64,000 nucleotides of DNA, taken from NCBI GenBank assembly GCA_013287475.1, contig JABDDT010000005.1, positions 1-64,000 on the forward strand, read 5' to 3'. How positions within the stretch are numbered: position 1 is the stretch's first letter; the number at the start of each line of letters is the position of its first letter. Position numbers and translations under genes: made by a program. Of the stretch, positions 1-64,000 are shown one piece after another. The notes beneath the pieces are model-generated. The model ran no database searches, was not told the origin of the DNA, and saw nothing but the letters and a program-made list of their open reading frames with translations. This stretch comes from Bacteroidota bacterium. GTDB lineage: Bacteria > Bacteroidota > Bacteroidia > Chitinophagales > Chitinophagaceae.

Positions 1-2
1 TT

Positions 3-470
3 GAAAAAGAGCCCAGATCAAAGGAATTGGAAACCAGCTTTCAAAAACAGGAAGCTCATATTATTCCTGCCGGGCATCAGCCCTGGATGGGAGACCCGCT
101 TGTAGAAATACCCACCCTATCCCATCAGCCAATTAATCGTGAAATCAATGACCTGGTCGGAGGCGGCAGCACTTCACTCAATGATAAACTAAAATCTGCC
201 AGTACAGAACTTGGATCTACTTTGAAGGGTTCTCCAGTCAAAGAATTGAGAAAAGCCATCGGTGTAAACGACCGGTTTTTGTTTATCAATGAATTATTCC
301 GTGGGGATGAAGCCATGTATGAAAGAAGTATAAAAACAATTAATAATTTCCGCATATTACCCGAAGCGGAATATTGGATGGAAAGAGAACTTAAAATTAA
401 AATCGGTTGGGACGATTCAAGGGATATCGTTCAACATTTTTATCAGCTGGTGAGAAGACGGTTTTCCTGA
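3..470 (+). CDS. Conserved hypothetical protein, C-terminal part (5' end outside window)
   Basis: The reading frame is open from the left edge (first full codon at 3) and ends at a TGA at 468-470, so this is the end of a longer gene. A TTG at 27 is not a convincing start because the frame continues upstream without a stop. The last ~80 residues (around KAIGVNDRFLFINELF and the ending YQLVRRRFS) resemble a family of unknown function that I associate with Bacteroidota. The visible part has no signal peptide, membrane segment or catalytic motif, and looks soluble. It converges with waaA and overlaps its last 28 bases. No function can be assigned. Confidence 0.75.
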   Translation, partial: EKEPRSKELETSFQKQEAHIIPAGHQPWMGDPLVEIPTLSHQPINREINDLVGGGSTSLNDKLKSASTELGSTLKGSPVKELRKAIGVNDRFLFINELFRGDEAMYERSIKTINNFRILPEAEYWMERELKIKIGWDDSRDIVQHFYQLVRRRFS

Positions 471-1726
471 ATATAACGGATAATTTTTTCAGTTGCACCA
501 CGTCTTGCATAAACATAATCACGGGCTGCATTTCCGTGAAAGGCATATTCCACTTCATTTTCAAATAAACGGCTGAATACAGATTCCGCTTCCAGCGCAT
601 TGTCAATGATTATTACGCCCCCGGCTTCAGCAAGTTCCAATACTTCAAAATATTTTTCAACAACCGGACCAGTGACAACAGGTCTTCCATATACTGCAGC
701 TTCGAGTACATTGTGTACACCATCATCACCGAAACCACCTCCAACATAACATATCCTGGCATAAGAATATAACCGTGCAAGCATTCCAATATTATCAATG
801 ATCAGTACATTGGCTTGTCCTTTGGACGTTGAATGGTTATTGTTGGTTAATTGGGATAATTGATTTTCAAGAACAGAATATCTAATTGTGTTTCTAAAAA
901 TAGTTTCCATATCCGTGATATGGTCCTCATCTATTTCATGTGGAGCGATGATAAATCGTATATCCGGATGTGTGTTAGCATAATGATCCAGCTCCTCTTC
1001 ATCTTCTTCCCACGTGCTGCCTGCAACAATTACCGGATGGTCTGAGCAAAAACTGTCAATAACAGGAAATGATTCAAAACCTTCTGCAATTTCAATTACC
1101 CTGTCAAAACGCGTATCACCGCTAATAAATACCGACTGAACGATTCCCAGGGTTTCAAGCAAATGCCTTGATTCCTCATTCTGAACAAAAAAGGCATGAA
1201 AGCTATCCAGCATGAGACGGTGGATATTACCATACCATTTAAAAAAGGGCTGATCCTCGCGAAAAAGGGGCGAAATGAGCAGCGCCGGTATCTTTCTTTT
1301 ACGTAACTCACGCAAATAATAATACCAGTAATCATACTTAATCCAAATAACAAGACTGGGATTTACAAGATCCAACCAGCGTTTGGCATGCATGGCAGAA
1401 TCCATGGGGAGATAAAAGATATGGTCGGCACCTGAATAATTTTTTCTTATTTCATACCCGGAAGGTGAAAAAAAACTAATGATAACTGTAATATCCGGAT
1501 AAAGTTTTCGCAGGGACTCTATTACTGGCCTGCCTTGTTCAAACTCCCCCAGTGAAGCACAATGCATCCATACCCGTTTCTTCCCTTTTATGCCTGCATT
1601 ACCGATGGTTTTAAATATTCCTTTCCGGCCATTTATCCATGCTGACGCCTTCCGGTTCCATGGTGAAACGATCCGGATACATACCTGATAAATCCAGAGA
1701 AAAAGATTGTATAAAACGATTGTCAA
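443..1726 (-). CDS. waaA: 3-deoxy-D-manno-octulosonic acid (Kdo) transferase
   Basis: Transfers Kdo from CMP-Kdo to the lipid A precursor at the cytoplasmic face of the inner membrane (GT30, GT-B fold). The 427 residues match the usual length. An N-terminal hydrophobic anchor (about 1-20) is followed by the family motif CASLGEFEQ, with the predicted catalytic Glu at 61. The C-terminal nucleotide-binding part contains YVGGGFGDDGVHNVLEAA, also family-typical. A -7 box (TACATTTG on the minus strand, 1753-1760) lies just upstream. It is divergent from the sugar-nucleotide operon and stands alone. Both loci serve the cell surface, which may explain their proximity. Confidence 0.92.
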   Translation of the reverse strand: MTIVLYNLFLWIYQVCIRIVSPWNRKASAWINGRKGIFKTIGNAGIKGKKRVWMHCASLGEFEQGRPVIESLRKLYPDITVIISFFSPSGYEIRKNYSGADHIFYLPMDSAMHAKRWLDLVNPSLVIWIKYDYWYYYLRELRKRKIPALLISPLFREDQPFFKWYGNIHRLMLDSFHAFFVQNEESRHLLETLGIVQSVFISGDTRFDRVIEIAEGFESFPVIDSFCSDHPVIVAGSTWEEDEEELDHYANTHPDIRFIIAPHEIDEDHITDMETIFRNTIRYSVLENQLSQLTNNNHSTSKGQANVLIIDNIGMLARLYSYARICYVGGGFGDDGVHNVLEAAVYGRPVVTGPVVEKYFEVLELAEAGGVIIIDNALEAESVFSRLFENEVEYAFHGNAARDYVYARRGATEKIIRYIQENRLLTS

Positions 1727-1752
1727 TGGGAAGGGTTAAGTGATTCTGCAGA

Positions 1753-1760
1753 CAAATGTA
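1753..1760 (-). promoter_or_regulatory. Bacteroidota -7 promoter box for waaA
   Basis: Reads TACATTTG on the minus strand, matching the TAnnTTTG consensus, 27 bases before the waaA start codon. No clear TTTG -33 element is visible at the expected spacing. Confidence 0.5.
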
Positions 1761-1819
1761 ATCCTTTCCACCAACCGTTCGTAACTGATTGAGTCATTGC
1801 ATATACCATTATTTTAGCG

Positions 1820-1827
1820 TAGGTTTG
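1820..1827 (+). promoter_or_regulatory. Bacteroidota -7 promoter box for the nucleotide-sugar operon
   Basis: TAGGTTTG fits TAnnTTTG, with a TTG about 20 bases upstream (1797-1799). Transcription would start near 1832. This rules against the GTG at 1827 as start of the next gene and supports the ATG at 1848. Confidence 0.55.
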
Positions 1828-1847
1828 TGCCCGTTAATAAAGAGCTT

Positions 1848-2975
1848 ATGCGGCCAATTCAAATGGTAGATCTGAAAGGTCAATATGCCAAAATTAAAGG
1901 TGAAGTTGATCAGGCGATTCTTGATGTTTTAGAAACGACCGCGTTCATAAATGGCAAACAGGTGACTGATTTTTCCCGAAATCTGTCCGTTTACCTTGGA
2001 ATTGATAACGTAATACCATGTGCAAATGGAACTGACGCGTTACAAATTGCTTTAATGGGGCTGGGTCTTGAACCGGGTGACGAAGTAATAACACCTTCGT
2101 TTACTTTCATCGCAACAACTGAAGTGGTAGCATTACTCCGGCTTAAACCAGTATTTGCAGACGTCGACCCCAAAACATTTTGCATGGACCCTGCTTCACT
2201 TGAAAAACAAATAACAAATAAAACCAGGGCTGTCGTTCCCGTGCATTTATACGGCCAATCAGCACCTATGAAAGAAATCATGGACCTGGCAGATAAATAC
2301 GGGTTGAAAGTAGTGGAAGACAATGCCCAGGCCATAGGAAGCGATTATACTTATCCCGACGGGAAAAAATATAAAACAGGAACTATTGGAACGGTTGGCA
2401 CCACTTCATTTTTCCCTTCCAAAAATCTGGGAGCATATGGAGATGGAGGGGCTCTATTTACGCGGGATAATTTACTGGCTGAAAATTTTAGGATGATCGC
2501 CAATCACGGACAGAAAAAAAGATATTATCACGAAATCATTGGTTGCAATAGCCGCCTCGATTCCATACAGGCAGCCATACTGAATATAAAACTCCCGCTT
2601 CTGGATGAATATATCAGCAAACGCCGTATTGCAGCAGATTTTTATGATCATGCTTTTGCAGGCCATCCCAAGATCCGGACACCTTATCGCGCTTCCTATA
2701 CCAGGCATGTTTTTCATCAATATACGCTGATACTGGAAGGTGCCGATAGAAATAAACTCAATGAATATCTGGCTGCCAAAAACGTTCCTTCCATGATTTA
2801 TTATCCGGTACCGGCACACCGCCAAAATATGTTTGCTTCATTTCAATCCGGAATGCAGCAACTGGAAGTTACTGACTGGCTTACTGAACGTGTGATATCA
2901 TTGCCTATGCATACGGAGCTTGATACGGAACAGCTTGGCTTTATATGTAATAGTGTACTGGAGTTCCTGAATTAA
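1848..2975 (+). CDS. DegT/DnrJ/EryC1/StrS-family PLP aminotransferase
   Basis: PLP-dependent sugar aminotransferase that makes an amino sugar from a keto-sugar nucleotide for surface polysaccharide. Seen: the N-terminal IQMVDLKGQY typical of the family, the VEDNAQAIGSDY segment (Asp binding the PLP pyridine), and SFFPSKNLGAYGDGG, whose Lys forms the Schiff base. From the ATG at 1848 it has 375 residues, the normal length. An in-frame GTG at 1827 overlaps the predicted -7 box and is unlikely to be the start. First gene of a plus-strand run with ugd 31 bases downstream. The family resembles WbpE/WlbC-type enzymes acting on UDP-3-keto sugars, which would fit ugd and the oxidoreductase far downstream, but the substrate is inference. 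Confidence 0.88.
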   Translation: MRPIQMVDLKGQYAKIKGEVDQAILDVLETTAFINGKQVTDFSRNLSVYLGIDNVIPCANGTDALQIALMGLGLEPGDEVITPSFTFIATTEVVALLRLKPVFADVDPKTFCMDPASLEKQITNKTRAVVPVHLYGQSAPMKEIMDLADKYGLKVVEDNAQAIGSDYTYPDGKKYKTGTIGTVGTTSFFPSKNLGAYGDGGALFTRDNLLAENFRMIANHGQKKRYYHEIIGCNSRLDSIQAAILNIKLPLLDEYISKRRIAADFYDHAFAGHPKIRTPYRASYTRHVFHQYTLILEGADRNKLNEYLAAKNVPSMIYYPVPAHRQNMFASFQSGMQQLEVTDWLTERVISLPMHTELDTEQLGFICNSVLEFLN

Positions 2976-3006
2976 CCTGATCTAAATATTAAATAGAAGT
3001 TTAACC

Positions 3007-4350
3007 ATGAAAATAGCCGTAGTTGGAACCGGATATGTTGGTCTAGTAACAGGAACTTGCTTTGCAGAAACCGGAAATGATGTTATATGTGTAGATATCG
3101 ACGCCCAAAAGATAAAAAAACTGAGTAACGGTGAAATTACAATTTATGAACCAGGACTGAATAAATTATTCTTAAGAAACCTGAAGGAAGAAAGACTGAC
3201 TTTCACGACAGATCTTGCTGCAGGAATTAAAGAGGCGGCAATTATTTTCCTTGCTCTGCCTACTCCACCCGGCGCCGATGGATCAGCCGATCTCAGGTTT
3301 GTTTTGGATGTTGCAGGGAAACTTGGAATGCTGATGAAAGAGTATAAAGTTATCATAGACAAGAGTACTGTACCGGTTGGAACTGCTGAGAAAGTGCATG
3401 ATGCAATAGCCAAAAATTTCAAAGGTGAATTCGACGTTGTTTCCAATCCGGAGTTTTTAAGGGAGGGCGTTGCGGTGGACGACTTTATGAAACCTGACAG
3501 GGTGGTGATTGGAACTTCTTCCGAAAGAGCCCGTAAAATTATGGAAGATCTTTATAATCCATTCGTACGGCAGGGTAATCCCATCATTTTTATGAATGAA
3601 AGATCCGCAGAACTCACCAAATATGCTGCAAATTCTTTCCTTGCAACCAAAATTACTTTTATGAATGAAATCGCCCAGCTTTGTGAGCGGCTTGGTGCAG
3701 ATGTAGATATGGTAAGGCGCGGAATCGGGAGTGATGAACGAATTGGTAAGAGATTCCTTTTCCCGGGTATCGGTTATGGAGGCAGCTGTTTCCCGAAAGA
3801 CGTACAGGCACTCGTGCAATCATCCAATGATGTTAATTACGAATTCAAGATCCTGAATGCAGTAATGGCGATCAATGAAAAACAAAAAATGCATCTTATC
3901 CCTAAAATAAAAAAATATTTTGACGGGAGTCTTAAAGGAAAACACTTTGCTTTGTGGGGTCTTGCTTTCAAACCCAATACAGATGATATTAGGGAAGCGC
4001 CGGCCTTGTATATTATTGAAGCACTAAGAAAAGAGGGCTGCACAATTTCCGTCTACGACCCTGAAGCTATGAATAATGTGAAAGCACAGATAGGAGATAT
4101 CGTAAAATACGGCGAGAATCAATATGATGTGCTTGAAAATGCGGATGCGCTAATCATTGCAACCGAATGGAATGAATTCCGAACACCCAATTTTTTGAAG
4201 ATGGTTACGTCAATGAAGAATAAAGTGATATTCGACGGAAGAAATCTTTTTGATATCAATGCGATTGGTGAGCTCGGTTTTTATTATGAAAGCATCGGAC
4301 GCGCGCCTGCAATTCCGGTAAACAGTTATCACTATAAAAAGAAAGCATGA
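3007..4350 (+). CDS. ugd: UDP-glucose 6-dehydrogenase
   Basis: Oxidises UDP-glucose to UDP-glucuronate with two NAD+. The 447 residues carry the N-terminal Rossmann motif [12 protein letters not shown], the central helix region and the catalytic Cys at about 261 in [14 protein letters not shown], followed by the C-terminal UDP-binding domain ([16 protein letters not shown]). Its stop overlaps the next gene by four bases (ATGA), so translation is probably coupled to the decarboxylase that consumes its product. The pair gives UDP-glucuronate and then UDP-xylose for polysaccharide. Confidence 0.95.
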
Positions 4351-5327
4351 GTAAAAAAAGAGTACTCATTACCGGCGCGGCCGGATTTTTAGGCTCACAC
4401 CTTTGTGACCGATTTGTCAAAGAAGGATATCATGTGATTGGTATGGATAATCTGATCACGGGAGATCTTCAAAATATCCAGCACCTTTTTAAACTGGAAC
4501 AATTTGAATTTTATCATCAGGACGTAAGCAAATACATTCACGTAGCTGGTCCGATTCATTACATATTGCATTTCGCTTCTCCGGCAAGTCCGATTGACTA
4601 CTTAAAAATTCCCATTCAAACGCTGAAAGTAGGTTCACTTGGAACCCACCACTGCCTTGGTTTAGCGAAAGCTAAAAATGCAAGAATACTTGTCGCATCC
4701 ACTTCAGAAATATATGGAGATCCGCTCGTGCACCCTCAACCTGAAGAATACTGGGGAAATGTAAATCCGGTCGGACCAAGAGGAGTTTATGATGAAGCAA
4801 AGAGATTCCAGGAAGCTATCACCATGGCTTATCATACCTTTCACAATCTTGAAACTCGCATAGTACGTATTTTTAATACCTACGGTCCGCGAATGAGACT
4901 AAATGATGGTCGGGCCCTCCCTGCATTTATAGGCCAGGCTCTCCGCGGAGAAGACCTGACAGTTTTCGGTGATGGAAGCCAGACCCGTTCCTTCTGCTAT
5001 GTGGATGATCTGATTGAAGGCATCTATCGTTTGCTGATGAGCGATTATGCTCTTCCGGTTAATATCGGCAATCCTTCTGAAATTACACTCAGGGACTTTG
5101 CGGAAGAGGTAATTGCACTTACAGGAACAGACCGGAAGATAATCTATAAACCCTTACCAGCTGATGATCCTAAACAACGTAAACCGGATATCAGTAAAGC
5201 AAAAAAAATATTACAATGGGAACCAAAAGTTGGCCGCAAAGAAGGACTCAAAATAACCTATGATTATTTCAAATCTCTGCCTCCGGAAGAATGGTTTAAA
5301 CAACCCAAGGAATTTAAAAGTGCATAA
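4347..5327 (+). CDS. UDP-glucuronate decarboxylase (UDP-xylose synthase), SDR family
   Basis: Extended short-chain dehydrogenase predicted to convert UDP-glucuronate to UDP-xylose. Seen: [13 protein letters not shown]-binding motif at the N-terminus, STSEIYGDP strand, YDEAKRFQE with the YxxxK pair, and [10 protein letters not shown], all typical of UXS. Length 326 matches the soluble bacterial form. It overlaps ugd by four bases, which supports the assignment over other SDR epimerases. The next gene, rfbB, begins 24 bases later. Confidence 0.88.
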
Positions 5328-5351
5328 ATTATTTGGAAATTTGATATTACT

Positions 5352-6413
5352 ATGAGTTCATACAAGAAAGTAATCCTGATTACCGGAGGCGCAGGATTTA
5401 TCGGATCGCATCTTGTGCGATTATTTGTAAATAAATATCCCCAATACCAGATCGTTAATCTGGACGCATTAACCTATGCAGGTAATCTGGAAAACCTGAG
5501 GGATATTGAATCCCTGCCAAATTATATTTTCGAGAAAGGTAATATTAATGACCAGGAAGCGATGTTTGCTTTGTTTGAAAAATATTCATTCGATGCCATC
5601 ATTCATCTGGCTGCCGAAAGTCATGTGGACCGTTCCATCTCAGAACCACTCGCTTTTGTAAAGACAAATGTGATGGGTACCTGCAATCTGCTTAATGTTA
5701 GCAGAAAAAAATGGAATCCAAACTGGGAAAGCAAACTTTTTTATCATGTTTCAACCGATGAAGTTTACGGATCGCTGGGAAAAGAAGGTTTATTTACAGA
5801 AACGACACCTTATGATCCGCGCTCGCCCTATTCTGCCTCAAAAGCCTCTTCCGACCATTTTGTTATGGCCTATCACCATACTTATGGTTTGCCCGTAATT
5901 GTTTCCAATTGCTCTAACAATTACGGCTCACATCATTTTCCGGAAAAACTGATACCGCTGATGATTATTAATATAAAAAATAATCAACCACTTCCGGTAT
6001 ATGGCAAGGGAGAAAATATTCGTGACTGGCTATATGTTGATGACCATGCTTCAGCCATTGATCTTATATTTCATAAAGGAACAACAGGTGGGAAATATAA
6101 TATTGGGGGCTTCAACGAATGGAAAAATATCGACCTTATCTATTTACTATGCGGAATTATGGATAAAAAACTGGGCAGAAAACCAGGTGATTCAGCCAAA
6201 CTTATCAGTTTTGTAAAAGACCGTCCTGGCCATGATATGCGTTATGCCATCGACGCAGGAAAATTACATCGTGAACTTGGATGGAAGCCTTCTCTCAGAT
6301 TTGAAGAAGGCCTGGAAAAAACTGTCGACTGGTACCTTGCAAATGAAAAATGGATTGAACAGGTTACCACTGGCGAATACCAGCATTATTATGAAAAACA
6401 ATACCATAAATAA
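5352..6413 (+). CDS. rfbB: dTDP-glucose 4,6-dehydratase
   Basis: Second step of dTDP-L-rhamnose synthesis: dTDP-glucose to dTDP-4-keto-6-deoxyglucose. 353 residues with GGAGFIGSHLVR, the STDEVYGSLG active-site strand (Asp/Glu pair) and YSASKASSDH (YxxxK). SNCSNNYGSHHFPEKLIP is diagnostic of this enzyme. rfbC starts on the last base of its stop codon. The partner rfbA (glucose-1-phosphate thymidylyltransferase) is not in the operon. Confidence 0.95.
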   Translation: MSSYKKVILITGGAGFIGSHLVRLFVNKYPQYQIVNLDALTYAGNLENLRDIESLPNYIFEKGNINDQEAMFALFEKYSFDAIIHLAAESHVDRSISEPLAFVKTNVMGTCNLLNVSRKKWNPNWESKLFYHVSTDEVYGSLGKEGLFTETTPYDPRSPYSASKASSDHFVMAYHHTYGLPVIVSNCSNNYGSHHFPEKLIPLMIINIKNNQPLPVYGKGENIRDWLYVDDHASAIDLIFHKGTTGGKYNIGGFNEWKNIDLIYLLCGIMDKKLGRKPGDSAKLISFVKDRPGHDMRYAIDAGKLHRELGWKPSLRFEEGLEKTVDWYLANEKWIEQVTTGEYQHYYEKQYHK

Positions 6414-6967
6414 TGGCATTCAAAGAAACTTTCTTACCCGGTGTTATAATATTTGAACCGGCTGTTTATCCGGACGAACGAGGATTTTTTTTTGAATCCT
6501 ATAACAAGAGGCTTTTTCTTTCCAATAATATTTCAAATGAATTTGTTCAGGATAACCAATCTTACTCGATCTACGGTGTAATACGAGGACTACATTATCA
6601 GAAAGAACCACATGCCCAGTCAAAACTAGTACGTGTTTTACAAGGCGAAATACTGGACGTAGTGCTCGATCTGCGTGTAGGATCACCTGGTTTTGGTAAA
6701 ACTTATGATGTTCGGTTATCTGCTGAAAATAAGAAACAGATATTTGTTCCCAAAGGCTTTGCCCATGGCTTTTCCGTGTTAAGCGAAACAGCTGTCATTT
6801 CTTATAAATGTGATCAGTTTTATAATAAACAAAGCGAGGCAGGTATCCGGTTTAATGATGCAATTTTGAATATTAACTGGCAGATCCCACCGGATAAAAC
6901 ACTAATCTCTGAAAAAGATACACAACTGCCGGCTTTTGATCCTTCCATTTCAGATTTTATTTTTTAA
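6413..6967 (+). CDS. rfbC: dTDP-4-dehydrorhamnose 3,5-epimerase
   Basis: Cupin-fold epimerase, third step of dTDP-rhamnose synthesis. 184 residues with IRGLHYQ (catalytic His), the RVLQGEILDVVLDLR strand and VPKGFAHGFSVLSE, all family hallmarks. Its start overlaps the rfbB stop by one base (TAATG) and rfbD begins four bases after its end, so the three are one translation unit. Confidence 0.95.
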   Translation: MAFKETFLPGVIIFEPAVYPDERGFFFESYNKRLFLSNNISNEFVQDNQSYSIYGVIRGLHYQKEPHAQSKLVRVLQGEILDVVLDLRVGSPGFGKTYDVRLSAENKKQIFVPKGFAHGFSVLSETAVISYKCDQFYNKQSEAGIRFNDAILNINWQIPPDKTLISEKDTQLPAFDPSISDFIF

Positions 6968-6971
6968 TCCG

Positions 6972-7853
6972 ATGCCCGAATTCCCAACATATCGCATAGC
7001 TGTAACCGGTAGTAATGGGCAGCTTGGAAAGGAATTTGTCCGGATTGCCACTCATCATCCCCGGTTTCAGTTTACATTTTTGACAAGGGAAGAATTTCCT
7101 TTGGATGATAATAAAAAAATAGAAACCTGGCTTAACCGGAATCCTGTTGACATTTTCATCCATTGTGCTGCTTACACGGCGGTTGACAAAGCAGAATCTG
7201 AAAAAGAAAAAGTATTCCGGATAAATACTTCTGCTTCAGGACTAATTGCCACGCAGCTTTCAAAAAACAAAACCCGGCTAATTTATATTTCTACTGACTA
7301 TGTTTTCGACGGAACCTCAGCTTCTCCACTAAACGAAAATGCAATAACAAATCCCGTAAATATATACGGTGCCTCTAAACTGGAAGGAGAACGTCTCGTT
7401 CTGCATAACAATCCATCCAGTCAGGTAATCCGTACTTCCTGGCTGTATTCCTCTTTTGGAAACAATTTTGTGAAGACGATGATACATTTGATGAGAGAAC
7501 GGGACTCCATACGTGTTGTGGATGATCAGAAAGGATCACCCACTTATGCCGGCGATCTGGCAGGCGCCTTAATGCAAATGCTTGAATCGGATCATTTCAT
7601 ACCAGGTATTTATCATTATAGTAATGAAGGAGAAACGACATGGTACAAATTTGCTGAAGAAATAAAAAAATTAACCGATAGTAAATGTCAGATTATACCC
7701 ATTCCAACTTCGGGTTATCCGACGCCGGCAAAACGTCCTGCCTATTCCCTTATGGATAAATCAAAAATTAAAAAAGACTATGGACTTCAGATTCCTGCAT
7801 GGCAAACCAGTTTGGCTTACTGTATTGAACTATTAAAAAAACAGGGAGTGTAA
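6972..7853 (+). CDS. rfbD: dTDP-4-dehydrorhamnose reductase
   Basis: NADPH-dependent final step giving dTDP-L-rhamnose. The protein starts MPEFPTYRIAVTGSNGQLG from the ATG at 6972, four bases after rfbC. An upstream in-frame ATG at 6936 would overlap rfbC and is less likely. 293 residues with the Rossmann GxxGxxG motif, STDYVFDG and YGASKLEGE (YxxxK). Last gene of the operon. It converges with a small membrane protein gene after 26 bases. Confidence 0.93.
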   Translation: MPEFPTYRIAVTGSNGQLGKEFVRIATHHPRFQFTFLTREEFPLDDNKKIETWLNRNPVDIFIHCAAYTAVDKAESEKEKVFRINTSASGLIATQLSKNKTRLIYISTDYVFDGTSASPLNENAITNPVNIYGASKLEGERLVLHNNPSSQVIRTSWLYSSFGNNFVKTMIHLMRERDSIRVVDDQKGSPTYAGDLAGALMQMLESDHFIPGIYHYSNEGETTWYKFAEEIKKLTDSKCQIIPIPTSGYPTPAKRPAYSLMDKSKIKKDYGLQIPAWQTSLAYCIELLKKQGV

Positions 7854-7879
7854 AATTTGTAATAAATATCAGATTTAAA

Positions 7880-8140
7880 TTACTTGGCTAATTTGGTTTG
7901 TTTCATACTGTCGGGCTTTAATCCGATTACTGGTGTTTCACTTTCATTTTCATGAATTCCATAAAGCAATTCCTCATTTAATTCCAGTACATCCCTTTGC
8001 AAGCCGTAAATTTCGTGGGTAAGTTTCTTAACTTTTTTCATACCGATCAGGTAGCCTGTAGAAAAGATAAAAAGACCGGCAATCACCACATCCAGCATAT
8101 TTAACTGAATGGCTCTAAGCAAATCAATAACAGTTTCCAT
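7880..8140 (-). CDS. Small single-pass membrane protein, unknown function
   Basis: 86 residues. A short amphipathic N-terminus is followed by one hydrophobic helix (about 18-33, DVVIAGLFIFSTGYLIG), then a charged region with heptad-like Leu/Glu spacing (about 35-62, possible coiled coil) and a Pro/Lys-rich tail. It looks like a membrane-anchored cytoplasmic protein. No family recognised. It stands alone between rfbD and tRNA-Gln, so context gives no clue. The coding call rests on its intact length and plausible composition. Confidence 0.6.
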   Translation of the reverse strand: METVIDLLRAIQLNMLDVVIAGLFIFSTGYLIGMKKVKKLTHEIYGLQRDVLELNEELLYGIHENESETPVIGLKPDSMKQTKLAK

Positions 8141-8426
8141 AAATTTAATTTTAAACAGGATTGGATTAAATACCCTTTAAAAGTACCCCTCGGAACCCAG
8201 ATCTACAACGTAAAAGACCTCCATTTATCAATCGTATTTTTACGGATCGTTCATTGAAATAACGCTTTTTCAATTCCAAGTTATTAAAAATCAGCTGTTT
8301 AAGATCCATTCATTTTTGACTGCTATATAAGAGAGGTTAAACTTTAGCTGGCGGCTGATTTTAATTTGGAGTTATCATATTTCGGATTTTCAGCCAGAAT
8401 AAAGGCCCCTCATGGTTTTAAATAGT
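8141..8426. other. Intergenic stretch without a recognisable gene
   Basis: AT-rich spacer between the small membrane protein and the tRNA-Gln terminator. I see no open frame of convincing composition, repeat or RNA structure in it. Confidence 0.5.
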
Positions 8427-8455
8427 AAGGCCCCATATTGAGAATATGGGGCCTT
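8427..8455 (-). terminator. Intrinsic terminator hairpin of tRNA-Gln
   Basis: Perfect 13-bp stem AAGGCCCCATATT (8427-8439) / AATATGGGGCCTT (8443-8455) with a three-base loop, two bases downstream of tRNA-Gln on the minus strand. The following minus-strand sequence is T-rich (ACTATTTAAA) but not a run. Confidence 0.7.
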
Positions 8456-8457
8456 TG

Positions 8458-8528
8458 TTGCCTGACCTGGATTCGAACCAAGACAAACAGAGTCAGAGTC
8501 TGTCGTACTACCGTTATACTATCAGGCA
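8458..8528 (-). tRNA. tRNA-Gln (anticodon CTG)
   Basis: Folds as a 71-nt cloverleaf: acceptor TGCCTGA/TCAGGCA with discriminator A, anticodon stem ACAGA/TCTGT around the loop CTCTGAC (anticodon CTG, codon CAG), and a T arm with GGTTCGAATCC. CCA is not encoded. A TATCTTTG -7 box lies upstream and a strong hairpin downstream, so it is its own transcription unit. Confidence 0.93.
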
Positions 8529-8567
8529 GTTTGCTGATAAAGAATTAATTTCCTTTATTTTCGGCTG

Positions 8568-8575
8568 CAAAGATA
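8568..8575 (-). promoter_or_regulatory. -7 promoter box of tRNA-Gln(CTG)
   Basis: TATCTTTG on the minus strand, a perfect TAnnTTTG match, 39 bases before the tRNA 5' end. Confidence 0.6.
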
Positions 8576-8745
8576 ACTTAGAGACCACACAACAGGGAAA
8601 AAGAATACCATCAAATAAGTGATTTATTATCGAAATTTATGCAAGTTGTATATAATTGATTATCAATATTATATTTTAAAAAGCATATTCTATTGCGGAA
8701 TCCTGTAATACGTGTTACATATTTTCAATCAGCAGTTACTAATCT

Positions 8746-9351
8746 ATGTATAGGAAAAACAGATTTTCAGATTCTGATCTGGTAGCAGCAATACTTAAGA
8801 AAGACTTATTAGAACAGGCCATATGGCAGCTCTACCAGGATCACGCTGAAATCACCAGATCTTTTATTATTGGAAAAGGCGGAACAGAGCAGGACGCAGA
8901 TGACATTTTTCAGGAAACAATCGTATCGTTTATTGAATGCGTTCAAAAAGGAAAATTCAGACAGGAATCTGGCGTCAGAACCTTCCTGATTTCAATATCA
9001 AAAAACATTTGGTATAATGAAATCAGAAGAAGGCAAAGGGCAGGTAATCGCGAACAAATTTTTGAAATGGATCGCGATCAGGAAGAGGGACCAGTTACAG
9101 AATTGATAAATGACCGCGAAATGAAAAAACAATTGAATTTGTTACTTCAGGATCTCGGTGAATCCTGCAAAAAAATTCTGGAGCTATTTTATTATGAGAA
9201 TTTGTCTATGAAAGAAATTGTTTCTCAGATGCACTACGAAAATGAACAGGTAGTCAGAAACAAAAAGTATAAGTGCCTGCAGCAATTAGCAGATAAAATA
9301 AAGCAAAATCCGCTGGCAGTAAAACAAATAAATGAATTGATATCTAAATAA
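8746..9351 (+). CDS. ECF-type RNA polymerase sigma factor
   Basis: 201-residue sigma-70 family protein with only regions 2 and 4. Region 2: EQDADDIFQETIVSFIECV, then RTFLISISKNIWYNEIRRRQR (2.4-like). Region 4: LLQDLGESCKKILELFYYENLSMKEIVSQMHY helix-turn-helix. An acidic linker (DRDQEEGPVTELINDRE) joins them. The downstream gene, four bases away, encodes a one-pass membrane protein with the build of an anti-sigma factor. A convergent gene encodes a periplasmic TPR-CHAT protease. The promoter it recognises is not evident from this sequence. Confidence 0.88.
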   Translation: MYRKNRFSDSDLVAAILKKDLLEQAIWQLYQDHAEITRSFIIGKGGTEQDADDIFQETIVSFIECVQKGKFRQESGVRTFLISISKNIWYNEIRRRQRAGNREQIFEMDRDQEEGPVTELINDREMKKQLNLLLQDLGESCKKILELFYYENLSMKEIVSQMHYENEQVVRNKKYKCLQQLADKIKQNPLAVKQINELISK

Positions 9352-9355
9352 AATC

Positions 9356-10105
9356 ATGGAACCGAATAAAGAAATATTAATTGATTATCTGGACCATCAA
9401 CTGAATCTGCAAGATACTGATCAGGTTGAAATCATGGTACAGAATGATAAATCTCTTGCAGACGAATTGCAATATCTGAATATGGCGATTGACACAGTTC
9501 GCCTGAATTCTATCAATGATAAAGTATTATCAATTCGGAAATCACTTCCATATACATCAGCTCTGACTGAAAAACCAGCAAATAACAGGATTCGCAGCAT
9601 ATACAAAATGAGTATGCGGGCTGCCGCTATATTTATACTACTCATAGGAATTGCAGTTTTGTATAAATATTTTACTGTAAGTAGCCCGTCCGTTTATGAA
9701 AAACAATTTACCAGTTATGAGTTAAGCAATTTGAGAGGACAGGAATCACACGACTCAGAAGATGAAGCGTACCAAAATAAAAACTGGAATGAGGTTTTAA
9801 CTATTTTTCAAAAAGGAAATAATAAATCCAATAAGTCAGTATTCCTGGCCGCTATGGCTGAAATGCAATTAAGCAATTTTCCACAGGCTGTTTCACTTTT
9901 CGAAAACATACTGAATAATACACGAGATAACACTTTCCGTGAAGAATCAGAATACTATTTATCACTTGCTTACCTGATGAATCATGAAATAAATAAAAGT
10001 ATCAGATTAATTAATAAAATGAAAGCGGATACCAGTCATACATATCATCCATTGGCCATAAAATTGTCTTCTATTGATCTGAAAATCATAGAGTTAAAAA
10101 AATAA
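9356..10105 (+). CDS. Membrane TPR protein, probable anti-sigma factor
   Basis: 249 residues starting four bases after the sigma gene, so co-translated. An N-terminal acidic helical domain (1-60, ILIDYLDHQLNLQD..) resembles the sigma-binding part of anti-sigma factors, without the zinc-binding His/Cys set. One membrane helix spans about 89-106, preceded by Arg/Lys (N-terminus inside). The C-terminal ~130 residues have TPR-like helices (NKNWNEVLTIFQKG, LSNFPQAVSLFENIL, HEINKSIRLINKM) predicted to lie in the periplasm. Inference: it holds the sigma factor at the membrane, and its periplasmic TPRs sense or bind a partner, possibly the neighbouring TPR-CHAT protein. It could instead be an unrelated TPR membrane protein. 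Confidence 0.7.
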   Translation: MEPNKEILIDYLDHQLNLQDTDQVEIMVQNDKSLADELQYLNMAIDTVRLNSINDKVLSIRKSLPYTSALTEKPANNRIRSIYKMSMRAAAIFILLIGIAVLYKYFTVSSPSVYEKQFTSYELSNLRGQESHDSEDEAYQNKNWNEVLTIFQKGNNKSNKSVFLAAMAEMQLSNFPQAVSLFENILNNTRDNTFREESEYYLSLAYLMNHEINKSIRLINKMKADTSHTYHPLAIKLSSIDLKIIELKK

Positions 10106-10346
10106 AAAAAAGAAGTTACAACCGAAGAAGCGGCGGTTACTAAATATAACAAAGATTAAATCCACTAAGTCATGAAAACCAATAAGAATCCCGTACACCT
10201 TTGAAAACCAAATCCTGAAAAATCAATAAATCCTTTAACCATTGAAAATTTTCTGATCAAATCCCATGAAGAATCCAGTCCAATCCGATGAAATTCAAAA
10301 TCAAAGTCGACGTATCCCTGAAAACACTGAGTAAGTTTAGACAACG

Positions 10347-13160
10347 TTATTTTAAAATTCCAATATTAGCTGTGAAAGGCGTCGACTTTTTTTTCATTCT
10401 TTTTCCAATCAAGAAAAATACAATTGTGCCAAATGCTATTACGAAAGCAGTCCAAATCCAGGGCTGTTTTTTTTTGTATAAACTTCCTGGATCGCCTGTA
10501 AGAATAATATGAGACCAAAAAGCAGGATCCCGGTTCACCGGATTATTTTTGATGAAATCTATTTTGGCTTTTTGCAAAGCCTGTGATTTTGAATATCCCG
10601 CTTCCAGGTATTTATAGAAAATCCTGAATATCTCCGAAGTTGAGTGGTCGTCTGCTTTCCAAAGCGTATTGATGGTACTTGGACATCCAGCATATAAAAA
10701 GGCTCGGGCAAAACTCATTACACCTTCATTTTTAATATACTCTCCCCTTCCGGTTTCACAAGCACTGATTACCATTAATTCGCAGCTGTCCAGTCTGAGC
10801 GAATATATTTCATCCAGAAAAAGAAAATCTTCTGATCGTATACCAGTCGCTGGAAAAAATGCAATATAGGATGCGGATGGATTATCCATGTCAGTGATTG
10901 CATGCGTTGCAAGGTGTACTATTGGACAACTGTTCAGGTTTTTAATGAATTCCTTTTTACTTGCATTCTGATTTTCAAAACGCCGCCCTTTCAACCCGGA
11001 AATCTCTTCTTTTGAATAGGGTAATTTCTCAAGCCAGCCCATTCCTTCAGCTTTCAAATCGGCTCCCTTTTGAGAAAAAGGAGCAAAAGAAAGTACAGGA
11101 TCCTGTACTTCCTGAATATTAAAATATCTGCGATTCTCAACAATAAACCTTGCTGAAAATTCATAGCTGATCGTATGTTTTTCAAGAATCAGGCTGCCAT
11201 CCATATCCCCTTGTAAAGATTCAAATGGAAGAAGAAAAAGAAGCCCGTCAGGAATGATAATCCATTCATCTTTATTTCCTGCCAAACTGATTACAGGTTT
11301 CATGAATTGTATATAAAGGTTCTCTTTTAATCGGTTTGTGTTAACATGCCTGCCACCTTCCGATGTTTGAAGAATCCGGATCCAGGAAATTATATTGCGA
11401 CGAATTGCTTCACCACTATCCAGTTCAATCAGATGGAAAGAGGAATTTGTCAGTACAAATACTTCTATTTTTTCAGAGGTATTATAAAAACTTATTAACG
11501 ATTGATCGGATCCAATGGATTTCTGCAATTGTTCAATGGCCGGAAAATCATCCGAATACTTTAATTGATAAAACCTGTTATCTCCTTCCATTTTCCGGCG
11601 CAGGTTTATTAGTTGAATTTCATAAGCCGATTTTTCATTGTTTATTTTTTGCAATGCCTGCGCATTCACCTCCTCTTCTGCCTTAGAGTTCAGTCGCGCT
11701 ATATTGAATTTAATATTCCTTTCCTGACCCGCAACGTCATTTCCAGTCCTAACGGAAAGTAAAAAACTCCGTTCCCTGAGCTGAGCATTCATTACGGAGG
11801 CTTTATTTTTTTCAGTGATTAGAAACGCAGATTCTTCGTATCCTGTATTTGGGAATAATTTATTTAATTCAAGACAAACAATAAGTGCATTCGTATAAAC
11901 CTCGCTGCTTTTTTGTTTAAGAAGTATCTTGGCATCGTCCATTTCATAGCTTCTTTCAATGTATGAAAGGAATGAAATGGTCGATTGATAAGAATCGTAA
12001 GCAGATTTAAGATCATCGGGATTGGAAGTTCTTTTATATTCCATCTCCCAGGCAGACGCTTTCTTAACCAACACTTCAAACAACCTGTAATAGGCAAAAG
12101 ACCCTGTAAAATTTCCCGGGTTTTTATGTATGTCCTTATCAGTAAAATTTCCAGAAAAAATGATCAGCGATTTCTGAAAATGCCTCAAAGCTGATTCTGG
12201 CTGATTATTAAAAATATCCAGGTCCCCGGAGTATAGTTCATTTACCCCATCATCCAATGAATTGCTGCGAATAGATTTTTTTTCACGCTGATATTGGTTT
12301 AGCCATGCTGAAGCTGAATCGGGATTACCCGTTTCCAATGCCGTCCTTGCCATTTCATTTAGTACCCCGGGTATGGCTCTGACCTTTACTTTTTTGAATG
12401 AAGCCAGGGCTTCGGTATATTGATGTAATCCTGCATAAGCCCTTCCCATATTCATGTATAATGGATCCGGCAATAGTTGGAATTTCAGAATTTTTCTATA
12501 CAGGATGAGCGCCTGTTCAAATAACCCCAATTTATAAAAACAGGTCGCCATATTCAGTTGTAAACTATAAACAAAATCATCTGATGGATTTTTAGCTTCA
12601 ATCAGCTGTAGCGCCTGGTTGAAATAATTTTTACTCTGCAAATAGTTTCCATTATCATAATAAAGAACTCCCAGGGTATTATACAGTCGGATACGATCTT
12701 CAAATGATCCCCACTCCCCCGGACTTTCTTCCGCACGTAAAAGAAAATAACTCGCTGAATCAAAATTGTTGAGGTTATAATAGCCAGAACCACTTAATAC
12801 ATTTAAACTGAATCGTTTTCCCGAATCAGAAGTATATTTCATCGCCTGTAAATAAGAACTGGTTGCCCTGGCATAATCTTTATTAACATCACACATTATA
12901 CCCAGTTTATAATTGGCCTGGTAAAGGAGGCTGTCAATGAATACGGAGCGGGATATACTGTTCAATTCATAAATGACTTCATTGAAACCCGCAATGCATA
13001 CACTATCCTTTAAAGGAGAATTATTGGAAGAATAGAAAAGTCGATCAGCCCTGTTATATTTGGACAATATCGATTTCAATACAGGAGAACCTGGGGAATA
13101 TTGTTTAAATGAATAAATCATCAGGAAAGAGAGGAGTACTAAAAAAACTTTCCCGGACAT
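10347..13160 (-). CDS. Periplasmic TPR-CHAT caspase-like protease with C-terminal membrane anchor
   Basis: 937 residues. N-terminal signal peptide (about 1-18), then tandem TPR-type repeats to about residue 330 (for example GVLYYDNGNYLQSKNYFNQAL, MNMGRAYAGLHQYTEALASF; the first is split here by position only), a helical linker, and a C-terminal CHAT domain. The CHAT His is at 753 (VHLATHA) and the Cys at 801 (VISACETGRGE), so the caspase/separase-type dyad is intact. A C-terminal helix (about 900-919) ends in a basic tail, giving TPR and CHAT domains outside and the tail inside the inner membrane. Known relatives: CHAT proteases include the TPR-CHAT Csx29 of type III-E CRISPR, which acts on a sigma-factor inhibitor. 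Convergent with the sigma/anti-sigma pair. Its start codon lies within a terminator-like hairpin. Confidence 0.88.
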   Translation of the reverse strand: MSGKVFLVLLSFLMIYSFKQYSPGSPVLKSILSKYNRADRLFYSSNNSPLKDSVCIAGFNEVIYELNSISRSVFIDSLLYQANYKLGIMCDVNKDYARATSSYLQAMKYTSDSGKRFSLNVLSGSGYYNLNNFDSASYFLLRAEESPGEWGSFEDRIRLYNTLGVLYYDNGNYLQSKNYFNQALQLIEAKNPSDDFVYSLQLNMATCFYKLGLFEQALILYRKILKFQLLPDPLYMNMGRAYAGLHQYTEALASFKKVKVRAIPGVLNEMARTALETGNPDSASAWLNQYQREKKSIRSNSLDDGVNELYSGDLDIFNNQPESALRHFQKSLIIFSGNFTDKDIHKNPGNFTGSFAYYRLFEVLVKKASAWEMEYKRTSNPDDLKSAYDSYQSTISFLSYIERSYEMDDAKILLKQKSSEVYTNALIVCLELNKLFPNTGYEESAFLITEKNKASVMNAQLRERSFLLSVRTGNDVAGQERNIKFNIARLNSKAEEEVNAQALQKINNEKSAYEIQLINLRRKMEGDNRFYQLKYSDDFPAIEQLQKSIGSDQSLISFYNTSEKIEVFVLTNSSFHLIELDSGEAIRRNIISWIRILQTSEGGRHVNTNRLKENLYIQFMKPVISLAGNKDEWIIIPDGLLFLLPFESLQGDMDGSLILEKHTISYEFSARFIVENRRYFNIQEVQDPVLSFAPFSQKGADLKAEGMGWLEKLPYSKEEISGLKGRRFENQNASKKEFIKNLNSCPIVHLATHAITDMDNPSASYIAFFPATGIRSEDFLFLDEIYSLRLDSCELMVISACETGRGEYIKNEGVMSFARAFLYAGCPSTINTLWKADDHSTSEIFRIFYKYLEAGYSKSQALQKAKIDFIKNNPVNRDPAFWSHIILTGDPGSLYKKKQPWIWTAFVIAFGTIVFFLIGKRMKKKSTPFTANIGILK

Positions 13161-13200
13161 AAACAGGTTTTAAATAGCTCTGTTTTAACGTCCGGGAAAG
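13141..13200 (-). terminator. Terminator-like hairpin spanning the CHAT gene start codon
   Basis: On the minus strand an 11-bp perfect stem, CTTTCCCGGAC (13190-13200) with GTCCGGGAAAG (13148-13158), encloses a second 6-bp stem (13180-13185 with 13161-13166) and is followed by seven T (13147-13141). It terminates the upstream lipoprotein transcript, yet the ATG of the CHAT gene (13158-13160) sits at the base of the 3' arm and the T run encodes its signal peptide. It could act as an attenuator or hide the start codon. Confidence 0.75.
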
Positions 13201-13226
13201 CGCAATATTGTCAGACTTAAAGAGGG

Positions 13227-14132
13227 TTAATTATTATCCCTGACAATAATGATGAGTGGTGGCCTGGGTGAAGGACCCTTGCTCAACAACAAATTATCCA
13301 GCGTATTCACGAGACTACTGGTAATTGAACCAAGTAACCCGCCGGATATATCGGACCTATGATTGTAAAAAACGATTTGCAACCCGATCTTCTGGTTTGC
13401 GTAATTACTATTATCATTCAACCAATAATAGACTGTTGTATTTATGGTTGTACCGTTTATTGGAAGCAGGCCAAACAGGCTGTTTTTCATTGTCTTTTTC
13501 AAATCAATAAATCCTGTTTTCTGATCTATTACTACTCCCTGATTCTTTGCAAAATTATTGTAGTCAAAATCACATCCTTGTCCCTGATTAGTTAAACAGG
13601 GTGCAGGCCAGTTGGGATTGGCGTTGTAATAAGGTTTTGCAATGGTATCACCTAAGGACAGCACGTAAACACTATCCATATATGCCGCACCGGCAACAAT
13701 CAATTGGGACATACAAGTGTCTGTCGTACCATTTTGCACAAAGGCAACATCAAACCGTTCGCCGGTTTCTGATTTGGTCAGATCAATAGCGCCTGTTTTG
13801 GAATCCAAAACCAGTCCGGCAGGCCATGATAAATAAGTTCCCAGAATACCTTGGTTGTTCTGGGGATACACAAAATAGTCGCCGTTAGTGTTGGGCTGCG
13901 GATAAACGATAGAATCTCCATAGTTCGGCGCAAAATTACATCCCTGAACCGGACTGACCGGATAAGGAACAGGTGGCGGCAGCGGCGTAGTTGCCTGCGT
14001 TGTGTCGTGCGGTGGAGTAATTACATTCGTACCCGTATCCGGGTTAGTAGGAACGACTGATTTTTTACATGCTGTTGCACATAAAAAAGTTACTAGCAGG
14101 ATCAATGAACCTTTGTATAGATTTTGTTTCAT
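13227..14132 (-). CDS. Lipoprotein with two related beta-type modules, unknown function
   Basis: 301 residues with a lipoprotein signal peptide (VTFLCATAC, lipid-modified Cys 22), a Pro/Thr-rich spacer (about 28-60), then two similar halves, each with a GC(N/D)F segment and a DxKTG(A/F)IDL(T/K)K motif, suggesting an internal duplication of an Ig/cadherin-like module. The C-terminus (PRPPLIIIVRDNN) is hydrophobic and basic. Probably anchored in the outer membrane. It lies between PorP/SprF and the CHAT gene on the same strand, so a role at the cell surface with the PKD protein is possible. No known function. Confidence 0.75.
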   Translation of the reverse strand: MKQNLYKGSLILLVTFLCATACKKSVVPTNPDTGTNVITPPHDTTQATTPLPPPVPYPVSPVQGCNFAPNYGDSIVYPQPNTNGDYFVYPQNNQGILGTYLSWPAGLVLDSKTGAIDLTKSETGERFDVAFVQNGTTDTCMSQLIVAGAAYMDSVYVLSLGDTIAKPYYNANPNWPAPCLTNQGQGCDFDYNNFAKNQGVVIDQKTGFIDLKKTMKNSLFGLLPINGTTINTTVYYWLNDNSNYANQKIGLQIVFYNHRSDISGGLLGSITSSLVNTLDNLLLSKGPSPRPPLIIIVRDNN

Positions 14133-14281
14133 GGGTATTAGGGATATGGTGAATTACAAATACAAGATAATCGGAAAACCCTGTAAATACAAGGGTTTCC
14201 GCGTATTAATAGCAAAGAAAATGAGTAAAAAACACGGGTAAAAATGCGTCCTGATTTGAAAATTTTCCCATCCGGGGAATA

Positions 14282-15325
14282 CTAAAACCTTGGACACTGC
14301 ACTTCATTCCGGGAGGTCCCATCCGCCGGTTTCTTAAATATATAAATCAGGGAGATTTCAAATCCACCCTGGGCCTGAGAAGCCACTTTAAACCCTGATA
14401 TGTTGACATCATAACTTATTCCAAGGTTAAAACTTCCATAATCCATTCCTACATAAGGAATAATAGCATCAGAAACATTGTTTGCCCGGGCCCATGCGCC
14501 GAAATAAACATTCGCTACTTTGTTATCATCATTGGTTGCAGTTATTTCCAACGCACCTCCAAATACCAATTCACTGGCAGTTGACTGCTTATTATATAAA
14601 GCACTTACATACCATGTTTTCCCTGTACTCGGGGATGGGAAATATCCACCTCCATGAATTGTAAGCCTCGTTGGTATGGTGATATTATCTACGCCAAGGA
14701 ATGATTCTTTTGGCTGATTGATATGATACATGGCAACACCAAAATATACTTCATTGTTTCCATCGAGTGAACCGTTGTATAAAGCACCTGCATTCATATC
14801 GAAATAATTTGCAGCCACTACCTGAAGATTAACCGGTTCAGTTGCTGAGGGAAGCCAGGTCCCGTCAATTTGAAGTCCATCCAGAAAGTGCAGCCTCGGT
14901 CCATCCAGTATTCTATTTGCATAGGTTCCCTGGAAACCCACACCGATCGTTTGTAATCCATTTTCGTCAATGGTTTTGTGGTATGCAGTTGAAAGTGCAA
15001 AATAATTGCTTGTCAATATTCCATTTGCTGTTTTATCCGTCATAGCCATCATGCCGAGACCCCATCGGTCACCTTCAGGCATTCCATTTTGGAATATGGG
15101 CAGATCTACTGATATGGTTGAAGTAACATATGCCTGGTTTATTGTTGGCCATTGATCCCTGTAATTCCCCGCAACGCGAAGATCCCCATTGAATTTACCT
15201 GTTAACGCCGGATTCAGTGTAAGCGGAGAAGCAAAAAATTGAGAAAAATGAGGGTCCTGCGCAGAAACCACGTCAATTATTAGAAACAGTAAAATGAAAA
15301 CATGAAATAGTTTTTTCATTGTCAT
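14282..15325 (-). CDS. PorP/SprF-family T9SS outer-membrane protein
   Basis: Beta-barrel partner of T9SS substrates with a type B sorting domain. From the ATG at 15323-15325 it has 347 residues: signal peptide ending VVSA, then QDPHFSQFFASPLTLNPALTGKF, the family's hallmark start of the mature protein, followed by amphipathic strands and a C-terminal ISLIYIFKK. A start further upstream would overlap the previous gene. It begins 11 bases after the giant PKD gene, the usual substrate-SprF pairing, and probably helps export or attach that protein. Confidence 0.9.
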   Translation of the reverse strand: MTMKKLFHVFILLFLIIDVVSAQDPHFSQFFASPLTLNPALTGKFNGDLRVAGNYRDQWPTINQAYVTSTISVDLPIFQNGMPEGDRWGLGMMAMTDKTANGILTSNYFALSTAYHKTIDENGLQTIGVGFQGTYANRILDGPRLHFLDGLQIDGTWLPSATEPVNLQVVAANYFDMNAGALYNGSLDGNNEVYFGVAMYHINQPKESFLGVDNITIPTRLTIHGGGYFPSPSTGKTWYVSALYNKQSTASELVFGGALEITATNDDNKVANVYFGAWARANNVSDAIIPYVGMDYGSFNLGISYDVNISGFKVASQAQGGFEISLIYIFKKPADGTSRNEVQCPRF

Positions 15326-15336
15326 TTCTATTGCAC

Positions 15337-18300
15337 TTATCTCAATAATTCTACCGTACCCTTTAACACAAAATTTTCTCCTGTAAAACATATCATCTCT
15401 GTAACATATACATAGGTATCGGCGGGCTGTTGAATTCCATTCAGATTTCCGTCCCAGCCATATTTTTTATCATTCGGTGGAAAGTCCGTCCTTGAATATA
15501 AGAGCTGACCCCACCTTGAATAAACCTGGAAGGACTTGACCACTTTGACACCGCTTCCGGTTGGATAGAAATAATCGTTATTTCCATCACCATTCGGACT
15601 GAATGCATTCGCCATATACACACCACTCTGTAAGCAGAGTAATCGTATGTTTACTGAAGTACTGGATGTACACCCCGCAGCGGTGGTTACCGTGACCGTA
15701 TAAGTAGTTGGCGCGAGCGGTGTACTAACCGGCGAAGCGCAATCAGTACAACTCAAATAAGTAGGAGGAGACCAGGCCCATGATACAACATCAGCACTCA
15801 CGGTTGGATCAATCTGAACATCCGATCCTGCTAGAACAGGTTCTGGTGGCGGAATCGTAACTACCGGAAGTGAATCCACCGTAACCTTAATATTTGCAGT
15901 ATCCAGGAAACATTTGTATTTATCTTCTCCTATAACCGTATAATCTGTTGTGACCGTAGGACGAGCAATTACACTATCACCAATTTTGGTATTCAGTGTA
16001 TTAGCTGGCGACCAATTATAATTGAATGCGCCGCCGGACTGAAGGATTGCAAGTCCTCCTATACATATGGTAGTATCCGGAGAATGTTGCATGGGGAAAG
16101 GACCGATGACATGTATTGAATCGTAAGCCATCGCTGTACAACCAACCGGAGATGTTACCTGCAATGCCGTTACAAAATCACCCGGAGTGGTATAAACAAA
16201 TGTCGGATTCAGAATATTTGAAGTATCCCCTGCTGCTCCGGTTCCAAAATCCCAATGATAAGTCAGTGGATATCCCAGTGTATCTGCAACAAAACTTACA
16301 ACATGCGGACCGTATGAAATGGAACCTGTACCACATAGTGTAACCGGAGGACCCAGAGCTGCAAACAGCGTGTCCATCAATATCTGATGATCTGATTTAT
16401 AAGACATCTGACATCCGGTTGAATCCGTAAGAATGAGAGCTGGTGTAAATAAACCAGGTAAAATATATGTATGAACCGCTATTGAATCCTGTGTTGTTAT
16501 TACCGTTCCGTCTCCAAAATCCCAGGTATATGATCCGATATAACTTGCAGTAGCATGTAATGTATCAGTTGCAGGTACACAGGCCTGATCGAGCGTGGAA
16601 TAGAGTTTTGCGAATGGTCCCTTCACAATAATTGTATCATAGGAGATAACTGAAATACCATTTGCACCATATCCGGTTAGAGAGACGATATATGTACCAG
16701 GGATATCATATTCATATTTTGGAGTGATCTTGTTATCTGCAGTCCCCTTTCCATCTCCAAAATCCCAATGCAAACCCGTAGTATTTACCGGATAAGCTGT
16801 AAAATTTACAAACAAAGGCGGGCAACTGGAGTTATTGTAGTAATAAGATGAATCTGTAAATGGTGCAGAAATTGTTTGTATTTGTAAAGGCTGAACAAGA
16901 GAATCGATGCATGTCCCGGCCATTGTCGGAAAAGCAATCAGTGTAACCGTATCCGTTCCTACATTCGGAAATGTAACTACTATGGAATCAGGATTTGTAA
17001 AAGTTGCGCCACTTCCTGAAATGCGCCAAAGATAATTTACCCCTGTATTTTTAACTGAAGTGTTATAAAATGTAATGGGAAATCCCGGCGTAATAGCTGT
17101 CGGTTTCCAGTAAAAATTCGCCTTGGCACCATAAACTAAGACCTGGGTGATCGAAAGTTTTGCAGTTGCTTTACAACCATTCGAATCAGTCACCGTTAAC
17201 TGAGGATTATAAGTTCCTGGAAGAGCATACATATGTTGTACTGTGTCACCTGTGGGTATTGTGACCGAATTTCCATCCCCGAAATTCCATTGCCATAAAA
17301 TAATTGGTACGCCATTGACCGGCTGAGAAGAATCAGTAAAGATTACAGGCGCATGATAACAAAGTTGGTTTTCGTCTCCGAATTTTGCAACCGGACCTAT
17401 AATATGAATCGGTATATAATTGCTCGTATCATAGCATCCAAAAAATCCGGATTTAATTATAACCCGAATGCTATCCTTTCCGGCAATCAGACCAGAAACA
17501 TTTCCTGCAAATGAATTTTTAATATTGGTACCCCCGGAAGGATTAAATAATGTACCATCGTTATACTGCCATTTATAAATATTATAGTAAGTATTTGATC
17601 CTGCAGATTTTCGCTGGTAATTCGTATCCAGTCCGTTGATAACAACCGGAAGCGTGGAGCTTGCGCAAATTGTATCCTTTGTTGAACTTAATACCGGGCT
17701 CTGTTTAGAAAGTACATATACAGGTACAGGTCCGGTTGTTTGAATACATGTTCCATATGTTACTGTAACCGATGCCGCATATACACCACCTTTCGGATAG
17801 TGATGATTTTTTGTGGGTATATAAACATAATCTGTATCATTCGGTGACCCGTCCCCATAACTCCATATGTATTGCGATCCACCAGGAGGGGCAACTGTTA
17901 GCGCAACACTCAACCGGTCACTGTCACAGTTATTCACTATTGTAAGTGTAGGTATAGGAGTCGTTTTTACATAACGGGTGATCGTGGAAGTATCGTTTTT
18001 ACAGCCAGGGCTGGAAGCAATCAGCGTCATATTATAAGAACCGGAATCCTGGTACAGGTGCGTATGATAAATATTATTATTGACATCCGATTTGCCGTCT
18101 CCGTAAAACCAGGTGAACTTTGCTGCACTATCATCCAGGTTATGAAATGTTTCCAATTGATTGGTTGCGCAGGGTAATGAATCCAGTGCATTAAAAATTG
18201 CATGTGGTTTAGGATAAACGATAATAGTGTCGGATGGAAATGCGCCGCCGGAACATCCATGTATCGTTGTAAAACTCAGGTTGATAATATAGGTTCCAGG

Positions 18301-19824
18301 TATTGAAAAAACATGCACCGGATTTGGACTTGCAGAAGTTGTTCCATCTCCGAATGACCAGAAATAGGTTGCCAGTGTATCCTGGGAAATTGCAGTAAAC
18401 GTTGCCTGCACATCTGCACAATAAATCGCTGAGGGAATTAAGGTTGTATCAGCATGTATCTTTGCTGTTGGTTGTGCTGTATTAAAAGTTTCAGATATGG
18501 TTGAAGAACAACCATTGGAATTGACAATGGTAAGTGTCGGGGAAAACAAATTATTTGTCAGATAGGTAAAACTTGGATTTTGTAAATCAGAAGTGTCACC
18601 AGGATTACCGGTAAAATTCCAATGCCAGTTTGTAGCGCCCGAACTGGTGTCGGCGAAATTAACCGTCATTGGCGAAGAACAGCTGGTTCCTTTGTTAATT
18701 ATAAAAGGGCTGATATTCGGAGCTGCCAATACATTAATTATTTTTGTAACGGTATCGGGACAGGATCCAAAATTTTCATACATCGAAACCGTATATGCAC
18801 CCGCTGCGGCATAACTGTGACCATAGGTAATACCTATTCCACTTCCGCCGTCACCGAAAGTCCAGATTGGATTTGCACTTGGCGCAGGAGTGCTTTTGTT
18901 TATGAAAAGAATGGTATTTCCTGGGCAGTATGCAAAGTTTGTAGTAAAATCTGCATTGTAATTGGCCGCGTTGATCAATGCGGGTTTGGTAATCGTCGAA
19001 GAACAACCATAGGTATTTGAAACGACTAAACTGATATCATAATTCCCCTTTGTTGCATAAAGATGTGAGGGGTTAGTTTGTGTATTCGTACCTCCATCGC
19101 CGAATGTCCACAAATAACTTAAAGCGCCGGCACCTGTTGATGTATTATGAAATAACACAGGCTGATTCAGACTACATATGGCTGTTGAATCAACAAAAAA
19201 AGATGGAGACAATGCCGGGTAAACAGTCACCATATCCTGAATCTTAAAAGTGTTTATACAACCAAAACTATTTGTTGCAGTCAGGCTGACTGTATAAGTG
19301 CCGGGAAACTGATAAATATTGGAAACCGTACCTGATGTTGTGTTTTGCGAATTTCCATCTCCAAAATTCCAGATGGCTCCTGTAATGGTTCCGTCACCCG
19401 CGCTTAAAGTACTCGAAAAATCAACCAGCAGCGGTGAACATCCCACAGTATGATCAGCCGTGAAATTTATTGCAGGTTTTTTATAAACAGTTATATTCTT
19501 GGAAATGGTAGCTGTTTTGCCTCCATCGTTGATGGTTAGCGTAACCGTATATATCTGGCCTATGAAATAGGTCGCTGAGACCGGATTATTTTTTACGTTT
19601 GTAGTAATTCCGTTACCGTTACCGAAAATCCAGGTGTAGGTCGCTGTTGCGCTTGTGCCTGTCGAATTATTCGTAAAACTTACTGTTAAAGGTGAACAAC
19701 CGGAATTTACACTGGGTGTAAAATCAGCCACAAGCTGGGCCATTACAGGAGTTTTACCCGACAGCAATAAAATAATTGCCAACAGATAATATGATTTTCT
19801 ACCTGGAATAGTTCTCAGGGGCAT
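15337..19824 (-). CDS. Giant PKD-repeat surface protein with T9SS type B C-terminal sorting domain
   Basis: 1495 residues: signal peptide (ends VMA), then about a dozen PKD-like Ig modules recognised by W-x-FGDG variants (AIWNFGDGNSQ, YLWTFGDGGTN, YFWSFGDGTTS, YTWDFGDGTVI and others) along most of the chain, and a C-terminal ~90-residue gliding/CHU_C sorting domain (NAFSPNGDGNNDYFYP ... VYSRWGQLLYS ... GTVELLR). Exported through T9SS and anchored at the cell surface, probably as an adhesin or matrix protein. No catalytic domain is visible between repeats. PorP/SprF follows after 11 bases. The repeats differ too much for recent slippage. Confidence 0.92.
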   Translation of the reverse strand: MPLRTIPGRKSYYLLAIILLLSGKTPVMAQLVADFTPSVNSGCSPLTVSFTNNSTGTSATATYTWIFGNGNGITTNVKNNPVSATYFIGQIYTVTLTINDGGKTATISKNITVYKKPAINFTADHTVGCSPLLVDFSSTLSAGDGTITGAIWNFGDGNSQNTTSGTVSNIYQFPGTYTVSLTATNSFGCINTFKIQDMVTVYPALSPSFFVDSTAICSLNQPVLFHNTSTGAGALSYLWTFGDGGTNTQTNPSHLYATKGNYDISLVVSNTYGCSSTITKPALINAANYNADFTTNFAYCPGNTILFINKSTPAPSANPIWTFGDGGSGIGITYGHSYAAAGAYTVSMYENFGSCPDTVTKIINVLAAPNISPFIINKGTSCSSPMTVNFADTSSGATNWHWNFTGNPGDTSDLQNPSFTYLTNNLFSPTLTIVNSNGCSSTISETFNTAQPTAKIHADTTLIPSAIYCADVQATFTAISQDTLATYFWSFGDGTTSASPNPVHVFSIPGTYIINLSFTTIHGCSGGAFPSDTIIVYPKPHAIFNALDSLPCATNQLETFHNLDDSAAKFTWFYGDGKSDVNNNIYHTHLYQDSGSYNMTLIASSPGCKNDTSTITRYVKTTPIPTLTIVNNCDSDRLSVALTVAPPGGSQYIWSYGDGSPNDTDYVYIPTKNHHYPKGGVYAASVTVTYGTCIQTTGPVPVYVLSKQSPVLSSTKDTICASSTLPVVINGLDTNYQRKSAGSNTYYNIYKWQYNDGTLFNPSGGTNIKNSFAGNVSGLIAGKDSIRVIIKSGFFGCYDTSNYIPIHIIGPVAKFGDENQLCYHAPVIFTDSSQPVNGVPIILWQWNFGDGNSVTIPTGDTVQHMYALPGTYNPQLTVTDSNGCKATAKLSITQVLVYGAKANFYWKPTAITPGFPITFYNTSVKNTGVNYLWRISGSGATFTNPDSIVVTFPNVGTDTVTLIAFPTMAGTCIDSLVQPLQIQTISAPFTDSSYYYNNSSCPPLFVNFTAYPVNTTGLHWDFGDGKGTADNKITPKYEYDIPGTYIVSLTGYGANGISVISYDTIIVKGPFAKLYSTLDQACVPATDTLHATASYIGSYTWDFGDGTVITTQDSIAVHTYILPGLFTPALILTDSTGCQMSYKSDHQILMDTLFAALGPPVTLCGTGSISYGPHVVSFVADTLGYPLTYHWDFGTGAAGDTSNILNPTFVYTTPGDFVTALQVTSPVGCTAMAYDSIHVIGPFPMQHSPDTTICIGGLAILQSGGAFNYNWSPANTLNTKIGDSVIARPTVTTDYTVIGEDKYKCFLDTANIKVTVDSLPVVTIPPPEPVLAGSDVQIDPTVSADVVSWAWSPPTYLSCTDCASPVSTPLAPTTYTVTVTTAAGCTSSTSVNIRLLCLQSGVYMANAFSPNGDGNNDYFYPTGSGVKVVKSFQVYSRWGQLLYSRTDFPPNDKKYGWDGNLNGIQQPADTYVYVTEMICFTGENFVLKGTVELLR

Positions 19825-20241
19825 TTATCGGTTTTTAGGATCAAGGATATTCGTCTACGATATACTAAAATGAAACGAAAAATGGAGGCATATATTTTAG
19901 CATGAAACGATTCCCATTTCGGGAATAAAGGGAATTTTGAGAAAGGGGAAAAAATTCCGCAAACCCTTTATACATAAGCATTTTACACTCTTTGAAAATC
20001 GCTATATAAAAACCCTTACTTAAAGTTATAATCAGTGATAAAGCAGGATGTCAAAATATTATTTCATTGTAAAAAAGAAATGAAATAAATACACCGTTTC
20101 ATGTTTGAAAATTATGAGAATCATTCAATAAAGGCAATCGGTCTAAAGAGGTTGCGTTTTTTCATCAAGAGTATTATTAAAGTAATGGAGGAGCTTTAAT
20201 TAGCAGGTATTTAGTATTTTACCAGTTATTCATTATATCAC
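19825..20241. other. Divergent intergenic region
   Basis: 417 bases between the PKD gene and the cytochrome gene, transcribed away from each other, so it must hold both promoters. It is AT-rich, with G/A-rich patches (19915-19955), but I find no exact TAnnTTTG box, convincing hairpin or small gene. Confidence 0.4.
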
Positions 20242-22473
20242 ATGCTGATAAGGCGGAATTTTACAATATTAATTATTTTGATTTTTATTGTATCAGGGTC
20301 TCTCTTCATACAACAATGTAAGCCAAATGAATCCCGGTTTTCATCAGAAACAGTTGTAAATGCTTTTGTAGGTGAGCAATATTGCAAGAATTGCCATGCG
20401 GCGGAATACAATGCATGGTCGGGTTCGGGACATTTCAAAGCCATGATGCCAGCTAATGATTCCACGGTAGCCGGCGATTTCAATAACCGGAAACTGGTGG
20501 CAAACGGTATTTCATCCCGTTTTTTTAAAAAGGATGGAAAATTTTATATCAACACTGATGGAGAAGACGGTAGTAACCAGGATTTTGAAATCAAATACAC
20601 ATTTGGATATTATCCACTTCAACAATATCTGGTAGAATTTCCAGGAGGAAGAATGCAGTCGACCCGAGCAAGCTGGGACGTGAAAAATAAAAAATGGTTT
20701 TATCAATATGCCGGGCAAAAAATTCCTGCGCATAACTGGTTACACTGGACTGGCAATGCAGCTAACTGGAACACCATGTGCGCCAGCTGTCACAGTACCA
20801 ATCTTCAAAAAAATTACAATTCAGATTCCGACGTATACCATACATCGTTTAGCAGAATCAATGTAAGTTGTGAAACCTGTCATGGTGCCGGCAAACTGCA
20901 TATTGAGTATATAAATGGAGAAAAATATAAAAGTGGAAAAAAAGTTACAGGGTCATTCCTTTTGCTCCCAAAAAAAGGAGGACAAATTGCAGAAATAGAT
21001 GCCTGTGCTATATGTCATGCACGAAGATCTGAACTCAGTCCCAACCAGATTCCCGGTGCTCCACTATTGGATAATTATATTCCTGAAATTCCGACAACAG
21101 ACCATTTTTATGCTGATGGTCAGGCAAATGACGAAGATTATAATTATACTTCTTTTACTGAAAGTAAAATGTTCCGTCAGGGTGTACGATGCAGTAATTG
21201 TCATGAACCACATCTGGCCAAACTCAAATTCGAAGGCAACGTTCTATGTACACAGTGTCATGCCAGTACATACGATTCTTATGCGCATTCATTCCACGGC
21301 ATGGGAACACCAGGATCTGAATGTAAAAATTGCCATATGCCGGGGAAGATTTATATGGGCAACGATTTCAGATATGATCATACATTCAGAGTTCCAAGAC
21401 CTGATCTTTCAGTAATTTATGGAACACCCAATGCCTGTAACAACTGCCACAAGGACAAATCCCCTCAATGGGCAGCCGATGCAATAATTAAGCGGTATGG
21501 TCCAGTACGGAAATATCATTTTGCTGAGGACCTAATTCCCGGAAGCCAGCTCAAAGAGAATAGTGAAGCACATCTTATCAAATTATTGAAGGACACATCT
21601 GTTCCTGATATCATCAAGGCCGCATCCGCCAATTACCTTGGTAAAATTCAAACAGGTAATAGTCTGAATGCATTATTGAATTGCCTGAATATGCCGGATG
21701 CACATATCCGGTATCGCGCCCTGATCAGTCTTGCCGCCTTCCCTCCGGAGAAATGGATGTATGCTGCCGGCCCATTACTTCAGGATTCTATAAAAGCAGT
21801 ACGAATAGCGGCTGCGGAATTGTACCTTCCCCTTCCTTCCAACCAGGTTCCTCCTGATTATTATACTGCATATATTAAAGCCAAATCAGAGTTAGAATCC
21901 TATACATTGTATCAGTCTGATTTTGCAATTGGCGATGTTATGATTGGAGATTATTACATTAAACAAAACAATTATGCCAACGCTGTTAAATATTACAGGC
22001 GCGGATTGAAAAAAGATTCTCTGATGAATTATGCCAGGCTTAACCTTTCTGTCGCCTATAATCTTTCCGGTCAAAATGACCAGGCTTTACAGGTCCTGAA
22101 AGATGCTGTGAAAGTGGATCAGAAAAATGAAAGGATTTATTTTAATCTGGCCCTGCTATATAATGAAATGGGCAATCCTTCAGATGCTGCCAAATCCCTT
22201 GCGAAAGCAGTTGAACTTAAATCTGTAAATCCCAGGGTTTATTACAACTTCGGACTCTTACTACAGCAGGAAGGTAAAAACAATCAGGCTATTGATATCT
22301 ATAAAAAAGGTTTGCATATCGCGCCGGAAGATGCCTCGCTGAATTATACCCTGGCTTTGTTACTGCTGCAAACCGGGAAAATCGAAGAAGCGAAAATACC
22401 GGCTTCGGTTCTCAAAAAATACTTTCCGGATAATCCGGATTATCAGAAAATATTTCAATATCTAAAGCTTTAA
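20242..22473 (+). CDS. Octaheme c-type cytochrome fused to HEAT and TPR repeats
   Basis: 743 residues with eight CXXCH haem-binding motifs (CKNCH at about 48, then CASCH, CETCH, CAICH, CSNCH, CTQCH, CKNCH, CNNCH) within the first ~400 residues. An N-terminal membrane/signal segment ends in FIQQC, possibly a lipoprotein Cys. The motif Y..W..SGHFKAM after haem 1 is typical of c554-like cytochromes. Residues about 455-530 form HEAT-like repeats and the last ~200 are TPRs (YFNLALLYNEMGNPSDAAKSL). Probably a periplasmic or outer-membrane electron-transfer protein. It has no partner oxidoreductase nearby, so the electron donor and acceptor are unknown. Monocistronic. Confidence 0.88.
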   Translation: MLIRRNFTILIILIFIVSGSLFIQQCKPNESRFSSETVVNAFVGEQYCKNCHAAEYNAWSGSGHFKAMMPANDSTVAGDFNNRKLVANGISSRFFKKDGKFYINTDGEDGSNQDFEIKYTFGYYPLQQYLVEFPGGRMQSTRASWDVKNKKWFYQYAGQKIPAHNWLHWTGNAANWNTMCASCHSTNLQKNYNSDSDVYHTSFSRINVSCETCHGAGKLHIEYINGEKYKSGKKVTGSFLLLPKKGGQIAEIDACAICHARRSELSPNQIPGAPLLDNYIPEIPTTDHFYADGQANDEDYNYTSFTESKMFRQGVRCSNCHEPHLAKLKFEGNVLCTQCHASTYDSYAHSFHGMGTPGSECKNCHMPGKIYMGNDFRYDHTFRVPRPDLSVIYGTPNACNNCHKDKSPQWAADAIIKRYGPVRKYHFAEDLIPGSQLKENSEAHLIKLLKDTSVPDIIKAASANYLGKIQTGNSLNALLNCLNMPDAHIRYRALISLAAFPPEKWMYAAGPLLQDSIKAVRIAAAELYLPLPSNQVPPDYYTAYIKAKSELESYTLYQSDFAIGDVMIGDYYIKQNNYANAVKYYRRGLKKDSLMNYARLNLSVAYNLSGQNDQALQVLKDAVKVDQKNERIYFNLALLYNEMGNPSDAAKSLAKAVELKSVNPRVYYNFGLLLQQEGKNNQAIDIYKKGLHIAPEDASLNYTLALLLLQTGKIEEAKIPASVLKKYFPDNPDYQKIFQYLKL

Positions 22474-22487
22474 CTGGCTAATTTTTG

Positions 22488-22558
22488 TTGCCCGACGAGG
22501 ATTCGAACCTCGACAAACAGAATCAAAATCTGTCGTACTACCTTTATACTATCGGGCA
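22488..22558 (-). tRNA. tRNA-Gln (anticodon TTG)
   Basis: 71-nt cloverleaf with acceptor TGCCCGA/TCGGGCA, anticodon stem ACAGA/TCTGT around TTTTGAT (anticodon TTG, codon CAA) and T arm GGTTCGAATCC. Its body is nearly identical to the CTG isoacceptor 14 kb upstream, so the two are probably duplicates. It has its own -7 box and lies downstream of tyrS on the same strand. Confidence 0.93.
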
Positions 22559-22576
22559 AAATGAATGAACAGGCCG

Positions 22577-22584
22577 CAAAAATA
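22577..22584 (-). promoter_or_regulatory. -7 promoter box of tRNA-Gln(TTG)
   Basis: TATTTTTG on the minus strand (TAnnTTTG), 18 bases before the tRNA 5' end. Confidence 0.5.
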
Positions 22585-22628
22585 AGGTTTTTTAAAATGT
22601 GAGGAATAATTAGCAGAAATCACCTTAA

Positions 22629-23903
22629 TTATTTCGCTTCTACTAAATAAAAATTCTTTTTGCCTTTTTGAATGAGAATATATTTTTCATGAAGAAGATG
22701 CTCTGTTCCGATAATGAATTGAATATTGTCTACTTTATTCCTGTTAATACTGACACCGCCATTTTGAATCATTTTTCTTGCTTCGCCTTTACTTGGTAGA
22801 ATTCCGGTCTCTGCAAGAAAGCGCACCAGGTCTACACCCTGCAGGATTTCACTTTTGGCATATATGGATTTCACGATACCTTCCAGCGAGTGTAAATCCT
22901 GTTCACTCAGGTTTTCAGAGGCCTCTGTTTGATTAAATAATTTCCCGGTAGTCATGAGTGCCTGTTCATATTCTGACTGACCGTGAATAAAAACAGTTAC
23001 TTCCTTCGCAAGCGCTTTTTGAAGTAATCTTCCTGAAGGATTTGCAATATGCTTTTCCATTAACGATCCTATTTCTTCACGGGTTAAGAAAGTAAAAATT
23101 TTAATCCATTTTTCTGCATCATCATCCGCCGCATTCAGCCAGAACTGATAGAACTGGTAAGAAGATGTTTTAGAAGGATCAAGCCATATATTTCCTTTTT
23201 CAGTCTTACCAAATTTCCCACCGTCTGCCCTGGTTAAAAGAGGACAGGTAAATGCAAATGCTTCTCCTCCGGATTTACGCCGGATCAGTTCAGTACCCGT
23301 TGTAATATTTCCCCACTGGTCACTGCCGCCCATTTGAAGTTTGCAATTCCGGTTTTTGAATAACCAGTAAAAATCATATCCCTGAACAAGCTGATAAGAA
23401 AATTCCGTGAAGCTCATTCCGGATATTCCATCCAGCCTTTTCTTCACACTGTCTTTCGCCATCATGTAATTGACCGTAATATGCTTTCCAACGTCCCGGA
23501 TGAAATCAAGAAAATGCATTTCCCTGAACCATTCGTAATTATTAACCATCTCCGCGGCATTAGGAATAGCTTGATTAAAATCAAGATATTTCTCCAGCTG
23601 TTTACGTATGCACTGCAGGTTATGCTTCAGGGTGGATTCATCCAGCAGATTCCTTTCCTCAGATTTACCACTGGGATCTCCGACCATGCCGGTTGCACCG
23701 CCAAGCAGCGCAAATGGCTTATGACCTGCCTTTTGAAGATGTACCAAAAGCAAAATAGGCACAAGACTTCCGATGTGCAGGCTGTCTGCTGTTGGATCAA
23801 AACCGATATACCCTGATGTCATTTCCCTGGAAAGTTGTTCTTCCGTACCGGGCATGATATCCTGGATCAAGCCCCGCCATTTAAGTTCAGCGATAAGCGA
23901 CAT
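22629..23903 (-). CDS. tyrS: Tyrosyl-tRNA synthetase
   Basis: Charges tRNA-Tyr. 424 residues with the class I HIGH-like signature HIGSL (after IGFDPTADSL), the tyrosine/tRNA-binding GGSDQWGNITTG, a KFGKT signature in place of KMSKS, and a C-terminal S4 RNA-binding domain (GILPSKGEARKMIQNGGVSINR). Full length for the bacterial enzyme. The gene is divergent from the PorV-like gene across 91 bases. tRNA-Gln lies just downstream but has its own promoter. I see no T-box. Confidence 0.95.
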   Translation of the reverse strand: MSLIAELKWRGLIQDIMPGTEEQLSREMTSGYIGFDPTADSLHIGSLVPILLLVHLQKAGHKPFALLGGATGMVGDPSGKSEERNLLDESTLKHNLQCIRKQLEKYLDFNQAIPNAAEMVNNYEWFREMHFLDFIRDVGKHITVNYMMAKDSVKKRLDGISGMSFTEFSYQLVQGYDFYWLFKNRNCKLQMGGSDQWGNITTGTELIRRKSGGEAFAFTCPLLTRADGGKFGKTEKGNIWLDPSKTSSYQFYQFWLNAADDDAEKWIKIFTFLTREEIGSLMEKHIANPSGRLLQKALAKEVTVFIHGQSEYEQALMTTGKLFNQTEASENLSEQDLHSLEGIVKSIYAKSEILQGVDLVRFLAETGILPSKGEARKMIQNGGVSINRNKVDNIQFIIGTEHLLHEKYILIQKGKKNFYLVEAK

Positions 23904-23994
23904 AATTGTTCTGGGGAATTTTGGTAAAAGTAAGGGATATTCGCATCCTGAAAACGTCGCAATATTCTGAATAAAAACGCGTTAGAATTAGTTT

Positions 23995-25140
23995 ATGGTA
24001 TCGACTTCAGTAGCCCGAAGAATCAGAACCTGCTGCCCCCTGTCCCTGTTGTTGCTGATACTTTTTTGCAACCGGTCTATGGGCCAATTTGCCAAATATT
24101 CCAATGAATTTTTGAATATAGGCGCAGGTGCGAGAGGAATGTCAATGGGGAATGCCCAGGTAGCATCTGTAACAGACGGTACAGGCGGCTACTGGAATCC
24201 GGCAGCGCTGGCAGATATCAGAACAAGCCCTCAGCTGAATCTTATGCACGCAGAATACTTCGCGGGCATTGGAAAATATGATTTCGCAAGTCTCGTTTTG
24301 CCCCTGAAAGATAATAAACGGACCTTAGGTCTTACCCTGCTTCGTTTTGCTGTAGATGATATTCCGAATACAGTATTTCTGGTACAGCCCGATGGGAGCA
24401 TCGACTTTAGTAATATCACCACTTTTTCATCTGCTGATTATGCGTTCCTGATTTCACTTGCACAACAGGTAGACTGGTTCAAAAATACCAAAACGAATTT
24501 TGGTATTAATGCAAAAATCATTCACCGCATTGCAGGTGGCTTTACCCAATCCTGGGGATTTGGTTTTGATGCAGCTATGCAGATGGTTGGTGACCGCTGG
24601 AAACTAGGAATTGTAGCCAAAGACGTGACAACCACATTCAATGCCTGGTCGTATAATATAAGTACGGAATGGCGGGAAGTGTTTTATGCCACTTCAAATG
24701 ATATTCCTTCAAATTCCATTGAGTTAACAGCGCCACAGTTAATTCCGGGATTCAGTTATAATTTTCCTATCAATAAGAAAATTAGTCTGCTTGCAGAAGC
24801 AGATTTTGATATCACTTTCGACGGTAAACGGAATACTGTTATCAGCTCAAATCCCATAAGTATTGATCCGAAAATGGGATTGGAATTATCATACAATAAT
24901 GTTTTTTTTGTAAGAGGGGGAATCAACAATTTTCAGCAGACCCTGGATGACCGGGATACTACGAACCAAAAGAAAATTTGGATTTACCAGCCCTCAATTG
25001 GTGCGGGTTTTAAAGTCGGGGATGTCGAAGTTGATTATGCATTTACTAATCTGGCCAATCAGTCAAACCCATTATATACAAATGTCTTTTCATTAAAAGT
25101 TGATCTGGTAGATATGAAAAAGAAACCAGTAAAAAAGTAA
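23995..25140 (+). CDS. PorV-like outer-membrane barrel of the type IX system (PorV2 type)
   Basis: 381 residues with a signal peptide (ends SMG), then FLNIGAGARGMSMGNAQVASVTDGTGGYWNPAALA, the start typical of PorV/PorQ-family 14-strand barrels. In the T9SS attachment complex PorV shuttles cargo to the sortase PorU. The C-terminus ends in a basic KKKPVKK tail after a last barrel strand (VFSLKVDLVDM). It lies 27 bases upstream of a PorU-like sortase, the same pairing as the complex partners. The family resembles the group called PorV2, rather than PorV itself. That distinction is from memory of family names and should be tested. Confidence 0.82.
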   Translation: MVSTSVARRIRTCCPLSLLLLILFCNRSMGQFAKYSNEFLNIGAGARGMSMGNAQVASVTDGTGGYWNPAALADIRTSPQLNLMHAEYFAGIGKYDFASLVLPLKDNKRTLGLTLLRFAVDDIPNTVFLVQPDGSIDFSNITTFSSADYAFLISLAQQVDWFKNTKTNFGINAKIIHRIAGGFTQSWGFGFDAAMQMVGDRWKLGIVAKDVTTTFNAWSYNISTEWREVFYATSNDIPSNSIELTAPQLIPGFSYNFPINKKISLLAEADFDITFDGKRNTVISSNPISIDPKMGLELSYNNVFFVRGGINNFQQTLDDRDTTNQKKIWIYQPSIGAGFKVGDVEVDYAFTNLANQSNPLYTNVFSLKVDLVDMKKKPVKK

Positions 25141-25167
25141 ATCCGTCGCAGATAAACCAAACCGACC

Positions 25168-28100
25168 ATGAAGAAAATTTTTACTCTGATTTTAATCCTG
25201 ATTGCCGGAAGTGCCGTAGCACAACCGTACAACAATGAATGGATTGACTTCAGTAAAACATATTATAAATTCAAGGTTACTGCTGATGGGCTTTACCGAA
25301 TCCCTGCTTCCGTACTCGCTGGCGCAGGATTATCTGCAGCCGATGCTAAAGATTTTCAATTGTTCCGCAATGGTGTCGAAATACCAATCTATACTTCAGT
25401 AAGCAGTGGACCTTTTTCACCGACAGATTATATCGAATTCTGGGGCAGAATGAATGATGGAGTTGCTGATAAACCGCTCTACCGAAGTCCCGCTTACCAG
25501 CATACTACAAAATGGAGCCTTCAATCAGATACAGCCGTTTATTTTCTAACACTCAATCCAGGAGGAACTCCTTTTCACTATAATACCCTGACAAACGACA
25601 CAACCTCGAATGTACTTCCGGTACAACCTTATTTCATATACACAACGGGCACCTACTTTCATTCCCAGATAAACCCGGGACTTGCTTACGTACTGGAACA
25701 ATATATCTACTCATCATCATACGATGTAGGAGAGTTCTGGAGTTCTGATTTTTCATCACAAGGCTCCCCGGTCTCAGATAATCAGAACAATCTTTTTATT
25801 TATAATGCCGGGCCTTCTGCCAATTTAAAATTTGGCGCAGCGGGTTGTTCAGATACACTCCGTAATATTCAGGTGAAAGTAAATAATGTTCTGTTCAAGG
25901 ATACCGCGCTGAATAGTTTCAATGATATTGTGAGTAACGTGACAGTACCCCTGACATCGCTTAACACTGCGACTACTAATTTTCAGTTTATCAATAATTC
26001 ACAAGCGGTTACTTATGCCGACCGGCTTGTTATTTCTTTCTACGAACTTACTTACCCCCGTCAATTTAATTTCAGTGGCCTGCCTAATTTTCCTTTCCAG
26101 CTGCCGGCAAATGCAAGTGGATATTTTTTGAAGATTACCAATTTTAATCAGGGAAGTGCAATACCAGTCTTATATGACCAGACAACGGGACAAAGATTTA
26201 TTGCAATATCTTCTGCAGGAACCCTGACTTTTGAACTTCCCGGCTCTGGCTCAGGCAGGAATCTTGTGTTGGTTAGTCAGGACCCCTCAAATATCAATAC
26301 CGTTAACTCGCTTACAAAAAAGAATTTCATTTCATATGCCGACCCTTTAAACCAGGGAAACTATCTGATCATCAGTAATTCGGTCCTTTATACGGGCACT
26401 CATGGAAATAATCCCGTTGTGGATTATAAGACTTACAGGACATCTGCAGCCGGTGGCTCTTTCAACGCTCAGGTGATGGATATCGATGAGTTGACTGATC
26501 AGTTTGCATTTGGTATCCAGAAACACCCGCTTGCCATCAAGAATTTTATAAACTTCGCAAGAATTAATTATGGACAAAAACCAGCATTTGTTATTCTGAT
26601 AGGTCGTGGTATGGATTATGCCGAATATCGGACAAACCAGGGAGATCCCAACGACGAACTGCTTAACCTGGTTCCTACATTTGGTTATCCCGCATCTGAT
26701 GCCATGCTTGCATCGGCAGATGGTATGGGTTCTGTCAACCTGATTCCAATCGGAAGATTAGGAGCTGTTAAAGGGTTGGAAGTTGAAAATTACCTTGCTA
26801 AAATAAAAGACTATGAATCGGTCCAGCAAACAAATCCAAACACTTTTGCAGGAAGGGCCTGGAGAAAAAACATCATTCATGTAACAGGCGCAACCGATCC
26901 CTTCCTTGAAACTGTTCTTTGCAATTACATGTCTTATTATCAGCAAACTATTTCAGATACATTATTCGGAGGAAATGTTTTCCGGTTCTGTAGTTCAACA
27001 GTAGATCAGAACAACCAGGTATCCAGTACATTGTTTCCGAATTTATTCAGCAATGGGATCGGCATGCTTACCTATTTCGGCCACTCTTCATCCTCTACCC
27101 TGGGCTTCAATCTGGATGATCCCAGCATATACACCAATCAGTCAAAGTATCCGGTCATGTATGTGAATGGATGCTATGCCGGTAACTATTTTACTTTTGA
27201 TCCGAGCCGTCTGGGTACAGGAAAAACCCTATCCGAAAATTATGTATTTATACCAAATAAAGGAGCCGTTGCATTTGTAGCCAGTTCTCATTACGGAGTA
27301 GTAAATTATCTGAATATTCTTCTTACTGACATGTATAATTTAATAGATAACGCCGATTATGGAAAAAGTATCGGTACTATCGAAGAGGATGCAGGTAAAC
27401 AAGTGCTAAATGCCCTGCCTACGGATTTTTATGCACGCTGTCAGACAGAACAAATGGGCATCCAGGGTGATCCTGCTATTACACTGAGTGATGAAAAATT
27501 ACCTGACTATGATGTCGAAGCTTCTACTGTCATAATTAGTCCCACCTTTATTTCAGTCGCTGATAATAATTTTAGCGTGGGAGCAACTTTTTACAATCTG
27601 GGAAAAGCAGTTTCTGATTCAATCACTGTGCTGATCACCAGGAAGTTTCCGGATGGATCTACAGCTGTAGTACTGAGAAAAAGAATTCCGGGTATCCGTT
27701 ATACCGATTCTGTACGCGTTTCGGTACCTATAGTGGCAACCCGTGATAAGGGACAGAATTATATAACTGTAACTATAAATGCAGATAATAATGTTTCGGA
27801 AGTAACATTGGCAAATAACACGGTCACTGTGCCGATTTTTATTTACCAGGATGAACTTACGCCCATTTATCCTTTCAACTTTGCAATTATAAATACGCCT
27901 TTTCAAAAAGTATATGCATCCACCGCAAATCCATTTGCTCCGCTTACACAGTATGTGATGCAAATGGACACGACAGAAGCTTTCAATTCTCCGGCAAAAA
28001 TCAACAAATTTATAAACTCTATAGGTGGGGTATTTGAGTTTGATCCTGGAATTAAATATATGGATAGCACAGTATATTACTGGAGAACTTCCATAGTACC

Positions 28101-30237
28101 CACCCAAAATGCAGCATACCACTGGAATGAATTTTCATTCATTTATATCGATTCTACCAGAAGTACAGTTGGCTTCAATCAGTCGCATTATTTCCAGGAT
28201 AAATATTCAACGATGAATCAGATTTATCTCGACTCTGTTGACAGAAAATTTAAATTCGATTCAACACTGAACTCACTGTATGTAAGAAATGCCATTTATC
28301 CAACCGGTTCTGCATTGCAGGCTGACTTCACCGTAACATATAATAATATAACAAACATTGGCCCGGGTTGTAATTATAATGAAATCATATTTAATGTATT
28401 TGACCCTGTTACTTTTAATCCATGGTTGAATAATTTTACCGGACCAACAGGACTTTTCCAAAGTGAACTGGCAACCTGCGGAACGCAGAGGGAATATAAT
28501 TTTGATTACCTCTATACAGACCCAGTTAACCGGAAAAAAGCCATGGATTTTCTGGATTCAATTCCCCCCAATGCTTTTGTGGTTGTCAGAACAAATACCA
28601 ATCCGGCTCAGGGCGGCAATGTATATATTGATCAATGGAAAGCAGATACCAGCTTATATGGACATAATAATTCTTTGTATCATAAATTAGTTGCGCGTGG
28701 ATTTACACTACTGGATTCATTTACTACCCCCCATGCACTCGCTATGGTATATAGGAATCAGAATACTTCCTATATACCTCAACAAACTATGACGCAGACA
28801 ATTTTTGACCGTACCTTTATTTCTACAAATTGTATTTCGCCCGATTTAGTGGGAACCATCCTATCGCCCGAGTTTGGACCAGCGAAAAAATGGAATATGC
28901 TTCACTGGCGCGGAAGTTCATTGGAAAACCCTTCAACAGATTCTGTCGGACTTCAACTTTACGGTGTTGACACAAGCGGAAATTCTACACTTTTGTACAC
29001 CCTGAATCAATCTACGCAGGACCTTGATATCTCGACTATAAACGTTTCACAATTCCCCTATGTACAGCTCAAATTGACAAGTGAAGACACAGTGCACGCA
29101 ACTCCATACCAATTAAAATACTGGAGATTGAATTATGTTCCTGTGCCGGAAGGTGCACTGGCGCCGAATATTTTCCTTACAGGACAGGATTCGGTAGAAT
29201 TCGGGCAGCCAATACAATTTGGCATAGCATTTAAAAATATCAGCCTGTCTTCGTTTGACAGCCTGCTAATTTCATTCAAGATCATTGATAAAAATAATGT
29301 TACCCATATTATTCCTTTTCCAAAAACAAAACCACTGATCAGTGGGGACACAATAAAGATTGTTTATACAATTGATTCCAAACTATATCCCGGTTTAAAT
29401 ACAATCAATGTGGATGTGAACCCTGCGAACGCACAGCCGGAACAATATCATTTTAACAACTTCCTGTTTAAGAACTTTTATGTAAAAGTTGATCAGACCA
29501 ATCCTTTGCTGGACGTTACTTTTGATAATGTGCACATCCTGAATGAAGATATTGTTTCTTCGAAACCACATATATTGATAAAATTAAAAGATGAATCAAA
29601 ATTCCTGCTCCTGAAAGATACTTCTACGGTGAAGGTCCAACTTAGGTATCCAGATGGCTCTCTGCATCCGTATTATTTCAATAACATCGATACACTAAAA
29701 TTCACGCCGGCCACAAGTGGAGCAGATAATACCGCAAGTGTGGAATTCAATCCTGTATTCACCAACCAGTTGAATCCGCAAGGAGATGATTATACGCTGA
29801 TCGTTACCGGATCTGATGAGAGTGGAAATGCTTCGGGAACTATCCAGTATCAGGTCACTTTCAAAATCATTACAAAAGCAATGATTTCGAATATGCTCAA
29901 CTATCCAAATCCGTTTACGACTTCCACTGCTTTCGTATTCACGATTACCGGCAGTGATGTTCCGCAAAATATTAAAATTCAGATTCTGACAATTACAGGA
30001 AAAGTGGTAAAGGAAATCACCAAGGATGAACTAGGACCTCTGCATGTTGGTCGAAATATAACAGAATACAAATGGAATGGAACGGATATGTATAATCAAA
30101 GGCTGGCAAATGGGGTTTATCTATATCATGTGGTAACCAATCTGAATGGTAAATCGCTGGATAAGTACGAGTCCCAATCCGATAACACGGATCAGTACTT
30201 TATTAAGGGATACGGCAAAATGTATTTGATGAAATAA
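25168..30237 (+). CDS. PorU-like gingipain-family (C25) sortase of the type IX system (PorU2 type)
   Basis: 1689 residues. Signal peptide (about 1-18), an N-terminal beta region, then a C25 (gingipain-like) caspase-fold domain with predicted catalytic His 639 (TYFGHSSSSTLG) and Cys 669 (YVNGCYAGNY). A long Ig-like region follows, and the C-terminus has a FlgD-type/T9SS CTD-like fold (NYPNPFTTSTAF ... ANGVYLYHVV). PorU removes the C-terminal signal of T9SS cargo and attaches it to LPS. The PorV-like gene directly upstream supports a sortase-barrel pair. It is longer than typical PorU (about 1100-1300). It ends directly against the stop of the convergent gene with no spacer. Confidence 0.83.
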   Translation: MKKIFTLILILIAGSAVAQPYNNEWIDFSKTYYKFKVTADGLYRIPASVLAGAGLSAADAKDFQLFRNGVEIPIYTSVSSGPFSPTDYIEFWGRMNDGVADKPLYRSPAYQHTTKWSLQSDTAVYFLTLNPGGTPFHYNTLTNDTTSNVLPVQPYFIYTTGTYFHSQINPGLAYVLEQYIYSSSYDVGEFWSSDFSSQGSPVSDNQNNLFIYNAGPSANLKFGAAGCSDTLRNIQVKVNNVLFKDTALNSFNDIVSNVTVPLTSLNTATTNFQFINNSQAVTYADRLVISFYELTYPRQFNFSGLPNFPFQLPANASGYFLKITNFNQGSAIPVLYDQTTGQRFIAISSAGTLTFELPGSGSGRNLVLVSQDPSNINTVNSLTKKNFISYADPLNQGNYLIISNSVLYTGTHGNNPVVDYKTYRTSAAGGSFNAQVMDIDELTDQFAFGIQKHPLAIKNFINFARINYGQKPAFVILIGRGMDYAEYRTNQGDPNDELLNLVPTFGYPASDAMLASADGMGSVNLIPIGRLGAVKGLEVENYLAKIKDYESVQQTNPNTFAGRAWRKNIIHVTGATDPFLETVLCNYMSYYQQTISDTLFGGNVFRFCSSTVDQNNQVSSTLFPNLFSNGIGMLTYFGHSSSSTLGFNLDDPSIYTNQSKYPVMYVNGCYAGNYFTFDPSRLGTGKTLSENYVFIPNKGAVAFVASSHYGVVNYLNILLTDMYNLIDNADYGKSIGTIEEDAGKQVLNALPTDFYARCQTEQMGIQGDPAITLSDEKLPDYDVEASTVIISPTFISVADNNFSVGATFYNLGKAVSDSITVLITRKFPDGSTAVVLRKRIPGIRYTDSVRVSVPIVATRDKGQNYITVTINADNNVSEVTLANNTVTVPIFIYQDELTPIYPFNFAIINTPFQKVYASTANPFAPLTQYVMQMDTTEAFNSPAKINKFINSIGGVFEFDPGIKYMDSTVYYWRTSIVPTQNAAYHWNEFSFIYIDSTRSTVGFNQSHYFQDKYSTMNQIYLDSVDRKFKFDSTLNSLYVRNAIYPTGSALQADFTVTYNNITNIGPGCNYNEIIFNVFDPVTFNPWLNNFTGPTGLFQSELATCGTQREYNFDYLYTDPVNRKKAMDFLDSIPPNAFVVVRTNTNPAQGGNVYIDQWKADTSLYGHNNSLYHKLVARGFTLLDSFTTPHALAMVYRNQNTSYIPQQTMTQTIFDRTFISTNCISPDLVGTILSPEFGPAKKWNMLHWRGSSLENPSTDSVGLQLYGVDTSGNSTLLYTLNQSTQDLDISTINVSQFPYVQLKLTSEDTVHATPYQLKYWRLNYVPVPEGALAPNIFLTGQDSVEFGQPIQFGIAFKNISLSSFDSLLISFKIIDKNNVTHIIPFPKTKPLISGDTIKIVYTIDSKLYPGLNTINVDVNPANAQPEQYHFNNFLFKNFYVKVDQTNPLLDVTFDNVHILNEDIVSSKPHILIKLKDESKFLLLKDTSTVKVQLRYPDGSLHPYYFNNIDTLKFTPATSGADNTASVEFNPVFTNQLNPQGDDYTLIVTGSDESGNASGTIQYQVTFKIITKAMISNMLNYPNPFTTSTAFVFTITGSDVPQNIKIQILTITGKVVKEITKDELGPLHVGRNITEYKWNGTDMYNQRLANGVYLYHVVTNLNGKSLDKYESQSDNTDQYFIKGYGKMYLMK

Positions 30238-31923
30238 TTACAAAGCAGGTTTAAATCCCTGCCGGATTCCTGTTCTGCGAAATAAGAAATTTCTGCAGCT
30301 GTCAGGAATTTGTGGAATAGAATCTGTATTTTCGATTATCATTTTTTTAATCTGTCCATCACAACCCGGTTTTATCAAAGTAGTATAATCTATTCCTTCA
30401 GGAAATAATAATTGTCGGGACCTGAAAAAATAAACAGCCCGGTAACCTGTATAAATAATGATTAAGAAAGTTGAAATATATTTAATCCGGTTTACTATAT
30501 TATAAAGATTATTATCTCCCAGACTCCTTATATTCTTAATCAAAGGAGCATATTGAAAATAAATCAAAGGCAGCAGAAATCCTGTTCCGAATCTCGGATC
30601 CGGTGCTTCAACAAACCAAAAAAGTACCCCGGTTATTGCAACGATCAAAGCGGCAAATTTCCTCTTTGAATATGACCGTATCCAGTTTCTGAATAAAGGT
30701 ACATCTACAAGGACTCCAAAAGCAATAATTAGAATTACGGTTTTATCAATCATATATAAATGTTTCCACCACAAGGGAAACCATTTCATGATTGATTGAT
30801 TGTATTCGGTGATGGTATTGATCCTTAATATGGGGTATCGGGCGTAAGAAGTTATATAATACTGAAATTTTAATACCTGAGATAATTCCATCTTCCAGTC
30901 ATATGAATAAAATGCTCCAAAAACAGAGGGATAGAATGGATACCCTGTAGTAAAAATATTCCGGATGATAATTGGCATAAGCAACAAAAAAAAACTTAAA
31001 ATTATGCGCCCTGTTAATAACCATCTTTTTCTAGTAATTCCATTTACTATAATAATAAAAGGAATTAATATAATTGGTGCAGCAGATAGTTTGATAGAAA
31101 TAGCAATTATTGAAAATAAACTTGCCAATAAATCCGAATTTTCCTTTGCCATTAAGTCTTGCCTTCCGGCAAAAAAATAAAAGCTCAATAAAACAGAAGC
31201 AGCAACTATAAAATCCGGACTTAAAGAAGAAGCCGTTAACCTGATTTGCGTCCAGGATAAAATGCAAAATAAAATAAGGATCAGGTACCAGATACCTGAA
31301 ATCAACAAGGTTGAGCCCGATTTGATATTCTTATTTGCAATTGCTTTCGAAATCAAATAAATACTGACCCAAATCATTACACATCCATTCAAAGTAAACA
31401 AAGGGCCAGCCTGGAATACCGGAAAATCAAAAAAAGCCAGAGCAGAAAACCATATGCTCTGAAACCCAAATTCAGGTTTCAGATTTGCGAAACCCGGAAT
31501 TGTTCCGTATTTATCAAATATCTGAGTTGAAAATACATGATAATTTAATGTATCCGGATGGATAACCTTGGAAGTGCTAATGAATAAAATCATCAACAGA
31601 ATTGCAACTAAAATAATATAATCCGAAACAGAAAAATTGATAAAAGTCTTCTTAATCTGAGAAACTAATTCCCTTCGATTAGCAGATTTAAATAAAATCA
31701 TTAATGCAGGAATCTGCAATGCAAGTTTGACTCCGAAATAAAGTGGGATAAACAATGAAATATAAAAAGAAATTGTCCCTAAAAGAGTCATCCCAATGAA
31801 GCAAACTATGGGAAAATCAATTGCCGCTGCTTTATTGTTTCCAAAAAACAATTTCAAAATCATATTGCCCCAGATAAGGCAAATCAATGAAATAAGGATC
31901 CAGGAAACCAGTTCAAAAATCAT
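30238..31923 (-). CDS. Polytopic membrane protein, GT-C glycosyltransferase-like (LIC_10190-like)
   Basis: 561 residues with about 12 hydrophobic segments throughout. After the early helices a conserved external loop, HPDTLNYHVFSTQIFDKYG, then IPGFANLKPEFGFQSIWFS, matches the equivalent loop of the next gene, so the two are paralogues. An acidic residue in that first loop is usual in GT-C sugar transferases that use polyprenyl-linked donors. I recall the family name LIC_10190 for such proteins. The soluble C-terminal tail (about 60 residues, PDSCRNFLFRRTGI) is probably periplasmic. It starts five bases after its paralogue and is the last gene of the ribE operon. Confidence 0.7.
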   Translation of the reverse strand: MIFELVSWILISLICLIWGNMILKLFFGNNKAAAIDFPIVCFIGMTLLGTISFYISLFIPLYFGVKLALQIPALMILFKSANRRELVSQIKKTFINFSVSDYIILVAILLMILFISTSKVIHPDTLNYHVFSTQIFDKYGTIPGFANLKPEFGFQSIWFSALAFFDFPVFQAGPLFTLNGCVMIWVSIYLISKAIANKNIKSGSTLLISGIWYLILILFCILSWTQIRLTASSLSPDFIVAASVLLSFYFFAGRQDLMAKENSDLLASLFSIIAISIKLSAAPIILIPFIIIVNGITRKRWLLTGRIILSFFLLLMPIIIRNIFTTGYPFYPSVFGAFYSYDWKMELSQVLKFQYYITSYARYPILRINTITEYNQSIMKWFPLWWKHLYMIDKTVILIIAFGVLVDVPLFRNWIRSYSKRKFAALIVAITGVLFWFVEAPDPRFGTGFLLPLIYFQYAPLIKNIRSLGDNNLYNIVNRIKYISTFLIIIYTGYRAVYFFRSRQLLFPEGIDYTTLIKPGCDGQIKKMIIENTDSIPQIPDSCRNFLFRRTGIRQGFKPAL

Positions 31924-31928
31924 AAATG

Positions 31929-33647
31929 CTATTCACTTATTTTATATTCACCACCTGTAAATATATTGCTGCCCTGGTGTTTTAAACGAAATCCATCTGC
32001 AATTCTTTCTCCTCTGGCTTCCAGCCTTGGATCCTGTTTATATAAACAAGGCAATTCTATATCGTAACATCGTGGATTCCAGTTATTCAAGATTTTTTCA
32101 GGAATATGCATTTGAACATGACCGACCGTTATAACTCTAACTGCAGGGACAGGAAGGCGGCGAGGAGTTAAGAAATTTCTGTATTCATCGTTTCGTATGA
32201 TTTTTGAAATACCATAAATTAAAACAAGAGAACTCGTAAGTAAAACTGAATATTTTGTAATTCCTTTCCAAGGTCTTTTCATTGCAGGCAAGCAATTAAT
32301 GCCTGCAAAAATTCCGAATAGAAGGGGTCCATAAACAAAACGTGGGTCCGGGCCTATAAAAAACCACGAGATCAACTGACAAATCATAGTGAAATGGAAA
32401 ATACGGAAAAAGCGATCCTTCATATACTTCATGGAAAACAACAGAAATAAATATCCGAAAAATGAAAGTGTAAGAATAAATTTATCCGGCCGGAAAAGAT
32501 AATTATACCAACCTGAAATCCAATTTGGAAAGTACATTCTCTCCGTTATTGTCATTGATTGGTACATCGGATTAACCCGGTTAAAATATTTTATATAATT
32601 GGAAATTTCAATAAGTTTCATTTTATCGGCTTTCCAGTCGAATGAAAAGAAATCAAGCTGATAAACCGGAAAAAAAAGATATCCGGATAGAATGATGTTC
32701 CGGATCAAAAATGGAACTATGATGAATCCACCAAAGAAAAGTATTAATAAAAGCCTTTTAATTGGAACCGGTTTAAGAAAATGGAAAATATAAACCATGC
32801 TCAGAATTAAAAGAGGAAAATTCATTATTCGGACCGTAAATAAATAGACGGGCCAGATCAACCATTCAATGGGTGCTTTATTTTGATTATTGTATAAATT
32901 AATAAATAAAACTGCTATACAACATGTACTTATAAAATCATAATTCGCGCTGCTGGCTGAACCCCGGATTATAGACCAGTTAAAAAGACTAAGCACAAGT
33001 AAAATTAAGGTCCCTACTTCCTGGTTCAGGGGTTTACCTGATACACCTGCTTTAGAAAAAGCAAAAGTTTTTTCAAGGAGAAAATAACAAAACCAAACGC
33101 AAAGTAATCCGTTTAAAGTGATATATGTGTTTAAGCCTGGAAAAGGATAACTCAAAAGACCAATAGATGAAAACCAGGATGAATTAAAACCAAATCTCAT
33201 ATGCAGGTTGGCAATTCCAGGAACTGATCCAAATTCCTGAATCCATTTCACCATTTGTATATGATAGCTTGCGGTATCGTCCATAGTAACAGGCCCCGCA
33301 TTAAAAACCATGATCAGGACTAAAAACACTAAAAAAACTATGTAGAATAATACAGAATTATTTTGGTTCAGAATTCTACAATTCATGAATATTCGTGAAA
33401 TTTTCTTTTTTCTTAGTCCTGAGATAATTCCGAAAACAATTAAAATTCCAAGCAGGGTGATTATATTGATTGGCAGAAATAAAACAATCCATTGTCCAAT
33501 CGCCGTAATTCCCATTAATCCGGTCAGAAGAAAATTAATTAAGGGTTTTTCGATCGGAACATCTGATGGTATAAAGCTATAAATAAGCATGCCTGTAAAA
33601 AGGCAGATGGTTGTAATCAAAAAATAATAAATAATTAAGTAAAGCAT
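31929..33647 (-). CDS. Polytopic membrane protein, GT-C glycosyltransferase-like, tandem paralogue
   Basis: 572 residues, about 12 membrane helices. The first large loop has MDDTASYHIQMVKWIQEFG and VPGIANLHMRFGFNSSWFSS, aligned with the downstream paralogue (D-T-x-x-Y-H, PG-x-ANL, FGF-x-S-x-WFS). Known GT-C enzymes have catalytic Asp/Glu in this loop, so DDT is a candidate. C-terminal soluble tail of about 70 residues. It lies 14 bases after an acyltransferase gene and 5 bases before the paralogue, so all belong to one operon for modification of an envelope glycan or lipid. The substrate is unknown. Confidence 0.72.
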   Translation of the reverse strand: MLYLIIYYFLITTICLFTGMLIYSFIPSDVPIEKPLINFLLTGLMGITAIGQWIVLFLPINIITLLGILIVFGIISGLRKKKISRIFMNCRILNQNNSVLFYIVFLVFLVLIMVFNAGPVTMDDTASYHIQMVKWIQEFGSVPGIANLHMRFGFNSSWFSSIGLLSYPFPGLNTYITLNGLLCVWFCYFLLEKTFAFSKAGVSGKPLNQEVGTLILLVLSLFNWSIIRGSASSANYDFISTCCIAVLFINLYNNQNKAPIEWLIWPVYLFTVRIMNFPLLILSMVYIFHFLKPVPIKRLLLILFFGGFIIVPFLIRNIILSGYLFFPVYQLDFFSFDWKADKMKLIEISNYIKYFNRVNPMYQSMTITERMYFPNWISGWYNYLFRPDKFILTLSFFGYLFLLFSMKYMKDRFFRIFHFTMICQLISWFFIGPDPRFVYGPLLFGIFAGINCLPAMKRPWKGITKYSVLLTSSLVLIYGISKIIRNDEYRNFLTPRRLPVPAVRVITVGHVQMHIPEKILNNWNPRCYDIELPCLYKQDPRLEARGERIADGFRLKHQGSNIFTGGEYKISE

Positions 33648-33661
33648 TCCATTTGGTTTGA

Positions 33662-34774
33662 TTAAGTAAAATATCTCTTTAAACCGAGAAAATACTTCTC
33701 ATAGGTATAATAACTAATGGTAGAAATCAATATGGCAATTGATGTTGAGATTAAAGCAAGCAACAGGTCATTCCAAAATAGATATTCATGATTGTTAAAA
33801 ATTTCCAGTTTTAATTGTAATATTCTATTGACAGGCCAATGGAAAATGTATAAACCATATGATATTTTTCCTAAATAAATAAGGAATCTTTTATTGAAAA
33901 TTCTGTACATGAGACTTTTATTCCGGATCGAAAACCAAACAATTATTCCCCAAAACATTGCAATTAGAGGGTATAAACAACATGCCAGGTATGGCAGCCT
34001 TGCATTACAAAAAAGCTTAAGAAGAGGAATTGCAAAAAAGACGAGCGATAAAAATGATATGCTTATTGCCCGATTAAATTTTGTCATTTCAAAACTTCCC
34101 TGGCTTCTGAAGATGGCCAATAAACTTCCCACACACAATCCATCAATCCTGGTAAATGCATATAAATTTATAAAAGAAATATTTTTAAACTGAAAATGCC
34201 ATAGCAACAATCTGACTATCAGTAAAAGCAATAATGTGATTAACAAGAAACTGATGATTTTTTGATATTTCTTAATTAATAAAATGATCCAGGGACTAAC
34301 AAGATAAAATTGTTCTTCAAGACCCAACGACCAAAAATGATTTAGGAAATTATTATTACCATTTGGTTTAAGAATAAATAGCCAGTTTTGAATTTCCAGC
34401 CAAAACCAGGATTGGTTAGATATGAAATAGTCTAATCCTATTGGATACTTAATCAGGTTGGGAAGTATGAATAAAAATATAATTATGCTTAAATAATAAA
34501 TAGGGAATATCCTTAACACACGTCTGGCGTAAAAATTCAAAAGGAAATGTGCCGAGTCTCTTTTCTTTATTAAAATTCCGGTAATCAGAAAACCGGATAA
34601 TACAAAAAATAAATCCAGACTGATCCAGGCAGGGCGGGTAAATGACAGAAAATCAAAATTATGGTGAAGTATTATCATTAAAATGGCTAACCCTCTTAGG
34701 CCATCCAATGCGGGGAAATAATCGCCTATTGAAAATTTTACATCGCTTTCGCCTTTCAACAGGAGGTTATTCAT
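33662..34774 (-). CDS. Acyltransferase 3 family membrane protein (OafA-like)
   Basis: 370 residues with ten or so membrane helices. Starts with the family signature YFPALDGLRGLAILMIILHHN, whose His (LHHN) is the predicted catalytic residue, and has FWSLGLEEQFYLVSPW, also typical. These proteins O-acetylate surface sugars or lipids at the inner membrane. The start overlaps the ribE stop by four bases (ATGA). Two GT-C-like membrane proteins follow, so it most likely acylates the same glycan that they build. Confidence 0.88.
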   Translation of the reverse strand: MNNLLLKGESDVKFSIGDYFPALDGLRGLAILMIILHHNFDFLSFTRPAWISLDLFFVLSGFLITGILIKKRDSAHFLLNFYARRVLRIFPIYYLSIIIFLFILPNLIKYPIGLDYFISNQSWFWLEIQNWLFILKPNGNNNFLNHFWSLGLEEQFYLVSPWIILLIKKYQKIISFLLITLLLLLIVRLLLWHFQFKNISFINLYAFTRIDGLCVGSLLAIFRSQGSFEMTKFNRAISISFLSLVFFAIPLLKLFCNARLPYLACCLYPLIAMFWGIIVWFSIRNKSLMYRIFNKRFLIYLGKISYGLYIFHWPVNRILQLKLEIFNNHEYLFWNDLLLALISTSIAILISTISYYTYEKYFLGLKRYFT

Positions 34775-35361
34775 TTTCCTTGTGATAACATTCTTTCCAC
34801 ATATTTCCCTATCAGGTCGAATTCAATATTGACAATAGAGCCCACTATAATTTCGCTGATATTGGTATTTTCAAAAGTATAGGGAATGATAGCCACAGAG
34901 AATGAATTTTTAGTTACTTCGAAACAAGTCAGGCTGATCCCGTTTATGGCAACAGAACCTTTTTCAATGATCAGGTTCCTGAACACTTCAGGAAATTCAA
35001 ATCGAAAAACCCAACTTCCCTCCTTATTAGTACGATCCATGCAAATGGCGGTTGTATCCACATGACCCTGTACCATATGTCCGTCAAGCCTGCCGTTCAG
35101 TTGAAGACACCGTTCAAGATTTATCCTGCTACCTGGTTTCCAGTGGGATAGACAGGTTTTAGACAGGGTTTCTGCGATTGCGGTAACCTGGTAATTATTA
35201 TCCCGTACTGATTCTACTGTTAGGCATACTCCATCGTGGGAGAGGCTTTGATCAATATGTAGCTCATGTGCCAGAGAAGAGATAATACTGAACTTTTTAT
35301 TAGTTCCTTCTTCCGAAATGTACGAAATGCTGCCAATTGCTTCAATGATACCCGTGAACAT
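34771..35361 (-). CDS. ribE: Riboflavin synthase, alpha subunit
   Basis: Dismutates two 6,7-dimethyl-8-ribityllumazine to riboflavin. 196 residues made of two homologous lumazine-binding barrels: MFTGIIEAIGSI with SLSHDGVCLTVESV in the first, and GHMVQGHVDTTA with GSVAINGISLTCFEV in the second. The length is normal. No FMN riboswitch is seen in the short space to rpsU. It heads the operon with the acyltransferase and the two GT-C-like genes (four-base overlap), an unrelated function that may just share transcription. Confidence 0.92.
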   Translation of the reverse strand: MFTGIIEAIGSISYISEEGTNKKFSIISSLAHELHIDQSLSHDGVCLTVESVRDNNYQVTAIAETLSKTCLSHWKPGSRINLERCLQLNGRLDGHMVQGHVDTTAICMDRTNKEGSWVFRFEFPEVFRNLIIEKGSVAINGISLTCFEVTKNSFSVAIIPYTFENTNISEIIVGSIVNIEFDLIGKYVERMLSQGK

Positions 35362-35416
35362 GCTGTAAAAATCGGGATTTCCGCCCTTTTTATTACTTTA
35401 TTTTAAAAAAACCCCT

Positions 35417-35424
35417 TATCTTTG
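35417..35424 (+). promoter_or_regulatory. -7 promoter box of rpsU
   Basis: TATCTTTG, perfect TAnnTTTG, 34 bases upstream of the rpsU start codon. No TTTG -33 element at the usual spacing. Confidence 0.6.
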
Positions 35425-35457
35425 CAAACCGAAATTTATTTTAAAAACAGAACTTTC

Positions 35458-35655
35458 ATGTTGATTATCGATTCCAAGGATTGTGAAAATATTGACAAGG
35501 CTTTAAAAAAGTATAAAAAGAAATTCGAAAAAGCCAAAGTACTGATCCAGTTACGTAACCGTCAGTCATTTACCAAGCCTTCAATTAAAAGAAGGGGTGA
35601 AGTACTAAAAGCAGTTTACAAACAACAACTGGCTACGGGAAAATTTGACGTGTAA
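35458..35655 (+). CDS. rpsU: 30S ribosomal protein S21
   Basis: 65 residues starting MLIIDSKDCENIDKALKKYKKKF and ending LATGKFDV. Short, basic, helical protein of the small subunit, with the typical RxxFxKPSxxRR-type motif (RQSFTKPSIKRRGEV). The ATG at 35458 is preceded by a good -7 box. An upstream in-frame start at 35422 would lie inside that box and is excluded. A strong terminator follows, so it is monocistronic. Confidence 0.93.
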   Translation: MLIIDSKDCENIDKALKKYKKKFEKAKVLIQLRNRQSFTKPSIKRRGEVLKAVYKQQLATGKFDV

Positions 35656-35678
35656 TATATTTTCATCTTAAAATACAG

Positions 35679-35707
35679 GCCTTTCCATTAAACGGAAAGG
35701 CTTTTTT
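35679..35707 (+). terminator. Intrinsic terminator of rpsU
   Basis: Stem GCCTTTCC (35679-35686) / GGAAAGGC (35694-35701) followed by TTTTTT. Confidence 0.85.
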
Positions 35708-35713
35708 ATTTTC

Positions 35714-35734
35714 TACTTATTACTTTTTACTTTT
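35714..35734 (+). repeat. Short 7-bp-period tract, three units of TACTTTT type
   Basis: TACTTAT, TACTTTT, TACTTTT in exact register between the rpsU terminator and the recombinase gene. The weakest member of the 7-bp-period tracts in this window. Confidence 0.4.
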
Positions 35735-35755
35735 AGGGACATCAATCGCAAGGCA

Positions 35756-36655
35756 TTGAATAGTCTGAGCCAGCCCTTTATTGATTATTTAAAATTCGAG
35801 AAAAGATATTCGGCCCATACGGTACGTGCATATAATGACGACCTTGATCAATTTTTCAGCTATATGGAAACCGCATTTGGAGAGTCTACGATTTCCGCCA
35901 TTACCACCTCCATTGTGCGCTCCTGGCTAGCCAGCTTAAAAGAACAAAAAATAAAATCAAAATCTATCAACAGGAAGATTTCTTCCCTAAAATCCTTTTT
36001 TAAATTTCTGCTGCGAAGTGGGGTTTTGGAAAAATCACCCATGGCAGGGATTATAAGTCCTAAATCCGGAAAAAGACTGCCTGTCTATGTGGAAGAAAAG
36101 GATATGCAATTGCTCATGGAGCATGTGGAATTCCCGGATACCTGGAAAGGGAAAACAGATCGTTTGCTTATACGGATGTTTTATAATACGGGTGTCAGGC
36201 TTACTGAGCTGGTTACACTTAAAAACGGACAATTGGATTCAAATGCCGCGACGATAAGAGTGCTTGGTAAAGGAAATAAGGAAAGAATTATTCCTATCAG
36301 CACCGCCCTTCTGGATGAAATCACACAATATCAAAAAGAAAAGCAGGTCACTCTTGGTCTGGATGGCCATGAAAAGACCGACACGCTGTTTGTAAATGAA
36401 AAAGGTCGTGCACTTTATGTTAAATATGCGTACCTGGCTGTAAGAAATTGGCTTTCCCATGTAACGACAATAGATAAAAAAAGCCCGCATGTGCTGAGAC
36501 ATAGCTTTGCCACCCATTTGATGAACCATGGGGCCGATCTGAATTCCGTAAAAGAACTGCTAGGTCATTCAAGCCTGGCAGCCACACAATTATATACTCA
36601 TAACAGTATTGAAAAGCTCCGGGAAGTGCATAAAAAAAACCATCCAAGAGGTTAA
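35756..36655 (+). CDS. Tyrosine recombinase XerC/XerD
   Basis: 299 residues: N-terminal SAM-like core-binding domain (1-100, FEKRYSAHTVRAYNDDLDQF) and a catalytic domain with Arg in NTGVRLTEL, Lys in GKGNKERIIPI, HVLRHSFATHLMNHGADL (H-x-x-R), LGHSSLAATQLY (H/W and nucleophilic Tyr). It resolves chromosome dimers at dif. Neither arm-binding domain nor neighbouring attachment sites suggest a phage integrase. Start TTG at 35756; no better ATG lies upstream. I cannot separate XerC from XerD by sequence alone. Confidence 0.9.
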   Translation: MNSLSQPFIDYLKFEKRYSAHTVRAYNDDLDQFFSYMETAFGESTISAITTSIVRSWLASLKEQKIKSKSINRKISSLKSFFKFLLRSGVLEKSPMAGIISPKSGKRLPVYVEEKDMQLLMEHVEFPDTWKGKTDRLLIRMFYNTGVRLTELVTLKNGQLDSNAATIRVLGKGNKERIIPISTALLDEITQYQKEKQVTLGLDGHEKTDTLFVNEKGRALYVKYAYLAVRNWLSHVTTIDKKSPHVLRHSFATHLMNHGADLNSVKELLGHSSLAATQLYTHNSIEKLREVHKKNHPRG

Positions 36656-36801
36656 TATCAGGGTGAAAATACAGGGAATTTATAAGTCGAAATATTTGGA
36701 AAAATTCATCTAAGGAGCTAATTTCATTCAACAGGTTTATGCAAAATAATACCTGTAAAAACGCTCTTGCATTTATTGTTTCATTGTTAAAAAGTGAAGA
36801 T

Positions 36802-37101
36802 ATGACCGTAAACATTCAGACAGTGCACTTCGAAGCTGATAACAAATTAGTAGACTATGTAAACAAAAAATTATTACGATTGGATACATTCCATGACAGA
36901 ATTGTAACGGTGGAAGTTTATCTTAAGCTTGATAATGTGGTTCATACGATAAAAGATAAAATAGCAGAAATTAAAGTACATGTACCCCGGCAGGATTATT
37001 TTGTTAAATGTTCTTCTAAATCATTTGAAGAATCTTTTGATAAAGCAATGGGATCAATTATCAACCTGATCAAACGAAAAAAAGATAAACAGGCTGCCTA
37101 G
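36802..37101 (+). CDS. hpf: Ribosome hibernation promoting factor (HPF/RaiA, short form)
   Basis: 99 residues from the ATG at 36802 (MTVNIQTVHFEADNKLVDYVNKKL). The upstream in-frame extension to 36739 is not conserved-looking. It has the beta-alpha-beta fold with the basic FVKCSSKSFEESFDKAMGSI helix and lacks the dimerisation tail of long HPF. It binds the 30S subunit in stationary phase. A strong terminator follows. Confidence 0.87.
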   Translation: MTVNIQTVHFEADNKLVDYVNKKLLRLDTFHDRIVTVEVYLKLDNVVHTIKDKIAEIKVHVPRQDYFVKCSSKSFEESFDKAMGSIINLIKRKKDKQAA

Positions 37102-37106
37102 ATTTA

Positions 37107-37131
37107 AACCCCGGTCCGGGGTTTTTTTTTG
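37107..37131 (+). terminator. Intrinsic terminator of hpf
   Basis: AACCCC (37107-37112) pairs with GGGGTT (37118-37123) around a small loop, followed by a run of nine or more T. Confidence 0.85.
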
Positions 37132-37213
37132 AACTTGTTTTCAGTTGCAGGAAAGGATCTGTAGCTTTCGCTAGAAAATATACTTCAAAATTTTTCCATT
37201 TAACAAATTCGCT

Positions 37214-37221
37214 TACCTTTG
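37214..37221 (+). promoter_or_regulatory. -7 promoter box of the tRNA-tuf cluster
   Basis: TACCTTTG (TAnnTTTG) with TTTT at the -33 position (37191-37194), 82 bases before the first tRNA. Confidence 0.55.
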
Positions 37222-37303
37222 CCTTCCCAAAAAAACAGGCGGATAAATCCGTCAGTTTTAGTTCTTTGTAAAACGGTCAGGCCCATATTATTAAAGAAAT
37301 CAT

Positions 37304-37376
37304 GCCAGAGTAGCTCAGATGGTAGAGCAGCTGATTTGTAATCAGCTGGTCGGGGGTTCGATTCCCTTCTCTGGCT
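37304..37376 (+). tRNA. tRNA-Thr (anticodon TGT)
   Basis: 73-nt cloverleaf, acceptor GCCAGAG/CTCTGGC, anticodon stem CTGAT/ATCAG around TTTGTAA (TGT, codon ACA), T arm GGGGGTTCGATTCCC. CCA not encoded. First tRNA of the cluster leading into tuf. Confidence 0.95.
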
Positions 37377-37438
37377 CAGCTGGCAGAATAGTCAATTTCC
37401 GGAATGGGAGATTCTTGTCAGGGGGGAAAAGTGAAACC

Positions 37439-37521
37439 GGGCAAGTAGTCAAGTGGCCAACGACAACAGACTGTAAATCTGTTCTCTTCGGAGTTCGGTG
37501 GTTCGAATCCATCCTTGCCCA
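37439..37521 (+). tRNA. tRNA-Tyr (anticodon GTA)
   Basis: 83-nt class II tRNA with acceptor GGGCAAG/CTTGCCC, anticodon loop CTGTAAA (GTA) in stem ACAGA/TCTGT, and a long variable arm (TCTTCGGA region). CCA not encoded as a triplet. Confidence 0.93.
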
Positions 37522-37540
37522 CCGCGCGCCTTTGGCGCAG

Positions 37541-37673
37541 AGTATGGAAGAGTGAGAATGTGAGAGTGAATTTCTAATTATTTATAAAGTTCTTTGAGTT
37601 GATAATAGGGTTTTGGAGCGTGTGAAATACTTATTTTATTCTCACACTCTCACACTTCCATATTCTCATACTT
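37541..37673. repeat. Inverted pair of 7/8-bp-period tracts between tRNA-Tyr and tRNA-Gly
   Basis: Left arm 37541-37571 is purine-rich (AGAGTGAG, AATGTGAG units) and right arm 37638-37673 is its imperfect complement (CTCACAC, TCTCACA, CTTCCAT). Together they can fold into a long hairpin over an AT-rich loop. Same style as the other periodic tracts in this region, though here the period shifts between 7 and 8. Confidence 0.6.
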
Positions 37674-37680
37674 GTATTAT

Positions 37681-37753
37681 GCGGAAGTAGCTCAGTTGGT
37701 AGAGCGACAGCCTTCCAAGCTGTAGGTCGCGGGTTCGAACCTCGTCTTCCGCT
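37681..37753 (+). tRNA. tRNA-Gly (anticodon TCC)
   Basis: 73-nt cloverleaf with acceptor GCGGAAG/CTTCCGC, anticodon stem ACAGC/GCTGT around CTTCCAA (TCC, codons GGA/GGG) and T arm CGGGTTCGAACCTCG. CCA not encoded. Confidence 0.95.
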
Positions 37754-37819
37754 CTTGCTGCCGGATCCCGCAGTGGTGGGAGAAGGCAGGTCTTAACAAA
37801 GTAGTCAATAGCATAGGCA

Positions 37820-37847
37820 GGCCACCTGCGCTAAAGCTACGGCGGCC
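37820..37847. repeat. REP-like extragenic palindrome
   Basis: GGCCACCTGCGC, TAAA loop, then GCTACGGCGGCC: imperfect palindrome with GC-rich ends between tRNA-Gly and tRNA-Thr. It resembles the CGCTAAAGC-centred palindromes scattered in many bacterial genomes. GC content is clearly above the surroundings. Confidence 0.6.
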
Positions 37848-37859
37848 TAAACCATACAT

Positions 37860-37931
<72 letters not shown>

Positions 37932-38025
37932 CATTTTTAACCGGGTTGTTGAATGGAAAAAAGAAAAGCAGGATTTAGGAAAATAGAATCAATTATTTAA
38001 AAACAAAATTTAAAACTAGATACCA

Positions 38026-39213
38026 ATGTCAAAAGAGACCTTCAAAAGGGATAAACCCCACGTTAACGTTGGAACCATTGGTCATATTGACCATGGTAAA
38101 ACCACATTAACAGCTGCCATTACAACCATTTTGTCTTCAAGAGGACTGGCAACAGCAAAAAAGTACGACGAAATCGATGCAGCCCCTGAAGAAAAAGAGC
38201 GTGGGATTACCATCAATACGGCGCACGTAGAATATCAGACGGCTAACCGTCACTACGCGCACGTGGATTGCCCAGGTCATGCTGACTATGTAAAAAACAT
38301 GATTACAGGTGCTGCCCAGATGGATGGTGCTATCCTGGTTGTCGCCGCAACTGATGGTCCAATGCCACAAACAAAAGAACATATCCTGCTCGCCCGCCAG
38401 GTAGGCGTTCCGCGTATGGTTGTTTTTATGAATAAAGTTGACCTGGTCGACGATCCCGAATTACTTGAACTGGTTGAAATGGAAATCCGCGAACTGCTTA
38501 CTTTCTATGGGTTCGATGGCGATAATACTCCAATCATCCAGGGATCAGCTACAGGAGCTCTTGCTGGTGAAGCAAAATGGATTAAAGCAATAGACGAACT
38601 GATGGACGCGGTTGACAGCTATATTCCACTGCCTCCACGCCCGGTTGATCAACCATTCCTGATGTCGGTTGAAGACGTGTTTTCTATTACAGGACGCGGT
38701 ACAGTTGCTACCGGACGTATCGAAAGAGGCCGGATTAAAGTTGGTGAAGCAATTGAAATAGTTGGATTGATGGAAGCGCCACTTGGTTCAACTGTAACAG
38801 GAGTGGAAATGTTCCGCAAACTACTGGATGCCGGAGAAGCGGGTGATAATGCAGGTTTACTTCTGCGCGGTATTGAAAAGAATCAGATCCGCCGGGGAAT
38901 GGTGCTTTGCAAACCTGGAACTATTACACCCCATACAGATTTCAAATGCGAAGTTTATGTATTAAGCAAGGAAGAAGGCGGACGTCATACTCCCTTCTTC
39001 AATAAATATCGTCCTCAGTTTTACTTCCGTACGACGGATGTTACAGGAGAAGTTGAGTTACCGGCAGGAACTGAAATGGTGATGCCTGGTGACAACAGTG
39101 CATTAACTGTTAAACTGATCCAGCCTATCGCAATGGAAAAAGGTTTGAAATTCGCGATACGTGAAGGCGGACGTACAGTAGGTGCAGGACAGGTAACAGA
39201 AATCCTGAAATAA
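38026..39213 (+). CDS. tuf: Elongation factor Tu
   Basis: GTPase delivering aminoacyl-tRNA to the ribosome. 395 residues with G1 [10 protein letters not shown]3 [10 protein letters not shown]4 NKVD and G5 GSATGAL (SA-type). Switch I segment [16 protein letters not shown] is present, and the C-terminus [14 protein letters not shown] is canonical. Located directly after four tRNAs and before tRNA-Trp-secE-nusG, a gene order common in bacteria. Confidence 0.98.
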
Positions 39214-39253
39214 GCTGTTCCCTCCAAAGCGGGAAGAATAAATCAGATTTTAT

Positions 39254-39261
39254 TATATTTG
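39254..39261 (+). promoter_or_regulatory. -7 promoter box of tRNA-Trp/secE/nusG
   Basis: TATATTTG (TAnnTTTG) 49 bases before tRNA-Trp. No clear -33 element. Confidence 0.5.
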
Positions 39262-39267
39262 CAAGAA

Positions 39268-39303
39268 CTAAAAGCTGTCTCGGTCAAGCGGGATAGCTTT
39301 TAG
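39268..39303 (+). terminator. Hairpin between tuf and tRNA-Trp
   Basis: Perfect 9-bp stem CTAAAAGCT (39268-39276) / AGCTTTTAG (39295-39303), followed by CTTTCTA. It could end the tuf transcript, but it also lies downstream of the TATATTTG box, so transcripts starting there would carry it as a leader hairpin. Confidence 0.5.
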
Positions 39304-39309
39304 CTTTCT

Positions 39310-39381
39310 ACGGGAATAGTTCAACGGTTAGAATAGAGGTCTCCAAAACCTTTGATCAGGGTTCGAATCCTTGTTCCCGTG
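39310..39381 (+). tRNA. tRNA-Trp (anticodon CCA)
   Basis: 72-nt cloverleaf with acceptor ACGGGAA/TTCCCGT, discriminator G, anticodon stem GAGGT/ACCTT around CTCCAAA (CCA, codon TGG) and T arm GGGTTCGAATCCTTG. 22 bases upstream of secE. Confidence 0.93.
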
Positions 39382-39403
39382 CGGAGTTAATTTGAAAATT
39401 ACT

Positions 39404-39598
39404 ATGAACAAAGTCACGAATTATTTTAAAGAGTCCTATAAGGAACTTATGGAGAAAGTAACCTGGCCAACCTGGTCAGAACTCCAGCAGTCAACAGTTA
39501 TTGTACTTGTTGCCACCATGCTCATTACAGTGCTTGTGGGTGTTATGGACCTGTTCTCCAACGGTATTTTAAAATTCATCTATTCATTATTATCCTGA
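39404..39598 (+). CDS. secE: Preprotein translocase subunit SecE
   Basis: 64 residues from the ATG at 39404 (MNKVTNYFKESYKELMEKVTWPTW). Short form with one membrane helix (about 32-52) and the conserved KVTWPT amphipathic motif. Part of the SecYEG channel. Its TGA overlaps the nusG ATG (TGATG), so the two are co-translated. Confidence 0.95.
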   Translation: MNKVTNYFKESYKELMEKVTWPTWSELQQSTVIVLVATMLITVLVGVMDLFSNGILKFIYSLLS

Positions 39599-40206
39599 TG
39601 GAAACTATTAATCAAACAGCAACACCGGATCCGGCAGAACAATCCTCACAGGTCCCTGTTAAGGAAACCAAATGGTATGTTCTGCGCGTAGTAAGCGGGA
39701 AAGAAAGAAAAGTGAAAGAATACCTTGATAAGGAGATTTCACGCGGAGGCTGGAGTGAAGTTGTGAAGCAGATTTTTCTCCCCATAGAAAAGGTTTATAA
39801 AGTTCAGAACGGTAAAAAAGTGATGCGTGAAAGGAACTATTATCCCGGATATGTAATGGTAGAAGTTGTGGAAGGTAAATTGGGAGACGATTTACGGGAT
39901 GCTGTTAAGAATACACCCAGCGTTATCCATTTTCTGGGAAAGGAAAATCCAATTGCTCTCCGGAAAGCAGAAGTTAATAAGATGCTGGGCAAGATGGATG
40001 AAATGGCAGAAGCGGGTGGTATGAGTATGAGTGAACCTTTCATCATCGGAGAAACAATCAAGATCATCGAGGGACCATTTAATGATTTTAACGGAATCAT
40101 TGAGGAAGTCAACGATGAAAAGAAAAAACTGAAAGTAACTGTTAAGATTTTCGGAAGGTCCACCCCTGTGGAATTAAATTATATGCAGGTAGAAAAAATA
40201 GCCTGA
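39598..40206 (+). CDS. nusG: Transcription termination/antitermination protein NusG
   Basis: 202 residues. NGN domain with KWYVLRVVSGKERKVKEYLDKE and YYPGYVMVEV, and a C-terminal KOW domain (GETIKIIEGPFNDFNGIIEEVN). It binds RNA polymerase and, with its KOW domain, S10 or Rho. A bidirectional terminator follows. Confidence 0.96.
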   Translation: METINQTATPDPAEQSSQVPVKETKWYVLRVVSGKERKVKEYLDKEISRGGWSEVVKQIFLPIEKVYKVQNGKKVMRERNYYPGYVMVEVVEGKLGDDLRDAVKNTPSVIHFLGKENPIALRKAEVNKMLGKMDEMAEAGGMSMSEPFIIGETIKIIEGPFNDFNGIIEEVNDEKKKLKVTVKIFGRSTPVELNYMQVEKIA

Positions 40207-40220
40207 GGTTTTTTCTGTAA

Positions 40221-40266
40221 GAATAAAAAAGACGTCCCGTTCTAAACGTGACGTCTTTTTTTATTC
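40221..40266. terminator. Bidirectional intrinsic terminator
   Basis: GAATAAAAAAGACGTC (40221-40236) pairs with GACGTC followed by T7 and ATTC (40250-40266), with an inner CGTT/AACG stem. A-run before and T-run after, so it serves nusG and the convergent histone-like gene. Confidence 0.88.
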
Positions 40267-40309
40267 TTCGGTCGTTGTATATAGCTATCCTCAAACTGCA
40301 AAACCAAAT

Positions 40310-40651
40310 TTAGAAAGAACTGCCTGAATCCTGGCTTCCGGAACCATTGGAACTATCCGGACCTGGACTTGGCATAGAGGGAGCTGGCATAGGAGCAGCA
40401 GGCGTTGCGCTGGATTTCTTAACTGTTTTTTTCTTTGCTGCTTTCTTTTTAGGAGCCGCTTTTTTCGCAGCTTTCTTTTTGGGAGCAGCTTTCTTTTTGG
40501 GCGCTGCTTTTTTCTTTGGTGCTGCTTTTTTCTTCGCAGCTTTTTTCTTAGCTGGTCTCTTTTTTGCTGCCTTTTTTGCGGACTTTTTAGGCGCAGATTT
40601 CTTTTTAGGCGAGGCCTTTTTCTTAGCCGCTTTTTTCTTTGACTTTGCCAT
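40310..40651 (-). CDS. Histone H1-like Lys/Ala/Pro-rich DNA-binding protein
   Basis: 113 residues. The first ~80 are almost entirely Lys, Ala and Pro in AAPKKK / AAKKK units, like the C-terminal tail of eukaryotic H1 and chlamydial Hc1/Hc2. The last ~35 are neutral (SSATPAAPMPAP, then Ser/Gly/Asp). Disordered and strongly basic, so probably binds DNA or RNA non-specifically. The repeat of the AAPKKK unit (18 bases) may vary in number by slippage. Start ATG at 40649-40651. The low-complexity A/F-rich frames on the opposite strand are not coding. Confidence 0.78.
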   Translation of the reverse strand: MAKSKKKAAKKKASPKKKSAPKKSAKKAAKKRPAKKKAAKKKAAPKKKAAPKKKAAPKKKAAKKAAPKKKAAKKKTVKKSSATPAAPMPAPSMPSPGPDSSNGSGSQDSGSSF

Positions 40652-40762
40652 AATTTGAAGACAATTTTAAATGATTTGAAAGCTTTGGATGTTTGTGGCA
40701 AAAAGTTAAACAGAAATCTTCATATAGAAAAAAATGAGCGCACTTAATTGGAAAACTATTTT

Positions 40763-40811
40763 ACGCTTAACGCAGAATACTAAACGCTGAACGCCTGATT
40801 CTATACGGAAT
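40763..40811 (+). repeat. 7-bp-period tract, seven units of ACGCTGA type
   Basis: ACGCTTA, ACGCAGA, ATACTAA, ACGCTGA, ACGCCTG, ATTCTAT, ACGGAAT in uninterrupted register. Imperfect, intergenic. Confidence 0.65.
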
Positions 40812-40965
40812 TGAAGAAAAGATGAACTGAAGACAGACTGTGGAGGCGTTCAGAAAAATGCTGCCTATTCATAATAAATGAATGAAAATTTCAAAATTAC
40901 ATTCAACTATTTTACTCCGGTGATCAGCGCTGGGCTTTCTGAGTTCAATTCAGCCGGAGCATTAT

Positions 40966-40997
40966 TTTGACATTTAATCAAAAAAACCCTAATTTCG
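40966..40997 (+). promoter_or_regulatory. Promoter of the rplKAJL operon
   Basis: -33 element TTTG (40966-40969), 20-base spacer, -7 element TAATTTCG (40990-40997, seven of eight to TAnnTTTG). The best-spaced promoter in the window. Confidence 0.6.
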
Positions 40998-41023
40998 CGT
41001 CCCCAATCGAAAGTTCTTAGTAT

Positions 41024-41066
41024 ACCGTAAGGTTTGGGAGTCCCGGCTAAGCATGGGACGTTAACA
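41024..41066 (+). promoter_or_regulatory. Probable L1-binding leader of rplK-rplA
   Basis: Stem GTCCC (41040-41044) / GGGAC (41055-41059), with GGGAG entering and GGGACG leaving the stem. This resembles the L1 site of 23S rRNA (GGGAG...GGACGCC), which mRNA leaders of L11-L1 operons mimic. It would let free L1 repress translation of rplK and rplA. Confidence 0.45.
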
Positions 41067-41081
41067 CCAAAAAATGTAAAC

Positions 41082-41525
41082 ATGGCAAAGCAAATTTCCG
41101 GTTATGTCAAGTTGCAGGTAAAAGGCGGTCAGGCCAACCCGGCCCCACCTATAGGACCTGCATTAGGATCCAAGGGTATTAACATTATGGAGTTCTGCAA
41201 GCAATTCAATGCCAGAACCCAGGATAAAATAGGAAAAGTTCTTCCTGTTCTGATCACTGTCTATTCCGACAAATCCTTCGATTTTATTATCAAAACACCG
41301 CCTGCAGCTGTTCAGATTCTGGAAGCAGCAAAATTACAGAGCGGATCCAAAGAGCCAAATCGTAACAAAGTAGGTAAGGTTAACTGGACCCAGGTAGAGG
41401 CCATAGCAAAAGACAAAATGCCCGACCTGAACTGCTTTACCGTTGAAAGCGCCATGCGCATGGTTGCCGGTACGGCACGCAGTATGGGTGTCAACGTTGA
41501 AGGCAAAGCTCCATGGGACAATTAA
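41082..41525 (+). CDS. rplK: 50S ribosomal protein L11
   Basis: 147 residues from the ATG at 41082 ([23 protein letters not shown]). An in-frame start at 41034 would run through the leader hairpin and is rejected. N-terminal domain with [22 protein letters not shown] (thiostrepton-region contact) and a C-terminal rRNA-binding domain ([25 protein letters not shown]; shown split by role only). First gene of rplK-rplA-rplJ-rplL. Confidence 0.97.
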
Positions 41526-41552
41526 TTCTGAACACTTTTAAAAAATTATGAT

Positions 41553-42245
41553 ATGGCTATCTCCAAAAAAAGAAAATCTGTTGCCGCTAAGGTTGACAAA
41601 AATAAAGCCTACACTCTGAAAGATGCATCTTCCCTCGTAAAGGAAGTCAACATCGCAAAATTTGATGCCTCTGTTGACCTGCACATTCGCCTGGGAGTGG
41701 ACCCAAAAAAGGCAGACCAGTCAGTCCGAGGAACAGTAAGCCTTCCTCATGGGACAGGTAAAACTAAACGTGTACTGGTATTATGTACGCCGGATAAAGA
41801 AGCCGATGCACGGAATGCGGGCGCTGACTATGTCGGCCTTGACGAATTCATTCAGAAAATTGAAGCAGGCTGGGTTGACTTCGATGTCGTTATTGCAACA
41901 CCTTCAGTTATGCCTAAAATTGGTAAACTGGGTAAAGTACTTGGACCACGTAACCTGATGCCGAATCCGAAAACCGGTACCGTTACAAACGATGTAGCTG
42001 GGGCTGTAAATGAAGTAAAAGGTGGTAAAATAGCTTTTAAAGTAGATAAGGCGGGTATCATACACGCTTCTATCGGAAGAGTTAGTTTCACTCCGGAAAA
42101 AATTAATCAGAACAGCCAGGAATTGATCAATGCAGTGATCCGAGCAAAACCGGCCACTTCAAAAGGTACATACGTAAAAAGCGTATTCATGGCAAGTACT
42201 ATGAGTCCGTCAATTTCTATCGATACCCGCGCATTCGCTCAATAA
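41553..42245 (+). CDS. rplA: 50S ribosomal protein L1
   Basis: 230 residues. Core motifs [32 protein letters not shown] and [20 protein letters not shown] are diagnostic. Component of the L1 stalk and likely repressor of its own operon through the leader before rplK. rplJ follows after 19 bases. Confidence 0.97.
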
Positions 42246-42264
42246 AACATTTTAAATAAAGGTT

Positions 42265-42795
42265 ATGACCAAAGATCAAAAAAACGAAGTAATTGAACTG
42301 TTGAAAGGCAAGTTCTCCCAATACCATAATTTCTATGTGACCAATACTGAATCTCTGACTGTGGAACAGGTTGGAAAGCTGCGCCGGATCTGCTTTAGTA
42401 AAAAAGTGGAAATGAAGGTCGCTAAAAATACGCTTATCAAAAAAGCTCTGGAAAATCTCGATTCTAAAAGGTATTCCGGTATGTTTAGTTCTTTAAACGG
42501 CGTTACCGCACTTCTTTTTTCTGAAAGTCCAAAAGAACCGGCGCTTATCATCAGCAGTTTCCGTAAGGATGGTAACCTGGAAAAACCAGTACTGAAGGCT
42601 GCATTCATCGATGGTGATGTTTTTGAAGGAGATAATCAACTTAAAATACTTACCACCCTGAAGAGCAAACATGATCTGATTGGTGAAATTATCAGCCTGT
42701 TGCAATCACCTGCTAAAAATGTAATCAGTGGTTTGAATGCTGGTGCAAAATTAGCCGGTCTTGTTCGGGCAGTTGGAGCTAGAGCGCAGGCGTAG
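42265..42795 (+). CDS. rplJ: 50S ribosomal protein L10
   Basis: 176 residues (MTKDQKNEVIELLKGKFSQY...). Binds L11-region rRNA and carries the L7/L12 dimers through its C-terminal helix (KNVISGLNAGAKLAGLVRAV). Contains the typical TVEQVGKLRR and VAKNTLIKKAL segments. The last base of its TAG stop is also the first base of a 10-unit 7-bp repeat, and rplL lies unusually far (240 bases) downstream. Confidence 0.95.
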   Translation: MTKDQKNEVIELLKGKFSQYHNFYVTNTESLTVEQVGKLRRICFSKKVEMKVAKNTLIKKALENLDSKRYSGMFSSLNGVTALLFSESPKEPALIISSFRKDGNLEKPVLKAAFIDGDVFEGDNQLKILTTLKSKHDLIGEIISLLQSPAKNVISGLNAGAKLAGLVRAVGARAQA

Positions 42796-42871
42796 AACGC
42801 CGAACGCCGAACGCCGAACGCCGAACGCTTAACGCTTAACGCTGAACGCTGAACGCTGAACGCTGAAGGCG
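42795..42871 (+). repeat. 7-bp-period array, ten units of (G/T)AACGC(C/T)
   Basis: Units begin at 42795, 42802, 42809, 42816, 42823, 42830, 42837, 42844, 42851 and 42858, as GAACGCC x4, GAACGCT, TAACGCT x2, GAACGCT x3, then a degenerate unit at 42865. The register starts inside the rplJ stop codon. The clearest of the 7-bp tracts. Confidence 0.9.
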
Positions 42872-42936
42872 AAAGGCTTAAGGTGGAATAGGAAAGAAAA
42901 GTTCTTTACATAAAATAATAATCGCAATTAACCGCC

Positions 42937-42971
42937 AGGCTTTAAGCTTTAGGCTTTCAGCTTTTGGCTTT
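42937..42971 (+). repeat. 7-bp-period array, five units of (A/T)(A/G)GCTTT type
   Basis: AGGCTTT, AAGCTTT, AGGCTTT, CAGCTTT, TGGCTTT in exact register, followed by T-rich sequence. Imperfectly complementary to 42865-42890 (GAAGGCGAAAGGCTTAAGG), so the rplJ-rplL spacer can fold into a long hairpin. Confidence 0.8.
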
Positions 42972-43035
42972 TTTAATAACCATCCTCCGGAGTTGGCCGT
43001 AAGGCGGACCATGAAGGGGGAAAAAATCAAACAAA

Positions 43036-43413
43036 ATGGCAGACTTAAAATCATTCGCAGAACAGTTAGTATCCCTGACTGTAAAGGAAGTTAATGAACT
43101 CGCAAAAATTCTGAAAGAAGAGTATGGTATCGAACCTGCTGCTGCAGCCGTGGCTGCTGCTGGTCCCGCTGCAAGTGGTGCCGCAGCTGTTGCTGAAGAA
43201 AAAACAGCATTTACTGTTATTCTGAAAGCCGCTGGCGCAAACAAACTGAATGTGGTTAAAATTGTTAAGGACCTGACAGGACTTGGATTGAAAGAAGCAA
43301 AGGACCTCGTTGATGGTGCCCCAAAACCAGTTAAAGAAGGTGTTAGCAAAGCAGATGCAGAAGGTCTGGTTGCTAAACTGAAAGAAGCTGGTGCTGAAGT
43401 TGAAATTCAGTAA
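43036..43413 (+). CDS. rplL: 50S ribosomal protein L7/L12
   Basis: 125 residues. N-terminal dimerisation helices ([22 protein letters not shown]), an Ala-rich hinge ([20 protein letters not shown]) and the factor-binding C-terminal domain ([20 protein letters not shown] ... [16 protein letters not shown]). Ends with a strong terminator at 43436. The 240-base spacer upstream holds two periodic arrays. Confidence 0.96.
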
Positions 43414-43435
43414 TTCTGCATTTATATTTTATGGA

Positions 43436-43474
43436 AAATGGTGAATAGTTCTGGTGGCTGTTCACCATTTTTTT
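43436..43474 (+). terminator. Intrinsic terminator of rplKAJL
   Basis: AAATGGTGAA (43436-43445) pairs perfectly with TTCACCATTT (43461-43470), followed by TTTT. It separates rplL from rpoB. Confidence 0.85.
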
Positions 43475-43478
43475 ATCA

Positions 43479-43563
43479 TGGACGGTCGACAGTTGACTGC
43501 TGACAGATATCAGGTGTAAATTCACACCAAAAGACCGTCAACTGTCAACCGTCAACAGTCAAC
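43479..43563. repeat. Inverted pair of 7-bp-period tracts (GTCAAC type)
   Basis: Left arm units TCGACAG, TTGACTG, CTGACAG, ATATCAG (43486-43513). An inner stem GGTGT/ACACC (43513-43529). Right arm units CGTCAAC, TGTCAAC, CGTCAAC, AGTCAAC (43536-43563). The arms are imperfect complements, so the RNA or single-stranded DNA could form a long hairpin. Confidence 0.8.
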
Positions 43564-43602
43564 TATTTTATAGTGAAAGATCCTTATTTCAGCTTAATTC
43601 CT

Positions 43603-43610
43603 TAACTTTG
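43603..43610 (+). promoter_or_regulatory. -7 promoter box of rpoB
   Basis: TAACTTTG, perfect TAnnTTTG, downstream of the rplL terminator. It gives rpoB its own promoter. Confidence 0.6.
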
Positions 43611-43761
43611 CCGTCCGTTTGTATTATCAATTAAGCTATAAATATTCAGCACAATATAACATGCTAATAATCAATGCATTGGGAATTCATTGAATTTCCA
43701 GGGCATTTTTTTGTTTTCCCGCGAACTGTAGTTTGAACATTTAAAATAGGATATATACCGT

Positions 43762-46700
43762 ATGTCTTCAACAAAACTCACACCAAGGGTAAATTTCGGA
43801 AAGATTAAGCACCTTGCCGAAACACCGGACCTGCTCGAAGTACAGATCCAGTCTTTCAAAGAATTTTTCCAGCTGGAAACCACGCCGGACAAGCGAAATA
43901 TTGAAGGCTTGTTCAAAGTATTCAAGGAGAATTTTCCGATCACTGATACACGGAATATTTTCATGCTGGAATTCCTGGATTACTTCATCGATCCGCCCCG
44001 TTATACTATTGAAGAATGTATGGAACGCGGACTAACTTATGCGGTACCTCTGAAAGCGAAGCTTCGCCTCAGCTGTAACGATGAAGAACACGTAGATTTC
44101 CAAACCATCGTTCAGGATGTTTTCCTTGGAAATATTCCTTACATGACTCCAAGAGGAACCTTTGTAATCAACGGTGCTGAACGAGTTGTTGTTTCCCAAC
44201 TTCATCGTTCTCCTGGAGTATTCTTTGGCCAGTCAATTCATCCTAACGGAACTAAAATCTATTCAGCACGCGTAATTCCTTTCAAAGGTGCGTGGATGGA
44301 ATTTGCAACCGATATCAATAACGTAATGTTTGCGTATATCGACCGGAAAAAGAAATTTCCTGTTACTACCCTGCTGCGTTCTATCGGATATGAAACTGAT
44401 AAAGATATTCTCGCCCTTTTCGGCATGGCCGACGAAGTGAAAGTCGATAAAAAAACGCTTCATAAATATATTGGTAAAAAACTGGCTGCCCGTGTGTTGA
44501 GAACATGGGTGGAAGATTTTGTGGATGAGGACACCGGCGAAGTAGTTTCAATTGAAAGAAATGAAATCGTATTGGAACGTGATACGGTACTCGACGAAGA
44601 AGCCATCGATATGGTCATCGAAATGGATGTGAAAAGTGTTTTCATCCAGAAAGAAGACGTAGGCGGTGATTATGCCATCATCTACAACACACTGAATAAA
44701 GATACTTCCAACAGCGAACTGGAAGCCGTACAGCATATCTACCGCCAGCTTCGTGGTGCAGATGCTCCTGACGACGAAACAGCTCGTGGTATTATCGACA
44801 AATTGTTTTTCAGTGACAAACGATACGACCTCGGTGAAGTAGGTCGTTATAAAATTAATCGTAAGCTCAATTTGAATTTACCACTGACTCAGAAAACTCT
44901 GACGAAAGGTGATATGATAGAGATCATTAAATACCTCGTTCGTTTAACAAACGGAAAAGCAGAAATTGATGACATTGATCATCTGAGTAACCGCCGTGTA
45001 CGTACTGTCGGTGAACAATTGTATGCACAGTTCGGTGTGGGTCTTGCCCGTATGGCACGAACTATTCGTGAAAGAATGAACGTGCGTGATAACGAAGTAT
45101 TTACTCCGGTAGATCTGATCAATGCAAGAACACTTTCTTCCGTGATCAATTCATTCTTCGGAACATCACAATTGTCACAGTTCCTGGATCAGACAAATCC
45201 GCTAAGTGAGATTACTCATAAGCGTCGTATCTCCGCGCTCGGGCCCGGAGGTCTTAGCCGTGAAAGAGCAGGCTTTGAAGTGCGTGACGTACATTATTCC
45301 CACTATGGCCGTCTCTGTACCATTGAAACTCCGGAAGGACCTAATATCGGACTCATTTCTACCCTATGCGTTCACGCGAAGATCAATGAAATGGGATTCA
45401 TTGAAACCCCTTACCGTAAGGTGAATGAAGGTAAAGTGGATATGAAAAAACTCACTTACCTGAGTGCGGAAGAAGAAGATATTGCCAAAATCGCCCAGGC
45501 AAATATCGCCCTGGATGACAAAGGAAATTTCGTAGAAGATAAAATCGTTTCGCGCCAGACCGGTGACTTTCCGATACTGGACAGGAATGAAGTGGAATAT
45601 ATGGACGTAGCACCTAACCAGATCGTTGGTCTGAGCGCTTCCCTCATCCCCTTCCTCGAGCACGATGATGCCAACCGTGCGCTGATGGGATCAAATATGC
45701 AGCGTCAGGCTGTGCCATTGATTCTTCCTGAAAGGCCCATTGTAGGCACGGGACTTGAAGCAAAAGCTGCCCGCGATGCACGTATCCAGATCCATTCTGA
45801 GGGAGAAGGCATGGTTGAATTTGTTGATGCAAATGAAATCCATGTTCGCTACGAAAGAAATGAAATACAAAAGCTCGTCAGCTTTGAAGACGATCTTAAA
45901 ATATACAAGCTAACCAAGTTCATCAAAACGAATCAGGAAACCTGTATCAATCTGAAACCTGCTGTCAGAAAAGGACAGAGAGTGAAAGAAGGCGATTTCC
46001 TTACTGAAGGATATGCCGTTCAGGCCGGAGAAATGGCGCTTGGAAGAAATCTCAAAGTGGCATTCATGCCATGGAAGGGTTATAATTTCGAGGATGCCAT
46101 CGTGATCAGTGAAAAAGTGGTTCGGGAAGATTTATTTACTTCTGTTCATATCTCTGAATACGAACTGGAAGTTCGGGACACTAAACTGGGTGAAGAAGAA
46201 TTAACACCTGATATTCCCAATGTTTCTGAAGAAGCAACTAAAGATCTCGACGAAAACGGAATCATTCGTGTCGGAGCACAAATCAAAGAAGGTGATATCC
46301 TGATCGGTAAGATCACACCAAAAGGCGAAAGTGATCCGACTCCTGAAGAAAAACTTCTCCGTGCCATTTTCGGTGATAAAGCAGGGGATGCTAAAGACGC
46401 TTCACTAAAAGCTCCAAGTGGTACTGAGGGTGTCGTGATAAGTAAGAAACTTTTCCAGCGCGCCAAGAAAGATAAGAACGCTAAAGTCCGTGAGAAAGCA
46501 GTATTGGATAAGATTGAAAAAGTACACGAGAAGAACGAAACGGATTTATTGGAAGTACTGATTTCGAAACTGCAGGTACTACTGAAAGATCATACTTCTA
46601 CAGGTGTCAATAATAATTTTGGCGAAGTACAGATAGGAAAGGGTGCTAAGTTCACACAGAAAAATCTGAGCGGCATCGATTACCTGAATGTAAATCCGCT

Positions 46701-47565
46701 GGGATGGACAGGAGACGCGAAATCAGACGAACTGGTAAATGTGCTTCTTCACAACTACAATATCAAGTACAATGAAGAGTTGGGAAGATATAAAAGGGAA
46801 AAGTTCAATATCTCTATTGGTGATGAACTGCCTGCCGGTGTATTGAAACTGGCTAAGGTTTACCTTGCTGTGAAACGTAAATTGAAAGTCGGCGATAAAA
46901 TGGCGGGACGCCATGGTAATAAAGGTATCGTCGCTAAAATTGTGCGCGCAGAAGATATGCCGTTCCTTGAAGATGGAACTCCGGTTGATATCGTGCTGAA
47001 CCCGCTCGGTGTACCTTCCCGTATGAATCTGGGTCAGATTTATGAAACCGTTCTGGGATGGGCCGGTGAAAAACTTGGTCTGAAATTCGCAACACCGATT
47101 TTCGACGGAGCCACTGTAGAAGAAATTGCAGAACATATCGAAAGAGCTGGTTTACCTGTATTCGGACATACATACTTGTATGATGGTGAAACAGGTGATC
47201 GCTTTGACCAGAAAGCTACAGTAGGTATCATTTATATCATCAAACTGCACCATATGGTGGATGATAAAATGCATGCCCGCAGCATTGGACCATACAGCCT
47301 CATAACACAACAGCCACTGGGTGGTAAGGCACAGTTTGGTGGTCAGCGTTTCGGAGAAATGGAAGTATGGGCTCTCGAAGCTTATGGTGCTTCCAATATC
47401 CTTCAGGAATTGCTTACACTTAAGTCCGACGATATCATCGGCCGTGCGAAAACTTATGAAGCCATCGTAAAAGGCGACAGTATCCCAAGAGCGGGAATAC
47501 CCGAATCCTTCAACGTGTTGGTTCATGAATTACGCGGACTGGGCCTTGATCTTCGCTTTGACTAA
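43762..47565 (+). CDS. rpoB: RNA polymerase beta subunit
   Basis: 1267 residues, complete. Contains fork/rifampicin-region sequence [25 protein letters not shown] with [20 protein letters not shown], the active-centre segment [24 protein letters not shown] and the C-terminal clamp region [24 protein letters not shown]. All core regions are intact. It has a private promoter and terminator, and the next gene (convergent) is unrelated. rpoC, normally immediately downstream, is absent. It ends four bases before a short 7-bp-period tract. Confidence 0.98.
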
Positions 47566-47569
47566 AAAA

Positions 47570-47597
47570 GCTTAACGCATAATGCTCAACGCTTAGC
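47570..47597 (+). repeat. 7-bp-period tract, four units of GCTTAAC type
   Basis: GCTTAAC, GCATAAT, GCTCAAC, GCTTAGC, starting four bases after the rpoB stop. Confidence 0.65.
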
Positions 47598-47612
47598 TCC
47601 TTTTTAAATAAC

Positions 47613-47644
47613 AAACCCTCTCAGAAAACTGGGAGGGTTTTTTT
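47613..47644 (+). terminator. Intrinsic terminator of rpoB
   Basis: 12-bp stem AAACCCTCTCAG / CTGGGAGGGTTT (one G-T pair) with loop AAAA, followed by a T run. Places the end of the rpoB transcript before any rpoC. Confidence 0.9.
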
Positions 47645-47675
47645 AAAGCCCTTTCGAAGCATTATAGTTATTGAA

Positions 47676-48308
47676 TTATAATTTGCCCTTAATAAAATAC
47701 CCCAGACCCCTACCGGCCTCACTATATGCAGTAGAAATTCTTTCGTCTGTGGCATAATCGTTATCAAAGAAGCTTCCTCCAGGTGCATTGGTAACACTGA
47801 TCTTCGCAATTACATGTGATTTATTGCCAGTCTCCACAATCCAGGCAACTCCACTGATTTCGGCATTATGACGCATGATTCCGATATTGAATCCTGGCTC
47901 TGTATTGGTCGTTTTGAAGATGATGGTGTATTTTGCTTTTGGATCCGGTTGAAATCCTCCATATTTTTCAAATTCTTTTGTGAACCCGGGCTCATATAAT
48001 GTTTCCCTGTCATCTTTCCAGGCCTTGGCCCATTCATCGCCTTTCCCAGGCGATTTTTTGTTATATTCTTCTGTGTGTTTTGCAACGTATTCCGCCTCTG
48101 TCTGTTGTCCATGTGAATGCCCAGGCCCAGGTGGATGTCCATGTCCACTACCCATCGACATGCTATCATAGGTAAAAGCGAATGCCAGCGTTTTTTCAGT
48201 TTTCAGTGGAGAAAGGTCCCCCTCTTCCAACTTAACTTTCTGTCCAAATCCCCGGCCGGTTATTAATAATATGAAGCTTAGCAGCGTAAGGCATTTCAAA
48301 TGTTTCAT
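47676..48308 (-). CDS. Secreted protein with a His/Gly/Pro-rich segment, unknown function
   Basis: 210 residues with a signal peptide (ends GRGFG, mature from about Q23). Residues about 52-68 (MGSGHGHPPGPGHSHGQQ) are His/Gly/Pro-rich and could bind a metal ion. The rest is mixed alpha/beta with a strand-rich C-terminal half (KYTIIFKTTNTEPGFNIGIM). The last segment (GRGLGYFIKGKL) is conserved-looking for a secreted Bacteroidota family I cannot name. Monocistronic and convergent with rpoB. Confidence 0.7.
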   Translation of the reverse strand: MKHLKCLTLLSFILLITGRGFGQKVKLEEGDLSPLKTEKTLAFAFTYDSMSMGSGHGHPPGPGHSHGQQTEAEYVAKHTEEYNKKSPGKGDEWAKAWKDDRETLYEPGFTKEFEKYGGFQPDPKAKYTIIFKTTNTEPGFNIGIMRHNAEISGVAWIVETGNKSHVIAKISVTNAPGGSFFDNDYATDERISTAYSEAGRGLGYFIKGKL

Positions 48309-48363
48309 GGCTTATTTTTAAGGTTTAATACCATAAAAATAAAGAATTGCCCTTACAAAAAAC

Positions 48364-49668
48364 CTATCTCTTATTCTCCAGCAATTTTTCCAGGAATACG
48401 ATATAATCGGCTTTTATTTTCACAGAAGTTTTCTTTTTACTAAACAGGGCCTGAACTGAATCGGGAATACGCACAGGTTTGCCGGAAAATTTTTCCACCG
48501 TGTCCGGGAATTTAACCGGATGTGCAGTTTCCAGGAAAATACCTTCCTGATTGGGATGAATTTTCAGCCAGCGATCCAGAGCCAGCCAACCAACGGCACC
48601 GTGTGGATCTGCCAGATATCCGAATTCCCGGTAAAGAGTTCGTATTGCAGCGCCTGTCTCTTCATCACTAATACTTTCACTGCTCATTGTCTGTTTCAAA
48701 GGTTCAAATTCGGAATTGAATAAAGCGAGCACTCGAACAAAATTGCTCGGGTCGCCTACGTCCATCGCATTCGATAAGCTAGACTTTGCTTTTACAGGTT
48801 TAAATAAGCCTGTTTTTAAATATTCGGGAACAACAGCATTTACATTACATGCAGCAATAAAATGTTTTACCGGAAGACCTGAATGAAATGCCAGCAGTCC
48901 TGCACAGATATTTCCGAAATTACCGCTCGGCACAGAAATAACAGGTGGGTTTAATTTATCCTTCCATTGTTTCCAGGCCAGGAAATAATAAATCTGCTGG
49001 GGAAGCCAGCGGGCCACATTAATGGAATTTGCTGAGGTTAAAAAAATCTTTTCAGTTAATTCCTTATCTGAAAACGCCTGTTTAACCAGGGCCTGGCAAT
49101 CATCAAAACTGCCTTCTACTTCAAGGGCAGTAATATTTTTTCCGGGTGTGGTAAGTTGTAACTCCTGTACCGGGCTTATTTTGCCCGAAGGATAAAGAAT
49201 AACAACGTTCACTCCTTCAACTCCTAAAAATCCGTTGGCCACCGCTCCGCCAGTATCACCTGATGTCGCAACCAACACCGTAACTGACCGGTCATTATCC
49301 TTCATAAAATATCCAAGACAACGGCTCATGAAACGGGCTCCTACGTCTTTGAAGGCCAGTGTAGGGCCATGAAATAATTCAAGCGTATAAATATTTTTAG
49401 AAACGGAAACCAGGGGAATATTAAACGCGATGGTTTCAGCAGTTATTTGACGGAGTATTTTCTCCGGAATCGTTTCACCGGCATATTGATTCATTACAGA
49501 CCATGCGATTTCTTCATCAGAATAATTTTCCAGATTATTGATCCATGATGAAGGAAATAACGGAATGCGTTCTGGAAAAAATAATCCTTTCTCAGATCCC
49601 AACCCTTGTATGGTTGCCGTTTTAAAATCAACTTTCTCTGATGGTTTATTAAGATTGTAAAATAGCAT
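48364..49668 (-). CDS. thrC: Threonine synthase
   Basis: PLP enzyme converting O-phosphohomoserine to threonine. 434 residues, with the PLP Lys in HGPTLAFKDVGARFM, the phosphate-binding VLVATSGDTGGAVANG and SVPSGNFGNICAGL. Last gene of thrABC on the minus strand, 61 bases after thrB, with a 7-bp-period array in that gap. Confidence 0.96.
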   Translation of the reverse strand: MLFYNLNKPSEKVDFKTATIQGLGSEKGLFFPERIPLFPSSWINNLENYSDEEIAWSVMNQYAGETIPEKILRQITAETIAFNIPLVSVSKNIYTLELFHGPTLAFKDVGARFMSRCLGYFMKDNDRSVTVLVATSGDTGGAVANGFLGVEGVNVVILYPSGKISPVQELQLTTPGKNITALEVEGSFDDCQALVKQAFSDKELTEKIFLTSANSINVARWLPQQIYYFLAWKQWKDKLNPPVISVPSGNFGNICAGLLAFHSGLPVKHFIAACNVNAVVPEYLKTGLFKPVKAKSSLSNAMDVGDPSNFVRVLALFNSEFEPLKQTMSSESISDEETGAAIRTLYREFGYLADPHGAVGWLALDRWLKIHPNQEGIFLETAHPVKFPDTVEKFSGKPVRIPDSVQALFSKKKTSVKIKADYIVFLEKLLENKR

Positions 49669-49693
49669 TGTAACTTATTAATTTCCAAAATCT

Positions 49694-49742
49694 GTTAAGC
49701 GTTACGCGTTAAGCGTTACGCGTTAAGCGTTACGCGTTAAGC
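49694..49742 (+). repeat. 7-bp-period array, seven units GTTAAGC/GTTACGC alternating
   Basis: GTTAAGC and GTTACGC alternate exactly at 49694, 49701, 49708, 49715, 49722, 49729 and 49736. The last units overlap the 3' end of thrB (minus strand) and supply its stop codon. Almost perfect 14-bp dimers, so probably recently expanded. Confidence 0.9.
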
Positions 49743-50656
49743 TTTCTAACTCCCTGGTGGTTTATTGTAGTTACGTAAATGTGATAATTCACGCCTATCT
49801 TATCATATATTGATTTCATTACAGCTGCTACGATATTCGCGGTTTGTTCATCCCTGCTTAGCATAAATATCGAGGGGCCAGAACCTGAGATCCCGCCACC
49901 AATGGCTCCTGCAGACTTACACTCAGTCTTTATAATGTCAAATCCAGGTATAAGTATAGATCTTACCGGCTCGATAATTACGTCTTCCAGAGACCTGCCA
50001 ATGAGATCATAATCACCTTTCATTAAACCCGCAACCAATCCTCCGATATTTCCCCATTGCCGGATAGCGTCTTTTAGAAGCACCTCCTTTCTTAATATTT
50101 CGCGCGCATCTGATGTTCTTACTTCAATCTGCGGATGTAAAACGGTTACGAATAGTACCGGTGAGGAAATGGGAATGATATCCAGAGGAAAAATAGAACG
50201 TATCAGGGTCACGCCTCCGTAGATGCATGGTGCGATATTGTCAGCATGTTTAACTCCCGATGCTACTTTCTCTCCAAACATAGCAAAGCGAACGAGTTCT
50301 TCTTTTGTAAAAATATTGCCCAGCAATTCGTTGGCAGCTACCACTGCACCCGCAGCACTGGCTGCGCTGGAACCGATCCCGCTTCCGGGTTTGATCTGTT
50401 TGGTAATGATAACTTCAAAACCAACATCCTGCTTTAAAACAGCAATCATTTCCAACAGCGGTGCTCCGGCAGTATTCATAGCGGGATCCAGGGGTAAAGG
50501 AAAATTATCCGTTGTACGAATGATAACCTGTTTTTCATCGAGTAGTCGCACCTGCATAATATCATAAGGCTCTGCAAGACAAAGTCCGAGCACATCAAAA
50601 CCACATACCAGGTTGGCAACAGTAGCCGGTGCATGTATGATAATTTCCTTCGTCAT
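49730..50656 (-). CDS. thrB: Homoserine kinase
   Basis: GHMP-family kinase phosphorylating homoserine. From the ATG at 50654-50656 it has 308 residues (MTKEIIIHAPATVANLVCGFDVLG). An in-frame TTG at 50665 would give a four-base overlap with thrA and is a less likely start. Motif 2 GSGIGSSAASAAGA is the ATP phosphate-binding loop, and GGGISGSGPSIFML the C-terminal motif. The last codons and the stop lie within a GTTAAGC/GTTACGC repeat. Confidence 0.94.
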   Translation of the reverse strand: MTKEIIIHAPATVANLVCGFDVLGLCLAEPYDIMQVRLLDEKQVIIRTTDNFPLPLDPAMNTAGAPLLEMIAVLKQDVGFEVIITKQIKPGSGIGSSAASAAGAVVAANELLGNIFTKEELVRFAMFGEKVASGVKHADNIAPCIYGGVTLIRSIFPLDIIPISSPVLFVTVLHPQIEVRTSDAREILRKEVLLKDAIRQWGNIGGLVAGLMKGDYDLIGRSLEDVIIEPVRSILIPGFDIIKTECKSAGAIGGGISGSGPSIFMLSRDEQTANIVAAVMKSIYDKIGVNYHIYVTTINHQGVRKLNA

Positions 50657-50661
50657 AATAA

Positions 50662-53106
50662 TCAAATATTGGCCGCACGCATGATATCTGCAAAAACGCC
50701 GGAAGCTGTTACTTCCGCTCCCGCACCTGCTCCCTTAATTACCAGTGGTTGTTCCGGATAACGGTCAGTATAAAAAAGCACGATATTGTCTTTGCCGTAT
50801 AAATGATAAAAATCATGGGAAGGACCAACATGCTGAAGACCTACAGAAGCTTTCCCATTTTCATAGCCAGCAACAAATTTTAATTTTTTCCCTTCCGCTT
50901 CAGCTGCATCAAATAATTTTTTAAAATGTGCTTCCTCTTTTTCCATGGCTAAATAAAAATCTTCCACCGAACCAATCATACAGGATGCGGGAAGAAAAAC
51001 ATTATTGCTGATATCTTCCATTTCTATGGCATTCCCGGCTTCGCGGGCCAGTATCATTATCTTTCTCATTACATCGGTACCACTCAGGTCAAGACGGGGA
51101 TCAGGTTCAGTATAACCTTCATCCTGTGCCTGTTTAACAACCTTTGCAAATTTCATTTTACCATCGTAATGGTTAAAAACAAAATTGAGCGTGCCGCTGA
51201 GTACGGCTTCTATTTTTCTGATTTTATCGCCGCTCCTTAACAGATCATTCAGCGTTCCGATAACCGGTAGTCCCGCGCCTACATTGGTTTCAAAATAGTA
51301 GGCTGCATTGAATTCCTTTGATAAATCTTTCAGTCTCCGGTAATAACTATAAGGAGATGAGCTCGCAATTTTATTACAGGCCACGACAGAAATACTCTTC
51401 AGTAAAAGGTGTTCATATCCCAACGCCACTTCTTTATTGGCAGTTACATCCACAAATACTGAGTTACGCAGATTTTTTGAATGAATGGTCTTAATAAAAT
51501 CACGCAAATGCATCGGATTTCCTTTTTCCAGTTCAGGCTGCCAGTTGCTCAGATCGATGCCTTCTTCCTGAATCAGCATATGGCGGCTGTTCGCGAGTCC
51601 TGTAACGCGCACCTGTAACCGAAGCTGATCCAGCAGAAAATGTTCTTGCTGTGCAAGCTGTGCAATCAGTCTTTTTCCCACATTACCCGTACCTGTAATA
51701 AACAGATTTAGTTGTTTATAAGTGGCTTCAAAAAACTCTTCATGTAAAACATTCACTGCTTTTTTAACATCCTTCGTTGAGATCACCGCGGAAATATTTC
51801 TTTCTGATGAACCTTGTGCAATTGCCCGTACATTAATGCCATTCCTGCCCAGAACACCGAATAATTTACCACTGATCCCCGGATGGCTTTTCATATTGTC
51901 TCCTACCAGCGCTACAATCGCCAGATCTTCTTCTACGATCAGAGGCATAACGGAGCCGGCATGTATTTCAGGAGCAAACGCATCGTCGATGGAAATTTTT
52001 GCTATGGCTGCCTGCGAACTTTCGACACCCACACATATGGAATGTTCCGATGAAGCCTGTGTGATCAGGATAACGTTTATCTGCTGGCGTGATAAAGATT
52101 CAAATAGTCTTTTTGAAAATCCCGGGATTCCGATCATGCCACTTCCTTCCAGGCTGAGGAGGGCGATCCTGTGGATACTTGAAATTCCGCGTATACTGTT
52201 TCCTGTTGTACTGGAAACTTTTTCAATCAGGGTGCCCGCATCAGCAGGAGCAAATGTATTCTTGATCCAAACCGGAATACCTTTATTCATGACGGGTTGA
52301 AGAGTCGGAGGATAAATTACTTTGGCTCCGAAATGGGAAAGCTCCATGGCTTCCTGGTAAGAGATGTCCGGAATAACACGCGCATTGCTGACCAGTCGCG
52401 GATCAGCTGTCATCATACCCGATACATCTGTCCAGATTTCAATTCTGTTACTTTCCAGGGCACTACCATAAATAGCAGCGGTGTAATCAGAACCTCCTCT
52501 TCCCAGCGTAGTTGTGATTCCCAGTGCATCCGAAGCGATAAACCCGGGTACGATATAAAGAGAAACCTGCGTTTGCTGAAAATAAGCAATCATCTTTTTT
52601 TGTGTTACCGGAAAATCCACCATCGCATGACCAAAACGAGAATCGGTTGCAACTAAATCCCGGGAATCTTTCCAGGTATTTGGCATATCCTGGGCTGCGA
52701 GACTGGCAGATAAAATTCGGGACGAAAGTAATTCTCCAAAACTCAATACACAATCCGTTGTACGGTTAGACAGCTCCCGGAGAAGAAATATCCCTTTGAA
52801 AATATCTTCCAGTTCATTGCAGGTTTTTTTGACCATACTCAGGATGCTGCTCTGACTGGTAACCGGAATCAGTTCCCGCACTGTATCCAAATGCCTTTGC
52901 TCAATACCTTTGAGGTATTCTGTATATTGTTCATCTCCGGCCGAGGCCGCAGTGGCGCAATGCAATAAGTTGTCAGTAATGCCGCCGAGCGCTGAAACCA
53001 CTACAATGGTCTTATCCTTCTCAATGGCTTTGCTTATAATGGCAATGCATTTACTGATGTTCGATGCATTGGCTACTGAAGAACCTCCAAACTTAAGAAC
53101 CTGCAT
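50662..53106 (-). CDS. thrA: Bifunctional aspartokinase / homoserine dehydrogenase I
   Basis: Two steps of the aspartate pathway in one chain. From the ATG at 53104-53106 (MQVLKFGGSSVANASNI) it has 814 residues. An upstream in-frame start at 53136 is not preferred because it would reach into the T-run of the attenuator. The N-terminal aspartokinase has KFGGSS and TLGRGGSDYTA. A central pair of ACT domains (about 310-450) senses threonine. The C-terminal homoserine dehydrogenase has FITGTGNVGKRLIAQL and SGTLNFVFNHY. Regulated by an Ile/Thr-rich leader with attenuator upstream. Confidence 0.96.
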   Translation of the reverse strand: MQVLKFGGSSVANASNISKCIAIISKAIEKDKTIVVVSALGGITDNLLHCATAASAGDEQYTEYLKGIEQRHLDTVRELIPVTSQSSILSMVKKTCNELEDIFKGIFLLRELSNRTTDCVLSFGELLSSRILSASLAAQDMPNTWKDSRDLVATDSRFGHAMVDFPVTQKKMIAYFQQTQVSLYIVPGFIASDALGITTTLGRGGSDYTAAIYGSALESNRIEIWTDVSGMMTADPRLVSNARVIPDISYQEAMELSHFGAKVIYPPTLQPVMNKGIPVWIKNTFAPADAGTLIEKVSSTTGNSIRGISSIHRIALLSLEGSGMIGIPGFSKRLFESLSRQQINVILITQASSEHSICVGVESSQAAIAKISIDDAFAPEIHAGSVMPLIVEEDLAIVALVGDNMKSHPGISGKLFGVLGRNGINVRAIAQGSSERNISAVISTKDVKKAVNVLHEEFFEATYKQLNLFITGTGNVGKRLIAQLAQQEHFLLDQLRLQVRVTGLANSRHMLIQEEGIDLSNWQPELEKGNPMHLRDFIKTIHSKNLRNSVFVDVTANKEVALGYEHLLLKSISVVACNKIASSSPYSYYRRLKDLSKEFNAAYYFETNVGAGLPVIGTLNDLLRSGDKIRKIEAVLSGTLNFVFNHYDGKMKFAKVVKQAQDEGYTEPDPRLDLSGTDVMRKIMILAREAGNAIEMEDISNNVFLPASCMIGSVEDFYLAMEKEEAHFKKLFDAAEAEGKKLKFVAGYENGKASVGLQHVGPSHDFYHLYGKDNIVLFYTDRYPEQPLVIKGAGAGAEVTASGVFADIMRAANI

Positions 53107-53134
53107 ATATAAAATTGAAAAAAAGAATAGTTGC

Positions 53135-53161
53135 AAAAAATAAGCTGCTTAGCAAACAGCC
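53135..53161 (-). terminator. Transcription attenuator before thrA
   Basis: On the minus strand GCTGTT, loop TGCTA, AGCAGC (53144-53160) followed by TTATTTTTT. About 35 bases after the leader peptide stop and 30 bases before the thrA ATG. Confidence 0.75.
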
Positions 53162-53195
53162 ATAGGCCCGGTAATGATATGTAATTATACAACCC

Positions 53196-53285
53196 TTAAA
53201 GGGTCGTTCTGGTAATAGAAATGATCCCACCGGAAATGCGGGTAATAAAGGGAATATGGGTAATATGACTGGCCGGATGATTCAT
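53196..53285 (-). CDS. thrL: thr operon leader peptide (Ile/Thr-rich)
   Basis: Open frame of 29 codons and a TAA, beginning [15 protein letters not shown] and ending SITRTTL. It holds 7 Ile and 5 Thr, and 12 of 29 codons are for the end products of the pathway (Thr and, from Thr, Ile). It lies between a -7 box (TAGCTTTG, 53299-53306) and an intrinsic terminator just before thrA. Ribosome stalling at Ile/Thr codons would prevent the terminator from forming, as in the E. coli thr leader. It shares no obvious sequence with the E. coli peptide, only composition and position. Confidence 0.75.
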
Positions 53286-53298
53286 TTTATAAGAGAGG

Positions 53299-53306
53299 CA
53301 AAGCTA
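53299..53306 (-). promoter_or_regulatory. -7 promoter box of the thr operon
   Basis: TAGCTTTG (TAnnTTTG) on the minus strand. Transcription would begin about eight bases before the leader peptide ATG. The rest of the region to ppc (53307-53432) shows nothing further than AT-rich sequence that must carry the ppc promoter. Confidence 0.55.
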
Positions 53307-53432
53307 AGGAATTATATTAATGAAAATGAAACAAATCATGATAATTTATACTATATCAAATGATTTTACCCAATTGTTTTGATTTCCTGTTCATATATTG
53401 CTCGATTTGTTGAATGAATTTTAAATTCGCAT

Positions 53433-56000
53433 ATGAATAACCAATCCTCCGGATTGCAGGAATTTAAAAACCTGGTAGGTATTAAGTTTCAGCTCTATAA
53501 CAGTCTTTTCACTTCACTTCCTTTTCACAGGATAGAAAAAACGGGTATTTTTTTATCCCTCCTGCTTACTTATTGTGAAGAGGGATACCATAAAAAACTG
53601 AGCCCGGTTGAAATTATTGAAGAATTTTTCAGTAAACATTTTCCCGGCGGGACCGACCGTGAAAAATCAGATATCCTGTTTCGCTTCGTTCAATACGTGG
53701 AAAGACAGGTTGTACTCTTTGACGCATTGGAAGACGCTGCATTTACCAGTGTGAACGATATGGGTGGCACTGGTTCACTGAAACATCTTTTTTCTGAAAT
53801 CATTCAATACAGCAAAGAAAAAGAGCTAAAGGAAAAACTGACCGATTATGATGTAAGACTTGTTTTGACGGCTCATCCAACCCAGTTTTACCCCGGCCCG
53901 GTGCTGGGAATTATAAACGACCTTTCCCGTGCCGTCATCCAGAATAATGCCGCTGAAATAAATACATTCATGCAGCAATTGGGTAAGACCCCTTTCTTCA
54001 AAAAAAATAAACCAACGCCCTATGATGAAGCCATAAGTCTGATCTGGTACCTGGAAAATGTTTTTTATCATGCAGCAGGTAAAATACTTTCATCACTTAA
54101 ATCGCAGTTCCCGGATGCCGTAAGTGATAAAAATCCAGTAATACAAATGGGTTTCTGGCCGGGAGGAGACCGCGACGGGAACCCGTTCGTAAAAACGGAT
54201 ACCACTTTAAAAGTTGCAGAATCCTTACGAGCCGCTCTATTGCGCTGTTATTATTTTGATGTTCGCAGGCTGAAACGCAGGCTGACATTTAAAGAGGTCG
54301 ACCTGATCATTGCGGAATGGGAAGAAAAATTATATCAGGAATTATTTACTCCGGATCCCTCCAGACCCTTCCACTTCTCAGACATGCTCAAGGCCATGCT
54401 CAAGATACGGGAAGTACTTATCTATCAGAATAATGGGTTATTCCTTACCATGGTGGATAATTTTATCAGTAAGATGCGCATTTTCGGACTTCATTTTGCC
54501 ACATTGGATTTACGCCAGGAAAGTTCAGTACATGAAAGAGTATTGAATATAATCGACGAAAGGGATGAAATATTTCCGGGCGATTATGATGAACTGAGTG
54601 AAAAAGAAAAAATAAAAATACTCGCACACCTGAAACCTGTTTCAAAAACCCCTTATTCAGACGAACTCACAAACGATACGCTGGCGTGCGTCCGGGCTGT
54701 GAAAACAATTCAGGAAAAAAACGGAGAATCGGGATGCAACCGTTATATCATCAGTCAATGTAACAGCGCGAGTAATGTGATGGAAGTATATGCGTTGTTC
54801 CTCCTGGGCGGACTGAAAAAAGATCAGATCAATCTGGATATTGTACCCCTGTTTGAGACAGTGGATGACCTGCATCATGCAGCAGGAATCATGGAAACTC
54901 TTTATACCAATCCGGAATATCGTGCTCATCTGAAAAAAAGGAATGAGAAACAAACCATCATGGTTGGATTCTCAGATGGAACCAAAGACGGCGGTTACCT
55001 GATGGCCAATTGGAGTATTTATAAAGCCAAGGAAGAACTCACCCGGATATCAGAGGAACATGGTATCAGTGTGATTTTTTTTGACGGGCGCGGCGGACCA
55101 CCTGCAAGAGGAGGCGGAAAAACCCATCGGTTTTATTCTTCTCTTGGGAAAAATATTGCTAATAAAGAAATTCAATTAACCATACAGGGACAAACCGTTA
55201 GTTCGAATTTTGGTACAGTGGATTCTGCACAGTTCAATATAGAACAATTGGTGCATGCAGGTATCTCCAACGATCTTTTTTCTATGCGTAAAGTGACACT
55301 GACCGAAGAAGAAGAAGTTTTGCTAACAGAAATGGCTGATATCAGCTACGATGCCTATACAGGATTGAGAGACCATGATTATTTTGCGGAATACCTGAGC
55401 GAAGTAAGCCCGCTTCAGTTTTATGGGGAAACAAATATTGGCAGCAGGCCGAGTAAAAGAAAGAACACAGGTAAACTTGAACTAAAGGACCTTCGCGCTA
55501 TCCCATTTGTGGGTGCTTTCAGCCAGTTAAAACAAAACGTATCCGGGTACTACGGCGTCGGGGCCGCCTTACAGGAAATGGATAAAAAAGGGAAATGGAA
55601 ACAGGTCAAAAACCTCTATAATAATTCCCCCTACTTTAAAACACTGCTGGATAATAGTGAGATGGCTATGAAAAAATGCTTTTTTCCTCTGACAGAGTCC
55701 TTTTCACGACATCCAAAATATGGCAAAATATGGATGCTTATCTATAACGAATTCGAACTTACCAAAAAATACATATTCAAACTATCTGGAAAACAGGAAC
55801 TTATGTCTGATTATCCGATTGAGCAGTTATCCATTCAAATGAGGGAAAGAATTGTACTCCCCCTTAGTACCATCCAGCAATATGCGATTGTCAGGTTTCG
55901 CGAAGCAGAAAGTTCCGGTTCTGCCATGAAGAAAATTTTTGAAAAACTTATCATCCGCTGTTCATTCGGCATTATTAACGCAGCAAGAAATTCAGCCTGA
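53433..56000 (+). CDS. ppc: Phosphoenolpyruvate carboxylase
   Basis: Carboxylates PEP to oxaloacetate, feeding the TCA cycle and aspartate. 855 residues with the catalytic His 148 in VLTAHPTQ, GFWPGGDRDGNPF, the bicarbonate/PEP loop FFDGRGGPPARGGG (around residue 549), and a C-terminal region ending with IINAARNSA (RNSG-like). Complete for the bacterial enzyme. Divergent from thrABC, whose aspartate-derived pathway needs its product oxaloacetate, a meaningful pairing. Confidence 0.94.
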   Translation: MNNQSSGLQEFKNLVGIKFQLYNSLFTSLPFHRIEKTGIFLSLLLTYCEEGYHKKLSPVEIIEEFFSKHFPGGTDREKSDILFRFVQYVERQVVLFDALEDAAFTSVNDMGGTGSLKHLFSEIIQYSKEKELKEKLTDYDVRLVLTAHPTQFYPGPVLGIINDLSRAVIQNNAAEINTFMQQLGKTPFFKKNKPTPYDEAISLIWYLENVFYHAAGKILSSLKSQFPDAVSDKNPVIQMGFWPGGDRDGNPFVKTDTTLKVAESLRAALLRCYYFDVRRLKRRLTFKEVDLIIAEWEEKLYQELFTPDPSRPFHFSDMLKAMLKIREVLIYQNNGLFLTMVDNFISKMRIFGLHFATLDLRQESSVHERVLNIIDERDEIFPGDYDELSEKEKIKILAHLKPVSKTPYSDELTNDTLACVRAVKTIQEKNGESGCNRYIISQCNSASNVMEVYALFLLGGLKKDQINLDIVPLFETVDDLHHAAGIMETLYTNPEYRAHLKKRNEKQTIMVGFSDGTKDGGYLMANWSIYKAKEELTRISEEHGISVIFFDGRGGPPARGGGKTHRFYSSLGKNIANKEIQLTIQGQTVSSNFGTVDSAQFNIEQLVHAGISNDLFSMRKVTLTEEEEVLLTEMADISYDAYTGLRDHDYFAEYLSEVSPLQFYGETNIGSRPSKRKNTGKLELKDLRAIPFVGAFSQLKQNVSGYYGVGAALQEMDKKGKWKQVKNLYNNSPYFKTLLDNSEMAMKKCFFPLTESFSRHPKYGKIWMLIYNEFELTKKYIFKLSGKQELMSDYPIEQLSIQMRERIVLPLSTIQQYAIVRFREAESSGSAMKKIFEKLIIRCSFGIINAARNSA

Positions 56001-56207
56001 CCATTCCCTTTTAGTGGTATAAAAATTGCTTATTAAAGACAATTATGGATGAAAAATCTAATGGATTTTGACTAGATTCGTTGATTAATACGGCACATCC
56101 TAATAAAATCGCATCCAATCCCATGAAAACGAGTGTCGGATTCTTTGGTACAAGAAAAAATCCCGTAAAACTACTTTAAGTGTTAAGCATTTAACAGTTA
56201 CATTAAG

Positions 56208-57092
56208 ATGATCAGACGTGTTTTGGGGAATTTATATTTTCTTACTTTTTTGAATGGCTTCTTATTGGCTTCTTTATTTTATTTCAAAATGGAAGGCAAT
56301 TATGAAAAGGAGCTTTTTCAAGCTATACATGCCGACATAAGCACCAAAATAAACGCGGCTGACTCACAGGATTCTGTGGCAGTTAAAGTAATGCATGCGT
56401 GTCATAATCTGTTAGTTGACAGGGGATCTGTTTTTGAAGGAAAGCAATTTCAGGGAATCGAAGCAGCACTTTTAGAACCTACTTCGATTGATCTGATGAC
56501 AGCCAGGGGTGCCTGTGGCAGCTTTTCCATGGTGCTGGCAAGGATACTACAAGGCTACAAGTTCCCGGTTCGGATTGCCCAGATGAAATCCAATGGTGTT
56601 TTTGCATCTCACATTATTGTTGAAGCGTTAACTGAACATGGCTGGGTTGTTCTGGATCCCCTTTTCAATGTCTTTTTTGAGACGCCATCGCATCGACTTG
56701 CCAGCTTCAATGATGTAAAAGAAAACTGGGATTATTATAAATCGCAGGTGCCTCCTGGTTATGATATGAATTACCGTTATGAGGACGTGCGCTATTCCAA
56801 CTGGACTAAAATTCCTGTTATCCTTCCTGCAATTAAAAGAGTCTTGGATCTCACATTGGGGAAACAGCGCGCAGATGGTATTTCTTTGAGGACTTATTTC
56901 CTCAGAAAATATGATTTGTGTTTTAATTTAGTTCTTATACTTTTTATCCTTATTTTTTCTTATACAATGGTTAAGCTTATCAAAGCAAAAGTGTTCCCTC
57001 AAAAAAATATTCCAATTACATTTTCGAATATTTACAAGTATTTCCGACTTCGTTTTGTTGATAAAAATCTTCCCGAACACTCTCAGGCATAA
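56208..57092 (+). CDS. Membrane-anchored transglutaminase-like (papain-fold) protein
   Basis: 294 residues. An N-terminal membrane helix (about 9-26), an outer domain with Cys 103 (GACGSFSMVLA), His 135 (FASHIIVEA) and Asp 150 (WVVLDPLFN), which match the Cys-His-Asp triad of transglutaminase/papain-fold proteins, and a second helix (about 233-253) before a basic cytoplasmic tail. Such domains occur in peptidases, amidases and cross-linking enzymes. It stands just upstream of an exopolysaccharide gene run, so a role in matrix assembly is possible but unproven. Divided from the next gene by a 7-bp-period tract. Confidence 0.72.
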   Translation: MIRRVLGNLYFLTFLNGFLLASLFYFKMEGNYEKELFQAIHADISTKINAADSQDSVAVKVMHACHNLLVDRGSVFEGKQFQGIEAALLEPTSIDLMTARGACGSFSMVLARILQGYKFPVRIAQMKSNGVFASHIIVEALTEHGWVVLDPLFNVFFETPSHRLASFNDVKENWDYYKSQVPPGYDMNYRYEDVRYSNWTKIPVILPAIKRVLDLTLGKQRADGISLRTYFLRKYDLCFNLVLILFILIFSYTMVKLIKAKVFPQKNIPITFSNIYKYFRLRFVDKNLPEHSQA

Positions 57093-57137
57093 AACCAGGG
57101 TTAATGTTACTTGATGGATGGTTTCAATCCATTTATT

Positions 57138-57186
57138 ATCCACAATAAACTATCAACCATTATCCATCATCCATCTACCATACACG
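57138..57186 (+). repeat. 7-bp-period array, seven units of ATCNNCC type
   Basis: ATCCACA, ATAAACT, ATCAACC, ATTATCC, ATCATCC, ATCTACC, ATACACG in exact register. A short complementary segment GATGGATGG lies at 57113-57121. Confidence 0.75.
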
Positions 57187-57234
57187 ATATAGCGTTTGCT
57201 ACAAACTATGTTCCCCACATCATTCCACATTATA

Positions 57235-57242
57235 TATATTTG
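57235..57242 (+). promoter_or_regulatory. -7 promoter box of the exopolysaccharide run
   Basis: TATATTTG (TAnnTTTG), 18 bases before the oxidoreductase start codon. Confidence 0.5.
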
Positions 57243-57260
57243 AATCCTTAAACCGAAAGG

Positions 57261-58238
57261 ATGCTTAAAGTTGGCATATTTGGCACAGGACATCTGGGGA
57301 AATTTCATTTAAACAACTGGAAACTGATCAGGGATGCGGAAATTACAGGATTTTATGACCCCAACGACGATACGGCTGCAGAAGTATCCAATAAATACAA
57401 GATCAAAAGATTTACTGATCCCGAGACACTAATGAATATCAGTGATGCGGTGGATATTATCGCACCAACGCCTGTGCATTTCAGTCTATGCGAAATGGCC
57501 ATACGCAAGGGTAAACATGTATTTGTTGAAAAACCACTTGCGAACGACATGGAAGAAGCAAGAACAGTTTTGAAACTTGTAAAGGAATCTAATGTCAAAT
57601 TACAAGTAGGACATGTGGAAAGATTCAACCCTGCTTTCCTGGCCCTGGAAGGGATGGCTTTGCAGCCCATGTTTATCGAGGTGCACAGACTGGCTGAATT
57701 CAACCCGAGAGGCACGGAAGTAAGCGTTATCCTGGACCTGATGATTCACGATATTGACATCATACTACATATCGTTAAAAGTGAAGTGAAAAATATTTAT
57801 TCCAGCGGAGTTGCCGTCATGACGGATACACCCGACATAGCCAATGTAAGGATTGAATTTAATAATGGATGCGTTGCCAACCTTACTTCCAGCCGAATCT
57901 CCATGAAGAAAATGAGAAAAATGCGCATATTTCAAAAAGATGCTTATATAGGGGTAGATTTTCTGAATAAAAAATCAGAAATTATTAGCCTGAATCATTC
58001 GGAAAATATTACAGACGGATTTTCATTTGATATAGAAACTATGAATGGAACAAAATCCATCCTGGTCCGCAATCCTGAAGTGCCCGATATCAATGCGATT
58101 CTTTTGGAATTAGAAAAATTTACTGATTCCGTTCTGCAAAATAAACCCACTCTTGTGTCTGAGCTGGATGGATACCGGGCTATGGACATCGCACACCAGA
58201 TTCTCCAGAAAATAAAATACAATTCCATCAACAGCTGA
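57261..58238 (+). CDS. Gfo/Idh/MocA-family oxidoreductase
   Basis: 325 residues with an N-terminal Rossmann domain (GIFGTGHLGKFHLNNW), the VEKPLAND segment (EKP motif that binds the nicotinamide) and GHVERFNPAFLALEG. Many family members oxidise the 3-position of UDP-N-acetylhexosaminuronate sugars, giving the keto-sugar used by DegT aminotransferases. One such aminotransferase is at the other end of this window. It starts 18 bases after a -7 box and sits five bases before the glycosylphosphotransferase gene. Confidence 0.88.
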   Translation: MLKVGIFGTGHLGKFHLNNWKLIRDAEITGFYDPNDDTAAEVSNKYKIKRFTDPETLMNISDAVDIIAPTPVHFSLCEMAIRKGKHVFVEKPLANDMEEARTVLKLVKESNVKLQVGHVERFNPAFLALEGMALQPMFIEVHRLAEFNPRGTEVSVILDLMIHDIDIILHIVKSEVKNIYSSGVAVMTDTPDIANVRIEFNNGCVANLTSSRISMKKMRKMRIFQKDAYIGVDFLNKKSEIISLNHSENITDGFSFDIETMNGTKSILVRNPEVPDINAILLELEKFTDSVLQNKPTLVSELDGYRAMDIAHQILQKIKYNSINS

Positions 58239-58242
58239 ATAC

Positions 58243-59661
58243 ATGTTGTACGCGGGAAGAAAAATCCATATCACCTGGTACGTGCTGAACGACTTTATTT
58301 CAGCTATCCTTTCCTGGATGATTCTCTATTTCACCCGGCGCCTCCTTTTAGATGAACCCATTTATGTTGATGGGAGACTTTTTCTCAATAACCGCTTCTG
58401 GCTTGGCCTCCTGCTCATTCCTGCAGGCTGGATCGTTTTTTATGCCCTTACAGGAACCTATCATTTACTATATAAAAAGTCACGTTTATATGAATTTTCA
58501 AGTACAGCTCTGTCCAGCCTGATCGGATGTACTGTGCTGTTTTTTGCTATCGTTATTAATGATCCGCAAACAGATTACCGATATTATTATAAAGCCTATT
58601 TCACTTTCCTGTTTATGCATTTTCTGATAACTTGGATCGGGAGGTGGATAATACTTTCATATACAAAAATGCAGATGCGGAAAGGTGAAATCGTATTTAA
58701 CAGTCTTTTGCTCGGATCAGGGCATATCGGGGTGAAGACTTATGAAGAAACAGTCAATGGATTGAGGGCAAACGGTTACATATATACCGGTTATGTACAA
58801 CCGAATTCCGGAGATGAAAAAATGAATATCCCCATTCCTTCCATGGGTAATGCAGATACACTCGAAAAAATGGTAGATCAGGAAAATATCCGGCTGGTCG
58901 TTATTGCCCTGGAAAGAAATGACAAAGAAGAAGCCGAGCGCATTGTTCAACGCCTGAGCGAAAAAGATGTGGAAATAAAAATTATACCTGATATACTCGA
59001 CATCCTGTCCGGCTCTGTAAAAACGAATAACCTTTTTGGGGCCCTGCTCACGGATATCCACACCGGACTGATGCCTGAATGGCAAATGCATATTAAAAGA
59101 CTGGTTGATGTATTGTTTTCTCTTTTCGCCCTGATTTTACTCTCTCCCCTTCTCTTATACGCCGCTATCAGGGTAAAACTAAGTTCCAGAGGACCGGTAA
59201 TTTATTCACAGGAAAGAACCGGCTATAAAGGAAAGAAATTCATGATCCACAAGTTCCGTTCTATGATCAGGGAAGCCGAACTTGAAGGTCCGAGTCTTTC
59301 ATCCGAAAAAGATGACCGTATTACGCGTTGGGGAAAAACTATGAGAAAATGGCGAATAGACGAACTCCCTCAATTACTGAATGTGATCAGGGGTGAGATG
59401 AGCCTGGTGGGCCCCCGCCCCGAAAGACAGTTTTATATTAACCAAATCCTGGAGATAACACCTTATTTCAAATATCTGCTAAAAGTTAAACCGGGTGTGA
59501 CTTCCTGGGGAATGGTACAATTCGGATACGCAGAAAACGTTGAAGAAATGGTGGAGAGAATGAAGTACGATCTAATTTATATAGAAAATATTTCCCTCGC
59601 CCTCGACTTTAAAATCATGATGCATACTCTATTGACGATTTTTAAAGGCAAAGGGCGGTAA
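58243..59661 (+). CDS. Polyprenyl-phosphate glycosylphosphotransferase (exopolysaccharide initiation)
   Basis: 472 residues. Four or five N-terminal membrane helices (to about 145), a middle CoA-binding-like Rossmann domain (SLLLGSGHIGVKTYEETVNG), and a C-terminal bacterial sugar transferase domain with GYKGKKFMIHKFRSM and WRIDELPQLLNVIRGEMSL, then VGPRPER (catalytic Asp/Glu region). It transfers a hexose-1-phosphate to undecaprenyl phosphate, the first step of surface polysaccharide repeat synthesis. Follows the Gfo/Idh/MocA gene by four bases. Confidence 0.93.
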   Translation: MLYAGRKIHITWYVLNDFISAILSWMILYFTRRLLLDEPIYVDGRLFLNNRFWLGLLLIPAGWIVFYALTGTYHLLYKKSRLYEFSSTALSSLIGCTVLFFAIVINDPQTDYRYYYKAYFTFLFMHFLITWIGRWIILSYTKMQMRKGEIVFNSLLLGSGHIGVKTYEETVNGLRANGYIYTGYVQPNSGDEKMNIPIPSMGNADTLEKMVDQENIRLVVIALERNDKEEAERIVQRLSEKDVEIKIIPDILDILSGSVKTNNLFGALLTDIHTGLMPEWQMHIKRLVDVLFSLFALILLSPLLLYAAIRVKLSSRGPVIYSQERTGYKGKKFMIHKFRSMIREAELEGPSLSSEKDDRITRWGKTMRKWRIDELPQLLNVIRGEMSLVGPRPERQFYINQILEITPYFKYLLKVKPGVTSWGMVQFGYAENVEEMVERMKYDLIYIENISLALDFKIMMHTLLTIFKGKGR

Positions 59662-59680
59662 GTTTACAAACCGTGCTTAT

Positions 59681-62374
59681 TTGAAAAAATTTCTTATACT
59701 ACCTGTTTTATTTTATTTTCTTCAGGCTGGCGCTCAGCCTGACTGGAAACAATCCCTTCGTTACAATCTGGACGTTAAATTCAATCTGCCTGAAAAATCA
59801 CTCGATGCACAGATGAAATTAGAGTATACCAATCATTCGCCCGATACGCTCTCTTATATCTGGTTTCATATATGGCCAAATGCTTACCGAAACGACAGAA
59901 CCCTTTACAGTGAACAATTACTTGAAAATGGCGATACCCGTTTTTATTTTTCTTCCAAAGAACAGAAGGGGTATCTCAACAGGCTGGATTTTCGTGTGAA
60001 CGGCTCTGTGGCTTCCATGCAGGATCATCCAGAATATATTGACGTAGTGAAATTAATCCTCCCCAAACCCCTTTTGCCTGGTGACAGTATTTTAATTTCC
60101 ACATCCTTCCACCTGCACCTCCCATATAATTTTAATGGCAACGGATACAGTCCCCATCATTTTGAATTAAGAAACTGGTACCCAGAACCCGCTGTTTATG
60201 ACAGGCATGGCTGGCATCCTATGCCTTTCCTGGTGCAGGGAGGAGCCTATCACGAAGCAGGTGATTTTGTTGTGGAAATCGAAGCACCATCCACTTACCT
60301 TGTAGTCACAGGTGCAATTGCGGATACAATTTCCCATGCAGCATCCGATAATCTCTATCGTTTCTCCCTTGAAAATGCAAATGGATTTACATGGATTGCT
60401 GATAATCATTACCGGCTGAAAACGGATAGCATGAAAACGACTGATGGCCGGCAGATTGTTATCCGGTTTTTTTACTCAGGTTCAAATTCTGGCATCGTTA
60501 GCAAAGTATTTGATAATGCTAAAAAGGAAATAAAGGTTCTTTCAGAATGGTTTAGTCCTTATCCGTCGAAAACCCTGACTATTGTAGAATCAGAACCTAT
60601 GAAAGATCAGAATTTTACTGGACTGGTTTGCATCGGAACGAATTTAAATGCCTGGGAGCCTGCACTTGGAAATGGTTTGCTGGGACAATGGTTTCAAACC
60701 ATCCTGATGACAGACCAACGAACCCAGCCCTGGTTTTCAAAGGGGTTCATCAACTATTATAATCAACATCTTTTTAATCTTACTCTCCTTGAAGGTTCTG
60801 AAAAGCAACTATACTATAAGAATAATCTTTGGCTCAGAGTGGCAGAAAAAGAAAGAACAACCCAGCCAGTTAAAACAGCATCTCCGGAATTCAGTACTGA
60901 GAATGATTCGCTTATTCCATCTAATAAATCCGGGCTGTGGCTTTCAATCGTGAGGGATTCTGTAGGAATGAATCGTTTCGATCAGAGCATGCTGAATTAT
61001 TTTTCTTACTGGAAATTTAATCATCCCTATCCGGAAGATTTTAAAAAGACAATGGATTCTGTTTCAGGAAAAAATCTCCAGCTCCTGTTTGACAAATTGA
61101 ATGGTAATGAATCCCTTTTTGATACTTCTCTAAAACGTACTATAAAGCCGGCCTTTATTTTTTCTGCCAGGAACAGCTGGAAATATAATTATGTCGGACT
61201 GGCACCAGTACCGGGTTATAATGTTTATGATGGTTTTATGCTTGGCGCCCTGATCCATAACATCAATCTCCCCGAAAATAAATTTGAATTCCTATTATCT
61301 CCCATGTATGCTTTCGGATCACAAAAACTTGTCGGTCTCGGTAAGCTTTGTTATTCCTGGTATCCGGGTATAAAATTCAGCCGTATCAGCATCGGAATCA
61401 ATGGCGCTCATTTCGATACTAATAAAGCCACAGACAGCACAGGCAGGATTCTTTATGAAAATTTCTCGAAACTGGTTCCTTATATCAGGATAGATTTTAA
61501 ACCCTCCAGCCCGAGAAGCACTGTTAGTAAATGGATGGACTTTAAAACTTACCTGATAAAAGAAATCAACTATGAACAATTCAATGTTTCCTCCCAGGAT
61601 TCCCTCATTCATCCAAATTCAATAAGCAGTAATTTCAGGTATGTAAATCAATTTAGTTTTAACCTGGCAGATAACCGGAAACTTTATCCCTATGATCTTC
61701 GGGTGGAATTCCAGCAATCAGAACTCTTTTATCGTATTAACCTGCAGGCAAATTACTTTATGAATTATCCGGATGGTGGCGGATTGAGAGTTCGCTTTTT
61801 TGCATCCAAATTTGGTGTCTGGAATGAAAATAACAGTTCCCAGGTATTAAGATATGAACCCAAATTATTAGGTGTTAACGGTGATGAAGATTATCTATAT
61901 GAAGATTATTTTATAGGCCGTTCCGCTTCTTATGCTATAGAAAAATCCTCCATTTCCAATGAAGGTTTACCTGCACAACAGATCATGAACCGGGATGGGG
62001 GGCTGAAATTGCGCATTGATGATTATGATTATGTTCAGGGCAAATCTGCTGACTGGGTAAGTTCAATGAATTTTAATACCAGTTTACCAGCAAACCTGTT
62101 TCCTTTCCCAGTTCCACTCAGAATATTTTTTGACGTTGGTACCTATGCAGAAGCCTGGCAAAATAATCCCCCAACGAATCATTTTCTGTATGTCGGAGGA
62201 ATTCAGTTAAGTTTATTCCATAACCTGCTGAATATTTACGCACCACTGTTTTACAGCAGTGATTTTAATCAGGCACTGGCAGCAACTAATTTCGGCAGAA
62301 GAATTACTTTCAGTATTGATATTCAAAATATCAATTTCAAAAAAATTATACGAAAAGTTGCCGATCATGATTGA
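59681..62374 (+). CDS. M1 aminopeptidase-like protein lacking its active site, with C-terminal barrel-like region
   Basis: 897 residues, TTG start (MKKFLILPVLFYFLQAGAQ signal peptide). The N-terminal 400 residues follow the M1 peptidase fold (LEYTNHSPDTLSYIWFHIWPN, FELRNWYPEPAVYDRHGWHP). At the place of HEIGHQWF the sequence is NGLLGQWF (331-338), and at WMDEGF it is WFSKGF (351-356). Zinc ligands His, His and Glu and the catalytic Glu are all replaced (N331, G332, G335, K354), and the GGMEYP segment is gone. The C-terminal ~400 residues are rich in amphipathic strands ending in IDIQNINF, like an outer-membrane barrel. So it is probably a non-catalytic surface protein. Confidence 0.78.
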   Translation: MKKFLILPVLFYFLQAGAQPDWKQSLRYNLDVKFNLPEKSLDAQMKLEYTNHSPDTLSYIWFHIWPNAYRNDRTLYSEQLLENGDTRFYFSSKEQKGYLNRLDFRVNGSVASMQDHPEYIDVVKLILPKPLLPGDSILISTSFHLHLPYNFNGNGYSPHHFELRNWYPEPAVYDRHGWHPMPFLVQGGAYHEAGDFVVEIEAPSTYLVVTGAIADTISHAASDNLYRFSLENANGFTWIADNHYRLKTDSMKTTDGRQIVIRFFYSGSNSGIVSKVFDNAKKEIKVLSEWFSPYPSKTLTIVESEPMKDQNFTGLVCIGTNLNAWEPALGNGLLGQWFQTILMTDQRTQPWFSKGFINYYNQHLFNLTLLEGSEKQLYYKNNLWLRVAEKERTTQPVKTASPEFSTENDSLIPSNKSGLWLSIVRDSVGMNRFDQSMLNYFSYWKFNHPYPEDFKKTMDSVSGKNLQLLFDKLNGNESLFDTSLKRTIKPAFIFSARNSWKYNYVGLAPVPGYNVYDGFMLGALIHNINLPENKFEFLLSPMYAFGSQKLVGLGKLCYSWYPGIKFSRISIGINGAHFDTNKATDSTGRILYENFSKLVPYIRIDFKPSSPRSTVSKWMDFKTYLIKEINYEQFNVSSQDSLIHPNSISSNFRYVNQFSFNLADNRKLYPYDLRVEFQQSELFYRINLQANYFMNYPDGGGLRVRFFASKFGVWNENNSSQVLRYEPKLLGVNGDEDYLYEDYFIGRSASYAIEKSSISNEGLPAQQIMNRDGGLKLRIDDYDYVQGKSADWVSSMNFNTSLPANLFPFPVPLRIFFDVGTYAEAWQNNPPTNHFLYVGGIQLSLFHNLLNIYAPLFYSSDFNQALAATNFGRRITFSIDIQNINFKKIIRKVADHD

Positions 62375-63305
62375 ATCTGCTCCGGATATAAGGTACTTGC
62401 ATAGAAATGAGATCGATACCGAAAAATGGGATCGATGTATCATCAATGCTCCCAACGGACTGATTTATGCCCGCTCCTTCTATCTGGATTCAATGGCTGA
62501 AAACTGGTCCGCCCTGGTAGAAGGCGATTTTCAGAACGTAATGCCGCTTACCTGGAATAAGAAATACGGATTTTCATATTTATACCAGCCTTTTTTTACA
62601 AAGGCACTTGGAGTCTTTGGTCAAAGTTTAGTTCCTTTTGAGATATCATCTTTTTTACTAGCGATTCCAAAAAAATATACGTATTGGGATTTTGATCTGA
62701 ATGAAAACAATTTTGTATCCATAGAAAATAAAAAATTAAAAATAAACCAATATCCAAGAACCAATCATTTCCTCTCACTCAAGGAAGATTACGGCAGATT
62801 GAGGCAACAATATAAACGTTTGGCGAGCCGTATGAAGAAAAAAGCGATCGAAAACCAGCTGCAGATTACGAGAGGTGAGGATCCTTCATTAATTATAAGT
62901 TTATACCGGAAGGATTATGCCCGGCGTCATCATTCAATTAAAAATGTTGTTTATGAGAAATTAATGCGTTGTTCAGCTATAGCATTTAAAAACAACCTGG
63001 CAGAAACTTACCTGGCAAAGTCTGTTTCCGGAGAAATCATGGCTTATTATATTATACTGCAGGATGAAAAATTTGTTTATTCCCTGCTCGGAGGCAGCAC
63101 AGAAGAAGGCAAAAAGCTTGGGGCCTTTTATCTGTTGACGGATGCCATCATTCAGGACCATGCCGGTACAAAAAGAATATTCAGATTTGAAGGTTCTGAT
63201 ATTCCCGGCATTTCTTTTTTTGATGCATTATTTGGCTCGGAAAAAATTTCCTATCAGCACCTGGTCATGAATAATCTGCCATTCCCATTCAGGTTATTTA
63301 AATAA
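62367..63305 (+). CDS. FemAB/GNAT-like acyltransferase
   Basis: 312 residues from the ATG at 62367, overlapping the M1-like gene by eight bases. An upstream in-frame ATG at 62259 lies deep in the previous gene and is unlikely. It has the two-lobed build of FemAB-like proteins: WDRCIINAPNGLIYARSFYLD at the start, a basic coiled segment (YKRLASRMKKKAIENQ), and SLLGGSTEEGKKLGAFYLLTDAI, the acyl-CoA or aminoacyl-tRNA cleft of GNAT folds. Probably acylates an exopolysaccharide or peptidoglycan amino group. Exact reaction unknown. Confidence 0.65.
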   Translation: MIESAPDIRYLHRNEIDTEKWDRCIINAPNGLIYARSFYLDSMAENWSALVEGDFQNVMPLTWNKKYGFSYLYQPFFTKALGVFGQSLVPFEISSFLLAIPKKYTYWDFDLNENNFVSIENKKLKINQYPRTNHFLSLKEDYGRLRQQYKRLASRMKKKAIENQLQITRGEDPSLIISLYRKDYARRHHSIKNVVYEKLMRCSAIAFKNNLAETYLAKSVSGEIMAYYIILQDEKFVYSLLGGSTEEGKKLGAFYLLTDAIIQDHAGTKRIFRFEGSDIPGISFFDALFGSEKISYQHLVMNNLPFPFRLFK

Positions 63306-63311
63306 TGGATC

Positions 63312-64000
63312 ATGTTAAAAAAAGAACATTATTGTCTTCTGTTTATCATCCTGGGATCAGTAGGCCTGAATTTTCTGAACTCTCCCCTGACTGAAATATT
63401 TTCCGACGATAAGGAAATATTCAAATATGCCGGTCTTGTGATTTATAAAGGCGGAGTACCATACCGTGATTTTTTTGATCATAAGCCTCCTCTTATATAC
63501 TTTTTTTATTCTCTAAACTGGTATATCAGTCCCTGGTTTACCTGGTTACTGGATACTTTTTTAATTCTTCTTGCGACCCTGCTTTTCTACTGGTTGTGCA
63601 GGAAAAATAAACTGTCATGGCCCTGGTTTCTGCCTATAATTTTTAATCTGCTGATCAGGTACAGTCTTGTTTCATTTGGAAACGGCTTGACCAGGGAATA
63701 CACAACTGCCTTTCTCCTCATCTTTTTTTGTGTGATGCAGGGAAACGCGCGATACAAGTATTTTATATTGGGTCTTCTTACCGGACTTACCTGCTGGATG
63801 CAACAGGACGCCCTAATCACACTCGCACCCTTCTTCATCTATTCAGTTTTTTCCAGGGAAGGAGGAGGTTCATCCAGACCAGGCAAAAGGTTTTTGTCCG
63901 TTACTGCGGGTTTTTTAACCATTACACTTCCCCTGATTTTTTACTTTGTTTCACACCAGTCGCTGACTTATTTATGGAAAGATGCTTTTTTATTTAACCT
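63312..64000 (+). CDS. GT-C (ArnT/PMT-like) glycosyltransferase, 3' end outside window
   Basis: Open from the ATG at 63312 to the right edge (229 residues visible). Hydrophobic first helix, then the first loop DDKEIFKYAGLVIYKGGVP with YRDFFDHKPPLIYFFYS, the motif of lipid-linked glycosyltransferases (DxE/DD pair and HKPPLIY). Several more membrane helices follow. It uses a polyprenyl-phosphate sugar to modify a glycan, lipid or protein in the periplasm. It is the last visible gene of the exopolysaccharide run, seven bases after the GNAT-like gene. Confidence 0.85.
   Translation, partial: MLKKEHYCLLFIILGSVGLNFLNSPLTEIFSDDKEIFKYAGLVIYKGGVPYRDFFDHKPPLIYFFYSLNWYISPWFTWLLDTFLILLATLLFYWLCRKNKLSWPWFLPIIFNLLIRYSLVSFGNGLTREYTTAFLLIFFCVMQGNARYKYFILGLLTGLTCWMQQDALITLAPFFIYSVFSREGGGSSRPGKRFLSVTAGFLTITLPLIFYFVSHQSLTYLWKDAFLFN

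Follow-up and report, generated by a model that had tools for sequence, protein, structure and literature searches.

In the DegS/RseA/RseP system a membrane anti-sigma factor undergoes regulated proteolysis in two steps, and the site-1 enzyme is a PDZ serine protease. Proteolysis of this type is named in the accessible text of the work on Craspase (PMC10028731), the type III-E CRISPR system Csx29-Csx30-CASP-sigma, in which a TPR-CHAT protease, Csx29, cuts the inhibitor of an ECF-like sigma factor. As described in the same text, Csx29 cuts Csx30 in a small flexible loop, and alanine scanning of Csx30 revealed no single essential residue while loop length mattered (PMC10028731); on that account, the nearest known enzyme is therefore not a strict reader of the P1 residue. 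DdvA from Myxococcus xanthus (PDB 8rot, 8rw5), a transmembrane protein with a TPR-CHAT part, is the anti-sigma factor of the ECF factor DdvS, its signal being given as unknown in the available part of the report (PMC4374960); our literature search found no paper on its CHAT part. In eukaryotes, the accessible sections describe P1 Arg specificity in separase (PMC12609080, PMC4626109) and human securin as a pseudosubstrate inhibitor with a Pro after the P1 place (PMC6858450). Caspase-fold proteases also lie near sigma genes in the EACC2-caspase systems, together with an ECF sigma factor and a TPR protein (PMC8195603), and in sigma-linked metacaspase operons of Myxococcus (PMC3501461). In the literature searched, 'CHAT domain' occurred together with 'extracytoplasmic function' only in the Csx29 work.

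Here we analyse a window of 64,000 nucleotides, the whole stretch of DNA studied, from a Bacteroidota bacterium. Comparison of its sequences with those of relatives makes it likely that the window encodes a CRISPR-independent switch that acts on an ECF sigma factor by proteolysis, with a CHAT protein that would serve as site-1 protease, specific for Arg, of the corresponding anti-sigma factor. The features concerned are these:

8714..8742, + strand: promoter-like dyad GTTACA ... TTACTAA preceding the sigma gene (pattern match)
8746..9351, + strand: ECF sigma factor, 201 aa (ORF list, profile matches)
9356..10105, + strand: ASF, putative anti-sigma factor, 249 aa, one TM segment, predicted periplasmic TPRs
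9734..9736, + strand: codon for Arg127 in the ASF linker on the predicted periplasmic side, candidate P1 residue for cleavage
10347..13160, - strand: TPR-CHAT protease, 937 aa, N-terminal hydrophobic stretch and C-terminal membrane anchor
10647..10649, - strand: codon of CHAT Asp838, candidate S1 acid, start of helix 838-853
10758..10760, - strand: codon of catalytic Cys801 of CHAT
10902..10904, - strand: codon of catalytic His753 of CHAT
11004..11006, - strand: codon of CHAT Glu719, candidate S1 acid
13227..14132, - strand: conserved lipoprotein of 301 aa with an invariant Cys22, its gene lying upstream of CHAT in the same orientation
13257..13265, - strand: Arg-Pro-Pro, lipoprotein residues 290-292, near the C-terminus

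The initial annotation had described three neighbouring genes (sigma factor, TPR membrane protein and convergent TPR-CHAT protein), and the ORFs sit where it placed them; it overlooked Arg127 in the ASF linker and the gene for the lipoprotein (13227-14132).

The first gene encodes an ECF sigma factor by its matches to Sigma70_r2 (35 bits, cut-off 24) and NCBIfam sigma70-ECF (68 bits, cut-off 42.9), the Pfam region 4 models scoring below cut-off. ASF is a putative anti-sigma factor by gene position, shape and weak zf-HC2 matches in 5 of 34 relatives (best E 0.0016). Its TPR matches fall below the Pfam cut-off in this member, TPR_2 being matched in 32 of the 34 relatives, and when the ASF model was used for a fold search nothing matched at E <= 0.001, the listed rows being TPR proteins. 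The model has a helical N-terminus, on the cytoplasmic side by predicted topology, a TM helix (78-107) and, just before the TPRs, a coil of lower confidence (118-133) that contains R127. The CHAT protein matches PF12770 at 160.7 bits (cut-off 24) and also contains TPRs; His 753 and Cys 801, which had been called intact, lie at exactly those positions and are invariant in 175/175 aligned CHATs.

Topology was predicted from hydropathy and charge only. A clear TM segment is present in 123 of 127 ASF ORFs, with the N side more positive in 115 and less so in 4. In 125 of 167 CHAT ORFs a hydrophobic stretch at the N-terminus is combined with a TM segment at the C-terminus; 21 have the N-terminal stretch alone, 18 the C-terminal segment alone and 3 neither. 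Where the C-terminal segment is present (143 ORFs), positive charge is higher on the tail side in 130 and lower in 7. From these segments and charge biases, both the ASF TPRs and CHAT are predicted to be periplasmic. The consistent topology of the initial annotation thus holds up, and the CHAT domain is predicted on the periplasmic side instead of the cytoplasmic one that would have spoken against its proposal.

The CHAT model also bears out the parallel with Csx29 drawn earlier, its best structural match being Csx29 from the Csx30 complex (8eey_B, Z 31.8, 448 residues, rmsd 3.9); the separase structure 5fc2 matches the model with Z 27.5 and rmsd 2.9 over 304 residues. By sequence, a PDB search with the full CHAT alignment gave TPR proteins among the 60 matches listed; a further search, restricted to the CHAT part, reached separase only with E values between 0.67 and 0.94. 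The proposal that no CRISPR is involved fits what was found: as regards the type III-E criterion of Cas7-11 (RAMP) plus a crRNA array, the assembly, which is 74% complete, yields no match to RAMP or Cas1, and positions 1-30000 of the window contain no direct repeat 22 bases or longer within 120 bases. PADLOC gave a weak Cas2_IIIb match (E 0.011) in the ASF TPRs, and its anti-phage defence models had no match for the sigma factor, CHAT or the lipoprotein. In a tblastn search against plasmids, 128 records had CHAT matches, every one below 60% identity.

The gene set is widely present in Bacteroidota, and the co-occurrence of sigma, TPR membrane protein and CHAT genes, which the initial annotation had proposed to check, extends far beyond this genome. 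An ASF gene lies within 7 kb of CHAT in 35/41 family-level loci (with sigma also in 33) and in 46/79 named loci (sigma in 46), the latter coming from the best 80 of at least 571 relatives, and 40 loci having been picked from the better CHAT matches, not at random; there is no ASF nearby in 6/41 family loci and 33/79 of these named loci from the best 80. Two genome draws not selected by CHAT have CHAT within 7 kb of an ASF match in 18/27 and 16/32, and an ASF match without CHAT nearby in 9/27 and 16/32. Ten ASF matches without CHAT nearby, too few for a test, have the Arg motif in six (L184, L186-L190), Met in one (L185) and neither in L191 and L192, whose two genomes have no CHAT at E 1e-25; the sequence of L193 is too incomplete to type. 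Two duplicates (L088 = L035, L091 = L056) are retained in the co-occurrence, topology, dyad and covariation counts. The lipoprotein gene belongs to the set as a fourth member: it is found in exactly those 24/117 genomes that hold this CHAT clade, delimited at 250 bits, a value chosen once the scores had been seen to drop from 258.8 to 165.6.

The evidence that bears on cleavage is that the linker residue and CHAT 719, 751 and 838 change together. Among 111 ASF-CHAT pairs (110 different CHATs), 83 linkers are Arg-type, 19 Met-type, five Lys-type and four unclassified. The typing followed a single rule based on the alignment, applied without regard to CHAT and with no manual correction, which was given its final form after the covariation pattern had been noticed. 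It replaced two regexes and one earlier alignment-based rule, the first regex having misassigned several Met-type linkers because Arg recurs further along. Arg-type pairs have Glu719 in 82/83 and Asp838 in 82/83, the exceptions being L085 with Gly719 and L090 with Asn838; Met-type pairs have an acid at 719 in 0/19 and Asp838 in 2/19. The Lys-type pairs have mixed CHAT residues, with both acids in two of five, and the CHATs of the four unclassified linkers carry both. On the tree, at least 2 changes are needed to account for Arg/Met and at least 5 for the loss of the acid at 719. Arg occupies position 127 in 37 of the 40 ASF sequences of a conservation table, a figure unusable as a rate because most Met-type loci were left out beforehand. 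The source genome itself, besides its Arg-type set, has a Met-clade CHAT with Ser at 719 (contig C57) and, unlinked to it, a sigma-ASF pair with a Met linker (contig C3).

Columns 719 and 838, as placed by predicted secondary structure and published descriptions rather than by superposed structures, fall where related proteases are reported to bind a P1 Arg. An exact equivalence of D838 with D2070 of human separase is doubtful, since by the separase sequence D2070 would lie closer to column 842, which ranks 9 in separating Arg from Met types. The residue following Cys801 was dropped as a specificity determinant because Glu occurs there with both linker types.

How CHAT is transcribed bears on a different reading, which we consider unlikely: CHAT would be an output of the sigma factor, a periplasmic Arg-specific protease with other envelope targets, and another protease would inactivate ASF. 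CHAT is convergent with ASF in 23/35 family loci and therefore transcribed apart from it there, and a promoter-like dyad, drawn from the very upstream regions in which it was counted, precedes 19/49 sigma genes and 13/37 lipoprotein genes (by pattern search, that of the window has none); however, this reading leaves unexplained both the same-strand order in 12/35 family loci and the joint change of linker, 719, 751 and 838. It is more improbable still that CHAT is a scaffold or sensor on the ASF TPRs, with no cut of ASF and a structural role for R127. DdvA (8rot, Z 22.2 against the CHAT model), which combines anti-sigma and TPR-CHAT parts in one protein, is an example of how a sensor may include a CHAT part, and R127 directly precedes the TPRs, but the His/Cys pair is retained in all 175 CHATs, and R127 lies in the lower-confidence coil with its exchange tracking active-site columns of CHAT. 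That the covariation merely reflects shared ancestry of a few clades is very improbable, for although two Arg/Met changes suffice on the tree (at least 2 are needed), an independent-pairs sign test cannot reach 0.05 with so few independent switches and columns 395 (third) and 59 also separate the types, the columns ranked first (719), second (751) and fourth (838) of 789 surround the active site, two of them at the reported P1-binding places, the two Met clades partly differ at 719 (S/A/F vs G/A/L), and a Lys clade (L198, L203) has lost the acid there too.

We therefore return to CHAT as site-1 protease of the anti-sigma factor. This part of the initial annotation gains support from the covariation; its proposal of a cut in the TPR domain gives way, as the evidence points to the linker before the TPRs. 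What the sequences themselves show is the association of the genes, the conservation of the active site, the predicted topology and the covariation of the linker residue with CHAT 719, 751 and 838. That ASF acts as an anti-sigma factor, where and whether it is cut, in which order the steps follow, and how signal, release of the sigma factor, autoregulation and lipoprotein fit in, are inferred from these. The helical cytoplasmic N-terminus of ASF would hold the sigma factor at the inner membrane, while the C-terminally anchored protease, of predicted separase/Csx29 fold, would share the periplasm with the ASF TPRs. Upon an envelope signal CHAT would cut the linker after Arg127 (site 1), and a general site-2 protease, for which the source genome has an M50 match, would then clear the membrane stub and free the sigma factor. 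The freed factor may raise expression of the operon that encodes it and, in roughly one third of relatives, of the operon for lipoprotein and CHAT as well. A probable function of the lipoprotein, with its RPP tail, is control of CHAT. More tentatively, and with appreciable doubt, the system could be a bacterial periplasmic counterpart of separase-securin: the RPP tail would be an uncuttable pseudosubstrate holding off the Arg-specific, membrane-anchored CHAT until an envelope signal removes it, R127 is cut and sigma is freed, with enzyme and site having moved jointly from Arg to Met in at least two lineages.

If real, a conserved CHAT-sigma circuit without CRISPR would assign a role that can be tested to many CHAT genes of Bacteroidota; both its cut site and its specificity pocket are predicted, and Arg-to-Met exchanges occur in nature. 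By analogy, the kind of switch is already known from Csx29-Csx30-sigma, and what would be new here is a CHAT-sigma switch without CRISPR. The proposed switch differs from the described systems as follows: (i) unlike Craspase, it has neither Cas7-11 nor guide RNA, its CHAT is predicted to be periplasmic and membrane-anchored, and its inhibitor is a putative membrane anti-sigma protein with TPRs; in the profile alignment, where it is loosely aligned, Csx29 shows no equivalent of Glu719 or Asp838. A conserved circuit of this sort, if real, hints at a possible origin of the CRISPR version. (ii) DdvA is one chain, whereas ASF and CHAT are separate genes and CHAT has its own anchor. (iii) Separase-securin shares the similar fold but is eukaryotic and without a sigma factor; the Pro after P1 in human securin, as given in the available text, is comparable to the RPP tail, homology of lipoprotein and securin not being claimed. 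(iv) The EACC2-caspase and metacaspase operons involve other caspase families and partners, and the accessible sections do not mention a membrane anti-sigma substrate (PMC8195603, PMC3501461). (v) The two-step logic, the putative membrane anti-sigma factor and the site-2-type match resemble DegS/RseA/RseP, whereas the proposed site-1 enzyme is a caspase-fold cysteine protease. The locus would thus offer, if the reading is right, a caspase-fold alternative to DegS-type signalling.

The initial annotation had proposed neighbouring genes for a sigma factor, a TPR membrane protein (here ASF, the putative anti-sigma factor) and a TPR-CHAT protease (CHAT); all three are there as proposed, and a lipoprotein gene is the fourth of the set:

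8746-9351, forward strand, ECF sigma factor
9356-10105, forward strand, ASF
10347-13160, reverse strand, CHAT, with catalytic His753 and Cys801
13227-14132, reverse strand (that of CHAT), lipoprotein, 301 aa, lipobox-like start

Four bases separate the sigma and ASF genes, and CHAT is convergent on both. Cys22 of the lipoprotein is invariant (23/23 aligned sequences), and a Pfam search with this protein gave zero matches at E 0.1. Nearby, a tRNA-Gln (ctg) lies on the minus strand at 8457-8528, ahead of the region with the sigma promoter. The stretch 14282-19824, upstream of the lipoprotein gene, encodes a protein like PorP/SprF and a large one with PKD repeats (by sequence look), which together resemble a type IX secretion cargo pair.

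The family-level search with CHAT gave matches in 78 of 117 genomes, often via the TPRs only, and full-length relatives above 250 bits in 24 of the 117; exactly these 24, which carry this CHAT clade, have the lipoprotein, even when it is distant from CHAT (genomes G058 and G070). The neighbourhood search suggested by the initial annotation, on 40 of the better loci plus the window, placed ASF within 7 kb of CHAT in 35 of 41 loci, sigma too in 33 and the lipoprotein in 24, with 23 loci convergent, as in the window, and 12 on one strand. Among named genomes, the best 80 of 571 relatives yielded 79 CHAT ORFs above 300 bits, with ASF in 46, sigma in the same 46 and the lipoprotein in 15 (29 convergent, 12 divergent, 5 on one strand). 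The matches listed are mostly from several families of Bacteroidota, with CHAT matches also in Balneolota, Acidobacteriota and KSB1. In genome draws picked independently of CHAT, CHAT lay within 7 kb of 18 of 27 ASF matches (118 genomes) and of 16 of 32 further ones (158 genomes); in the first draw, CHAT at E 1e-25 occurred in 12 of the 14 genomes with a strong ASF match and in 35 of the remaining 104 (Fisher p 0.0003, kinship uncorrected). Two genomes, G230 and G294, hold at least 14 and at least 13 CHAT matches, with 12 and 7 ASF matches, possibly an expansion of such circuits. A further secreted protein accompanies ASF and CHAT in 9 loci (e.g. L041:10471-11316); the one examined matches DUF4382.

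Hydropathy and charge likewise predict the periplasmic side, as initially annotated, for the ASF TPRs and CHAT. In the ASF model (AlphaFold2, mean pLDDT 91.3) the N-terminus is helical; a long helix (78-107) containing the TM, a coil (118-133) and TPR-like helices follow. In the CHAT model (mean pLDDT 84.9, pTM 0.82, 26 sequences), helix 716-720 comes after strand 689-693, strands 747-750 and 795-798 precede His753 and Cys801, respectively, and strand 828-832 is followed by helices at 838-853 and, C-terminally, at 901-921. Of the top-ranked Foldseek chains, Csx29 from the Csx30 complex matches best (Z 31.8); Chaetomium separase is among the other best matches (Z 27.5), and DdvA has Z 22.2.

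Gene association, together with covariation between the two proteins, suggests that CHAT cleaves ASF, with Arg127 of the periplasmic linker as candidate P1. At this place, 131 aligned ASFs have Arg (97), Met (21), Lys (5) or none of these (8). Of 125 linker windows, 97 contain R[GSDNT]; when these windows were shuffled 1000 times, the count averaged 45 and peaked at 61. We typed 111 ASF-CHAT pairs from ASF alone (Arg 83, Met 19, Lys 5, unclassified 4): CHAT has Glu719 in 82 of 83 Arg-type pairs and an acid there in 0 of 19 Met-type pairs, and Asp838 in 82 of 83 vs 2 of 19. The Arg-type exceptions are L085 (Gly719) and L090 (Asn838). Among 789 CHAT columns scored, 719, 751 (two residues before His753), 395 and 838 separated the types best, and 842 came ninth. 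The five Lys-type pairs have both acids (two), Met/Val719 with Glu838 (two) or a gap with Glu838 (one). The Met/Val719 pairs, L198:3289-4089 with 6261-9053 and L203:8095-8901 with 3246-5996, may by their sequences represent a third specificity.

On a CHAT tree built with columns 719, 751, 838 and 842 left out, Arg/Met requires at least 2 changes and Arg vs Met or Lys 6, with 5 for losing the 719 acid (gaps counted as loss) and 7 for losing Asp838; the pairs were too few for an independent-pairs sign test to reach 0.05. The same assembly also carries a Met-clade CHAT with Ser at 719 (contig C57), an unlinked sigma-ASF pair with a Met linker (C3), and a shortened Arg-type ASF relative without adjoining sigma or CHAT match (C10, L184:6083-6742). 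Met-clade loci can have a subtilase-like gene before CHAT (L066:3711-5096, L067:10218-11606, L069:4042-5469, L003:2902-4302); the two examined, from L066 and L003, match PF00082 over cut-off.

A dyad, GTTAC-N14-19-[TG]AC..A, drawn from the very upstream regions in which it was counted, precedes 19 of 49 higher-scoring sigma genes and 13 of 37 lipoprotein genes; among the lower-scoring sigma genes 0 of 29 have it, and among the other ORFs 25 of 861. In the window it lies before sigma (8714-8742) and is absent upstream of the lipoprotein gene. The dyad suggests autoregulation. RPP plus a mostly hydrophobic stretch ends 40 of 40 lipoproteins above 60 bits (two being duplicates), and Arg followed by Pro should withstand cutting. 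Human securin's pseudosubstrate likewise has Pro in that place, according to an excerpt of PMC6858450. We hypothesize that the RPP tail inhibits CHAT.

Among the papers listed, no title or abstract start described a sigma-ASF-CHAT module, and PMC10028731 is the single paper of the open-licence library searched to contain both 'CHAT domain' and 'extracytoplasmic function'. RAMP and Cas1 went unmatched in this assembly (74% complete), in keeping with the initial view that no CRISPR is involved. Type III-E CRISPR is a known case in which a CHAT protein controls a sigma inhibitor: in the excerpted text of PMC10028731, Csx29 cuts its substrate between residues 427 and 429, deletion of M427 abolishes cleavage and an alanine scan gave zero essential residues; Csx29 shows neither the 719 nor the 838 acid in a profile alignment. 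The Myxococcus anti-sigma factor DdvA represents a fused form, with the TPR-CHAT part in the same protein.
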